A stretch of DNA of 64,000 nucleotides, taken from positions 259,670,812 to 259,734,811 of the forward strand of contig NC_134531.1 in the NCBI RefSeq assembly GCF_050624435.1. The letters run 5' to 3'. The position numbers were made by a program, and so were the translations under genes. The notes under the pieces are model-generated. The model saw only the letters and a list, made by a program, of their open reading frames with translations, was not told where the DNA came from and did not search any database. Below are positions 1-64,000 of the stretch, piece after piece (position 1 is the first letter of the stretch; every line of letters starts with the position of its first letter). The stretch is from Tenrec ecaudatus (taxonomy: Eukaryota > Chordata > Mammalia > Afrosoricida > Tenrecidae).

Positions 1-1829
1 AGACCAGGTGCTACCAAAGATTAGGTACGGTAGCTTAAACAGCTGCAGAAATCATACAAGAAGTTGGTAGTTAACTAGATGCAAGGTCTACATCCATCTA
101 GTCTCAGACTACCGTCTGAATCATGTTTTTCCTCTGTTTTGATCTTCATCATCTTTCCTGGAAAATAATTTAAAACATTCTTATTGTCACAAAAAGATAC
201 TTCTATGCCCATTTTCTACTCCTGTGGCGTAATCCTCTTTCTCCTGCTCTGCTCGCCTGTGTGCCTACCCAATGAGATGCTATTCTATCAATAAGACTCG
301 ATACAAATGGCACCTTGTCTGTACAGGTTCCCATGCATCCTCAACGCTGAGTTGTGCACTTCTGTAATGTCCTAGAGCCTCCTAGTGCTGTTTATGCTCC
401 CACTGATTTGTTTAAACATTTTCTCCATCAAAAGAAGTTACATTTTCCATGAAGGTAAAATTAAATGACCTGTGAAGTACAAAAGTATCTGTGTCATTCT
501 AGAGTAAAACACGTGCCTGAAATCATGCATTTCTAGGCAGCGGACCATATACATGTGCAAACCTGCATAGAATCAGGAGTCAGGAAACTCTGTATATTGA
601 AGATATTAATAATTAAATATTAATAAACACTGTGACCCAAATTTGACCAGACCTCTCTTTTTCTCTTTATCTGGCAAAATACCTGACAGGAGTTTCCAAA
701 TAAATGTTTACTAATTAAATTAAAATACTATATTTTAATATTTGCAATAAAAAGAACAAAGTGAAAGTGAAGCATTTAGTTTTGTAATGTCAACATTTAC
801 ATACTTTTAAAAATGGTTGTATCTAAATAAAAGTTATGTTTACAGGTGCCCAGTGAAATGGTTAATTTATGATATTGTTCTCCAAATTGACCGATTCACC
901 TATTTTCATAGATGCCCCATTTTGCAGAAAATACTCAAGAGAAATTAAGCCAACAAGCCCATGAAAATTGCATTTGTTCTTTATAATCTTCTATTCAATT
1001 TCACAAATATATATTTAAAACTTGATATAATTTCAATAATATATGTCAAATATTTTAAGAAGCAAAAATAGTCTTTACATTAAATAGTAATAAAATTGCT
1101 AAATAGTAAACCTTGAACTTCTAAAGATGGAGAATTTTAATAGTTTTACACAAAAATTGCCTTAGAATCCAAATTTCTGCACAATGAAAGACCTGTTTTC
1201 TTTCCAGATGTACTCTTGAAGTATGCTCCCAAATAAAAACAACTGAGATTAAATTCTGTTTTCCACTATTGTACATGATTACAAAATAGTAGTGTTACTG
1301 AGCAAAGAAAAATATATCAAGAATACATTGTAGACCATGTTGGACAAACAATGCTTTCTTCCTAAATCCATTGCTAAAGATAGAGTACTTAAAATGATTT
1401 TTTTAAAAGAACAACTGATATAGACAGATTTGTAAAATTGAAAGCTGAGCGCTTTTAAAAACAAAAGCAAGCATGGGAAGAAAGGTTGTTATGGTGTTCT
1501 GGAGTCCCAAGATTTTCAGGGATAGAAATATGGAATTAAAATAGAGCTCAATCTCAGTACAGTAATCAACTTCACCTTGGAATAAAATATTTGGCACTGA
1601 CAATAAATCCCATTTCTATCTCTCATAGCATAAAATCCATTACTCATTTCATAGTGTAGGATGTATCCTTCCCATTTTGTTTTCTTTGTTGTATTTTTTA
1701 GAAATATTCAAAATTATTCCCTTCATAAATGTTTATAAACACTTGCTAAACATACTAGATTCTACTTAATCCCTGATATAATAATCCCTGTTATAGGTAG
1801 ATATGAAGTAAACACTTCTTGTAGTCTTA
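1..1829. other. Unique AT-rich sequence, no gene seen
   Basis: No recognised repeat. The two overlapping minus-strand ORFs around 1279-1603 (63 and 66 codons) have no motif. Confidence 0.6.
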
Positions 1830-2280
1830 CATTCAATTCATTCAAAAGTGTCTTTTGAGGGCCATTTATGAACCAGACACCATTTGAGACTGGGATCGAG
1901 CCAGTGAACAAAGTACGAGCAAAATCTGAAAGGTTTCATGGGACTGACCTTCTGGGAGAATATTATGAAAGAGAATTATGGTGAAGAACTAGTTCTCTGA
2001 CAAATTTTACTCAATAGAAGTCTGAATAATCTGAAGGAAAAAATTACTTCTTAAGATGGGAAAAGTTCATCTTCAGATGAGATATGGGGAAAGGTATAAG
2101 GCATTTTGATATATTAACGTTAACACCCATGAGAGGTTCAAAGATGGCAATAAGCACTCTCCATGGTGACTCTGGACTGAGGAGCATGATGGAACCAGAG
2201 ATATGACTCTGGGAATGCCGGCAAGCAGAGGATGAGACTTGGTAGAAAATCACTGTAGACTACAGAAGAAACGTGAAGAG
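1830..2280 (-). mobile_element. Probable L2 remnant
   Basis: TTCAATTCATTCAAAAGTGT, TATGAACCAGACACCATTTG and CCAGTGAACAAAGTACGAGC follow the antisense L2 3' end (attcattcaacaaat...gtgccaggcac...). The match weakens after about 1980. Confidence 0.55.
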
Positions 2281-4516
2281 TGAGTTCTGGGAGCTATTCC
2301 TTACTAGAAATCAAGACGGTAAGAAACATTTGCCAAAGGTATTTAAATGAAATTGCTAATAAACAACAGGAGACCCAAGAAAATGGTGCTCTAACATCAA
2401 ATGAGGAAAACTTTTCTAGAAGAAGAAAATAAGCCAATGAGCTATTGGGTCCAAGGCCTTCTATAAAATGAGAAATGTGAGCATTAAGGACTGGCTGAAC
2501 CAATAAATTTCCAATGCAGTTATTTTAAAGAATAAGATTTTATCCATATTATTCCTATCAGATATGTTTCACCTATTTTTTCTTTTCACATCATATTTGA
2601 GTATTCAGAATTAATCCACACATATTTTCATAATTCAAATACTTAATTACAAAATTACAAAATAAATAAAGACAAAAGACACATATTAGACAGGTGTCTA
2701 CTTTGGAAATAAAGCACTGTTTTGGAAAGCCCATCAAAAATCTATATTTTCCCAAATTGATTTATTTTTTTAACCTAGGATATGCTTGAGACAGAATCAA
2801 AATATATTTTAAATTTTCCAAAGATGGATGGAGGTGCCAAGAGATTTATTTTTGGCAAGAGATTTTTATTGCTAATTAAAATATAATAAGTTTATTCCCA
2901 AACAAGAATTTCTATGTTGTGTTTCTAGACAGATTTTTTTAACTGATGCCTCAGAGTTTTGTCACGGTCAATTATCTCAGCTAAGTGCCTACAATGACAA
3001 GGCTGCTGCTTAATGTAAATGAGTTTCGGGGGTGGGAGGTGAAACTATGAAACTTTTTAAACAGATACAATCATATATTTAAAAAAAGATTAAAAATATA
3101 TTAAAAATACTTCTAAGTATTATAAGATTACATAGTATAAATTAAAATAACTGGAAATTTTAGAATTGTGCTGAACATTCCAGCATTTAATTTAATCATT
3201 ATTCATTTTAAATGAGAGCTTTCAGCATTTTATTATTAAAATTAAATATTAGTGTAGCAGACTATTATCCTAAAAGAGTGTAATTTCACCACTATTTGTG
3301 TGTGTGTTCTCAATCTATGGGAAAATATACATTTACGTCTTGAAAAGATTTATTTAATAGAACAAAATGAGATAGGGGTTTTATAAGAGAAATTCAACAA
3401 AAATAAGGTATGCACATGCAAATATCAACAAAAATTAAAATCTGAAAGCCTAAGCAAATTCACCATATGGCATAAAGATCCAAACTCCATACTATTATTC
3501 AGTTTAATGTATTTTAAAATTAAATTAGTCAAAACAAATTATTTTAACCTATTTGAAGAGGGATTGAAAAAAAGTTCCAATTGCTTGCCTGCTGTCCTCA
3601 GATGTCTACCCAATGGCTGCAGAGAAAATGAACAATCAGGAACATAGTTTATGGTAACAAATCAATAAACAGGTGTATAATGTATCATTTTATATGTTTT
3701 ACAAGTCTTTGAAATATTATAATTCTACACAATGGAATTTCCTAGAGAATTCCCAATTTGGAACATGATTTTCTATTGTCATGTACCTAAACCCTGAATG
3801 CACTGTGTAATCAGTCCTGCTAGGCTGAAAGAAATGGTAAAACGGACCAGCTGGCTAGATACAAAATGGCATGTGTCCAGGTCTCAGATGTTTTATTTAT
3901 ATACAATGGAATTCTGCCAGCTATTTACTATTGAGGGCTAATAAATGTAATTGGCAGTACTACACAAGCACAACTAACAACATAGGAGAAAAAAATTCTC
4001 AATGTGAAGTTTGACTTTTTCTCATTTCACATCATTGAATTTGTGAGAGTAGAAGATGAGTTAATCAGCTTTTCTTTTGAAATAATATAGAAACCTACTC
4101 ATAAAGGAAAAAAATGTAAATGAGTTGTAGGTATTCAGTAAGCTTGCCATCTGGTCAAAATTTTATCAAACTAGGGCTATATCTTGATAATTAAATCTTA
4201 CCCTATGATACGGATGAACAGAGGTATTTAGCCAGGGCCTAGGGTCTATGAAACAAAGTGTGGGCTCTCAAAGAGAAGTAATCATACCACTTATGAGCAA
4301 ATAGCCTCACATGTAGATAGTAGTAGATCGTCAAGAAGGCCACAATATATTGTCAAGACAAAATGACATTGCGTGACTGCTGTGAGCCTGTTACCGAGAG
4401 GAGTTCATAAGGGAAGTAAGAAGGATCCTCTATTGACAGTCGTCACAGCTCTAGTATCACGGCATGCATTTCCCCTTCTACAGCTACAACCTTGCATTAG
4501 GCATCCCGGTATCCAA
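2281..4516. other. Unique AT-rich sequence, no gene seen
   Basis: Long A/T runs (3060-3260) and no ORF of interest. The part just after 2280 may be further decayed L2. Confidence 0.55.
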
Positions 4517-4598
4517 AGAGAGCAGGAGTGGGGAGAGAGAGAGGGTCTGGGGAAAGGAAGGGAGGGAGAAAGGAGGGAAAGAAGAAAAGGGAAAGATG
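4517..4598 (+). repeat. Polypurine (GA-rich) tract
   Basis: About 80 bases, nearly all A and G, with GAGAGAGAGAGGG and GGAAGGGAGGGAGAAAGG. Two overlapping plus-strand ORFs through it are low-complexity translations. Confidence 0.85.
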
Positions 4599-5050
4599 AA
4601 TGACGGTGTTCCTGCTAAACACATAAATGTTACTTTAAATGCTTTAAATTTGAGAAGATAAACTTTGTCTCAAAATAAAACTTTCCCAAAGAAAGTTTTA
4701 AGGCATTATTTCCTCCCGATAAAATTACTTTCCCTGTAAAATAACTGCCCACCCCCTCCAAGTCCCCGGTAGCCTAAACGGTCATTTGCAGAACTGTGTG
4801 AATGTGTTAACTGAGAAAACGCTGGTAAGACACCAAAGGATAGGGAGAAAGGTGTGTGGAGATTTTGCAAACACCTAGAAATGAAAAATGAGAGGGCGCA
4901 GCTCTGAAGGCAAGTCACATTTTTCAAATCCCACACACTTTACACACTTGCCAAGTTGGAGCCCTGGAAAGGAAATGGAAGACAAATCTTTATTCAATTG
5001 TGAATATTTGGGGGTTGAGGGAGACCTAAAAGCTAATTCTAATTCTATCC

Positions 5051-5500
5051 TTTTTTTAAAAGAATCATTTTAATGGGGACTCATACAAGTCTTATCACAA
5101 TCCATATACACATCAATCGTGTAAAGCACATTTGTACATTACCCTCATAATTCTCAAAACATTTGCTCTCCACATAAGCACCTGACATCAGCTCCTCATT
5201 TCTCCCATCCCTCCCCGCACCCCTCCCTCAAGAACCCTTCATATTTCATAAATTTTTATTTTGTCATATCTTACACTGTCTGACATCTCCCTTCATCCAC
5301 TTTTCTGTTGTCTGTCCCCCAGGGAGGAGGCTATATGTAATCGGTTACCCCTTTCCAACCCATTCTCCCTCCATCCTCCCAGTATCTCTACTCACACCAC
5401 TGGTCCCGAAGGAGTCATCCATCCTGGATTCCTTGTGTTTCCAGTTCCTATCTGTACCAGTGTACATCCTCTGATCTAACCAGATTTGTAAGGTCTATTC
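5051..5500 (-). mobile_element. L1-like 3' end fragment
   Basis: Antisense copy of the recurrent 3' region, starting with a T run (5051-5057) and covering about 450 bp up to CTGATCTAACCAGATTTGTAA. It matches the 3' third of the copies at 10.2-11.0, 36.5 and 55.2 kb. The 72-codon ORF at 5261-5479 lies inside it and is not a gene. Confidence 0.82.
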
Positions 5501-8500
5501 CTGTAGTATATTTTGTCACTATTATGCATCTATTACATATGCACAAAATACTAATATATATATAGTATTTTTCTGCATGATTAGGCAATCAAATATCTAA
5601 CTCTTCCACAATTTGTGTTATATTATCATCAGACAGATCAATATGCACTTAGGGGACACCAAAATAAGGTTATATTTTCCCCAGAAATATAAAATAGTGT
5701 TTGATACATTGAAAAAAGAAAATGAAAACAATACAATGACACCCCAACCAGGGAAAATATGAGAATTTTGTTGAACTCCCTTATGATTCTTTAATTGCCT
5801 CCACACTGAAATTGAACGATGTATCAGTAGGCATTATAATGTTCCTAGGTGTTGGTTCTTTAGCAGACCCTTATAATAGGAGTATAATCATGTACTCTCC
5901 TATCACAGTATACACCTACATCTACATGGATCCAATGAGAGATTTAAAAAAAAAAAACCCAAAACCTAGCCCCCAAAGTCAGGCCAGCAAAGCACTGAGT
6001 ACATGTGAGAGAAACAATTCAGAATGTCAAACAGAGCATTGAGAGGGGACACAGGTTCAAAACCAGGTTGTTGTTGCTGTTCCCGATCTTGGACATGTAG
6101 AAATCAAGGTAATGCTTTTATAATTGGAGATCGTAATCTCCCTTTTAGTGATGGACATAGGATTTGGGAGCACATATATGATTCAATCAAGGAAAAAGTA
6201 GATTCTTAGCTTTATATTTAATATCACAGCTGCTTTCCCTTTTCCCCAGGAAGCCTACATCCCCACCTGGTTTCCCATCATCATTTTATTAAGGAAAAAA
6301 TGGCAAAACTGTTCCACTCTCAAGAGTTTTGTTTCATTTTGTTTTAGCAATCACAGCGGATATGTGGATTTCTGGCATGAATAGGTCTGAATGCCACAAG
6401 TACAGTATCTTTCATTGATTTTGTAAAGAGCTTTTCAGCATGTGTTTATATTTTGGATTATACTCCTTAAAAACACAAGACTTTGGTTGTTCCACTGCTT
6501 GTTTATTTTAAGGGTCTTCCAATGAGTGCTACTTTATAATTTGCACATATGATTATTGAAAGTAGAATCACTCATGGCATATCTAAACAAAATTCAAAAC
6601 AACCTGAATGTAATTAGATTAATGCCAATGTAAACAACCCACCCAATGAATGGAGGTCTTTGAAGCACAAATAGGCTAGGATGGTTTTGCTGCCAAGAAA
6701 TCCCTGTGACCTGGAACTGACTAAGACACTACGGCTGTGCAGCCCTCTTTTCACAAAGTCACCAACCATTCAACCAGCCACTCAGCTACTTCTACATGCT
6801 TATCCTCATGTTCCCACCAGGAATGCAAAGGAAAATGTGATTTTCCCCTCAGGGCAGCTGGTTTCTTTCGATTTCCAATTGTCTGAGATTAAACAGAGTG
6901 AGAAAGACAATCGCTCTTTGCCAGTAATATCTTTGAGTATTTGATTTTTAACATACAAAGAATTATAGCTGTGAAATACATTCAGAACTTCGGCATACTA
7001 AAAATTTCTAATATTGCTCTGAATTAAGTGAATATTCTAAATGGGGGTGGGGGAAAGAGAAATGACACTTAAAATGTTTATAAAATGTTTTCCCTTACTG
7101 GGTTTTATTCACATACTATTTAAATGATCATTTGAATTATAATGATTCTATAATCCACAAACATGCATTGTCTTTTACAAATATAATTCATTACATTCAA
7201 GCCTCGAAGTGTGGCATGGGAATTTCTAAATGAACCTCGACATAAAAATCTGCCGATACTTCCCAATTCCCAAAGAAGTCACAGCTATTTCTTGAACTAA
7301 TAGAAACAAATGTACAGAGAACTGTAAAATTCAGTACTTCTGCTAAAAATTAAAAGAATACAAATTTTTATGCCTGAATTATTCTTTATGCCTGTGATCC
7401 TCCTTTAAATTTATATTTAATCTAAATTTTGGTGTCTGGGTTTAAATAATATTTTCACAGTTACATGTTATAAATAAAATTATACTTCTTTCATTGAGTC
7501 AATTAGTTCTCCAAACTGTTTTCAATGGCTGTGATCTCAGGTATAGATTGTGAGATCTTTCTATTGAAGCACCACTACGTAGACTTGAACTGCTAACCTC
7601 TCAGTTACTAGCTGAGTACAAACCAGCTTTATGATCCTGGGACCCTGAGTAACTGTAGATACCTATTCATATTTTTTTATAGTGAGAAGCTCAATAATTA
7701 CTTTTAGGTACATTATCAAATTTAACTTACATTGGTAAAAAAGAATTGAGTGTGATTCAATTACTCAGAGTCTTACACACTTTGAGAATTATTTCTCCCA
7801 ATTCTAAAATGAAAATCCTATTTGCAATCAATACTTAGTTCAAAATGCTTCTCACTTTTACAAGCTTCATTACCCACTCTGTGCTTGCCAAAGAACAAGC
7901 ACAAATATTTTCCACAAAGATTTGTGACTATATTTATCACACATATCTTTCATTGAAAGCATTTAAAAACAAAGTAATAATGGTAGGGAATATTTAAAAA
8001 GCATAGTCAATAAGTTTTTATGATCCAGAGATATAGTAGATAGGGCAGGGGGAATATATCTGACAGTTACAGAAGTAGAAAACATGCTCCCATAGTATTT
8101 TTTTTTGATTTTTCAACTTTCACCTACATCCATTATTTCTAAGGAAGACCAAGAAATCTAAACATCGAGAGACACTTACAAGCTCACATTCAACAAACAA
8201 TGATAAAGTTTCGTAAAAGCCACACCTTTTCCTTACCAAAATTGTATATGTGGATTAACTTTTTTTTATTATTTAAAAGATTTCAGGATTTTTATGAGTG
8301 TTTCTGCTTGAAATTATCTACTAGGTGCTTTATAAATCTGTGTAGATTAAATGGGGAATAAACTTAATATATATAACCAAATTATAAAATCCCCTACACC
8401 CAAATGATAAGCCATTCCTACATCTAGTGTTCAAAGAATACTCTGATAAATTGAATCTTGGAAATCAATGGAAGAATAATATCCATATTTTCTGTGCTAC

Positions 8501-9584
8501 ACAGAGTAAACCACTGCGATTATATGATCCCAGACTTATCGTTTCATGATGTAAACAAGCTATTATTAAAGAATATTCACAAATGGAGGCACTAGCGACA
8601 GCAAAGTGCCACGACAGTGTATGATGTCACAGCCTGTTAGTTATCTAATAGCCGATTGTGGGTTGGTGATCGGCAGCCATGTGACTGCGAAGTAGCCTTC
8701 AGGCTTCCACCTCTACATTTGGATATATGGATTACATACCATATTTCACTTAATATTTACAGCAAGCCTAAAGAAAGATCCTAGTGATTTCCCAAGGAAA
8801 TGGCAAGCCACGCCTGACTTTCAAACCTTCATTACCATCATCTGCGTGGCTGGTTCGTGGGCACCCAACTTGTAATATTGCACTATGAACTGTACTTGAA
8901 ATGGCTTGTGTTTGCTTTAATGTTCTAATGTGTCTGTTTAAATTTCAAACAAGGAATCTTGCATTTGCCTGGTGTACAGTACCCCACAAATTATGTAGTT
9001 TTGAAGTCCTGTCCTATTAAAGTACTACATTTGTGTTATATCTATTGATTTTAGCACTAAAAATACATTAAGACAGGTTTGAAGCCCCACAGATTGAAGT
9101 TATTCAATATCGCTCCCTCCACTCTCATCTCTATTTCATTGACTTAATTAATAAATGTTTGTGTATATTGCTGCAAGTTTCTCTGAGCTGGTTACTCAAC
9201 TCACAAATAAATTTGCCTGAATGGCTGGCTGCCTCCTCAAACATTTTCATCAGCATACACAACTGACTGCATGAGACAGTACCTAATGACGTGCTGCATG
9301 TTGGTTTAGGATGGATACTTCTGCAGGAGAAATCAGAAGAATTAGACTGTAAATTATAATTCATCGACTTAGTTTGGCTTCATCACAGCTATTAAATTAG
9401 TTTCAAAATTCTTCAAGAATTGTGCTGTGTGCTTCACAAAAAAAACCCTCCTCTGGTTCTGACAACAAGACAGAAACTCACGGAATATATGTAAATTCAT
9501 CTGGGTTCCAGGGAGAATGACCTGCGGTACAACAACAAAGGTAGACTGAGAGAATAAAATAAGCAGTGAAGCAAGGAGACATGT
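5501..9584. other. Mostly unique sequence, no gene seen
   Basis: Only the SINE fragment at 7.56 kb is recognised. ORFs of 60-87 codons (for example 6681-6944) lack signal peptides, domains or splice context. The block around 8490-8720 is less AT-rich, with no motif I can name. Confidence 0.55.
7563..7652 (-). mobile_element. AfroSINE fragment
   Basis: TTGAACTGCTAACCTCTCAG...TTTATGATCCTGGGACCC is the antisense of the tRNA-like head of AfroSINE. Truncated and diverged. Confidence 0.6.
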
Positions 9585-9597
9585 AAAGCTGCTAAAT

Positions 9598-9971
9598 GAA
9601 CCCCTCAGGACGAGCGGTGAGTGACAACACCGGGAGGGAAGGGAGGGTAGAAAGGGGGAACCGATCTCGGGGATCTACACATAACCTCCTCTCTGGGGGA
9701 GGGGCAACAGGAAAGTGGGTGAAGGGACACGTGGGCAGTGTAAGATGAGATAAAATAATAGTTTATAAATTATTAAGGTTTCATGAGGGAGGGGAAATGG
9801 GGAGGGAGGGGGAGGGAAAAAGAAAATGAGCTGATTCCAGGAACCCAAGCGGAAGGCAAATTTTGAGAATGATGAGGGCAACGGATGTATAAGGGTGCTT
9901 TACTCAATTGATGTATGCATGGATTGTGATATGAGTTGTATGAGCCCCTAATAAAATGCTTTTAAAAGAAA
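9598..9971 (+). mobile_element. L1-like 3' end, subfamily A, first half of a composite insertion
   Basis: This is about 370 bp of the recurrent 3' region in sense orientation. It runs from GAACCCCTCAGGAC through a G-rich tract (9799-9816) to a polyadenylation signal, AATAAA (about 9950), and a short A-rich end. Variants such as AAGGGTGCTTTACTCAATTG match the copy at 61.1-62.5 kb rather than the half that follows. The left edge abuts the target-site duplication at 9585-9597; no matching duplication lies at 9971. Confidence 0.82.
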
Positions 9972-11028
9972 AGATATAGCATCTGGGGTCTTAAAGGCAT
10001 GAAGGTAAACAAGCGGCCATCTAGCTCAGAAGCAACAAAGCCCACATGGAAGAACGCACCAACCTGTGTGATCACAAAGTGCCAAAGGGATCAGTTATCG
10101 GGCATCAAAGAACAAAAAATCTTATCACTGGGTGCACAGCTCCATGATACGATTGCTGAAGACAAATGGGTGCATAGGAAAATGTGGTGAAGAAAGCTGA
10201 TGGTGACCTTCTATCAAAAGATATAGTGTCTGGGGTCTTAAAGGCTTGAAGGTGAACAAGCGGCCATCTAGCTTAGAAGCAACAAAACACACATGGAAGA
10301 AGCACACCAGCCTGTGCAATCATGGGGTGTCAAAGGGATCAGGTATCAGGCATCATCAGAACATATAATCTTACTATAGTGAATGAGGTGGGGAGTGCAG
10401 AGTGGAGACCTAAAGCCCATTTGTAGGCCACTGGACATCTCCTTACAGAAGGGTTTCAGAGAGGAGACGAACCAGTCAGGGTGCGATGTAACAACGATGA
10501 AAAATACAACTTTCCTCTCGTTGCTAAATGCTTCATCTCCCCCTCCCCCCACACTATCATGATCCCAATTTCTACCTTACAAATCTGACTAGACCAGAGG
10601 ATGTACACTGGTACAGATAGGAACTGGAAACACAGGGAATCCAGGGTGGATGATCCCTTCAGGACCAGTGATGAGAGTGGTGAAATCAGGAGGGTGGAGG
10701 GAAGATGGGCTGGAAAGGGGCAACTGATTACAAGGATCTACATATAACCTTCTCCCTGGGGTATGGGGAACAGAAAGGTGGGTAAAGGGAGATGTCGGAC
10801 AGTGCAAGATAAGACAAAATAATAATTTATAAATTATCAAGGGTTCATGAGGGAGGCGGAAGTGGGGAGGGAGGGGCAAAATGAGGAGCTGATGCCAGGG
10901 GCTTAAGTGGAGAGCAAATGTTTTGAGAATGATGAGGGCAATGAATGTACAAATGTTTTTTACACAATTGATGTATGTATGGCGTGTGATAAAAGTTGTA
11001 TGAGCCCCTAATAAAATGATAATTTTTA
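9972..11028 (+). mobile_element. L1-like 3' end, subfamily B, second half of a composite insertion
   Basis: Begins mid-element at GATATAGCATCTGGGG and continues to the AATAAA signal (about 11010) and an A-poor tail. A module of about 248 bp occurs twice (starts about 9972 and 10220), each with a TCTTAAAGGC...AAGCGGCCATCTAGCT core. The 3' part carries subfamily B variants (GAGAGCAAATGTTTTGAG), unlike the half before it. The right edge abuts AAAGCTGCTAAAT (11029-11041), a perfect 13-bp match to 9585-9597. The two halves therefore lie in one insertion. ORFs of 60-96 codons here are chance. Confidence 0.82.
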
Positions 11029-11535
11029 AAAGCTGCTAAATAAAGCCTGATTGAATATAAAGGACCACATATGCTTAAATAAAAAGAAAACATGTTCTAA
11101 TCTTACAGAAAAAAATTTAATTGTTGCATGTTTCTATAAAATCAGTTCAGGACAACACTTAATGTTAGAGAAAGTGGAAAATGGTCTATTTAAAATGGGT
11201 GTTTTAATATCTAGCTCACAGAGGTTGCAAGCAAAATCTCTCTCTCTCTAATAAATCCGCTGGAAATTATTTTATCCCCTTCTATATTACTAAATCTTAA
11301 CAAAATTACACAATCTGAACTTGCTGGAATATCTCCATATGCATTTTAGATACGGAAAATAAAAAAGCTATTTGTTTCATATAAAATACAGGTTTCCCAA
11401 CTCAGTTTTATAGAAAAGGGGCTCTTTTTTTCCGGGAGAAAAATTTGACAGAGAAAAATAAATGACAAGGCTGGAGTTGAGGAATCTTGGAAGCAGTCCA
11501 ATTGTTTTATCAGCTGCACCACAAGTCAAGCAAGC

Positions 11536-11635
11536 CTGAACCTCCTTTGGCCAGATAATACTCCTGAACTGCTGCTTTTTACCCTCTGAACCTCCTTTGG
11601 CCATATAATACTCCTAAACTGCTGCTTTTTACCCT
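11536..11635. repeat. 50-bp tandem duplication
   Basis: CTGAACCTCCTTTGGCC begins two adjacent 50-bp units (11536-11585 and 11586-11635) that differ at only two positions. The array ends with a third CTGAA. Both minus-strand ORFs here run through the repeat and are not genes. Confidence 0.97.
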
Positions 11636-12004
11636 CTGAATTTTGCATGTATGAGCAAATTCTCCCCAGTTTAATATGCTGATTACTGTAGAATAAACAT
11701 GAAATCAAAACAACATTCGACCTCAGCATCACAGAACTGTGGCTTTTTGACAAGGGTTCCGAGCCCAGGCCACTCAGCAAATACACAGGCTGTGAATTTC
11801 AGGGCGTGGGCTCATCTTTCTCTTGGGGGACTTGAATGAACAGATCCCTGACAATCAAGAGAAACTAACCTCTGACTCTGCTTATGGGATAGTGGGCAAC
11901 TTATAGAAGAAAAACACATCAGCTTTTGGAGTTTTATAAAAGAAAATGATGTATCTTAAATATTTCCAACATATGGAAGGAAAAAGAACATTGTAGAGAG
12001 AAAT

Positions 12005-12029
12005 ACACACACACACACACACACACACA
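12005..12029 (+). repeat. (AC)n microsatellite
   Basis: 25 bases of pure AC. Confidence 0.98.
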
Positions 12030-15000
12030 TTCAATCTGCTCTGGAAGAACATAGGAATAAAAAGAAAAGGTTTTCTAAGACCCTCAACTAAAGATCATGT
12101 AGTATTAGTGTAATTTTCTATTCATTGATAACAAGCATTGATATGGATTTGCAAACCAAACTTGGCTTCTATTCCTGCATATGCAGACATGCAAAGTGCT
12201 GAGCCTTTAAGTCTCCGGGAATTAAAATGTTTAAAAGCTGCTCTCAGTGAGACACAGATTTCATGCTGTGACAAGCTCAAAAATGAAAACAACTACACAC
12301 ATGAGAGGGTTTTTCACCAACCACAGCATTAAGGACAAATGAAACCCTGCTGGCAGCATGGATCTACAAGTGTGAGTGTGTTTGACTTGGTACCACAGGT
12401 TTGTGACTCTATGTGCAAATGGGAAAAAGGAAGAAAAAAATGAGTTAGACAAAGATTCCGTTGTCCATGTTTTTTAACCGTTTTTTCATAGTTACAATGT
12501 TAAAATATTGGCACCATTTGAAAATAACCCTTGCCCTTGTTTCAAAGGCTGTCTTCACTACAGTTAGTCACATGGTTCCCTGCTCTGCCCCATCAGTGAC
12601 CTCAATCCATACACCAAAGATGAGAGAAGACTACGACTTGATACATCTTTACTTTCTCCTTGTAACTGCCTGGATGAAAGATCGTAACTATAGCTTTCCC
12701 TGTTTCTTTTTCGATGAAGTATGTGTGATGTTATGTCAGAACTATTGTCAAGTGGCAAATCCATCTGTAAGTTCTCCCCTTGCTTTTTAAATTAAGTTTA
12801 CTGAAAACATTCACACTGTATGCTCCTCAGTCTCATGTAGCAATTTAGAGAGAGAGTAGAAATACCCATCGTCCAGTACAGTGTGAAACCCTTAGAAAGA
12901 GTGGGGTGAGCATAATTTCTTACATCAAGGCAGTCTCTCAATACTTTTCACAATGTTTATTTAGACCTTTGGAAAAATATGGAAATGAAAAACAAATAAT
13001 TCAAAACTGAAATAAAATTTTAAATAATATTTTAAAAAATGGTTGGATGGGGAGAAAAAGAAAATACAAAGTTCTTCTGTGTTAAATATACCTGGTATAT
13101 TTATGTTGTACTTCTTGATTTAGAAGAGACATACTAACAATTATTTTATACAGTCTTTAAATGACAAATACTTAATGATTATTATGTGGTTGTGATAGAT
13201 AGGTGATAGTTGGAACATGGCTACAAGTAAATGTAAATATTATCATTAAATAAACAAATATACTTCAGATTTAGCGTCTACTGATAGCAGAAACTGCTAT
13301 AAAATATCTTCTTTAGTTCTTTTAAATAATTTCTTAAAAAGACAATATGACCTTATTTATCTCTGTAAATAGAAATAAAAGTATTTGGAGTACCTTTAAA
13401 AATAATATGGATGCTTTTAAATGTAAAAGTCTTGAAAATATTAATATTTTAATTATTAAAGTGTGTTATTCATGCATACCAACATTGAAAGCAAGCTCTG
13501 TCCTATACGTAAACTTCAAAGATAATGTATCATCTACAGTAATAAATAAAGGCTTGATAGGAGCACTATTCTCCAAGGTCTAAGAGTTCAGAAAAAGAAT
13601 TCTTTCAAACAGTTGGTGCATCTTTACAATGACATATTACTCTGAAAGTCAGACTTGCCTTTCTTTTTCCATTATCGTCTATAATATGTGTGTAATCTTA
13701 AATTCTGAACACTTTTGTATGGTTCTCCCTTATGGTAGTACACAAAGGTACATTTCAGTGAAAATCAAATGAAAAGTTTATTAATACAGCAGAAATGTCT
13801 GTAAAAGGTATAACCTTTTATTTATAAGTACACCATCTTTGAAAATATTATTCATTCTTAATGAATAATAGTTCATGGATTAAATTATTCCTTCTGAGAG
13901 ATTCATAGAATAACTATACATAATTATTGGAGTTTATGTACAAAGAACATACATGTTCAATGGTGAAACTTATAATAAAAATATCCATGGGACTGTAGTT
14001 ATCAGTATTGTCCACTGTCTTATAACCTTATCTAATACTTTGGTTCTTTAATAGGAGTATTATTTTCCTATTATGGTTATAATTTTTTACTTTAAATGTG
14101 TTAACATCCTTCTTTTGAAAACTCTGTGCTTCACCAGTGTTTTAAGCAAACCAATGGCATGTATTTGAATAACATGCTATCTGAATAGGAGAGAAATAAG
14201 ATGAGTAAAGCCAAATGAAGCAGTATAACAAGAGATGCAGCAGGAATTCAGAAACCATCAAAACAAAAAGCACACGGGCTGTTGGGATCAGGGTCCTGGT
14301 ATAAATCCCTCAGAGAAGGGGTCCAGGATGCTGTGATAAAACAATGCATCAACTGGAAATCATTCATTTCAACTAACAACTGAATAATTTCTTTTACTTT
14401 TAAAATGTCTTGGCAGTTTGGTTTTTTTTCTTTCTTTTCAAAGCCATTTTGTACAAAATACATCATAAAATCAATTAATGGTTGAAGAAAAAATAAGGCA
14501 TCTAAAGAACATGGAAGTAGAAACCTAGCATCTTACATCTGTGTTATGTTGTCAAACTATGTCAGTCTTTGAAGTTATTTACTGAAATCTTATGGATGAG
14601 AGAGAGAACATCCAATCAGAAGAGGAAAGGCAGATGTAGGAGATAAATCTTTTTTGGACGTTTTGTCTGTTGTTCAGGTTCCAAATGTGAACAGGCAATC
14701 CATGGCATCAGCCTTTTGGTCCCTCCAACCTCCCACCACCCAGAGATTTCAGTACTCAGTAGTCGGGCACCCAACGCGACTCAACGCCTAGAATAGTGTC
14801 TTTTGAACGGTTGCCGCATAGTTGCTGGCAGAAAGCTGATCATCACACTGCACACGTTTAAATGGGAAAGTATTTATTAGATAGGGATTCATACAGAAGA
14901 AAAAATTTGTTTTCATAATATTTAAGAAAATAATGATTAGGAAAAGGGATAGACCAGACACACACACACATGCTTTATGTTAACGATGGTCAATTGTTTT

Positions 15001-17079
15001 GCACATCAACCAGTCAGCATGTCCAGAAAATCTTATGTGCATTCACATGTAGATTCATATGAGAATGTATTTTGTTTATACACTTTTGCAGCAAAAGTGT
15101 TTGTACTACTAAGAGAATTAATCTATATTTTAATGTGCTTCAAAAATTGCCAGCTTATATTTTAAAAATCCATCATAAATATTTCTATCCATTCGGCTCA
15201 TTTTCCTATCAGTTATTCAAGATAAATTCCAAGTACTTTACACACATAGTGGATAATATTTTAATATGCATTTACTTTTATAGCTATAGTTAAGTACATT
15301 TATAGTCCTCCTGTTCTAAATAATAGTTAAGGCAACTAATAGATGTGAAGTGCTTGACAAAATATTATCTCAAAAAGAGCAACTATTATTATGCTCATTC
15401 TCATAAGTTAATTAACTAAAATAAAATTAAATAACTATCACAAGAAAAAAGAGTGAGTCAATAAAATGCATTTTCAATTCAATATTTGAGTTTTGACATT
15501 TATATTCTTAGTCCTGTGTCATGATATGCAAACCCCTAAATTGGAAGGTATTAATTTTTACCACCCACGTAAATCTAATAAAATATGCTGGAGAAAATTG
15601 GGTTTTGTATTAGACTATGGGAATATGTGTGAAAACTAACCTGGAACTTCCCCCTGGATTAAAATAAAATCATCAAATTGGGTAAGAGTGGTCAATAAAA
15701 TAACATACAACCCAATAAAAAAGGAAGAATGAACTAAATCAGGGGAGAAATTATTATTAATGACTGTTTCTGCCCGGCTGGACTCCTTTCTCTTTTCTTT
15801 TACCCTCCCCCTCACATGCACACACCCTTCTTCATTATTTAACAGTAGTAGTGTCAGGATATAATAAAAAAAGTATAGATTTAAAGTTGGTGTATGAATT
15901 CATTTTTAGAGAAATCAGTCCTTTCAGCCAAGTAAGTTAATTAATCTTTATGAACAGACTATTTTAGTGGGATAAGTTTGAGAATATTTCAAAACAATGA
16001 TTTAGAAATTTTGAAGGAAATAAGAGTATAAATCAAAAAGTTTTAAACTTTTAATATTTCACCGTGATTTAAAATAATCATTCACATGTGTACCCTTTCC
16101 TGTGTTTTTAGTTTGTCTTGATATGCCTTAATAAACCACCAGTTGACTTACATGGTATATCTAAATCACAACTCTAAGTGAGGAGTTTAAATTAATGTAC
16201 ATGAAAATTACCTTACACTCTAAGCGAGACTTTATAAAGAATATCTTCAAATATTGACAGTTTTCCACCTTAAAGAGGTTCCAAACTTTGTTGGAGCAAA
16301 CTGTACTTGTAAACACCAATCATTTTCATCATTTAAATGACCAAATGTAGGCACCTGTGACTTGTTTAAGCATTATTTTAGATCATATAAATTTTAAAAG
16401 GCATATGTAAAAATAACATGCTATTGCCAAATACAACCAACATGTGCTTATTTGTTACCTCAGGTAAAACTTTCAAAACCAAACTGTAAAAACACTATCA
16501 CTTTGTCTTTTTCTTTAAAAGTCTAGTGTCATCAAATTGTCAAAGCTTTGCCCATTTAAGGGAAATGGGCAGCAACCTGTGCTTGATAGGCAGCACCAGC
16601 GATGTGAGCAAACCAACTAGAGGAGAGCCACACATGCCCATTCCAAGGAAATGAGATCCTACGGAACACAGAAATGATCGGGCAATTTCATAAATATGAC
16701 ATCCAAGTAAAAGTATGTATAAGATAATTCAAAAGTGATTGCAGCAGCTAATTTAAGTGTTAATTCTGAAGAGGGCTTGAAAAATCATGGCAAATGGCAG
16801 ATGGATCTTGGCTGAAATCAAGGGATAACAGAAAGATGCTTATTTCTAATTTACTGGCTATGCAAACTATGCATTCACCTGCGTAAATCATAACAAACTA
16901 TGAATTCCATCGTGAATAATGAGAATGCCAGAAACCTTAATTATTCACATGTAGAATCAGTGCAGAGGCAGTTATTCTAACTCAGCAAGGAGGATACTGA
17001 GCCTGTATCCTGGCACTTACTCAATCTGTAGGCTGAGCAAAAGTAATTTGAGAAGCTGAAATAGAAGAAGAAGTTGGTA

Positions 17080-17345
17080 TCATGATTGAAGAAAGATTTA
17101 TTAATATTCTTATATGTGGAAGACAGCTCTACTTAATGAAAGTGAAGAAATATGCATACGGAGATAAAAAATCTACAATGTCTAGAATGGATGACAGCTC
17201 AAAAGACTTTTTTAAATCCTCACAGATGGAGCCAACACATCATAAATAGAGAAAATATTGACACTATGAAGGATTTCATTTTCCTTGAATACATAATCAA
17301 TTCTCAAGGAAGCATCAGTAAAACAAACAAATAAACAAACAAAAA
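17080..17345 (+). mobile_element. RTE-type LINE remnant (reverse transcriptase C-terminal part)
   Basis: A frame around 17150-17334 contains KDFIFLEYIINSQGS, the degraded form of a motif in the C-terminal part of RTE/BovB-family reverse transcriptases. The same stretch occurs at 63.66 kb in another copy. It ends at an AAACAAACAAATAAAC tract (17319-17342) just before the mariner fossil. Confidence 0.7.
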
Positions 17346-17429
17346 CGGCATATGATATTGGACATTGGTACCCCCTCAAAATATGGAACGAAAACTGCAC
17401 CAAGCAAAGCTTTTGTAGTAAACATTTTT

Positions 17430-17870
17430 CCAACTAGGCGAGCACCTAGCGATTCACTGAGTTAATGCGCCCAGTGGCGTCACTTGGGAAGGTTCCCTTG
17501 GGTCACAGTGAATTTTTCCGTAAAAGCAGTTTCTCTTGAACCTTGATTTTTGCGATGGTTGATTTAAGAGAACATGCAGCGGTGAAATTTTGTTTCCTGC
17601 TCGGGAAAAATGACGCAGAACCTCCTGTGATGTTGAACACCGCTGACAAGAACAGCTCTGGGGGGAAAAAACTCAAGTGTGAAAATGGTTTTCTCATTTC
17701 ACCAGAGGTGAAATGTCGATTGATGACCAACTTCGATCTGGACATCATCAACTTCCCGAAAGAGGAACATGACAACGAAACCCGTCCCCTTGTGCTGCAA
17801 GACTAACGGCAACAGACCCTTGAATACATGGCGAAGTTATCTGGACTATCTTAGAGCTTACAAAAGCTTT
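17430..17870 (+). mobile_element. Mariner-type DNA transposon fossil (5' part)
   Basis: Contains the 5' leader and the start of a mariner transposase gene. The leader (GCGAGCACCTAGCGATTCAC, GTCACAGTGAATTTTTC) and coding start resemble a mariner family known from other mammals. Homology fades at about 17870; the catalytic DDD domain and the right terminal repeat are absent. The left terminal repeat is not clear. Its GC content is higher than in the surrounding AT-rich sequence. Confidence 0.8.
17555..17806 (+). pseudogene. Mariner transposase N-terminal remnant
   Basis: The transposase would have bound the transposon ends and cut and rejoined DNA. The likely original start is the ATG at 17555 (MVDLREHAAVKFCFLLGK), the conserved opening of the N-terminal helix-turn-helix domain. 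About 40 residues later, near an A/G-rich run at about 17660, the frame shifts, and the rest of the open frame is no longer the transposase frame, although homologous DNA continues to LVLQD and a stop. Only the DNA-binding N-terminus is represented; no catalytic aspartates are present. Dead gene. Confidence 0.78.
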
Positions 17871-17989
17871 CAATGGCTTGCCTAGTGGCCATCATTTTCT
17901 CCCATCTTCCTCTTGTTCAGTATTCACCTTCACATCTGCCTACATGGCAGCCTATTGCTGCCCCTTCCTTTGGTCCATCACCAAAGCCT

Positions 17990-18270
17990 CCTTCTTCTTG
18001 GAAGGAAAAATTTTTGTTGCTTTTTTAAAGTTATAATGATCAGATACAATATTTGTCCTTTGTGATGGACAAATCTCACTCAGCATGCTGTCCTTCAGTT
18101 AATTTTATTTGAAGAAGTGCTTCAGGTTCACCAATTTTTCATTTTTAAATCTTGCATAGTATTCCAATGTGTTTATGTCGCAAAGTCTATATATCCATTC
18201 TTCCACCGAAGAGTATTTAGGTTGTTTTTGTCTTGCTTCTGTGAATAGTGCTGCAATAAATATGCCGTAC
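17990..18270 (-). mobile_element. Ancient L1 3' end remnant
   Basis: Plus-strand text such as ATAGTATTCCAATGTGTTTA, TTAGGTTGTTTTTGTCTTGC and AATAGTGCTGCAATAAATAT is the antisense of the well-known mammalian L1 segment around and after the end of ORF2. It is diverged and has no open frame. Confidence 0.75.
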
Positions 18271-18684
18271 ATTTGCCCTCTATTTGTTTACAACTCATTG
18301 TAATTCCATGAAACAGGGTAGAACTGCCCCAAAGAGTTGTATTGGATATAATCTTTACAGAAGCAAATTACTGTGTCTTTCTCCCTTGAAACCATTAATT
18401 GGGTGCGATCCATCAATTGGATTAGCAGAACTGCTTCCGAGGCCACTGAAAATGTAGTCAAGAAAGGCCCATGAAGTGTTTTATTCTGTAACACACGGAA
18501 TTTCCATGAGCTGAATCAGCTCAACAATAACTACATACACACGTATGACCTATACATACATATATGTGTAGTTAATTATATAATATAGTACTCAACAATA
18601 TGTGTATCTACAGAGAGAGAGTTATTGTTTAGATGGCTGACTCATATCTGTATCGCTATATACCAATATGTATTATCTCTATGT

Positions 18685-18838
18685 AATGTTGATTTCAATT
18701 CATAGTGATCTTCTTATCTGGTTTCTGGCGCTATCAATCTTGACCAATACAGATCACCTGAACTCGCTCTTGGGAAGCCACTGGTAGGTTTGCCCTGCCA
18801 TCCTTTTGCAGCCCCACACTTCCCCCACTTTGCAACAG
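18685..18838 (-). mobile_element. AfroSINE, diverged
   Basis: Antisense order: ATTTCAATTCATAGTGATC (3' half), GTTTCTGGC, then CCACTGGTAGGTTTG and the tRNA-like head. It follows the antisense L1 remnant. Confidence 0.6.
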
Positions 18839-19502
18839 TTAAGTCACAAGAAAAAGTCTGAGATAAGTTGATTTTAGAGACAGCTTAAGTATGAGGCATA
18901 TTAACAAACTACTACTGGGAACTAGATAATTAAGCTTACATAAGGGTTTATTATTGGGCTTAAACACAGCCTTTCTCTCTCTAACAATGCAATAAAAAAT
19001 AGTGGCAAAATTTATTCCTAGAACACTTGGTTCCATACAACTAAAACAAACTTGTATATTTAGCAATAACTACGCAACTAACACTCTGAACTTGTTCTCC
19101 TGTGAGCATTAAACATAATCTAAAATTTAGTATAAGTTGGAAAAATACAAAATGCAAAGTGATAAAACAAGACAGAATTTGCTCTTTCAATGTACTTGAG
19201 GGGCAAACGTAATCTATGTGCAAATTTAAAAGTAGTGTACAACTAAAGATTTATTACTTACCGAAAGTAGATAAATGCAATGTATTTTTGGCCTTTGGAC
19301 TTGTATAAATCAATTTATGTTCTATAGAATACCTCTGCCAAGAAATGTTTTAAAGGTAAAACAAATGAAAATGCAAATTTAGTTCATCCATCATTGCATT
19401 AAATGCTTGATATATCTGTAGTCATGGACCAGATGATAATATCCTGTATTATGCAATGTAATTAACAGGATTGCACATAACACATGATCATTTTTTATCA
19501 GC

Positions 19503-19532
19503 ATATATATATATGTATATATATATATATAA
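19503..19532 (+). repeat. (TA)n microsatellite
   Basis: TA repeat with one G interruption, directly followed by AAGGGGCTTCAAAAAACTTG. Confidence 0.95.
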
Positions 19533-19600
19533 AGGGGCTTCAAAAAACTTGTGACAAATGGGATTCAAAAATAATTAAAAATTCCCACCTACTTTTTAAA
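19533..19600 (+). mobile_element. Possible transposon end next to a TA repeat
   Basis: AAGGGGCTTCAAAAAACTTG beside a TA array resembles the ends of TA-targeting Tc1/mariner-type short elements in mammals. A related sequence lies reversed at 63095-63128. Low certainty. Confidence 0.3.
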
Positions 19601-19617
19601 GCATACCAATTCTATAT

Positions 19618-19775
19618 TGGAGCCCTGGAGAAACAGCCCTGGATATGCCTACCTGCTAACAACAAGTTTGGCACCTCTAAGCCCCCAGTCATTCTGCAGG
19701 AGTGAATACTTCCATAAAGTTTACAAAGTAGAAACCCTAAGGGTTAATTCTACTCTCCTCTATAACATCACTAGA
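19618..19775 (+). mobile_element. AfroSINE, diverged
   Basis: Starts GGAGCCCTGGAGAAACAGCC; the CCTGCTAACAACAAGTTTGG box B-like region is visible, then ATAAAGTTTACAAAGTAGAA, with a decayed 3' end. Confidence 0.6.
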
Positions 19776-22504
19776 AAACATTTACAGATTCTAAGAACTT
19801 TGTAATTCTTAAAACTTTTTAAACATTTGTATGTTGTCTTGAATAAGATATTAAAATTTTACTGTAAATTTCTCAAGACCCTGAATCAATTTGTAAACCC
19901 CAAATCAGCTGACTTTCGTCATTAAAAAATGAATAGACCTCAAAATATTGCATTTTATTTATTTCTAATACAAAGACTGAGTTAAGTAAGACTCCTTTTT
20001 ATGTATTGCATCTTCATAATGGAGCAGTACTTGAGACCCTCTTGTAATAATAATATCGAATAAAACACCTTTCTGAGTGAAATGCCGGTGGCTTTTTTTC
20101 ATTTCATAACGATGGCTTCATATAGAATTATCCTAATGACAACGAATATTTCCCTTTTCCTACAGCAAATTTTCCCAGTAATTGTGCATACGTTGTCTTT
20201 CAATGGCTTCCAAAGGATCCACTTGAATTGAATGGTCAATGGAAAGGTTAACTTCAAGTAGGAGAAAGCACTGCAACTAATTAATATGTCAGAGGAGTAC
20301 AGCCCCAGCCAAAAGAGTTAATGAAGCTTGCCATGGACACATGTGGGCCTTTTATAACGCAGGCCTAACTGTACAGACCAGTTAGGTTAAATTGTCTGTC
20401 AGTTACTGGCCAGTTGGCCACCACCTGTCTGCCTGTGCCAGTCTTTCCCCCATCCCAACAGCCTTCTTCCCAGCTCTCAATTGCAAGCTGCTGCCACGAA
20501 GCATCTCGGAGCCTCTGACAAGGTCTGGGCACACAATGGGCTCCTGACATGTGAATGAAGGGCCAGGGCAACACTCTGAATAGGGAAGATTTCCCCCATT
20601 TAAACTCATAATGTTCACAACAACCACTATAAAAGAAAAAGCCCATCCTGGTGTCAGGCCATTACCATTGATAACAATATGCTAATAACTTTCTATATTA
20701 CTCTCCGTTTCCAAGGACATTTAAATACATGGATTGATGGCTTCAGACTTAAAGGACATGGAAGGAGAGGGGAGGGAGGGGGCTGTGGGCTAGGAAGGAG
20801 GAAGAAACAAAAAGCAAACGGCAGAAATTGCCATCCAGCTCACTGAAAACTGCTTTCCACCCAAACAGAGCATCCTGTCTCTGAAAGTCAGACTTGCCCA
20901 AGTGTCCCTTGGGAAACCTGTGCTATCTGTGATGCGCACATCTACATGAGACCCAGTGTGAAACACGAGGGTTCCAAGAAAGGGAGAGCCTCAGTGGAGC
21001 TCGTTAAGTCAAACGACTGTGCTGTGGGGTATGCTGCGCTCTGCACCACTGGGCCCCACTTAGAACCTTGAACATCTGCCATGAAGACGGATTTTTTTTT
21101 TAAATAGGAAAATGAAAAAGCATGTCACCTGGAAATATAAATTATGACATTTGGAACCGGACCTCAGGCTCCACCTTGAAACAGTTAAGAAATTAGTAAA
21201 TTACAGTTGTTCTCTTAGAATATAACAAACGAGAGATAGTGTTTTTAGTGTTCTGTCCAATCATATTCTTTTGACATAAACCTTCAGATTACGTCCCCAT
21301 TGGTTTTTTCCACGGGCAGGAAAGTATATCCTATATATACTGCCACTCCCTTGTGTGTCACAGTGAATTGCCTCTGACTTGCGGAAACAAGAGCTCCTTC
21401 TTTGTGCTGATTATGATATTCAATCAGTTTGAAAAATTCCTGTTCCTATAGATTTCAATATTGGGCTTTTGCCATGAAATCGAATCTGCCCGACTTCCAA
21501 TGAGAAGAGGAATTTGAGAAATATGATGTGCTTCTTTTCAATCTCATAACAAGGAATTTACCACAGATGTAGTTAAGCTTCTCATATGAAATTTCATTTT
21601 ATTTTAGAGGGTAAAATACTTCCTTCTACATATTGTTTTTAAACAACTGCCATAAATTTGAAGGGTGAAAATCTGCATGTGATGTCAGAGCTAATTTGTA
21701 CCAATCTGCACTGCGTATCCACAAGATGATGCAAAACAGAACCCCTTCGTGAAGTTGAATCCTTTCAAAGTCTTGCTACCTTTATTTAGCTGAGAAGTCA
21801 TATCAGCTTGCAATTCCTGAAAAATGCTCATATAGAATGAACACATGCTTCTCATATCAAATATATCTCTTATTGTACTGACTGGTTAGACAAGAAAACT
21901 ATTGAGCTTATTAATCCTAAAGAAATAGCATTAATATACATTCACGTACTATTTTATTTTCAATCTCAATAATATGACATTCCCAAGAGTTTGTGCTCTG
22001 CAACAGCATGTAGAAATATTGAATACAGAAATGTATCTCATATTAGTCCTTATATGTATGAGTCAATATTTCTCAGCTTTGTTCAGGCTTAGGATCCCAA
22101 TGCCTAGTCTTTGTCTCCATCTTCGGAGCCATAGAAGTTAACTGCAGGTGGCACAAGGTCATATGCAATCAGTCTGTAGCTGCGCTTTGTTCCTTAATTC
22201 TAAGTATTCAAAAAGTACTCAAAACTTTCACTGCCAAAGCACTACTCTTTCATTCCTGTAGGGATGGACAGCCAAGGGAAGATGCCCTTAAAAGATTTGA
22301 TCCAATGTAATGTGATAAAATTAGGATAAGATATAACTTACTCTAGATGAGGGAAATGATAGAGCAAGTGCCTCGGGCTTAACCTTTAAAAATTCAGAGT
22401 TTTGTGACTAAAAGTCTTATTTCTTCAGCAATGACCGTAGCAGAGTTTGTAGATTCCCAAAGCCACTTGTGTGACCCCCTTGATATCACCGCGAGTCATT
22501 TGTC
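19776..22504. other. Repeat-free block, possible conserved non-coding sequence
   Basis: About 2.7 kb free of recognisable repeats, with GC-richer parts at 20400-20540 and 20750-21060. ORFs of 74 and 93 codons at 20365-20646 overlap on the minus strand in different frames. No gene seen. Confidence 0.45.
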
Positions 22505-22735
22505 CTGACCTGGGATCGCTGGTGGCATCATGGTGTGAGTGCTGGCCTACCAACTTCAAGAACTGCAGATATGCCAGTGGTTTGGTGAGAAAAAGTGAGG
22601 CTTCCACTCCCTGAAGATTCACAGTTTCAGAAACCCACAGGGCATGTTCTAGTCTGCCTTACAGAGTTCACTATGAGTCTGAGTGAACTAGATGGCAGGG
22701 AGCTTGGTTTAATCTTACCCTACTTAAAATTGACT
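22505..22735 (+). mobile_element. AfroSINE, tenrec type
   Basis: Head GGGATCGCTGGTGGCATCAT, middle CTTCCACTCCCTGAAGATTC, tail CACTATGAGTCTGAGTGAAC and TAGATGGCAGGGAG. The middle section (TTCACAGTTTCAGAAACCCA) is characteristic of the tenrec form. Confidence 0.78.
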
Positions 22736-23611
22736 TTTAGGTAAACAAGAGTTGATGCTTTGATTTATGCTGTACAATCTATACTATACTTAGGTTCCAG
22801 ATGAAAGAATAAAAAGGTAGGGTTACAAACTCACAAGATGCCTTTATTTCTGACTTTATGAACCTGCGAAAAACAAAAACAAAAAAGCATTTGCAAATTC
22901 AAGGGGACAGCATCCTGGATATTTGATACTTGATAAAGCAGGAGATGTAACCAGAAAAAAAATAAAGAAAAGAGAAAAGCCAAGTAATCACCAATAAGTA
23001 ATTCCCCTCCTTCATTTAGGCTAGCAGTTGCAAGAAAAAAAATTATTATTTAATATATACAAAAATCAGTAAAAGGGACAATATATTTTATATGCAGATC
23101 ATTTCACAATTCAGTTGATTCTATATATGAAAACCAAGCATCATTAAAATGTGTGGGGCATTATCAAATATAATAAACAATGATAAAATTATAATAGATA
23201 TTATTTTAGGAGCACAGCTAAGTCACAACTTGTTTATACTTGTATAATAACAAGAATATATATTTATATAATTTTCTACCTGAAAAAACAATTGAGTTTT
23301 ACTTTAAATTTTGCATGTCCTATGAAACCATTTTAAAATAGAGAACTATGTATACTATGAAGAGAGTGATAAAATATGCTTAAGGCAGAGTTATAATTTC
23401 AAAGGCTATCTGGAAATTTCATGTTGGAATACTTTATGGAATTTGAAAAAGAAAGTCTAACTTTGCGCTCTGGTGACCTTAATGAACTTAAATATTTTAC
23501 CAAAAGAAAGATTGCGTGGCTGTCCAAACCTGAGTCACAAATGACAAAGAGAACTGCTGGTGTCTATTCTACTGAAAAATGAGAATATATTGGGTTTCTA
23601 AATATTGTTTT

Positions 23612-23905
23612 AACTTACCCAATTATAAGGATCTATAATTGGGGGACGGACAACAGAAAAGTGTGTGAATGGAGGGAGACGTTGGACAGTGCAAGACATT
23701 ACAAAATAATAATAATTTATAAATTATCAAGGGTTCATGAGGGACAGAGAGGGAAAATGAGGAGCTGATATCAAGGGCTTAACTGGAGAGCAAATGTTCT
23801 GAGAATGAGGAGGGCAGCGAATATGCAAATGTGCTTGAGACAATGGATGGATATACGGATTGTGATGAGTTGTATGAGCACCCCCAAAAATGATTTAAAC
23901 AAAAC
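23612..23905 (+). mobile_element. L1-like 3' end fragment
   Basis: Sense copy of the last 290 bp or so of the recurrent region, from AATTATAAGGATCTATAATT to a degraded signal region (CCCCCAAAAATGATT). It carries the subfamily B variant GAGAGCAAATGTTCTGAG. The polyadenylation signal is mutated. Confidence 0.8.
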
Positions 23906-26709
23906 AGAACAAAAAAACTTCATGCAACTTATGGACAATACATTTATAACACTGGTTGTGAGCTTCAGTTTCTGATGGTATACCAGAATTTTTCAAGTTT
24001 AGTTGTTTCGGTTAATGTACATAATCATTAGAAATCATTTCATTTATATACCAGAATTCAACATGTGGCTAGGTATCTCTTTTGTTCTTACATTATACAC
24101 ATTTAGAAAAATATGACTAAGTACTCTTAAATACTGCTTTATTTAATCTTCTAGGCCTAGAAGAGCACTGAATTAAGCTCCTTATCATTATGTCTGCATA
24201 AATACACGGTGTTTGCATAAATACAAAGAATGAGCTCTCAAACTGTCTATGAAATGAATATTGGAAGGGGGTTTCTGAAAGTGAAATCCCATTGTGTGTC
24301 CCATACTTCTGACTCTCAACAGTAGACATGTAAAAAATGGTCTAAATAAATAAGACATTTAGAAGTTTTCTAGCCAAACACAATCGTTTTCATTTTGTAT
24401 GCGTATTTGTGTTTTAGCCCAGCCTCTAAAAACATTGGTCTTTAGCGAATGATTTCTAAAACAACCTATAGAATTTTTTTTAAGAAAGCCCAAAAGACAA
24501 ACTTTCTACTTAAAGAGAACCAGTCAAAATTACCACAGTGGCTGAAGTTATCTGCTTCTTATCAAAAGCCATGTTGGCTACAAAAAGTATTCAATACATT
24601 CATCATTGTCAATGCACTTGTACACTAATTATTTCAAATTGTTTCCTCAGGCAGGGGTCTAGGACAAATCACACAAGCCAAAAATAGCAGTTATGAATAA
24701 TTATGCATAATTTACCTCAAGGCCTAGGCCAGTCTGTCATTAAAACTTTTACTTGCCACACTGTGATCTGTGCTAATTACAAACTTTACATTTAGTTCAA
24801 GGTTGTCTTTTTATCCAGTGCCAACCTCAAGCCCTCCTCTTAGGCGACTTACTGGTACTTGGAACACTTCAAATAAAATATAAATCTGCATTTTATTTTT
24901 TAAAAAGACTGATCTCACCTCTTATAATACTCAATTATGTTCGTAAATGGTAGAAATATGAAAAAAGAGTAAAAAATATTTAAAGAGCTAATGACATAGC
25001 AGGAGGAATTTGACCATGCTTCAGCCAAAAAAGAGCAGAAAGAGTTTAGAAGCATGCAAATATTTCTCTTCAACTTCAAGAGAGTCTTCAGACAGTCCCC
25101 CTATTTTCATTAGTATGGACACTTAACATTTGACTGCCCATTAAGAAAGTCTGCACTGCGCTTGACCTGCACTTAAGACCAAAGCAGAGACACCATATCT
25201 TTGACCACTAACAGGTCAGGGTTTTTAACAACAAATATTACCAAGTGTGCAGAAATGTGCTCAATTGAAGGAAGTTTACTTTTTATAACTTCGTTCTCTT
25301 TTGTGATGTAATCTCTCCATAGAGTGCTATGCACCACTTCTTTCTCTACCACCTCACTACGTTCCCTTTCTTTACTTCACGATGTGACTTACCACTATGC
25401 TTTATTACCATCTGTGAACACACTCGTAGCTGAGCATTGTAATAGGTGAGATCAAGGTTTTAAAGTAAAATTCAGATGAATATTTTCTTCATCAAAAAAG
25501 AGCACAATATTTTTCATTAAAAAATGTTAGTGATACTTTAAAACTATTCTTTCACATTTCCAACTTCATTAAAATATAACCTGGTTTTGTTTTTTGAGAC
25601 ATTTGACTTTTAAGCCATGGTCATCTATATCACTAAACTGCCATCCTCCTGAATTATTTCCTTTGTGCAATACAAAGGATGCTCCATTTCATCTCAGACA
25701 TATTTTGAGGAGAAATGAGCCAAATTGAAGAACTGCTTTTCCTGAATCTGAACTGTCACTTAATGTCCCCTCCTCACCTTTTCAATAATACGCAATACTT
25801 GGTGGGAATTGGTACTTATTTTTGTTGTTATTGTTGTTTTTTAACCACCTCTCAGAGAATCACAAGAAATGTGATTCCATCCCTTCATTATTTCAAGGTC
25901 AATTCAATAAAAGTATGAGCTATGGGTTCTTTCTAGAGCTAACTAAAATATTTTGAGTATTTGTCCAGTGAAAACGCTGCTGAGAAACTGGTTAGAAACG
26001 GATTCAAAGAAAGAGAAGAAAAGAAGGTACAAATAGGGGGAGGGGAGGAATAAGGCAGAGGAGAAAAGGTAAAGGTAGAAGAGAAATGATTTAAGTATCA
26101 AAAAAAACTATGATCTTTATAGTTTGTAATACTGTCTTTAGTATTTTTGCAAAAAGTAAATCTTGTGACGTGGCTGTTCAAATCCAGAAATTAGCTTGAG
26201 AATCAGAAAACAGAAGGTTGATTATGCCTCAAACAATTTTGTGACATATCCAGGGTACAGACACGCCCAATACCTATTTTGCCTCCTAATGTGTCTCAGT
26301 TACTTCAAACAAAATGTATTAAGCGCATGCTTATGTTTAAAGAAGAGGACGCATGTAGTGTATATTTTGGCTTTCCTGCAAGCAACTCTATAGCGTAGTG
26401 AATAATAATAAAAATGAAACCACCATGATAAACAATTGCCCTTGGTGATAAATGATAGGAAAGCAAAGGCGAGCAAAGCAATAAAAGAAGGAAGGACGAG
26501 AGCTACGTTTTCTAGAAAGCAGCTCAAGGTACGTGTTTCTGCGATGCAATCTAAACTGGACCTGAAGGAGCAGGAAGCAGCTCTTTTACTGTGGGAAGAA
26601 TCCAACTCTGAGGTTAGATTTTCCGGGTTTTGTGACGCTACATAAAGACTGACAGCCTCTGTACCCCTCTCGAGGGGGGACTGCCGCAGTCAGAATTGCA
26701 GCTGGCGGT
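23906..26709. other. Repeat-poor block, possible conserved non-coding sequence
   Basis: Contains a homeodomain- and POU-like stretch at 24600-24830 and a GA-rich run at 26005-26085. ORFs at 26300-26605 (minus, 101 codons) and 26436-26645 (plus) overlap on opposite strands and neither has support. Confidence 0.45.
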
Positions 26710-26835
26710 GGCTTTGGCTTAGTTACTGCTTTGCTATTCTTCCTGAGCCCCATTATTTATCTCTCTGGCCGCCATTCGTTTCTTTATCTGTAAAATGAAA
26801 ATAATAATCACATCTAAATTCACAGGGTGATCCCT
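26710..26835 (+). mobile_element. MIR remnant
   Basis: GTTTCTTTATCTGTAAAATG followed by AAAATAATAATCACATCTAA is the conserved core and 3' side of MIR in sense orientation. Upstream TTAGTTACTGCTTTGC is the weaker core. Confidence 0.65.
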
Positions 26836-27397
26836 GTTTTAAGACCCTGGGGAAAAGTGGTCTGGCAAAATGAAAACACAGGAAAGACAGGCCCAACAGG
26901 TGAAAGAATTGGAGGCTCTGCCAAACCAACAATTGGCCAGTGGACCCACACCCAAATCAGGCAGAGATGGAGGTAACACGTAAGCATAGAGTGCACCTTT
27001 CAAGTCTAACAGTCTTGAGAACGAAGCTGGATTTATTTGTAGGGCAAAAATGGATGTTTACCCGTCAGGATAATGGGTGGGTGGGAAGATTTGAAAGGAG
27101 ATTCCATTTTAAAAATGTAACAAAACACACAGCAGATTCAAATTAGACTTGGCTCTTACGTAGCAAGCGTTGAATGCAGTTCAATGGCTTCTCAGATGGT
27201 GGCCTTGGAATGGAAAGAACTTGACCATTTAGAAATATGACTACATTGGCCTGAATTTATTCAGACATCGTTTTATTCGACGCAGTCTTTCCTTAGAGGC
27301 AATTTTCTATGTTGATACACATCGGGTGCGTCCACCATAATGTTTTATTTTAAATTTGAAGCAGATCTGTACTTTGCGAATTACCTAAGGCATTGGA

Positions 27398-27547
27398 AAA
27401 TTGTCTTATTCTAATTTACGATTCTTGAATTATTCTCAACTTAGGATTCAGAATCGTAGAAAGAGGATAATTGAGTTAGTTGAGAATTAAGAATAGGAAT
27501 TAAGTTAAGAATAAGATTTAATTAAATAATTGAGAATAAGACAATTT
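27398..27547. repeat. AT-rich inverted repeat of about 150 bp
   Basis: The outer 15 bases AAATTGTCTTATTCT (27398-27412) pair perfectly with AGAATAAGACAATTT (27533-27547). Inside, ATTCTCAACTTA on the left pairs imperfectly with TAAGTTAAGAATA on the right, so the arms reach 50-60 bases. The middle also repeats the motif AGAATTAAGAATAGG. Confidence 0.85.
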
Positions 27548-30483
27548 GCTTAGCTTTCATCTAACTTTCCCTATGTTTCCAGTATAACAGAAAAGGACCC
27601 TGGGTTGGCTGTTCCCTTGGATCCCAGGGGGATTGTTTAGAACACTGTATCAGAATCACTTACACAGTGTCTCCTGCACTAATCTGGTTTATGGTTCTAA
27701 CCCCTTGCTGAGTAGCATTGGAAGTGACACAGAGAACATGAGGCGCCACTGCAGTGTTTCAAAGCCAAGCAGGAGGCTGTCTGTCAATTATGCTACTGAA
27801 CACCCCAAATCAACCACTTTCCACTCAAAGACTTTTAGTCTGATAGTAATATAAGAAAATCTGTGTATAATTGTACAAATAGCATTCCAGTTAAAGTGTT
27901 CTGATTCTCATTAGTTTATTCCCTTTAGTAAGTTTGCTCATCTAGTCACTGAGTTCTCTCCCATGACTATTCTGCTATGTTTCCTGAGAAACATAACACA
28001 CCAGCACGCAATCTATTGGCACTGACTTGATACTTTCATAGAAATAAATAGGAAGAAATACATGTGCTTTCTTTGAATATCCTGGAAGTAATTTATTTTA
28101 TTTACATGTTTATCTTTTTTTTTTTCATGAAAGACAGGGATCATGAAGATGTCTAGAAGCCTCACTGAAAATAGTCTGGCATTTCAGGTGATGAGAGCAA
28201 AGTGATTGGGAATCCCCCCGAGGGAGAATATGGGTGCACACAGGTATAGTATCCAGGAGAAGCTATGGATACAAAGAAGCAGAAGTTCAGGAGGCATCCA
28301 TTGTGAAATGAGGACTGGATAATGTTCCCCAACTGAGATGTCCTAGTCGTTTCGAGCAGCAACATGCAATACAACAGAAGCTCCCTCGGCTTATGCTGGG
28401 CCGCACTCTTGTCTTCTCCTTCTGGCAGGCCCACACAGCTCTACGTCAATTACCTGTATGTCTGAAGTTGCTCCTCTGTTTAACACTCCAGCCTCATCAA
28501 AGGATTGAGCGGTTTGCGTTAATGTCCCAAGATGCCACTTCATATCGTTGTCATGCTAGTTTTATGCTCATACCTTGTGACTTCTCCATCCAAAGCCAGG
28601 TACAGTGAAATGCTAAACGGATCACACCCTTTAGGTCGCTTCTTTGTCTCCTGAATTACTCACAACACTTCCTGTTGACCTCCAGTAGACATATCTTCGT
28701 TGTGTGCCTGCACGTGTGTGTCCCTCTGCCAGTCCACTGACCTGGCAACAATATGTACTCAATTGATTGGTCTACAAAGGTTGCATCTTTCTGGGCCATG
28801 CACCTGTATGAGAAACACACAGCACTTGCTGGAAACCAAGATACGTAAGGGTGGGGTTGGGGAGAGGGTGTTTGGACATCAACACTGAGTGGCCATTTAA
28901 GGTACTTATATCTTTCATTTCCATTTTCCACAGAAGTGAGCATTTATAAAAATTAACTCAAAAACGTTGGCATTAAATTTTCAAATCACATGTTGACATA
29001 TGTGCCATAGTGTAATAGAATCATATGGTAGTGAGGGGAGCTTAATAAATCAGCAGCCATATACAAGACATGTTCCAGGGGAAACTCTTTTTATCCTTTC
29101 TCCATATGCCTTCCCTCCTCAAAAAATATTTTACTTAAAACTTAAAAACTAGTTTCTTCTTCTACTTCTGATCCCGTCCCTGCATTTCCAACATTTTAGT
29201 CATCATAGCTGACCTCACTCTAAGAGCTGGGAAAAGCACTAAGCAAAATATAACATGATTTAGGCAATTTTCCATGAAATAATCATTCCCTCATAGATGA
29301 AGAGACAAAATCATACAGCAAATAGTAGGGACTGACAGAGTCAAATTTAGGCTTGCCTGTTTCTAAAGCCATAACTGCATCCCTTACATTTGACACATTA
29401 TTGCTTTATATCAAAAATTAAATACATGACTGGTCGGCACTATGTTCAATCGTGTTGGGCCCTGTGACCGACAGTCTCATCGGAGGACTTGATGCCACAG
29501 TTGCGGGAATGCTGGGACCCCAGTCTGCACCCTTAGCCTCTCAGACACTTCCTGTGTTGCAGACAGCAACCACTCCACGCTCCCGCCCTTCCTATGTCAC
29601 GATCTATGATCGTAGGAGGTAGAGAACTGGGCATCTCAGACTAAATGGTGATCAGTTTTAAAGCCACGTCAGTTCCTGCATTCTCTTATTTCTCTATCTC
29701 CTGTGGTACTCTGTTTTACAGCTTCTTGGTTTTATAATTAATGGCAATGGTCACAAAGATCTCACAGACAATTCTTACAGTTATGGTGTGGATGTGGAAG
29801 ATGACAGGTTACACTGCATTTGAGAAATGCTTAGGGTACATTTAAGTCAGGGCATGTTACAAAGTTCTTTCAGGGCTCCTAATAAGTGCCCAAAGGGCAT
29901 GCCTTACCAATTAAAAGGCTCTACTCAAAGACTTTCAGGTTAAGATCTGAGGATCAGTGAACCCATCTCCCCAAATTAAGCACCCACAGGCTCCCTATAC
30001 AAGTACGCTTCAACCTGGAGCCACTCAGCTCCACCTCCATGGTCAGGAAGCCCGCCTCACCCAATTAATTGCCCAGAAGCACCCTACGTCACAAGCCAGC
30101 CTCCTGCACAGAAAACACTCGGCTATTGGTCCCCCACGCTACTGGTTCTACTGCTGCTACCGTTAATGGGCCACTATTCACACATCTAGGCTCTCTTCTG
30201 GAATAGGAACGTTCAGTGAGCAGGGATCTTGGGGTCCAGAGAACACACTCCACTGATGTCTCTTGCTGGGAGTGATAACCCACCCATTCATTTTATACGG
30301 ACCTGGATGGCAAGCACAATGACTCTTGTTAAAATATGAATCCTCTTGGTATCTTATCCCCACCTTCTTACTTAGAACTATGCAGGGAAGGTCGGTTAGT
30401 AGAGGCTTTGGCTAGAAGCGTCACAATAAATAAATCCAGGCCGGGCATCACTTGATCTTAAAGCACTCCCTAGTAATTGTTCA
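27548..30483. other. Mostly unique sequence, no gene seen
   Basis: Includes one MIR. The part 29950-30470 has an ordered, GC-richer look and may be an old LTR, but I could not assign it. Confidence 0.45.
29215..29395 (-). mobile_element. MIR remnant
   Basis: The segment CATAGATGAAGAGACAAAAT, CATACAGCAAATAGTAGGGA, CTGACAGAGTCAAATTTAGG matches antisense MIR (gatgaggaaactga...acacagctagtaagtggcagag...). Confidence 0.68.
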
Positions 30484-30585
30484 CAGGAGCCCTGGCGGCG
30501 CAACAGTTACCTGCAAGAGCACTTCTAGCCTGTCCTGTGGGGTCGCTAGACTCAGAATTGACTTGAGGACAGTGAGTTATTATTT
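30484..30585 (+). mobile_element. AfroSINE with internal deletion
   Basis: Head GGAGCCCTGGCGGCGCAACA joins at about 30515 almost directly to the tail CTGTCCTGTGGGGTCGCTAG and GAATTGACTTGAGGACAG. The body between them is deleted. Confidence 0.82.
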
Positions 30586-30704
30586 ACTTAGTTAGTATTC
30601 AGCATGCTCAAATCTTTCCTAGCGTGCACTTCCTACGGAACCCAGCCTGAGACCATTCAGAAGGGAGGTTTGGCTGGGCTAGATAATTGGAGCTGTAAGG
30701 AGAG

Positions 30705-30706
<2 letters not shown>

Positions 30707-30743
<37 letters not shown>
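30707..30743 (+). repeat. (AC)n microsatellite
   Basis: 37 bases of pure AC. Confidence 0.98.
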
Positions 30744-30745
<2 letters not shown>

Positions 30746-31611
30746 TAGAAATTTCCTTTAGTTCATTTCGTTTTGCATAAAATTCCCATTCCCAGTGGCT
30801 GAACATCAATTATTTATGCATTAATTATTAATTCAGTAGTTTATTTTTTCTCGTGCAATTTCTCCTAGATGTGGCTTGTTCTTTTATTTACTTCTGTAAT
30901 TTTAGTTTCTATAATGAGTGATTTCTAGGATACCACATATCCTAGGATGCCTAGGAAAGTCCTGTTTTATATCTGTTGTCCCATTTTAATATAAATCTCA
31001 CAAGCAGCCCAAACAGGATGATAATTAGGTGTTCATTAAAGTAAGTCTCAATTCTTTTTAAAATCTCATGCTTGTGATGATTGTAGGGAAAATATCCCAC
31101 TTGAATAAGAAGGATCTTTAAGGAGGCTGAACTAAACATATGAGAGATCAGAGATTTTTCAAAAATTCGTGAGCCTTATAACAGTGTCGGCGAAGAGATG
31201 GGGAAACTAGTACTTTCATGGACTGAGGGAGGAAACTGGAATCAGCCCTACAAAGCCCACAATGTATGTTGAAATAGTTATATCTAGTTACAGGTATATA
31301 TTTGGTAAGATTTAAAATGCACACAGATTTCCCCAGAAATTCCTATTCTAAGCATGTAAGACAAATTTACTAGTTACATTATGATGAACTAGACATGGAA
31401 GTTTATTCATTCCAGCCCCACAGCTCGTAGCAGCAAAAGAAAGACAGCCATTGCCCACACGTAAGGCCCTAGCTAAATCAGGCACGGCACACCTGAGCCA
31501 TGCACTGTGTAAGCTTCAAAATAAACAGCAAGGAAGCACTTTGGGCAAAAGATCACCGAAACACATTGTTAACCATTTCAAAAGAAATAGAGAACACTGG
31601 CTTCACTGTGC

Positions 31612-31772
31612 AGAATCGAATCGCACTCTATAGAGTTTACAAGTTGGAGACATCCAGAAGCAGACCATCGGTCTTTCTGCTGAAGCTGTTCCTTCCACGT
31701 GTGTTCAAACCAGCACCCTTCATTAGTTAAGGGCACAACTGTTTATGCCCCCCAGGGACTGCTAGCTGCATT
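31612..31772 (-). mobile_element. AfroSINE
   Basis: Antisense copy: CAGAATCGAATCGCACTCTA (tail), AGAGTTTACAAGTTGGAGAC, TTCAAACCAGCACCC, ending at CCCCCAGGGACTGC (head). Confidence 0.7.
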
Positions 31773-33371
31773 GTTAGGTTTCCAAATTGTAAACCATAGA
31801 ACCAATCAATTATAAGCTTCCACTTGTATTTTTAATAAGGAAATAGTATTTATATGATATAAACATTACACAATTCTTGCATATGTATCAGCATAATAAT
31901 AATGATTTTAATGGACAACAGATAGAAACCTTTCTATAACTTTTGAAATTTGAATCATGATTGTACTGCTAATCAAATCTCTGCTTCATTCATCGCAATT
32001 TCTGCTGTAGCATGCTCCTCAGAATGATGCAGGGAGTTTAGAAGGATCTGGATGGCGGTGCCCAGATGGGGGGTTCCCTTCCCCATCTCACACCTCTCCA
32101 GAGTTCAGGGAGTTGTGCACAATCTCTGGGATCTGTAATACCACCGCCACTCTGGGGTTTACATCTCAGGGAATTGTTGTTGTCGTTTTAGATAAATGAA
32201 CATGGGGTTTCTTGAAATGTCTCAGCTTTAATTCCCACTTGGGTAAATTATGGTAGACATGACACCCATAACACAAACTCTCTCAGGTTCTCAATCATTT
32301 TTAGAAGATGAAGGCCAAAAATCTGCTGAATTACTCTGACAGAGTAGAGTACCTAAGTAAATTAATAAAATGTTTGTGATGCAGAAACACGGGAGATGAG
32401 TGAGATGGAAGAAAAAATAATACAAAAAAATTCAGTAATGAAAATGATATTAAAAAACATAAGAAATAGTCACTAAAAAGAAAGGTGAAATTTTTAATAA
32501 CTTTAAAGAAAGATTGTCATACATTAAATGGGAATACATACCATATAAGTTTGTATGCATAATACCGTGTTAAGTAGGTTGAAGGCATAGGACAGAATGC
32601 ACCCAAATACTAATGTCAATTTTCTGTGAATTGTAGCATATGAAGCTATTATTTCGATATGATTATTTATTTATTAATGTTGGCTACTTTAATAATCACT
32701 AACGATGTTATAAGACTTTCATATGAACCCTTATATTCTCCTAATAACCTAAGGAACATAACTAGAAGTCTAGCATTGTTTTATATAGGAAATATGAACA
32801 GGATATCTTACCCTGCATTTTCTTCATTCAGCTGCCATTTATCCAAAACATTTTATCCAAATAGGATAAAACTTATTTTTTATATCTGTTTTCTATCTTT
32901 CCTTGAAAGAATATAGGTTCAATTTTCATTTCTCCAAACACATACCAAGTTGTGACAGATGTTATATGTTGTATGCAATATTAATTTACAGAATGTACAA
33001 AGTGTCACTCCTTAAAAAAGACAAGAAAACAGATTACCAATATATTCTATTAAAACGCCTAATATTAAAACTCCTAAAGCAGCTGGTTATAAGATCAAGG
33101 TCTTAGCTGTCAGTGTACGTGTGGTTTATTTCTAACTCTAAATCTAACTTCTCTACTTTCAAAGAAAAAATTTTAAAAAGGAAGAAAGGAAAGAGGGAGC
33201 AAGGAGAAACAGTATCCAAAGCCTATATAAAATAGTGGTATGAAGGGAGCAGGGCGATATTTCAAAACCAGATCTTACACGCGATAATGTGAAGCTAATA
33301 TTTTATTGCAGTTTGTACTTGGGGATTCGCCACTGTAGAAATTACTATAATTAAAATAATAACAGCAATAA

Positions 33372-33560
33372 CCATTTATTCAGTTTTCCTTCAAGTAGAT
33401 TCTGACTCATGGCAGCCCCGTGTCTGTGAGCATCCATCCCTGTTCCATAGAATTTTCAATAACTGATTTTTCGGAAGTAGACCACCAACGTCTCCATGAC
33501 CAGCTCCCTCTCCACTCCAGGTCTGTCCTCTAAAATAGATTCATACTCCCCATCTGTTGG
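33372..33560 (-). mobile_element. AfroSINE, second subfamily
   Basis: CAAGTAGATTCTGACTCATG, then CCATAGAATTTTCAATAACT and TTTTTCGGAAGTAGACCACC. This middle is that of the AfroSINE form shared with elephants, and differs from the tenrec-type middle. Confidence 0.75.
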
Positions 33561-33744
33561 TAGCAGTCGAACACGTTAATAATTTTCACCTCTCAGAACG
33601 TTGGGGCTGTAAAGATATCTATCTACTTCTGAAGTCCAGGAATGGAACCACCGTCCTCGATTTGGATGTCTCTCTCTCCACAACCATCTCATGCTTGCTA
33701 TTTATTTCCGGTGGCTTCTATGGGCAGCTAGAGTTTGATTCACT

Positions 33745-33985
33745 GAGAACTCCTGCCCAAGCCAACCAACCAAAAGAGCCTGTTGCCAGGGAGTCATGTC
33801 TGATTCGTGGAAACCTGGGAGGGCTGAGGAGAATTACCCCTTAGGTCTTTCTAAGTTGTAATCTTTAAGGAAGCCCACTTCCACCTCCTTCTCCTGAAAA
33901 GCAGTCAGTGTGTTTAAATGGCTGACCTTTCCATTAGCAGCCAAGCCCTTAACCACAGTGCCACCAGAAGACCCACGGCGTCTAG
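33745..33985 (-). mobile_element. AfroSINE, tenrec type
   Basis: GAGTCATGTCTGATTCGTGG tail, AAGTTGTAATCTTTAAGGAA middle, and the GCTGACCTTTCCATTAGCAG to CCTTAACCACAGTGCCACCA head. A short piece of another copy may follow (about 33990-34025). Confidence 0.75.
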
Positions 33986-36535
33986 ATGATTCTAACTCAT
34001 GCCAAGCCTGTCCAGTTTATGAGACCATACATTTTTACAGGCACAGACACACTCTTTCTCCTGCTGTTTTAATTGTTCTGTCCCCACCTTTGATCTCGGT
34101 TCTGTCTGAGCTCATTGTTGAACTTTGCTGATGTTCTTTTCAGACAGTTCTTCTCCGATTAAATCTACCACAGGGGGAGTTTCTGATGCTTACAACTTAG
34201 AACTGTGAATCTTAATAATGCTCTGATTTGGGTAAAGAGGACTGCAGTTGGATGTAACATAATCAAAGCTACAGAAATAACAGTAAAAATTCAATTTTGG
34301 AAGATCAAAATACATAGTAGATGATTGATAAATACTGATTTAACACGTTAGTGAGAATGATAAACATGCCAGGCATACTAGGATAAAATAAAAGAATGCC
34401 TGGAAGCATTGAATAAAGAATGCATGTACTTTTGTGAGGACATAGGTATTGTTATTTATAACATAAGTTTCCTTGGAATTAATTTCTTTAATTTACATAA
34501 GTGAAAAAAATACAGTCACTTTATTCTTCTAAAATTGCACGGTGAGATGGTTTTCTCACTACATCAATTTCAGAAAATCAGGAGAAATATTCACAAAATG
34601 TTTCACTTCTTTCAAAGAGGGTTAATTATAAATATGCAAAGCAGATTGATCCAGTTCATTTGACATTGTTTTTAAAACAATGCTTTTTAAGACACTGGTG
34701 TTCTTTGAAGTGTTAGTAATTATTTCTGGGAAGGATAGGTGAATGATAAAATATGTTTGAGAAACAATGGGTTATGAAAGAGTAGCTCATGTCTCTTTAG
34801 AGAACTTCCCAGAATTTTAAAATATTGATGCGTATAATGACTGTGAAAGGAGACGTAATTAGACGCATCCAATAAATGCATTTTACCTTGTTTAAAATTG
34901 TAAATTAACTTCTGTAGAGTAATACATGGTAATTTCATGGAAAAATCTGAGAATTATTTACAAAATAGTCAGCCACTAACTTGTATAGAATCTGTTCTAG
35001 AGGTAAAATGTATTTGTTCTTTTGATTTGGCTTCATGGAGCAAATTATTTTTCCATTTAGTAGCTTATACGCAGATGACTGTAAGACTGATTGCGATCTC
35101 CACAATAGGGCAGGACCCCTTCTCTTGCTCGTGGACTCATCCTGTCCCCTTAAGTCACTTGACTGATGTGTATATTTTTATCTCCAGCGCATGTATTTCC
35201 AGGCACACACTATGCATGTAACTTATATTCTTTCTTTTCTATCTCTCCCATTTTCCCAGCGTCCTTGCATGTGTCTCTGTCTTTCTCTCTCTTTTCCCCT
35301 CTTTGATGACTGTTCTAGCCCCAGAACATGTGCACGCAACTTCCTGGAATTAGTCACCTGTGGGGCAGTTGTGAACTCAATGGCGTGCCTCAGCCCCCAG
35401 AGAGAGTCATCTCTGCTTTAGAGCCCTCCTGTCCTGCTTGCTATCCCCCAACATCGCCCCTTTAAACAGCCATCTGCTTGGAGCAGCACAGTCATTTACA
35501 TAACCACGAACTCCAGCACCAGTTCCAGAACCCAAAGGAAATCAGGAAAAACACCTAAAAGTAATGTGATAGTCTGTGCTCCGTGTCCCTCTTCCTTTTT
35601 CATCAATGTTGCGAGGATCTGTTTTTGTGAAAGGACACCCGAGGAATTTACTACAGGTGTTGTGGGTCACAGCTGGAGGATGAGACGTGGTGCCTGTTAA
35701 TAAAGGTCCAATCGAAATCTTTTTTAACGTGACCATCTTAGAAAAGTATGTGAAAGCGGCCTCACGGAAGAGCTGGGCATGGCTGGTTGAATGAAGACAT
35801 CTCCTTTAGTTCCAGGTATTATGAAGAAAAGCGTGGGGATGAATGGTTCAATCAGGAATGAGGAGAATGTGGTTGGCTAAGAATGGGACACTGAACATTG
35901 GAATTCAGCGGCCTGGCTTTGACACGAGCCGAAACCGTCACTTCGTCACAGGCTCAGTCCAATCGATCTGCACAGCAGAACAGCCCGTGGGGGTTGATTC
36001 TTTAACGTGAGTTTTTACACTTTACACACCGAGGCAGACACCTTGTTTCTGCCACATTATCTGGATCCATTTGTTCACTGATGCAGTGTCAATTTTGAAA
36101 CTTGTCCAGGCAACCAGAGGTGTCCTGGTTTCTGTCCTAAGCCATCTGGCCGCCCTCACTCAGTTACGATTTACTCGGGAAGAAAGAAAAGTAAAGCATC
36201 ATAGAGAGAAAAACAAGAGGGATGGAACTATAGGAGTCAGAAAAACTTAACTATTTAAATGAGGTCCTGTGGCCTACTCTTTTAAAAGAGCATGTTGCTG
36301 CTCTGACTGGTATTGACACTAGCTGGCTTTGAGTAGACATTTAGCTTCTCCCTGCTAAACTGTATGCATTCATTCTTAACTGTGCCTTAGACATGGGACA
36401 CACATTTTAATTAAGGAGGAGGCAGGAGAGACAGATGATAAATAAAATAGACCTTGGGTCCTACCTCAAACTGAAATAAGACGAAAACAATGGGTGAACT
36501 TTTCTGCCATTTCCAGACATAAGATTATGGCAGTT
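33986..36535. other. Unique sequence between SINEs and the U6/L1 chimera, no gene seen
   Basis: No clear repeats after the small SINE piece at about 34000. ORFs of 60-94 codons are unsupported. Confidence 0.5.
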
Positions 36536-36542
36536 TTGCCTA

Positions 36543-37941
36543 TCCTATTTTTTTAAAGATCATTTTATTGGCAGCTCTTACAGCTCTTATAACAATCCAT
36601 ACATCAATTGTATCAAGCATATTTATACATATGGTGCCATTATAATTTTCTAAATATTTACATTTTATTTGAGCCCTTGATATCAGCTCCTCTTTTTAAT
36701 CTCCCAGTCCCACCTGATGACCCCTTGATAAATTATAAATTATTATTATTTTCATATCTTACACCAACCACTGCCTCCTGTCCCCCTCGGTTTCCTCCTC
36801 ACTCCTTTTTCCACTGTCCCTCTACCCTCCTGGTATCATTACACCCATTTCTGTGCCTGATGGTCTTATCTGACCCAGATTCCATGTGCCCTGAGCTCTT
36901 ATCTTTACCTGTTTATGCGCTCTAACCCACAGTGAAAGACAGGTTTGGGGTCATGATAGTGGGGGGAGAGGAAGTCTCAAGGAACCCCAGGAATATTGTG
37001 TGTTTCATTGGTGCTATACTTCATCTGATTAACTTATCCCTTCCTTATGACCCTTCATTGAGGGGATGTTGCATTGTCTACAGATGGGTTTGGGATCTCT
37101 GACCTGACGCCTTTTGTTCTCAACGATATGTTTTTTTGTTTGTTTATTTGTTTTAGGTCTTCAATGCCTGTTACCTAATTCTGTCAACTCATGATTGCAC
37201 AGGTTGGTGTGCTTCTTCCACGTGGGCTTGTTGCTTCTCTGAAAGCTAGGTTGCCATTTGTCTAACTTCAAGCCTTTAAGACCCCAGATGCTATATCTGT
37301 TGATAGCTGGGCACCATCAGCTTTCTTCACCACATTTGCTTGTGCACCCATTTTGTCTTCAGCGACCTGCGGGGAGGGTGAGCTTCACAGAATGTCAGGT
37401 TGTTAGAACAAAGTGTTCTTGCACTGAAGAAGGGCTAGAGCAGAGGCCCAGAGTCCATCCACTTCCTCAATGTATTGTCAAATAAATGTATTTACCTATG
37501 CCAATACCTCTTTTTGTATGAATGAATATATTTATATAAGTGCACACCTATGTTTGTACCTCTGTCCATAGCTTTTCTTCCTACATCTTTCCTCTGTCTC
37601 TTTATACATTCCTCCTTCCCACCATCATACTTGCTTCTGCCTCAGAGTAATTTTTCTCAGATACACTTTTGTTGATCCAACACTCCCAGGATCTCTACAT
37701 CCTCCTCATTATTGGTTTTAATACCCTAGTTTTTCTTCTGTCTATTACATTGTTTGCTCACTGCTACCTTCTCCTGCCTTCTCCCTCTAAGTCCCTCTGG
37801 AAACTTCTGTCCCATTGCTTTTTCCTCGGGCTTGCTTCCCATACCTGTCTTGTATAGGTAGGCAAACCAACAATAACGTAGACAATACCAAAAGAAAACA
37901 AAAAATGAATAAAAAGAGAAAAAATAAATAAATAGAGAAAG
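36543..37941 (-). mobile_element. L1-like 3' end, 3' part of the U6/L1 chimera
   Basis: Read on the minus strand, this is about 1.4 kb of the L1-like 3' region that recurs through the window. It starts in a T-rich tract directly joined to the U6 3' end and ends in a degenerate A-rich tail, seen on the plus strand as the T run at about 36548. It has the module with TTAAGACCCCAGATGC on the plus strand (about 37276) and the C-rich tract near the 3' end. The order of segments matches the copy at 55.2-57.4 kb. It has no ORF of note. Divergence from the younger copy at 61-62.5 kb suggests an older insertion. Confidence 0.8.
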
Positions 37942-38042
37942 AAAAATGTGCTTCACAAATGTGAATGTCATCCTTGTACAGAGTCATGCTAATCTTCTCT
38001 GTATAATATTAATTTTAATCTATGTGCTGCCGAAGCAAGCCC
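37942..38042 (-). pseudogene. RNU6: U6 snRNA pseudogene, 5' part of a U6/L1 chimera
   Basis: The minus strand reads as a nearly full-length U6 spliceosomal RNA (about 101 bases against about 107 in functional U6). The 5' stem-loop GCTTCGGCAGCACATA is intact. The ACAGAGA box, which pairs with the 5' splice site, lies at 37996-38002 and is followed by AGATTAGCATG. The 3' part (AAGGATGACA, then TGTGAAGC) is recognisable but several bases are changed or lost before the terminal T run. The U6 5' end abuts TTGCCTA (38043-38049), which recurs at 36536-36542 beyond the L1 part. No TATA box or proximal sequence element is visible just upstream of the 5' end, so this is a retrocopy unlikely to be transcribed by Pol III. 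The identity is very secure; lack of function is inferred. Confidence 0.93.
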
Positions 38043-38114
38043 TTGCCTAATTTTTCTTAAAGCACACCATATCACCCCCAACTAACAGGTTTGTTGTTGT
38101 TGTTGTTGTTTTTA

Positions 38115-38160
38115 AAGTACTATGGGTCAGAATAACAATTGACTCCATGACAGTTGAAGG
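38115..38160 (+). mobile_element. Possible AfroSINE 3' end fragment
   Basis: ACTATGGGTCAGAATAACAA and TTGACTCCATGACAG resemble the AfroSINE tail; it follows a short TTG repeat (38091-38110). Too short to be sure. Confidence 0.35.
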
Positions 38161-38315
38161 GTGACCAATTAAAAACAAAAGAGCTCCCTCCTTGCTTTAT
38201 AAGGTATTTTCAACTTTGTTTTTGTTTAGTAGAAGGGAATCCTGGATTTCTCACATCAAAAAAACAAAAAAACAAAACAGATGTGAAGAACTCCCAGATA
38301 CAAAGGAAGCGTTTT

Positions 38316-38318
<3 letters not shown>

Positions 38319-38352
<34 letters not shown>
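38319..38352 (+). repeat. (AC)n microsatellite
   Basis: 34 bases of pure AC. Confidence 0.98.
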
Positions 38353-38354
<2 letters not shown>

Positions 38355-39914
38355 CACATGAAAGCAGTAAGGACAAGTTTCTTTTGACCTAATTCCTCTA
38401 GATAATATCCTTAAGACTCTTGATTTTGGGTTGCTTTTCCATAAAAAATTCACAGATAGGCTTGAAAACAGTATCTGCTTCACGGCAGCTTCCTGTAAAT
38501 ACATCTCTCCAAACAGCGACGTTTACTAGCCTAACAATCGCCGGTGTTCATCATGTAAAGACTGTTATTCCTTGTCCTTGGACGCTTACAATCTGTTTCT
38601 TGTAAAGTTGAGATGAGGTTGTTTTCTCATGTTGAAAGCACTGACAGCTGTAATTACGCCTCCCACTACTACAGGGTCCGTTTCCCAACACTCAGCTACA
38701 CACTGTACACAGCATGAATCTATCAGGGCTTTCAAAGATGAGAATGCATGCCATGCTTTCACCCGCTCAAGAAAGCTCCACTCTCAACAACAGACATAGC
38801 AGAATGATTTTTATATTAAACTTCATTCAAATGAAGCCATAAAGACATCGTTATTTTGCCCTGTGTTCAGCTCTTAGAAATCATCTCTGTGAACACGTGG
38901 GAAAGAGTGGTGCCCCTTTCCATATTCAAGTCCCACTTACAAGCCAAATGAATTCCTCTCACAGGTAATCCAATCTGAATTCCTGAGTTAAAATTTCATT
39001 TACTACCAGTGATAGCAATCTTCTTAGTAATAGCAGGTTTAAAATATGAATACACATTTAATAAAATTAAATGATGTCCATTAAAAGTGCCTAGTACAAG
39101 GTAAACAGTTGGTAATCTTACAATGCTAGTTGGTAAACTTAAAATGCTAGAAAAAAACTACCTTATATGCCTCCTGAACTTTTCAATATTTCTTTTAAAT
39201 GGTGCAGATCAGGTAAGACGAGTTAGTTAAGACAAATAGTCCAAATGATTAACATGGGAAAATATTCACAGCTGATCAAATTTTAGACAGCCCCTTACTT
39301 ACTGATTTGTATACATGTATCTTCCCAAATATATATGTATATAAATAATGTATGTAAATATTATATATATGTGTACTTTCAGTTTCAAAAACATTCAGCC
39401 TGGGGATCATGTCATATATTTATCCTTGTATGCTTAATGTACAATATTGTCAAACACACACAGGCATAGCAAATGCTTCATAAATATGCTGGAAATAGAC
39501 TATTCACTGAAATTAGTTCTCCACAACCCCTTTCTTTCCTGGGTGTAAGGTAAGAAGACAACAAACAGAAAACTACCCAAGCTTTTATCACTTATCTCCC
39601 TATTAGTTTTTCCCTTTTTCTAAGATGTGTAGATGTAAGCACCAGAATGGAAGGACTGAACTTAGGGTTAGCTTTTTTCTTTGGTGAGAGGACTATTGAG
39701 AAACAGAAAAAAAAAACTATTATGTGGGCAGAATTTTAAGATAAAAAACTTGTTTTATAGCTCATTGAAGATCATCTAAATCATCAAAATTTCCCTAGTC
39801 ATCTAATTTTTAAACATAAAAGACATTATATAGATGGTCTCATATATTATAACCAAGTATATAAGAGCACACACAAATACAAGAGCATGTGAGAGAGTGT
39901 GTGTGTATGTATGG

Positions 39915-39917
<3 letters not shown>

Positions 39918-39952
<35 letters not shown>
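39918..39952 (+). repeat. (CA)n microsatellite beside a GT run
   Basis: 35 bases of CA, preceded by a short GT run (about 39897-39910), so the pair can form a small hairpin. It abuts the RTE remnant. Confidence 0.97.
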
Positions 39953-39955
<3 letters not shown>

Positions 39956-39959
39956 TGTC

Positions 39960-40200
39960 AGGTGACATCACCTGGGCTCCAACTCGTAGGATCTTACAAC
40001 AGCACGAGTACTGCCCAGTCCCGGGCCATCTTCCAAATTGTTTACATCTGGACACATTATTGCAACCACTGTCAGTCCATTGGGTTGGGGCCTTCTTGTT
40101 ACGTGCTCCTTTATTTTACCAAGCATGATGTCCTTCTCCAGGGATTCGTCTCTTGTGATAACATATCCAAAGTATTTGAGATGAAGTTTCACTCTCCTTG
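39960..40200 (-). mobile_element. RTE-type LINE remnant, 3' coding end
   Basis: The minus-strand frame opens with LKYFGYVITRDESLEKDIML, a strong match to the C-terminus of RTE-type proteins, and then degenerates. It lies directly beside the CA microsatellite at 39918-39952. Confidence 0.75.
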
Positions 40201-40759
40201 ACTTTAAGTAGCATTTAAGTTAGTGATTTATTACATCATATTTTCTTTAAAAAAAACTCCTGACTCTTGGGTCTGTAAATTTTACATTCCACCATTTAGT
40301 TCTTTGACCAACCTATCAATTACAGATAGATATTATAAAACAACTGATAAATGATTGAAATTTTTGACACAATTTATAGAGCTAACCTGATTTCCTTTGA
40401 AAATTTAAAAAAAAATTAATAAGGCCACACCTTGATAAGGTTGTCTAAAGAGTTAGTCAAAGGTTAATATTTCCAATATTAATACAGACAGGTATTTTTT
40501 CTGTACCCTTTTCTTACTAATGTTGACCCGGGCTCTGTATCTGTGTTAGTGTAGAAATGTGCTTCATGGGGTTTGCTGAAATACATCACCACGTCTTCTT
40601 TGGAGGCATCTCTGATGACTCAAATATTCAACCTTCTGGTTAGCATTCAAGTTCACTAACCTATGTAGGTTATATCAACAGTACATAACCTGTTGACACT
40701 GATACCGTTATACTTTCTAAAAAGTAAATAGACAGAGGTTTTTTCTGTATTTTGTAAGA

Positions 40760-41530
40760 TTTATTAATCACTTCTCAGCAAACATTTATTGAGCATATGC
40801 CTGGCCTCAGGCCTTGCTATGGGAGCTAGCATAACAAAACATAGGAGCCCAATCATTTGTCCTCATGTCTTAAGGGGAGGTGTTTTTTCGTGTGTTTTGC
40901 TTTTTTGTTTTTTAAGTCAACTATAGAATATGCTTCCTGAAGTTGATAAGTAATACTTAAAAAAAATTTAAAGGCAACAAGGACACAGAAACACTCCCCC
41001 CAAACATATTCACTGTCATTGAGTCCATTCAGACTCATAGGAAGCTCTTGTGGGTTCTGAGACTGTAACTGTTTATAGAACTAGAAAGCCAAGCCTTTTT
41101 CCCAGCAGAGCTGTTGGTGGTTTCCTACGACCAACCATGCAGATCCAAAGGGAATATTATATTTAAAATAAAATTATCACAGCAAGACTCCCTGGAAGGG
41201 TTACAGTTGAGGACGAAGGCATGCAGGAGGTAAGAAGGAGGCCCAGGGATAGAAAGGGAAGGAAGCATTTGCAGATATGAGGAAGAATTGCCGAAGTTTG
41301 CTAAAGGTCATTGTGGAGCTCAGCAGAATGAGGAAGAAAGACAAGGAAAGGACACAGATGTCATGGGGAAAGGGAAAGGGGAGGGAGAGGGACAGATCAT
41401 TTGTAAATTACTTGGCATTCTGAGGAATCTGCCTCTTGGCTTTTTCTGTGAGCCAGATCAGAAATTATTGGAGGTTTATAGCAAAGGAATGATCTAAGTG
41501 GACTTAATATTTTGAAGGAATTAATCTGTA
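40760..41530 (-). mobile_element. L2 remnant interrupted by an AfroSINE
   Basis: The left part (CAGCAAACATTTATTGAGCA, GCCTGGCCTCAGGCCTTGCT) is a typical antisense L2 3' end. The right part (AGATCATTTGTAAATTACTT, TTATTGGAGGTTTATAGCAA, GGAATGATCTAAGTGGAC) matches sequence further inside L2. The AfroSINE at 41005-41150 lies between. Confidence 0.75.
41005..41150 (-). mobile_element. AfroSINE, tenrec type, inside an L2 remnant
   Basis: CACTGTCATTGAGTCCATTC, TTCTGAGACTGTAACTGTTT, TGTTGGTGGTTTCCTACGAC. It interrupts the L2 sequence of 40.76-41.53 kb, so it is younger than that element. Confidence 0.75.
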
Positions 41531-42234
41531 TGAAAAAATAAACTATACCTCTAATAGAGTAATGACAAAACAGGGAGCTCTAGGTTTACATATTTGACCA
41601 TAAACCAGACAAAAGAGGATAGGTGAATTCACCAATATGGTAGCTATTGATCTAATGAGAAATAATTGTATACTTGACACACTGGAAGCAGCATTCACAG
41701 CATACACCATTAATGGAGTGAAACATAAAATAAAGAAGTACAAATGGACTCCAAGTGGTTTTTCTTTCCCATTTTCAAGTGGAAGTAACCAGACTCTGAG
41801 ATGAATACTGACAAGTTCGTTTTGGACATTGCCTGAGGGATATTTAAAAATGAGAATCCATATCTAACTTGTTCCATTTGAAAAGAAGATGTTAATCTAT
41901 GTGATTTGGTATGTGATTCTACACTTTGGGGGATCTGAATACGAGGAGAAAAAGCCGAATAAACAAAGAACAATCCATTGGGCGAAAGCCATAGAATCAG
42001 GAGGACATTGTGTCCCAGAGCCAAATGAGTTGGATGAAAGCATCCCACGTTCTTTTCATGTCCCCTCCAACCTCCGAGGCCCACACGCAGCGGAAGGTCC
42101 ACACACTACTTGTCTCTTTCTCTATCTTCCCTAAACTCACCACCAATCTTCAATTTTCTAGACAAAATGTAAAAATGAAATTACCATTCAAATTAAAATT
42201 GTATGCATAGTCCATAGATGAATCACTATATATT

Positions 42235-42395
42235 GATGCCAGTGTTAGTTGTTCCTTGATGAAATTCTACCTCGTGACAACCCCATGTGGACAGATCTTC
42301 AGCCATTTCTCTTGAGAAACCCCTGGATGCACTGAAACTGCCAACATTTTGGCTAGGAGTAACTTAACCATACTATCCAGGGAGCGCAATCAGTA
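42235..42395 (-). mobile_element. AfroSINE, diverged
   Basis: TTGATGAAATTCTACCTCGT tail, GAAACTGCCAACATTTTGGC head, ending ACTATCCAGGGAGC. Diverged but in the expected order. Confidence 0.65.
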
Positions 42396-42639
42396 TATAA
42401 TGTAGTGCTTATTATATCTGCACTTCTTTAATTGTTCTTTATTATTACAATCTATATTTTCATTCTTCCCTGTGTATCTACTAAATCTTATAATATAGAA
42501 TAGCATTTAGGAATAAAAATATACAATAAAATTATTAACCCATTTTACAGATTTATACAAAAACTGAACTTTGAGTTTTTCCAAACATACTCAGAAATTA
42601 GGATTAAAATAATGCTAGACTCAGTCTCTTGTTCATAAG

Positions 42640-43183
42640 TGGAATAGTTACATAATCTAGTGTCAATTTGGAACTTCAGAGGATTAAGAGTGAAGGGGGG
42701 AATCTAGTTTGTAAATCGGGTCTTAGTGGATGAGGCCTCTGTGTGGGCATGACCTTCTCCTGAGAATTCTGGTATTTCCTCTTTGGAGGTGGGAAGCACT
42801 TTCTCTGCTCACTCCCTGGGAGATGCTCTACTGACAAGACACAGAGCGCTATGCTGATAGAACCCAGGCCCTGGGAACTGGAGGAGGCACATGGAGATCC
42901 CTGCCAGAGCGGAGATGCTTACAATGCCACTGGGTCCACAATACTTCCCAACCATTGGCTTGTGATCTTCCTGTATTTGGTGTCATTGCATGTGTTTCTT
43001 TTGTCTATAGAAGACTTTATAGATTGGTATCAGACATATGGGTTATATCAGACTTATGGACTTGCCTGGAATGGGCTGGAATGTTTTCTCAATATTCAAC
43101 TGCTCTTGTATATAAACCTCTTTTTTTATACACATATGAATGCCTATGGATTTGTTTCCTTAGTCTACTCGGACTAACACAAT
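42640..43183 (+). repeat. Unclassified interspersed repeat of about 540 bp, copy 1
   Basis: Shares its whole length, in order, with the reverse complement of 47340-47875. Shared blocks include GAGGATTAAGA, CTTCTCCTGAGAATT, CACTCCCTG and AGATTGGTATCAGACATAT. It has a TATATAAA-like motif near its end (about 43111) and ends at CTAACACAA. The layout could be that of a solitary LTR, but I cannot identify the family. The 108-codon ORF at 42851-43177 falls inside it and is interrupted in copy 2. Confidence 0.8.
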
Positions 43184-44314
43184 AAGAGCTTTAAAACTTC
43201 TATCAAGCTATCTATCTCTCATTTATCAATCTACCAATCTTCCTTCTATCATTCAAAAACATATACTAAAAATTGCTTTGGAATTTTTCAAATTCATTTT
43301 TTTCATGAAATGTATTCTTGCAGTAAAAATTATGTTTTTTCATTGTATGCCTTTTTTGTCCAGTAAATAATGTGATTAGATGGGAAAATTTAAGCAGACT
43401 CTCTTAGAAAACTTACAGTTATGGTCCTCATGGTAGAAACTACTATGCAGGAATAATAATGTGAATCTCACTTTCCACCCATTAATCCTATATATCATTA
43501 GTCCTCCCTGAAATACTTAACATTAACAGCATGAATATTTTAGGTAATGATAATTACTCAAGGAACAGATGAGTAAAATCATCTCAACATCTTGAATGGT
43601 CCTGACCCTGAGTTAAAAATTCCCTGTGTCCTAGTCCATTGAAGATGGAGGGAGAGGGTCTGGTAAGTGTCAGCACGCCTTTAGTCATAACAAGAAACAG
43701 AAAGAGGATTTTGTTTCAGCTTTACCAGAAGTAGACAACGGAACGCATTTTGTTCATTTGAACGCATATGTAACTTATGCATGTACTACTGCACGTGGTT
43801 GTTCCTTCTGAATTATAGTCAGATAAAGCAGAGAAAACACAGATACAAGGTAATAGGAACATAATGATAAGTTTGAAATGACTATGATCATGTTGGAAAT
43901 TTAGGGGAAAATTAATGAAAATGTTCACGGCTGTATGTGAGTAGATAAGACAAAGCTTCTTTAAAATCTCTAGATAGGGAAGAAGTCTTTCAAATGAATG
44001 CTCCAGCAAGATTTCATTTTAAAATAATTTTATGATATGAGTAATCTATAATTTTAAAATTAAAACGTCTAACTTTTATACTCCTATAAATGCTGTTCAC
44101 TGTTTTTAAGAGTTAAATATCAGTGAATTACTATAAACAGAATTCAGGAAAGTTTTCTTTCTTGAACTTCAGGACATACCAAAACATAAAATAACTTTAT
44201 CAATATATTTAATTTATACTTATTTTCCATTATATTTATACTTATTCCTAGATGCATTATGTCAAACATTATTTTTATATTCAGATTGGAGTGATGTTAT
44301 ATAATTATATTAGA

Positions 44315-44538
44315 TACAGCTTAAAACCAAAAACCAAATTCATGGTCATAGAATTAATGCCAACTCACAGCAAACTTGTAAGATAAGTTAGAACTGGCCC
44401 TGTACATTTCTGAGAATGTTACTCTTTACTCAGAGCCGAAAGCCTCTTTATCCTTCAGAATGGCTGGTGGTTTCAAACTGCTGACCTTGCACTTAGCAGC
44501 CAAACTCATAACCACTATGCCACCAGGGATCCTAAATA
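44315..44538 (-). mobile_element. AfroSINE, tenrec type, nearly full length
   Basis: A complete antisense copy: AACCAAAAACCAAATTCATG, CTGGTGGTTTCAAACTGCTG, TAACCACTATGCCACCAGGG. Length about 220 bp as expected. Confidence 0.85.
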
Positions 44539-44804
44539 TAATATGTCCATACTAAAATTAAGCATTCCTAAACCTGGAGTGAAAAGATCTGGAAAATATT
44601 CACTGATATATAAAGATTCATTTTCTCACATAAAAAGTCCTCAAGTAGGCTGTCTAAATTCACACTGGAAACTTCCTGGAAGTATCAGTGCACCAGGCCT
44701 CTCCCTTATGTACACTCTACCTTCCTGATGTCACAAGAAGGTTCCGCAGTTCTAGCCATTACCCATACACCAGACTTCCTTTATAGGATCTTCATAGAAG
44801 TTCC

Positions 44805-45375
44805 ACAACCTCTTGATTGGATCCACAATCAATGCTCATGGAAGCAGCAGGCAAGAGATCGAATGACGCACTGTATTAGCTAAATCTGCTGCACAAAACC
44901 TCTTTAAAATGTTGACCATCAAGATGTTACCTTGAGGATTGAGGGATGCCTGACCTAAACCATGATATTTTCAATCACCTTACGTGTGTGTGAAAGTTGT
45001 AAAAAAGATGATCACGGAAGAATCAACACATTTGAATTGTGGTTCTGAAGAAGAATATTGCAAGTACCATGGACAGCCGAAGGAACAAACAAATCTGTTT
45101 TGGAAGAAGTTCAGCCAGAATGCTCCTTAGGTGAAAGGCTGTAAAGACTACATCCCTCTTTCATGTAGTAGCCCGGAGAAGGGCATTGTGCTCTGCAAGG
45201 CAGAGGGGCAGTGAAAAAGAGGAAAGCGTTTGATGAGATGGACGGACACATTCACTGCAACGCTGGGCTCAGACAGAAGAACAGTTGTGAGGATGGCCCT
45301 GGACCGGGTGGCGTTTCATGTGTTGGATGTAGGGTGGCACCTCCACAGCACGTAACCACAACCAACAAAGTGTTG
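44805..45375 (+). mobile_element. RTE-type LINE remnant, 3' coding end
   Basis: Runs from GATCCACAATCAATGCTCAT through AACAAACAAATCTGTTTTGG, GCCAGAATGCTCCTTAG and the AGAGGAAAGCGTTTGATGAG region to GGATGGCCCTGGACCGGG. This is the order of the RTE C-terminal coding region and tail. Frameshifts and stops make it a dead copy. The 69-codon ORF at 45211-45420 is a fragment of it. Confidence 0.82.
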
Positions 45376-45724
45376 GTCAAAATGACTCATATGGGTATCC
45401 CAAACTTTGATAAAGGCTGAGAAATGCGTTCATTTAGCTATATAAATGGCCAATATGGATAAAATAGATGTTCTACTTTAAAATAAGGAACTTACAGAAT
45501 GAATTTTGGAGTAGGAAATTTGACCAAATGATTTTTAGTGACACCCAAGCCAGCCAAATGACTCCATCTACATTACTCCTGCTCTTTGAATCAATTGGTC
45601 CAATCTTATTACAATAATTAGCATGCTCATCATATCTCTTTCATTACCAAAATAAAAACATCAATCATGTTACTCCTACCCGTTCCCTTTCTAAGCATAT
45701 CAAAAGCAAAGGAATAAATAATGC

Positions 45725-45780
45725 AGTTGCTACACTGAGTTCATTCTGACCCATAATGACCCGATGTAAAACATTAAAAA
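45725..45780 (-). mobile_element. AfroSINE tail fragment
   Basis: TGCTACACTGAGTTCATTCT and GACCCATAATGACCC match the antisense AfroSINE tail; nothing of the head is present. Confidence 0.5.
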
Positions 45781-45834
45781 ATGATTCTTCGTCCTGGCTA
45801 GCCTTACAACCACTACTGCGTTTCCCCCGTGTAT

Positions 45835-46985
45835 CTTTCTTTATTATTGACCTGTCATTTTGTCCTTCTGGGAGGACTGGGATTTCTTAATAACATGTCC
45901 AAAATACATGATTCTCACTTTCTGCTATATTTTTTTTGGCAAAACTATTTGGTCAGTGTTCAGATACTTCATGGTATATCCAATACTTGGATTCTTCACC
46001 AACCCCATAATGCAAATGCTTCAAATATTCTTCTCTCGCTCTGACGGCTATCAAGTCAATGCTGACTCATTGTCACCCGCTGCTGGTTTCTGAGACTGTA
46101 AATGTTTACTGGGGTTGAAAGCCCAGTCTTTCTCCTGAGAAACTACTAGTGGTTTTTGATCAGTCAACCATGCAGATCTCAATTCAATGTGTAACCACTA
46201 GACCATTAGGTCTCCCCTTATGCATTGTCCGATTTTTGCATGCATCTGAGGCTATTTAAAAAATCATAGCTGGGTTCCAAATACCTTTTTCCTTGAAGTG
46301 ATGGTTTTGCTCTAACGCATTTGAATCATATCTTTTGAAACAGATTTGTTCAATGCAATATGCCATTTGATTTCTTGATTGCTGCTTCCAGAGGAGTTGA
46401 TTGTAGATTCCAATAAAAATGGAATCATCTATGGCTTCAAAGTTTTTTTTTCTGTTTATATGGTGTTTGGTACTCATCCAGTATTGAGAATTTTGTTTTC
46501 TTTATGTTGAGATATAATCCATACCGAAAGCTTTAGTCTTTGATCTGCATCAGTATGTGCTTCAAGTCTTCTTCACTTTCAGCAAGAAAGGTTGTGCCAT
46601 TAATGAGTCTTAATTGTCCATTTGTCTTCCTCTATTCCTCATACTTGGTTCTTGTTTACAGGGTCTAGTGTCTCATGTTATTTTTTCAGCATACAGATTG
46701 AATAAATATGCCATAAAGAAACAACATTGCCTAATTTAATACCATACATCATCCCCTTGTTCTATCCAAAGGATTGCTTTTTGACCTGTGTACAGGTTCT
46801 CCATGTGCAAAATTAAATGGCCCAAAATTATCATTTTTTCAATGCCATCCATAATTTGTTATCAGAACCCAGCCAAATATTTTGCATAGTGAATAAACAT
46901 ATTTCTAGCATTCTCAACTTTTTGTCAAGATCTTTCTGACATCAGCAATGCTTTCCATCATGATCCACCTCACAATAACCATGAT
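45835..46985 (-). mobile_element. RTE-type LINE remnant split by a SINE
   Basis: Antisense RTE coding sequence in two parts around the AfroSINE at 46040-46218. The left part reads TTCATGGTATATCCAATACT, the antisense of the catalytic-domain tail. The right part covers upstream reverse transcriptase sequence (ATGAGTCTTAATTGTCC, CATACAGATTGAATAAATAT). No intact frame remains. The right limit is uncertain. Confidence 0.68.
46040..46218 (-). mobile_element. AfroSINE, tenrec type, inside an RTE remnant
   Basis: GGCTATCAAGTCAATGCTGA, TTCTGAGACTGTAAATGTTT, GTAACCACTAGACCATTAGG. It splits the RTE remnant of 45.8-47.0 kb. Confidence 0.8.
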
Positions 46986-47339
46986 GCCCTTCATTTTATG
47001 TCCTCTTCTGAATTGTAACTTTTCTAAATTTATAAGAAGCAAGTTGCATACAAAAATTGTCAAATTTATTGGCATTCTACAGATCCAAATGACCACCTGC
47101 CTATTCTGCCTAAATCACCTTGTCATTTTAACTGCTTTATATACAGTAAGCGATTATTTTGTGTAATAAAATTAATACACACCAATTTTGATGTTATATG
47201 ATTAACATTTCAGTAATGTAGAATGCTGATCATTTATCAATATTTTGGAGTTTTCTCAAAGATGGATATATACAGATACAGTTAGTGAAGTTACATATTT
47301 TTAAAATTCTAGAAATTAGCAAAAAAAGGAAGAATGCCG

Positions 47340-47875
47340 TGTCGTGTGCTACTCTGGGGGAACTAGGGAAACAAATTCATGGACACCCATATGTGTATAA
47401 GAAAGAGCTTTATGTACAAGAGCAGTGGAATATTGAGAAAAATCAGCCCAGTCCAGATCAAGTCCATAAGTCCGATATTAGCCAATATGTCTGATACCAA
47501 TCTGTAAAATCCTCTTCAGACTCAGGAAACACATGCAATGATGCTAAATGCAGGAAGATCACACAGTGGTGCAAAGTCTTGTGGATCCAGTGGCAGTAGA
47601 AGCATCTCCGTGCTGGGTCTCCACATGGCTCCTCCATTCCCAGGACACCGGGATTCGTCAGTGTAGTGTCATGTGTCTTCTCAGTAGACCATCTCTCAGG
47701 GAGTGAGCCAGGATTGTGTCTCGTGCCTCCATGGAGGAAATACAGGATTTCCCAAAATTCTCAGGAGAAGGCACGCCCTCATTGGCTATGACCTGATTAG
47801 CAGTCTAGACTCCACCCCTTCATTCTTAATCCTCTCAAACCCCAAATGGACACCAGGTTATGTAAGTACCACACA
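47340..47875 (-). repeat. Unclassified interspersed repeat of about 540 bp, copy 2
   Basis: Reverse-orientation copy of 42640-43183. It holds AGGAGAAGGCACGCCCTCAT and TCAGGGAGTGAGCCAGGATT on the plus strand. The two copies differ at many positions, so they are separate old insertions rather than a recent inverted duplication. Confidence 0.8.
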
Positions 47876-47884
47876 TTGTTTACC

Positions 47885-48085
47885 CTAGAAAATATGTTCA
47901 TTTCAAATGGATTCTGATTCATAGTGACCCAGGAGAGCAGTGTAGAACTAGCACATCACGTTTCCACAGCTATGACCTTCATGAAAGCACACTGCCACAT
48001 GTTTCTCCCATGAAGCCACTCTTAATTTAAACTATGTCATTTTAATTGTTACCAACTGAGTGCTCAAACCACTGTTCCACAAATG
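47885..48085 (-). mobile_element. AfroSINE, diverged
   Basis: CATTTCAAATGGATTCTGAT, TCATAGTGACCCAGGAGAGC, and later CAACTGAGTGCTCAAACCAC. Old copy directly beside the 540-bp repeat. Confidence 0.6.
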
Positions 48086-48219
48086 TTCTTTGGGTACATG
48101 AGGCATTTCCTCAAAATGGGGTACGAATCCCTCCTGTGACCACTTTTTAATCTCTTGAAAGGTCTACAGTTGCCAATATTTAATGTTACTAATTTTCATT
48201 AATTTAATCCTATAAAATT

Positions 48220-48390
48220 GTATATAACAGGAATATGCATCAAAATTTATAAATGAATAGTTAAACAAGCTCTGGTACATTCAAATATTATCCATCAATA
48301 AAAAACGATGAAAACTCTTAAACACTGCAAGACATAGACAAAGCAAGTGAAGATTATATTTTGCAAGCTGAATCAATCTTAGGAAGATAC
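48220..48390 (+). mobile_element. Ancient L1 3' end remnant
   Basis: CTCTGGTACATTCAAATATT followed by CATCAATAAAAAACGATG resembles the sense strand of the L1 3' region (tggtacatcca...caataaaaa). Heavily diverged. Confidence 0.55.
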
Positions 48391-48554
48391 CTATTAATAA
48401 TACCATTGCTATAAGGAAAAGCAAAGAAAAAGAAAGGTGGTTTATACAACAAGAGACAAGAGTTAGATGACCATGAGGAAGTCAGGGACGGGGGCAGGAA
48501 CAGGGAGAGGAGAGGGGTCAGTTATTCAGGAGGAGGGAGGAAAGATGGAGGTGA

Positions 48555-48680
48555 GGCGAGAAAGAGAATTGTGATACATTGACACAGTGGCTGCAACAAT
48601 GGGCACTACATAACGACATGCTTGCTCCGTGAAGACCAGGCAGAATTTTGTTCTGCTTTATGTAGGTTTGCAATGAATCA
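48555..48680 (+). mobile_element. RTE-type LINE 3' tail
   Basis: TGACACAGTGGCTGCAACAA and TTTTGTTCTGCTTTATGTAG match the last part of the RTE element just before its tail. A SINE begins directly after it at about 48682. Confidence 0.72.
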
Positions 48681-48681
48681 A

Positions 48682-48800
48682 GGATTCTGGTGGCCATTTG
48701 GTTACACATTGTGTTGATAACCACAAGGTCAGTAGTTCAAAACCCTATTGGGTCTGTATGAATCGGCATCAACTCCATGGCAGTGTTTGGTTTTTGGTTT
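48682..48800 (+). mobile_element. AfroSINE with internal deletion
   Basis: Head GGATTCTGGTGGCCATTTGG, box B-like GTCAGTAGTTCAAAACCC, then the tail TGAATCGGCATCAACTCCAT and GGCAGTGTTTGGTTTTTGG. The middle section is missing. Confidence 0.78.
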
Positions 48801-49021
48801 GGGTTATGAATAAGAATGATAGTACCAAACCACAAACAACAATACACTATTGTAAATTATATACCTAATGTCCATTAGCCACTTGTAATATTTTAATCAA
48901 TAAAATGTGCCTGTTCTGAATTTGTTATCAATTCTTATTAAGTCCTCATAGACTCCTAATGAGTCTTGAAATTTAAAAGGATGAACAGTTTTCAGCTTAT
49001 CTGGTGTATAGTGGATTGACC

Positions 49022-49345
49022 AGGGGTCCTGGTGACATAGTGGTTACACTCTGACCTGCCAACTACAAGGTCAGAGTTCAAAACCACCAGCTACTCTGCA
49101 GGAGAAATAGGGGCTTTCTACTCTCTAGTGGCCATGGTGGCAGTGGTTACACATAGAGCTTCAATCAACAGGGTTGGAAATTCAAACCACCAGCCAATCT
49201 GCAGTAGAAAGAGGGGGCTTTCTAATCCAGTAAAGACTTACAATCTCACAAGAGTAGTTCTTCAGTGTCCTATAGGGGCTTGCTGTGAGTGGGCATCTAC
49301 TCGATAAGGCAGTGTCTGAAAATTGTTGTTTGTTTGTCTGCTCCC
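49022..49345 (+). mobile_element. Two fused AfroSINE heads sharing one tail
   Basis: A first head (GGGGTCCTGGTGACATAGTG to GGGGCTTTCTACTC) is cut by a second head (GGCCATGGTGGCAGTGGTTA) at about 49129; the second runs through GTAAAGACTTACAATCTCAC to the tail GTGGGCATCTACTCGATAAG. A dimeric or nested arrangement. Confidence 0.75.
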
Positions 49346-49545
49346 TAAAGAGTTATAGTCTCAGAAACACCCAGAAGAAGTTGTACACTGTTTTACTGGA
49401 TTGCTACATCAACAGTGAGTTTAGTATGGGTTTGGCAGTGGGTTAAATGATGCGCTACTACCTGCGAGGTAAATGGGCCAAAACCATTAGCCAAACTTTG
49501 ATGATAAAATGAAGCTGTCTGTTACTGTAAAGATTTAAAGCAAAG
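49345..49545 (+). mobile_element. Further AfroSINE 3' half and 5' half, tail to head
   Basis: CTAAAGAGTTATAGTCTCAG to CAACAGTGAGTTTAGTATGG is a 3' half, followed by GCAGTGGGTTAAATGATGCG to TACTGTAAAGATTT, a headed copy. Together with 49022-49345 this makes a chain of SINE pieces all on the plus strand. Confidence 0.55.
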
Positions 49546-50109
49546 AAAGCTATGAAGCAATACTATTCTGTTCTTAATATTGCTACAAACAGGAATCAGC
49601 TAGATGGCTATAGTTTGGTATTAGCATTGAGGGAGCTTAAAAATTGAGTCAACTTAATACTCTGAATTCTATTAATAAAGCATAAATTATTGCATGAGAT
49701 TGTAAAAGTAGCAAGAAATTTTGAAGTCCCATACCTTGACATAATAGAAGTGATAATATGAAAATAAATGAATGGTTTAATATGAAAAGATGATTTCTAA
49801 CTATAAATAATCCCTTGGAAGGTTTTAAGAAATTCTTCCCTGAGAATTTTGAGACACAGCTAGCCTCTATAGAAATGCAATCTTAATAAAGATAAGATGT
49901 AAGTAGTACATGAAGAAAGACTCCAAATTGGATATGCTACCTTTAAAACTAGAATGCACGATCAAAGGAAGTTCAAGGTAGTATCAAACACAAAATCAAA
50001 AAATTAGCACCTAGAATTAAATGTCCAACTCAGTATAATATGTTCCTCTTTGATGTTGAAGCTCAGTGGGCAAGACCAAGCTAAGTCTCGCTGCTTGTCC
50101 TCTATGTTC

Positions 50110-50280
50110 TCTGAGTTGTGCAATCTGTTAAGGTGCTTGGCAACTAATTAAAGTTTGTTCATTAGAATCCACCTACAGATGTTTGGGAAGAAAGGTCTGA
50201 ATAGCAACCTTTTACAAATCAGTCCTTGAAAACCTCATGCAGCTCAGTTCTCCCCTGACACTCGTGGGGCCTCCAGGAAC
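50110..50280 (+). mobile_element. AfroSINE, second subfamily
   Basis: TGTTAAGGTGCTTGGCAACT head, GAATCCACCTACAGATGTTT, GAAAACCTCATGCAGCTCAG, CCTGACACTCGTGGGGCC. This is the elephant-shared form in sense orientation; the last 30 bp are lost. Confidence 0.7.
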
Positions 50281-51206
50281 AGGATCCACTAAGATGCCGT
50301 TCCTTTCGTTGGTATTATAGAAGGCACTCATTCTGGGCAGTGGTTGTTTCTAAATTTCTTTTACCCTGAGCTGCACAGAAAAGAAATTTAGTATGTATTT
50401 GAAGAATTGTTATTAATCACCAAGAATCCATTGAAGTCAAAGTTCTTGTGAAACCATGTGTAGCACTGTTTGTGTTGGGATATGGAAAAGACAACTTATT
50501 ATTTAACTTCAATCATTACTTACAGATAGGCCACATTACACATTGCAAAAGAAGAAAAGTCAAGGAGAATTGGTCTTAATTTTATTTTTTTTCAAGATTA
50601 AATAGACATACTGTGAATGACACAATTTTTAGATTTCACTCGATATAATGTTATGGCTTCAAATAGTCATGATTTTCATTTTTCAGATCAGTTATATTTT
50701 ACAAAGTATCACATAAATAACATCAAGATACTCTACCTAAGACATTGGCTAATTAGTTAGAAGGTCAAAAAGGATTTTCCCCAACCTATTGTTAAATATT
50801 GTACACTTGGTTAATTTCTCAGTCGTTTTAAATGTTTGAATATATAATGCAAGTTATCACTGTGCTGGTTTCATGCTCTTTTGAAAAGGCATAAAATGGA
50901 CCTCTGCTGAGCTAGGTAATTGAAAGATGTGCAGGCTCAGTGATCTGAGTTAGAATACTAAATCCTGAAGGGTTATAATAATAAGACGGAGTCATGAAAA
51001 TTAAAGAAATGGCTGTCATTTACAGAAAAAATAATAACAAGAAAAAAAGCTTCTTTGCTTTATTTAGTCCATGATATTTAATAAAATTAGGTATCCTGCT
51101 TCACTTTTGTCTTTAAGGACCACCAACATTACTGTTTCTAAAATTGGTTATTCATTCAAAGATATTTTGATATTAGTATGAGAGTTTAAAAAATGAGTTA
51201 ACCTAG

Positions 51207-51356
51207 GGGGAAAAATGAGGAGCCAGGAGCTCAAGTGGAAAGCAGATGTTTTGAGAATGATGATGGCAATAAATGTGCAAATGTGCTTGACACAGTGGAT
51301 GTTTGTATGGATTGTGATAAGAATCGTACGAACCCCCAATAAAATAATTTTTAAAT
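51207..51356 (+). mobile_element. Very short L1-like 3' end insertion
   Basis: Only the last 150 bp of the element: GAGGAGCCAGGAGCTCAAGT to AATAAAATAATTTTTAAA. Flanks show AGTTAACCTA (about 51196-51205) against AGGTAACCTA (about 51357-51366), 9 of 10 matching, so this is an independent, strongly 5'-truncated insertion rather than a deletion remnant. Confidence 0.8.
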
Positions 51357-51599
51357 AAGGTAACCTAATACTGTGGACTAATTTGAATGAATAATCAATT
51401 TTAAAAATAGCAGAGACCTTACATCCCATACACTACAGTTTCCTAATTAAGTAGAAAAGAATGGTTCCCATTGCTTTCCTTATCTTTGGTCTGTGGCTGC
51501 TATCAGAGAAGGTTTCAAGATGATGACTATTTAATATTTAGCAGTTAACACTGAACCTAATTTCAAGACTATTTTGACTGAGTGCCATACCTTCCAAAA

Positions 51600-52020
51600 A
51601 ACAATTGCAGCATACCAACTGCTAGGCAGTCTATTCTGACTCATAGAGACCCTAGAGGACAGGGTCCTATAGGTCATAGAGACCCTAGACGACAGGGTCC
51701 TATAGGTCATAGAGACCCTAGACGACAGGGTCCTATAGGTCATAGAGACCCTAGAGGACAGGGTCCTATAGGTCATAGAGACCCTAGAGGACAGGGTCCT
51801 ATAGGTCATAGTGACCCTAGACAACAGGGTCCTATAGATCATAGAGACCCTAGACGACAGGGTCCTATAGGTCATAGAGACCCTAGAAGACAGGGTCCTA
51901 TAGGTCATAGAGACCCTAGAGGACAGGGTCCTATAGGTCAAAGAAACCCTAGAGGACAGAGTAGAAATACCCTGCTGAGCTTCCACAATTGTACATCTGT
52001 TTGCGGGGTCATCGTTCACT
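51600..52020 (-). mobile_element. AfroSINE carrying an internal minisatellite
   Basis: Antisense AfroSINE tail TCTATTCTGACTCATAGAGA lies at about 51630. The tail then repeats (see 51641-51960), and after the array ACAGAGTAGAAATACCCTGC resumes the expected SINE order. Beyond about 52000 the head is too diverged to place. Confidence 0.7.
51641..51960. repeat. 33-bp minisatellite, 9 full units plus one partial
   Basis: Nine complete 33-bp units start at 51641 and run to 51937, with a tenth partial unit to 51960. They are in perfect register with no indels. The unit starts TCATAGAGACCCTAGA, then a variable pair (GG, CG, CA or AG), then ACAGGGTCCTATAGG. It derives from the antisense AfroSINE tail. 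Because 33 is divisible by 3 and the unit has no stop in two frames, both strands are open (146 codons plus, 162 codons minus), with 11-residue repeats such as HRDPRRQGPIG. No evidence of translation. Confidence 0.97.
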
Positions 52021-53434
52021 GACGGAATGGCAGCTGTTTTCTAAATGTTGCCCAACTGCGGTTACAGTCCCAGTCAGAGCCCACTCTGCCACCGTATGCA
52101 TCTGTCATCGCCGAGCTTTTGTAGCGCAGCAGTTGAAAAATGCTGATCTTCCCTAAGCCCAAGAGGGAAATCCGCTTGGCTAGCACTATTATTATCCCTC
52201 CATTCTCGCGAATACATATCCCCTCATCGAACTTGATTTATGATCCAGGGACTGAGCTGTCACTTGATGACAAAAAATTCTTGACTCATTCTTTGACAAG
52301 TATGAATTGATTTTAACTTAAATCAAAAAATAAATCATAATCTACTTACACTGGTGTAATATTTTAACATGTTAGCATAAAAACAAAACTAATGTAATGT
52401 AATTTTTATTTCCATAAGAATCAGGGAATGTTTTTGAAATCTTTTGAAATTCATACATCATTTTAATGGGAGTAAAAGACAGCACAATTTCATGAAGTAA
52501 TTTCTCTTCAAAATTAGAAATATCTCTAATTTGTCAGCTATATTGTGTGCCCTTTGTGTTGCTAAGGTAGTGCTAAGGTAGTCACTAATTGTGTTCCTCT
52601 TTTACCTTTTAAAAGATATGTGTGGTGTCATAATGTAGCACTGAAATAATCTGGTGATTACAAATTAGAGTAAAAGTCAGTTCTTCAATCAGTTTTGAAA
52701 CTATTGAGATGAACACAATTGTTTCATAATCTAAGAAAATTGGCGGTGGAATAGCATCTCTTCTAAAATAAGTACTTTTGTTTTCTGAAATAAATGACCC
52801 TAACATATGAAAAAATCTTAGAAGTGGTATATACATTTGAGAGGACTGACGATGAAAGCGTTAATTTTGCCAGAGAGTACTCTCATTGGAAGGAAAATCC
52901 TAAGAAGGAATTTTAACCTTTTGAAAAGAAAACCAATCCAGTGCCACAACCCAGGTGCTTCCTCTTTGGTGGACTGCACCCATCCCCTTTCCTAAGGACC
53001 ACGTCTGCGCTCGAAATCTCTCTTTATTCCTCTTCTGTGACCGTATGCTTGCAAATAAAGCGTGAAAGCGACTCTCACCCAACATTCAGGGGAAAGATCT
53101 TCTGGAAGCTAGTTCCTCTGGGTCATTGGCTAAGAAATTTTCCTTCTCTCAAGTTCTCCAAGAGTGCCACCCAGTCATTCCCAAGTCATGGTTTTGCTGT
53201 TGCAATATGTGTGTCCGTTTTCATTTCCAGTAACTCTCTAATTCTAAATAGTTTGTAAAGTATAAAGTTGTTGTAAAATCATCAATGCATTGGAATTCAA
53301 CCCTTGAGTGACCACTGCACAAGTTATTAATAACTGCTTGAGTTGCATCTGTCTCTAGATACTAGACTATGTCAACAGGCTACAAACACCCCAGTAACAG
53401 TGGGTTTGGTCTACAATGTGCTACAATCTACACA

Positions 53435-53520
53435 TCTATGCCTTGGGTGCTGCCGTACCACAACTATCACAACTAAGTGACTCAGAAAACTGAAATGTAT
53501 GTTCTCACAGACTGGGCAAG
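53435..53520 (+). mobile_element. MLT1-type MaLR LTR fragment
   Basis: GGGTGCTGCCGTACCACAAC and TGAAATGTATGTTCTCACAG resemble the 5' part of MLT1 LTRs. Non-coding, short and diverged. Confidence 0.45.
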
Positions 53521-55186
53521 AAGGTTCTCTCTATGTTTCCTCTGTGGAAGAGCTTTGTCTAGTGAAGCTTTTATAGCCCGGAGTTCCTTGTTTTCTTACT
53601 GCAGTGCCTAATCCACTCTTTTTACAATGCAGAACAGAGTCAATTTCGGCCAATATGGCCTCATTTACCTGACATACGGTACCGTACCCTGTTTCCAGGA
53701 ATGTGTGGGTAAGAACAATTTGCAAAATTATTTCAGATTACACACAGGTCAAAACTCCATGGGAGACTTTTGAATTAGCAAATGAACAGTGAAGCTTACT
53801 GCTAACAGTTTCCTTGGGTTCCCTGGCATGGAGGTGGAGACTAAAGTTATTTAACTGCAATGCATTTCTCTTCAATTTCTGCAATGAATGCGTCCCTCTC
53901 GTTACTTGATTTGAGCTTCTGGCATTTTGTGATATGAAAAGAAACTGCAGCTTAATTTTTAATACTTTTGTTGGTTTTATACTTTTTCATTTTGATTTTC
54001 TGTGTGTGTAAATATACACAATGATATCTATACAAATTCATTAATTTCTAAATGTACAGACTCATTGATATATTTTTAAATAACGTTAAAGTATAGTTAA
54101 CAATAGGCACGAAGGAAACCATTAACTGATATAATCACAGGGAAATGTAATTGTTTTAGGATCTTATGCACTTTAATTGTTTTAGAATATTATGCACTAT
54201 TCTCTCTTTGCTTTGGTAATACATTTTCTTTACTAGGTAATACACTTTCATTTTTTCCACTTCTTAAAACATCATACAATTCATGGTGCTATTTAAATCT
54301 GACTTTATTTTGTGTCTTTATTATAAAATATTATCTGCTGGTGTAAAATGCGACCTTTTGGTCTCTTTTTGTTTATTTAAAATATAAATATATTTTAATA
54401 ACTGTTTGGGGAATGGTAGTATACTGTTAAAGCTCAACCGTAAATATAGCCAAAGCTATACAATCAAAACAATAGAGAGCTAATCTTATGTTCTTAAAAC
54501 CTACCCTGAGAATTTTCACAGTGATTTGCAATTGCTCTTTCTGACTCCTGTCAGTGTATTTTCCAATTAGACTATCTCTTATACGTATTAAGTCCCTGCA
54601 AGTTCACCTTCGGGATGATGACTAATAAGTTCAGTACAAAAAAATTCCTACTCTGATCCCTGTAACTTTCTAAAAAACATCTCATAGTCATTTTGGGGAC
54701 TCCTCTTATACTCCAGGAAGTTCTATTGTGGAGTCTTTTCCATATCCCTAAGTTCTCTGCCACTTAATTCATAGCTTTCCAGTCTTTGCACTTTAAAGAC
54801 ATCAACTTAAGTTTAAAAGCAACTCTTTTATCATGATCATGAATTCCTGATGTATAAACATTGTAAAATTCCCTGAGTACTCATAAATATTGAAGATAAT
54901 GCATTGCAATTCAAAGTAAACTTAAGATTAGGTCAGAAAATCTTAATGAATTTGGTATGCATCTCGTTTAAAATTGCTAAGAATTGATTCTCTAAGTTTT
55001 CATTAGTGATTTTTGTTTTCCCTTGTGGTATGTATATTGCAAAATTTTTATTTCAAAAACATCAATAGGTATATTAATTATGAGTCATGCATTGTGCTAC
55101 CTTAATTAGAAGGGCAGGATAAACCACAGCCCCGTATCAAGAAACAGCAGACTACCTTATTAAGGTAGGCAGGCCTCATTGCATCT
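53521..55186. other. Unique AT-rich sequence, no gene seen
   Basis: Holds the 26-bp duplication only. Very AT-rich at 54000-54440. Confidence 0.5.
54148..54199. repeat. 26-bp tandem duplication
   Basis: TAATTGTTTTAGGATCTTAT and TAATTGTTTTAGAATATTAT open two adjacent 26-bp units, each ending in GCACT plus one base. Confidence 0.85.
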
Positions 55187-55200
55187 GATAATGTATTTCT

Positions 55201-56350
55201 TTTGTTTTCTTTTTGAATTGCCTCATATTTTTAAAATCATTTTGTTGGGGCTTGTACAACTCTTATCACAATCCATACATACAACCATTGTGTCAAGCAC
55301 ATTTGTATATTTGTTGCCATCATTGTTTTGGAAACATTTTCATTCTACTTGAGCCCTTGGTATCAGCTCCTCATTTTTCCCTCCCTCCCCGTGCTCCCTC
55401 CATCACAAACCATTGATAATTTATAAATTATTATTATTTTGTCGTGTCTTACACTGTCCAATATCTCGTTTACCTACTTTTCTGTTGTCTGTCCCCCAGG
55501 GAGGAGATTATCTGTGGATCCTTGTGATTGATTGCCCCTTTCTACCCCACCTTAACTCCACCCTCCCAGTTCGCCACTCTCACCACTGGTGCTGAGGGAT
55601 CATATGTCCTGAATTCCCTGTGTTTCCACTTCCTATCTGTACCAGTGTACATGCTCTGGCCCTGCCAGATTTGTAGGGTGGAATGGGGATCATGATAGTA
55701 TGGAGAGAAAGCATTAAAGAAATAGAGGGAAGTTTTATGTTTCATCATTGCTACACTACACCCTGACTGGATTGTCTCCTCCCCACAACCTTTCTGTAAG
55801 GGGAAGTCCAGTTGCCTACAATGGCCCTTAGGTCCCCGCTCTGCACTTCCCAGCCCCATTCACAATGATATGATTTTTTTGTTCCTTTATGCCTGATACC
55901 TGATCCCTTCTACACCTCGTGATCACACCGGCTGGTGTGCTTCTTCCATGTGGGCTTGGTTGCTTCTCAGCTAGATGGTCACTTGTTTATCTTCAAGCCT
56001 TTAAGATCCCAGACACTATATTTTTTAATAGAGGACACCATCAGCTTTCTTCACCACATTTGCTTATGCACCTGCTTTGTCTTCAATGATCATATTGTGA
56101 AGGTGAGCAGCATGGAAGGCCAGTTTAATAGAACAAAGTGTTCTTACATTGAGGGAGCATTTGAGTGGAAGCCCAATGTCCTTCTGCTACCTTAATACTA
56201 AACCTATACATGTATGCACACAGATCTATTTCCCCATAGTCATATATAAATATATTTACATATATATGTGCCTGTATTTAGACCCCTATAAATGCTCTTT
56301 GCCTCCTAGTTCTTTCCTCTATTTCCTTTTACTTTCCTCTTGTCCCAGGG
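55201..56350 (-). mobile_element. L1-like 3' end, 3' half of a 5'-inverted insertion
   Basis: On the minus strand this is the 3' half of the recurrent L1-like region, ending at a T-rich stretch on the plus strand (about 55201-55245). It has a single copy of the internal module (about 55920-56060) and the C-rich tract at 55375-55400. It joins at about 56350 to sequence from further upstream in the same element but in the opposite orientation. The left flank (55187-55200) nearly matches the right flank of the whole insertion (57354-57367), 12 of 14 bases. Confidence 0.8.
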
Positions 56351-57356
56351 ATACATATGCTAGCCAACAAAAAAGAAGGGATGGCGGGAAAGAAAAAAGA
56401 AACAAATTGTTTGTATCTCTACAGGGAAAGAGGGACTAAATTTCAACCCGGTGCTCCAAGATGTGAATGCAACATACCGGCATGAAGCACGGAACCAGCC
56501 AGTAAAGAGGTCTGAGGGGCCAGCCCCAATCCCAACTACCTGGACAGCCACCCCTCCCCCAATAAGAATTCACTTCAGAGGACAGCACTGAAGCTACTGC
56601 TTAGAGAGTGGGACATGTCTTGTCAGAGCACAGAGGAGCAAATGAAGGTGGAGGAAGAGAGATTGGAGCACATCTTGGCCCACCAAGCCCTGAGAACAAT
56701 ATCTCTGCTCAGAGTTTCCAATGCACAGAGAGGACCACATGGCCAGCCCCACTATGAGACACAACATCACTCACTGACCCATAGCCCTAAGGGGGACAAC
56801 ACTAAAAACACAGTGTGGGAAATGCACCCCATCTGGCCATACCACACCAAGGCAAAACACTAAGGGTGTGCAACAGAACAGCAAGGGGAACAGAGCAAGG
56901 AAATCCCAAGGGAATACCAAAAATAGACTTTGGGGCCAGGGTGTGACACCCCATCAGTCTCAGCCAGAAAACACTCCTATAGGTCAACAAACAAACCTTG
57001 AACTATTTACAGGCTTTTCTCTTTTTTGTCATTGTTTTTTGTTGTTGTTTTGTTTCTTTTGTTGCTTTGTTTTCTGTGTCTTGATTTGGTGCATATTATT
57101 ATCTCTGCAGGTCTATCTATATAATATAGGTGGTATAAACAATCTGGAGGATAAAATATCCAGATAGACAGTTCTGGGGGGACATGGGAGAGGAGGAAAC
57201 AGGGGAAAGGAAGTGGGTGTTAACAAACCCAGGGACAAAGGAACAACAAGTGATCCAAAATCAGTGGCAAGGATGGTGTAACAGACCTGCTAGGGTTTCA
57301 TCAAGGGCAAATGTAATGGGGGAATTACTGAAACCCAAATGAAGGCAGAGCATGAG
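56351..57356 (+). mobile_element. Inverted 5' half of the same L1-like insertion
   Basis: Plus-strand sense segment of about 1 kb containing a T-rich tract (57007-57085) and ending with ...GGCAGAGCATGAGA. Its last 250 bp align, in order, with the part of the U6/L1 chimera just upstream of the sequence that starts the other half, so the two halves are contiguous in the parent. No ORF with L1 ORF2 motifs is seen, so this looks like a long non-coding 3' region or a non-autonomous relative. ORFs of 82 and 99 codons are unsupported. Confidence 0.72.
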
Positions 57357-57369
57357 AATATATTTCTAG

Positions 57370-57485
57370 CCCAGTGGTTCCCTAAGTTGAACAGCATCAG
57401 AACCATAGAAAGGGCCTATGAAAAATAAAACCGCATTTCTAAAGATGAAGGTCTTGGTTATGATCTAGGAATTTACCATACTTTT
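57370..57485 (+). mobile_element. MER5A-like hAT element remnant
   Basis: Opens CCCAGTGGTTCCCTAAG and continues CAGCATCAGAACCATAGAAA, GGGCCT; the order fits MER5A, a short non-autonomous hAT-Charlie element. It lies beside the 5'-inverted L1-like insertion. Confidence 0.5.
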
Positions 57486-57529
57486 CTAAGAAGTTATTGT
57501 ATGTAAATTAAACATAAAATTTTTAACAT

Positions 57530-57740
57530 TGTTATCAACATACAATTCACATATCATACAACTCAATGTCTAATCCTATTAAAGGGTTTTAAATTGTCAC
57601 CAGTTTTAAAACGTTTCCTTTATTCTTGTATCCATTATTAATAGCTCCTCATCTCCCTTGAACCTGCCATAACCCAAAAAAACTATTGACCCAGTTAAAA
57701 TCTCTTACCTATTTACCTATCCTGAATTTCATATACAGAG
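57530..57740 (-). mobile_element. Probable old L1M 3' fragment
   Basis: The run ACATACAATTCACATATCAT, then the ACCTGCCATAACCC region and TATCCTGAATTTCATATACA, follows the order seen in antisense old L1M-type sequence. Divergence is high and the boundaries are uncertain. Confidence 0.5.
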
Positions 57741-58284
57741 AAAACATTAAGAATAAAAAATGAAAAGCCAACAATAATGACAAAATAAAATAGAGTAAAC
57801 TTCAGTTGAAAATAAAGGAGATCAGTATGTATCATAATCTCAAAAAAAAGAAAAAAGAAAAGAAAGTAGAAAATATTACAACTAGAGCAAATTTAAAATG
57901 GGTCAAAAGGGAAAACAAATGATAAGGCATTACATTTAGCCTAACTGCATCCCCATTAGTTCATGTTCCAGTGCACTCTGATAGGAGGCTGTTTACATTC
58001 CTCATCAATAGTCAGAGGAGATGTACTGGAAGTTTAAATCAAGTGGAGACCCAGCAAATGGGTTTTGGGCTGTCACGGTCATCCATATAGTCTTCTGCAA
58101 ACTTGGTGCTCAGAATTTAAGCTCTAACATTGTTCCTTCTTTAAGTATTGGATTTTATTTTTCTTACAAAATTAAGGGTAAATATTTTATCTACTAATAT
58201 TCCTACATCAAACTGTATTGTTAACAGAATGAATAATAATCTGCAAGGTTATCACACACAGAAAATCCAGTCTACTAACCCTTT

Positions 58285-58553
58285 CTAAAGGAACCCTGGT
58301 GTCATATGGGATTGTTATTGGGCTGCTAAAGGGCAGGTGAGCAGTTCAAACCTTTCTCCACAGGAGAAAGAGGGCAGAACATGCTCTCTACTCTCATGAT
58401 GAGTTACAGTCTCAGAAACCCAAGAGGTCAGTTGTACCCTGTCCTAAAGGGTTGTTGTGAATTGGGATCAAATAATGGATGAGATTGGCACAGAGGCAAG
58501 TCTACTCTGACCTATAAGGCTGCTGTAGTTTGGCATCAACACAATGGCAGCAG
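58285..58553 (+). mobile_element. AfroSINE, tenrec type, with duplicated tail
   Basis: GGAACCCTGGTGTCATATGG head, GAGTTACAGTCTCAGAAACC middle, and tail GTTGTTGTGAATTGGGATCA. A second tail-like part follows: CTACTCTGACCTATAAGGCT and GGCATCAACACAATGGCAGC. Confidence 0.78.
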
Positions 58554-58555
58554 GG

Positions 58556-58715
58556 ACCCTCTTTAGGAATCCCGGTGGAGTTGCCTGGTTCTCGGTTCAA
58601 ACACCAGCTAATCTGTGGGGGAAAATGAGGTTATTTGACTCATGTAGGTTTACAGCCACGGAGACTCGTGTTAGTGTCATTGTGAGCTAGAGTCAATTCA
58701 GTGGCAGTGAGTTTC
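58556..58715 (+). mobile_element. AfroSINE, shortened
   Basis: GGAATCCCGGTGGAGTTGCC head with part of the box B region missing, TAGGTTTACAGCCACGGAGA middle and TCAATTCAGTGGCAGTGAGT tail. It begins within a few bases of the end of the previous SINE. Confidence 0.75.
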
Positions 58716-61116
58716 TTAGAAGAACATTCTTTATGTTTTCTTCATATCACATGGCGTGTGTAGCAGGGATGGATAAATATAACATTACTCAATTTATCTC
58801 AATTACCTGATGGTAACATTTACAATATTTCTTTAATAAATAAGCATAATTAGCAGAAAAATAAGTGACGGAAACTGAACTACTACATTACAAAAATACT
58901 TAAAGATCAGTAGCAAAACCTTTAAATATTCTCAGGTCACATGGATAGAATGGGGAACATGGGACTTGTTTCAAAAGTGTTTCATACCATATTTGTTTTT
59001 GTAGACCAAATTTAATTTCTTTTTAACAATCTTTCAAAGGAAATTAGCCTGCAGAGCAGGCTAAAATACACAAACCTAAAATACACAATGAGGAATTCCT
59101 AGAATTAAAAATAAATATATATATATATAAATAAAAATGACCACGAGACAAAACAAAATAAGTTGGCAGGAATGTCTTACATATATATTCTCATAAGATT
59201 TCTTCAACTATACTTTTGGAATAATAGAATTAAAACTCTATTCCAAGAAGAAGCATGCTCTTTTTATATCCTTCCTTCCAATCTAAACTTTAAGCTTAAA
59301 AAAGCATTTTGTTCTTTCTAAGGATACTATTAAATATTAAAGGAACAAGACATTCCATAGAAATATAGAAAATTATATTTAGTCTGGTGTGTACTATTTT
59401 TTGCAGGTTTCAATAAATTTATTGTCTAGTAAATTGATTATAGAAGTCATTAAAATAACAGAAAAAGTTATATTCTTGGTCAAGTTTATTTTAATAACCA
59501 TTTTTTTCACTAGAAACTATACTAATCTCAAGTTGGAGAAACAACTTTACAAAGCTTTCTATCAAAAAGTTAATTGTTTTAAATTAAAAATATGTATCTA
59601 TCGATATTCACCAGAAACTGAAGCTCACTTTTGATTTTATTATTAGACAAAACTACTTTAAAATCGAGAAAAAAAAGTCAGTAAAATCGTAAAACATGTC
59701 GTTTCAAAGGGATTCAAGAATTACCTAAATACATTTTAGCTTTTTATTTACATTTATAATTAATACATGTTAGGTGATAATCCTATAACACAAATGAATG
59801 CATGAGTGAAGCTGAACCAAATAAAAAGTGCCCAAATGTGCATCGAGCCTTCAATAGGTCAAATCCTCCCCAAAAAGATGTTCATTCATCAGAGTAAAGG
59901 AAGTAAACAAAAATATATTACCTAGTATATTTATTAAATTCTGTCTCTTCAAAGGACAAACACTGTTTCAACGTAGAAAATTGCATTCACATAACAGACT
60001 GGTTTATGAAAAGGAAAAAAATAGCTCTTATTTTTAAAACACTGATAAAAATAATGCATAATATTTTGTAAATTAAAAACTGCTGGAGTAAATGATTTCC
60101 TTGGTAATCTCTCACACGTTCAGCAGCAATGAGAGTGGACACTTGTATAGTGCATTTTGTTTCAATGCATGATGAAAGATAGTTGTAGAAGTTTGCCAAG
60201 TGTTTCTAATTCCGTTGGGCATCCGTCCCCGGAAGCTCAGCGCAGGAGGAGAAAGTGACACATGAAAATATCTTTGAGGCAGAAGTTTGTCAAGTAACCA
60301 GGAATCACATAACACATGTGTCAAAAATGTGATTTTCCTGGATCAACTATTCAGCCTATGAAGCAGAATTTGGACTGTGATTCACATCGGCTGAATCCCA
60401 GGTGGTTATTGCTGACACCCAATTGTCAAAATAGTCTTCCTATAGTCCCTCCACTATTCACAATGTGAAAGCTAAAATTCCACTAGATAGTCCCTGTAGA
60501 ATTCAGACTTCATAACTGGCAATAATTCCAGTTTTAATGCACATTCCACCACACTGAAAAGCAAAATTGAATGACTGATTTTAGAGATACTTTCATTCGT
60601 GTTGGATTAATTTAATAAAAAATATTTATTAAGGAAGTGGAGTTTATTTGCTCGATTCTAGCTTTCTATCCCTATACAGCAGTGGATGGAATCTTCAATA
60701 TAAAACTACCATTAGCTAATTTAACTTAAAGATCTCTGCTTGTATGAAAAATAACAAACAATAGTTAAATAATACAGATACTGAGATAATTGCTACATAT
60801 AACAAAATATATGCTTTTAAAAGAAAGAATATAATCATTAACAGCTACCAACCACCAGAATAGATTGAATATCATCAAATTCTTCACAATAAACACAAAA
60901 TCAGTTTTAACTTTGTTATCAAGCACTTTTAATTAATGAGCAATCAACCCAGAAATTCTAAAATGTGAGCACAAAAGGGAGAAAAAAATCTGAAATAGGA
61001 TCTGGCTTCAGGAAATTTCACTTTCCTCCTTAAATAAACATCAGTCTGGTAAACGCCTCACTGGATCAGCACAGGCGGTGCAGGCACATTAAAGGGCAGC
61101 TGTGAGGAGGGCGATT
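58716..61116. other. Unique AT-rich sequence, no gene seen
   Basis: 2.4 kb of A/T-rich sequence with a TA repeat (59113-59130) and a 9-bp perfect hairpin at 59044-59064. The 81-codon ORF at 59389-59634 is lysine- and isoleucine-rich, as expected by chance in AT-rich DNA. Confidence 0.55.
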
Positions 61117-61131
61117 AGAAAGCACGTTAGA

Positions 61132-62523
61132 GTAGTGGGATGGGAGGAAGGCGAAGGAAATAGAGGAAAGGAGTAGGAGGCAAAGGGCATACAGAGAAGC
61201 CTAAATACAGACATGTACATACGCAAATATATTTATTATTGTGAGGGAAATAGAGCTATGTGCATATATTTATGGGTTCAGTAGTAGGGTGGCAGGTGGA
61301 CATTGGGCCTCCTCACGCATACTTCCTCAATACAATAGCACCTTGCCCTGCTAAACGGTCACTCCATGATACCCACCTTCCCGACATGATCACTGAAGAC
61401 AAACGTGTGTGTAAGCAAACGTGGTGAAGAAAGCTGATGGTGCCCGGCTATCAAAAAGATATTGTGTCTGGGGTCTTAAAGGCTTGAAGGCAAACAAGAG
61501 GCCATCTAGCTCAGAAGCAACAAAGCCCACACAGAAGAAGCACACAGCCTAAGTGAATACAAGGTGTTGAATGTACCAGGTAGCAGACACCAAGGAACAA
61601 AAACCACCATTGTGTGATCACATTCCTCACATAAACGCTGAAAACGAATGTGTGCATAAGCAAGTGTGGTGAAGAAGGCTGATGGTGCCTGGTTATTGAG
61701 AGATATAGCATCTGGGAACTTACAGGCTTGAAAGTAAACAAGCGGCCATCTATTCCAGAAGCAACAAAGCCCACACGGAAGCGGCACACCAACATGTGTG
61801 ATCGTAGAGGGCAGAGGGGACCAGGTCTCAAACAACAAAGGCGGTGGGGCGGGGGGGGGGGGGAATCACATCACCGTGAATGAGGGGGAGTGCGTGATGG
61901 GGACCCAATGCCCATCTGTAGATATCTGGACATCCCTTGCAGAGGGGTAGTGTTGAGGAGATGAGTCACTCAGGGTTCAGTGTAGCAACAATGAAACTCA
62001 AAACCTTCCTCTAGTTCCTGAACGCTTTCTCCCCTCCCAATTATCATGATCCCAATTCTATCTTGCGGACCTTTGTAGACCAGAGGATATACAGCGGTGC
62101 AGTAGGGATCTGGAAACACAGGGCATCTAGGACAGATGAACCCCTCAGGACCAGCAGTGGGAGTGGCGACACCGGGAGGGAAGGGGAGTAGAAAGGGAGA
62201 ACCTATCTTCGGGATCTATGTGTAACCTCCTCTCTGGGAGATGGCCAATGGGAAGGTGGGTGAGGGGAGACACCGGGCAGTGTAAGATAAGATAAACTAA
62301 TTATTTATAAACTATTAAGGGTACAGGGGGAAGGGGCGTGTAGGGAGGGAGGGGGAGGGAATAAAAAGAAAATGAGCTGATTCCAGAAACTCAAGTGGAA
62401 GGTGAATTTTGAGAATGATTAGGGCAATAAATGCATAAAGGTGCTTTACTCAATTGATGTATGTGTGGGTTGTGATAAGAGTTGTATGAGCCCCAATAAA
62501 AAGATTTATTAAAAAAAAAAAAA
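61132..62523 (+). mobile_element. L1-like 3' end insertion with A tail, youngest-looking copy
   Basis: About 1.39 kb in sense orientation, 5' truncated at TAGTGGGATGGG. It has two tandem modules of about 244 bp (starts about 61458 and 61702), a 13-G run (61851-61863), a four-run G tract (62343-62359), an AATAAA signal (about 62497) and a near-pure A tail. The TSD is AGAAAGCACGTTAGA at 61117-61131 against AGAAAGCACCTTAGA at 62524-62538 (14 of 15). An A tail and a well-kept TSD point to a fairly recent, L1-type insertion. Overlapping ORFs of 106 and 110 codons on the minus strand are not coding. Confidence 0.88.
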
Positions 62524-63004
62524 AGAAAGCACCTTAGAAGTGTCATATGCTGGAAGGGGAAGAAGAGTGGCAGACAGTAGGCATCCAGAATGAAGTCAAA
62601 TTTGCCCGTAAGGGAATTCTGATCACTTCAAAATGTTAAATACATTAATTGGATATCCAATCATTGCACTGTGAGGGCTTTCATTCAAAATTCCATGTCA
62701 AGATGGTATACATCTTTTTAATCGATGTAGATATTTTGCACAAGCCATTTTGTGGGACAGACAAGCATCTGGGCTTTCGATTGTGGAGTGCTTTCTCAGG
62801 CCTCAGACAACACTGTCATTTCCCTTCTTCGAAATGCAAATCCCAAATGCCCAGTATGACTGCGATTTAAAACACATGGCAAGAAGAAAAATAAATAAAT
62901 AAAACACGTGAATGTCTTTGTCAAAATATTTTGAGTGAAAGAGAATCTCAGAATTTACCTGCTTTAAAATCAGAAATGTTTTTGTGGCTCTTAAACATAC
63001 ATGC

Positions 63005-63007
<3 letters not shown>

Positions 63008-63048
<41 letters not shown>
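63008..63048 (+). repeat. (AC)n microsatellite
   Basis: 41 bases of pure AC, the longest dinucleotide array in the window. Confidence 0.98.
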
Positions 63049-63050
<2 letters not shown>

Positions 63051-63094
63051 GAGGCATCAAAACACTCATGGAAAATTCCATCATCCTTTATGAC

Positions 63095-63128
63095 ACAATT
63101 AATTCCACAAAGTTTCTGAACTCCCTTC
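63095..63128 (-). mobile_element. Possible transposon end next to a TA repeat
   Basis: TTCCACAAAGTTTCTGAACT followed by CCCTTCATATATATAC is roughly the reverse of the sequence at 19533-19560, again beside a TA repeat. Confidence 0.3.
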
Positions 63129-63419
63129 ATATATATACATATATATATGGATTCTTGGATGGAAGAGAATCTCAAAAATATGTTTACTTGTGTTTTATTA
63201 AAATATTCTACTATATTAAAGCTTTCAACTCTATGAATTATAACAAAATATGGAAACATTTTGAAGAATGGGAATTTAAGAATAATTAATTTTATTCATG
63301 CAAACTTGTACACAGACCAAGAGTAAACCATTGAAACAAAACACAGGATACTATATAATAATCAGAATTATAGTCATCAGTGTGTGTTTTAGGTTGTATC
63401 ATTTCAGCATACTTTCTCA

Positions 63420-64000
63420 ATCAATAAACTGAACAAATAATTTGAGAATATAGAGTATATGAAGGAGAATTCAGCATCAAGCTTGGAAGAAGATTTATTA
63501 ACAACCTACTTGATGCAGACAACACAATCTTGAATTGTAGAAGTAGACGTGAAGCACTTCTGATGCAGGTCAAAGACTGCAACCTTCGTATGGCTCGCCA
63601 CTCAATGTAAAGAAAAAAAAAATCCCCAAACCCAGAATGACTGCACATGATAAACAGAAAAGATTGAAGTTGTCAAGGATTTCATTTTACTTGAATCCAT
63701 ATTAATTTTGAGGGAAACAGCAGCTAAGAAATCAAACAATCCATTGCATTGAGCAAATGTCCTATGCAAGACCATTTTAAGTGTTACAGAGAAAACGTAT
63801 CATTTTGAAGTTCATGTCCCAAGCCATATTTTCAATCTCCACATTCCCATATCAAAGTTAGTCAATAAATAAGGAAGATGGAAGAAGAAATGATGCATTT
63901 GAATAATGGTGTTGTCAAAAATATTTAAATTATCACAGACTTTCAGAAGGAAAAACTAATCTGTCTTAAAAGAACTACAGCTGCAATGATCCTTAGAATT
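63420..64000 (+). mobile_element. RTE-type LINE remnant running off the window
   Basis: The sequence GATTTATTAACAACCTACTT, then GATTGAAGTTGTCAAGGATT and CAGCAGCTAAGAAATCAAAC follows the reverse transcriptase to C-terminal order of RTE elements. It continues past the DFILLE-type motif into the region homologous to 44.8-45.1 kb and is cut by the window end. Stops and indels show it is dead. Confidence 0.82.

Follow-up and report, generated by a model that had tools for sequence, protein, structure and literature searches.

A full-length U6 pseudogene joined to an L1-like 3' end in a tenrec genome, probably a single chimeric insertion

Described U6 chimeras and the tenrec locus

Chimeric retrocopies in which a copy of the U6 snRNA is followed by a 5'-truncated L1, with target-site duplications (TSDs) flanking the whole, have been described as a class of insertions (Doucet et al., 2015, PMC4476161). 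For the human genome, 180 U6/L1 loci have been reported, in which the U6 part is typically full length and 98.3% sense, and the same work gives two published routes by which U6 and L1 are joined, a template switch and an RNA ligation that takes place before insertion (Law & Burns, 2026, PMC13174262). Chimeras of U6 with L2, RTE-like elements and SINEs are also described, in platypus and Anolis, and for platypus nearly all of the U6 parts are given as 5'-truncated, with TSDs of 1-9 bp in 72.5% of 40 (PMC4476161). Among afrotherians, the 'Repeat' column of Table 2 in that paper counts U6 copies that go with retrotransposons: 9 in Echinops telfairi, 10 in Loxodonta africana and 1 in Procavia capensis.

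The locus described here lies on the minus strand of a window of 64,000 nucleotides (the whole stretch of DNA that was analysed) from Tenrec ecaudatus, and it is probably an ordinary old member of the known class of U6/L1 chimeric retrocopies. A sequence-only reading of the window had suggested that it documents a U6/L1-type event in an afrotherian. The locus does fit the class, but such an event is not new for the group, since U6 copies with retrotransposons are recorded in tenrec, elephant and hyrax, and on the counts of Table 2 the extension of the class to Afrotheria is already in print as far as the 'Repeat' column goes (PMC4476161).

Read on the minus strand, CTTT followed by AAGAAAAATTAGGCAA is succeeded by the U6 copy, a T-rich joint, about 1.3 kb more of the repeat 3' end, AATAAA, a short A-run and AAAAAAATAGGATAGGCAA, as listed below together with the copy of the repeat that was used for comparison.

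38043..38058, minus strand: 5' TSD copy AAGAAAAATTAGGCAA, with CTTT directly 5' of it; putative cleavage site TTT/AAGAAAA
37937..38042, minus strand: U6 snRNA pseudogene, full length, in the same sense as the L1-like part; match to RF00026
37890..37946, minus strand: T-rich joint, in which the terminal T-run of U6 grades into T-rich sequence of the L1-like element
36555..37941, minus strand: 3' end of an L1-like retrotransposon, probably 5'-truncated (a putative long 3' UTR), with AATAAA at 36569-36564
36536..36554, minus strand: short A-run and 3' TSD copy AAAAAAATAGGATAGGCAA
55225..57370, minus strand: comparison copy of the repeat, its 5' part apparently inverted; outer limits set by eye

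The U6 copy and the enclosing duplication

The nearly complete minus-strand U6 that had been proposed was confirmed by a match of the Rfam family RF00026 (U6) to 38042-37937, with 73.5 bits (E 9.9e-17) over the full model (positions 1-105 of 105). This is the sole Rfam match in the 64-kb window at the gathering threshold, and relaxing the cutoff to E 0.1 over 35500-39500 (one overlapping same-clan match omitted) brought up no further family. Alignment to human U6 covered 101 bases with 18 substitutions and gaps of 1 and 5 bases; 11 of the substitutions are transitions and 7 are transversions, 6 of the 18 being of the CpG type, and the K2P distance is 0.207. Judged by its sequence, the U6 copy is an old pseudogene, and nothing seen at the locus, which is old and decayed, suggests a function. 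The possibility of a functional U6 gene was considered and rejected on account of the decay (18 substitutions in 101 bases) and because no TATA-like motif is present at about -35 to -20 upstream of the copy.

The motif TTGCCTA, which had been pointed out at both outer edges, is present at 36536-36542 and at 38043-38049, and it forms part of a duplication longer than had been noted. On the minus strand the pair reads AAGAAAAATTAGGCAA (38058-38043) versus AAAAAAATAGGATAGGCAA (36554-36536) and is imperfect, with a gap of 1 base in the A-run and a gap of 4 bases. This single pair, of about 16 bp, lies outside U6 and the L1-like part together, and nucleotide 1 of U6 abuts the 5' copy directly. The alignment of the outer 16-mer to the 3' edge gives a score of 17. 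In sets of 20000 each, this score was equalled by 6 random 16-mers from the window and by 198 shuffled versions of that A-rich 16-mer. When only the final 7 bases had to match exactly, the counts per 20000 were 87 for random 16-mers and 699 for shuffles, and an earlier unanchored TSD test had given a chance frequency of 3/5000. In view of these random and shuffle counts, the duplication beats chance, yet it is not overwhelming by itself.

Comparison of the upstream flank with the U6/L1 joint gives a score of -13, and comparison of the U6 3' end with the 3' flank (after the A-run) gives -7, against 17 for the outer pair, so that the inner duplications expected from two sequential insertions are not seen. 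The cut in the flank would read TTT/AAGAAAA, a target site of the L1 endonuclease type and one base off the consensus; the L1-endonuclease-like flank claimed earlier can be read directly from the locus.

The repeat and the position of the joint

The element at 36543-37941 had been called recurrent and L1-like, and the same 3' end is indeed found in seven other copies within the 64-kb window, none of which carries a U6 at the Rfam gathering score. These copies lie at 5.0-5.3, 9.7-10.0, 10.0-11.0, 23.7-23.9, 51.2-51.4, 55.2-56.2 and 61.3-62.5 kb and share 63-77% identity with the chimera per aligned piece; for the copy at 55.2 kb, the divergence from the L1-like part of the chimera is 0.276 over 963 aligned bases. 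AATAAA is present in 5 of the 8 aligned ends and in a decayed form in the other 3; downstream of it stands A-rich sequence or a short run of A. A TSD scan of the 8 ends, run without a null and including the chimera, gave a 15-bp duplication with one mismatch for the copy at 62.5 kb, a weaker one (13/15) for the copy at 51.2 kb and an exact 13-bp duplication enclosing the pair at 9.6-11.0 kb, and nothing convincing for the ends at 5045, 9973 (taken alone), 23903 and 55225. Allowing up to 3 mismatches, a degenerate pattern of the repeat occurs at 4 places in the window; in viral contigs and in prokaryotic genome contigs the pattern had zero matches, as expected for a mammalian repeat.

Some further features of the window deserve mention in their own right. 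The pair at 9585-11041 consists of two truncated L1-like 3' ends that follow one another head to tail and share a single enclosing 13-bp duplication, AAAGCTGCTAAAT (9585-9597 and 11029-11041). It could have arisen when one copy was inserted, nested, into an A-tail, or when reverse transcription jumped from one L1 RNA template to another. The L1-like 3' end also holds a tandem duplication with a block of about 160-220 bp, seen at 9969-10373 and 61374-61838 (copies 85% and 75% identical). An AfroSINE-like consensus aligns to the window in 17 pieces at E up to 0.01 (best 1e-26), as would suit an afrotherian source, and matches to it stand at both edges of a 33-bp minisatellite at 51641-51959 (9.7 copies, 95% matches), which may have grown from a SINE tail.

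No ORF2-like or other L1 coding frame was noticed by eye among 141 stop-to-stop frames of at least 70 aa, and 4 of these frames, at the 55-57 kb copy, matched no Pfam family. Because no L1 coding sequence was recognised and because RTEs, not L1, have been called the dominant system in afrotherians (PMC5322556), we infer the L1 label from the 3' end and the marks of integration: AATAAA, the A-run, 5' truncation, the apparent 5' inversion in another copy, and TSDs some 13-16 bp long together with the cleavage site, suggest an L1-like element. The proposal that the chimera itself supports the L1 nature of the repeat carries little weight for these two reasons, and also because U6 is found joined to L2, RTE-like elements and SINEs (PMC4476161).

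The observation that U6 runs into a T-rich point of the repeat held, while the boundary that had been placed at 37942 shifts: the T-run of U6 and the T-rich stretch merge over 37946-37890 and the Rfam match carries U6 to 37937, so that the joint can be placed only to within a few bases. The repeat 3' end joined to U6 is about 1.4 kb long, and the joint is without an A-tail. From 37945, inside the U6 T-run, 321 bases of the chimera are colinear with 57015-57355 read on the plus strand; the remainder of that copy, at 55.2-56.4 kb, lies on the minus strand. Without the T-rich part this match scores 80, which was reached by 10 of 1930 random 380-base segments of the window (2000 drawn minus those touching the chimera); all 10 start at 55991-57106, that is, within the same 55-57 kb copy. 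The simplest reading takes 55225-57370 as a copy that underwent a twin-priming-type inversion of its 5' part. The sequence between its two parts, 56360-57014, has no counterpart elsewhere in the window (E up to 0.1) and, from its position, should be element sequence upstream of the T-rich stretch. Since the 55-57 kb copy has the T-rich stretch and appears by position to continue upstream of it, the joint probably marks a truncation within the element; if 56360-57014 does belong to the element, the repeat of the chimera breaks off inside it, close to the upstream limit of the T-rich stretch.

All 10 of the TTTT starts in the 1400 bases of the chimera's repeat part fall within the first 70 bases, and in the inverted segment a TTTT lies within 6 bases at 22 of 935 positions. 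The clustering of TTTT at the joint fits pairing to an oligo-U tail, as it also fits ligation, and it is one case that was noticed afterwards.

Origin of the chimera and comparison with known systems

We consider that the locus arose by one target-primed insertion of U6 and a 5'-truncated L1-like 3' end by L1-type machinery, whichever the joining route (probability about 0.88). The single chimeric insertion put forward by the sequence-only reading is favoured by the full-length sense U6, the joint without an A-tail, the one enclosing TSD and the absence of an inner duplication, and the recurrent nature of the L1-like part and an architecture like that of published U6/L1 chimeras may be counted on the same side. 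Against a single insertion count the 4-base gap in the TSD and the equal scores of 198 of the 20000 shuffles; the failure to recognise an L1 coding sequence and the reported RTE dominance in afrotherians count against an insertion of the L1 type. The divergences of the two parts (K2P 0.207 for U6, 0.276 pairwise for the L1-like part) would be compatible with one old event and are no proof of it. In such an insertion, an endonuclease nick at the TTT/AAGAAAA site would be followed by priming on the poly(A) tail and by reverse transcription across the 3' UTR of about 1.4 kb up to the U-rich stretch, after which U6 would serve as the template, from the oligo-U at its 3' end as far as nucleotide 1, and closure would leave one TSD.

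Two separate insertions, by which a U6 pseudogene came to lie against an L1-like 3' end by chance, might be envisaged in a window where adjoining or nested copies of the repeat do exist (9585-11041); this is nevertheless very unlikely, as the sole TSD pair encloses both parts, the joint is without an A-tail, and the scores of -13 (flank and joint) and -7 (U6 end and 3' flank) stand against 17 for the outer pair. Still more improbable is that the copy belongs to a family of U6-headed composite elements amplified as a unit, given that the 64 kb contain one U6 at the gathering score and seven other ends of the repeat without U6, and that human U6/L1 loci are reported usually to propagate no further (PMC13174262).

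Within a single insertion the question is how the two RNAs came to be joined. A template switch, which had been named as the origin of the locus, is a published route but one of two, RNA ligation being the other (PMC13174262). We place a template switch, in which A-rich cDNA would pair with the oligo-U tail of U6, slightly above even odds, leaning to it slightly because A-rich cDNA made from the U-rich stretch could pair with the U6 oligo-U end; prior ligation of the U6 RNA with a piece of L1 RNA falls slightly below even odds among single insertions. According to the ligation model, which over all readings keeps a substantial though minority share, U6 RNA and a fragment of L1 RNA would be ligated first (RtcB type) and the fused RNA then copied in one pass; the route is given in PMC13174262 and described in a review (PMC13247085), both of which cite Moldovan et al. 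(2019). It would give an identical anatomy, and the two routes are inseparable at this locus, where nothing demands ligation and a joint in U-rich sequence is explained at least equally well by cDNA that paired with the U6 tail. A more speculative idea, which we regard as unlikely, is that the U6 oligo-U tail lands preferentially on U-rich stretches in long L1 3' UTRs, with the result that U6/L1 joints of the lineage cluster at the T-rich stretch; if true, such clustering would speak, at the level of sequence, for template switching assisted by pairing and not for ligation.

The locus adds one old case to the class; it could serve as a presence/absence marker among relatives and as a single observation of the place at which U6 is joined to L1 RNA, here a U-rich stretch. 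Like the mammalian U6/L1 chimeras described in PMC4476161 and PMC13174262, it has a full-length sense U6 placed 5' of an L1-like 3' end that is probably 5'-truncated, an enclosing TSD and a cleavage site of the L1 type. It differs from the set in PMC4476161, for which 97.5% identity to U6 was required, in being more diverged (18 substitutions in 101 bases), and from the published U6/L1 chimeras in its partner, the long 3' UTR-like end of an L1-like family in which no coding part was seen. With the afrotherian U6 copies of Table 2 in PMC4476161 it shares the class, the table giving counts only and not the partner element. Similarly to the chimeras of platypus and Anolis, U6 is joined here to a non-LTR retrotransposon; unlike those of platypus, with their 5'-truncated U6 and TSDs mostly of 1-9 bp (PMC4476161), the tenrec locus has a complete U6 and a TSD of about 16 bp.
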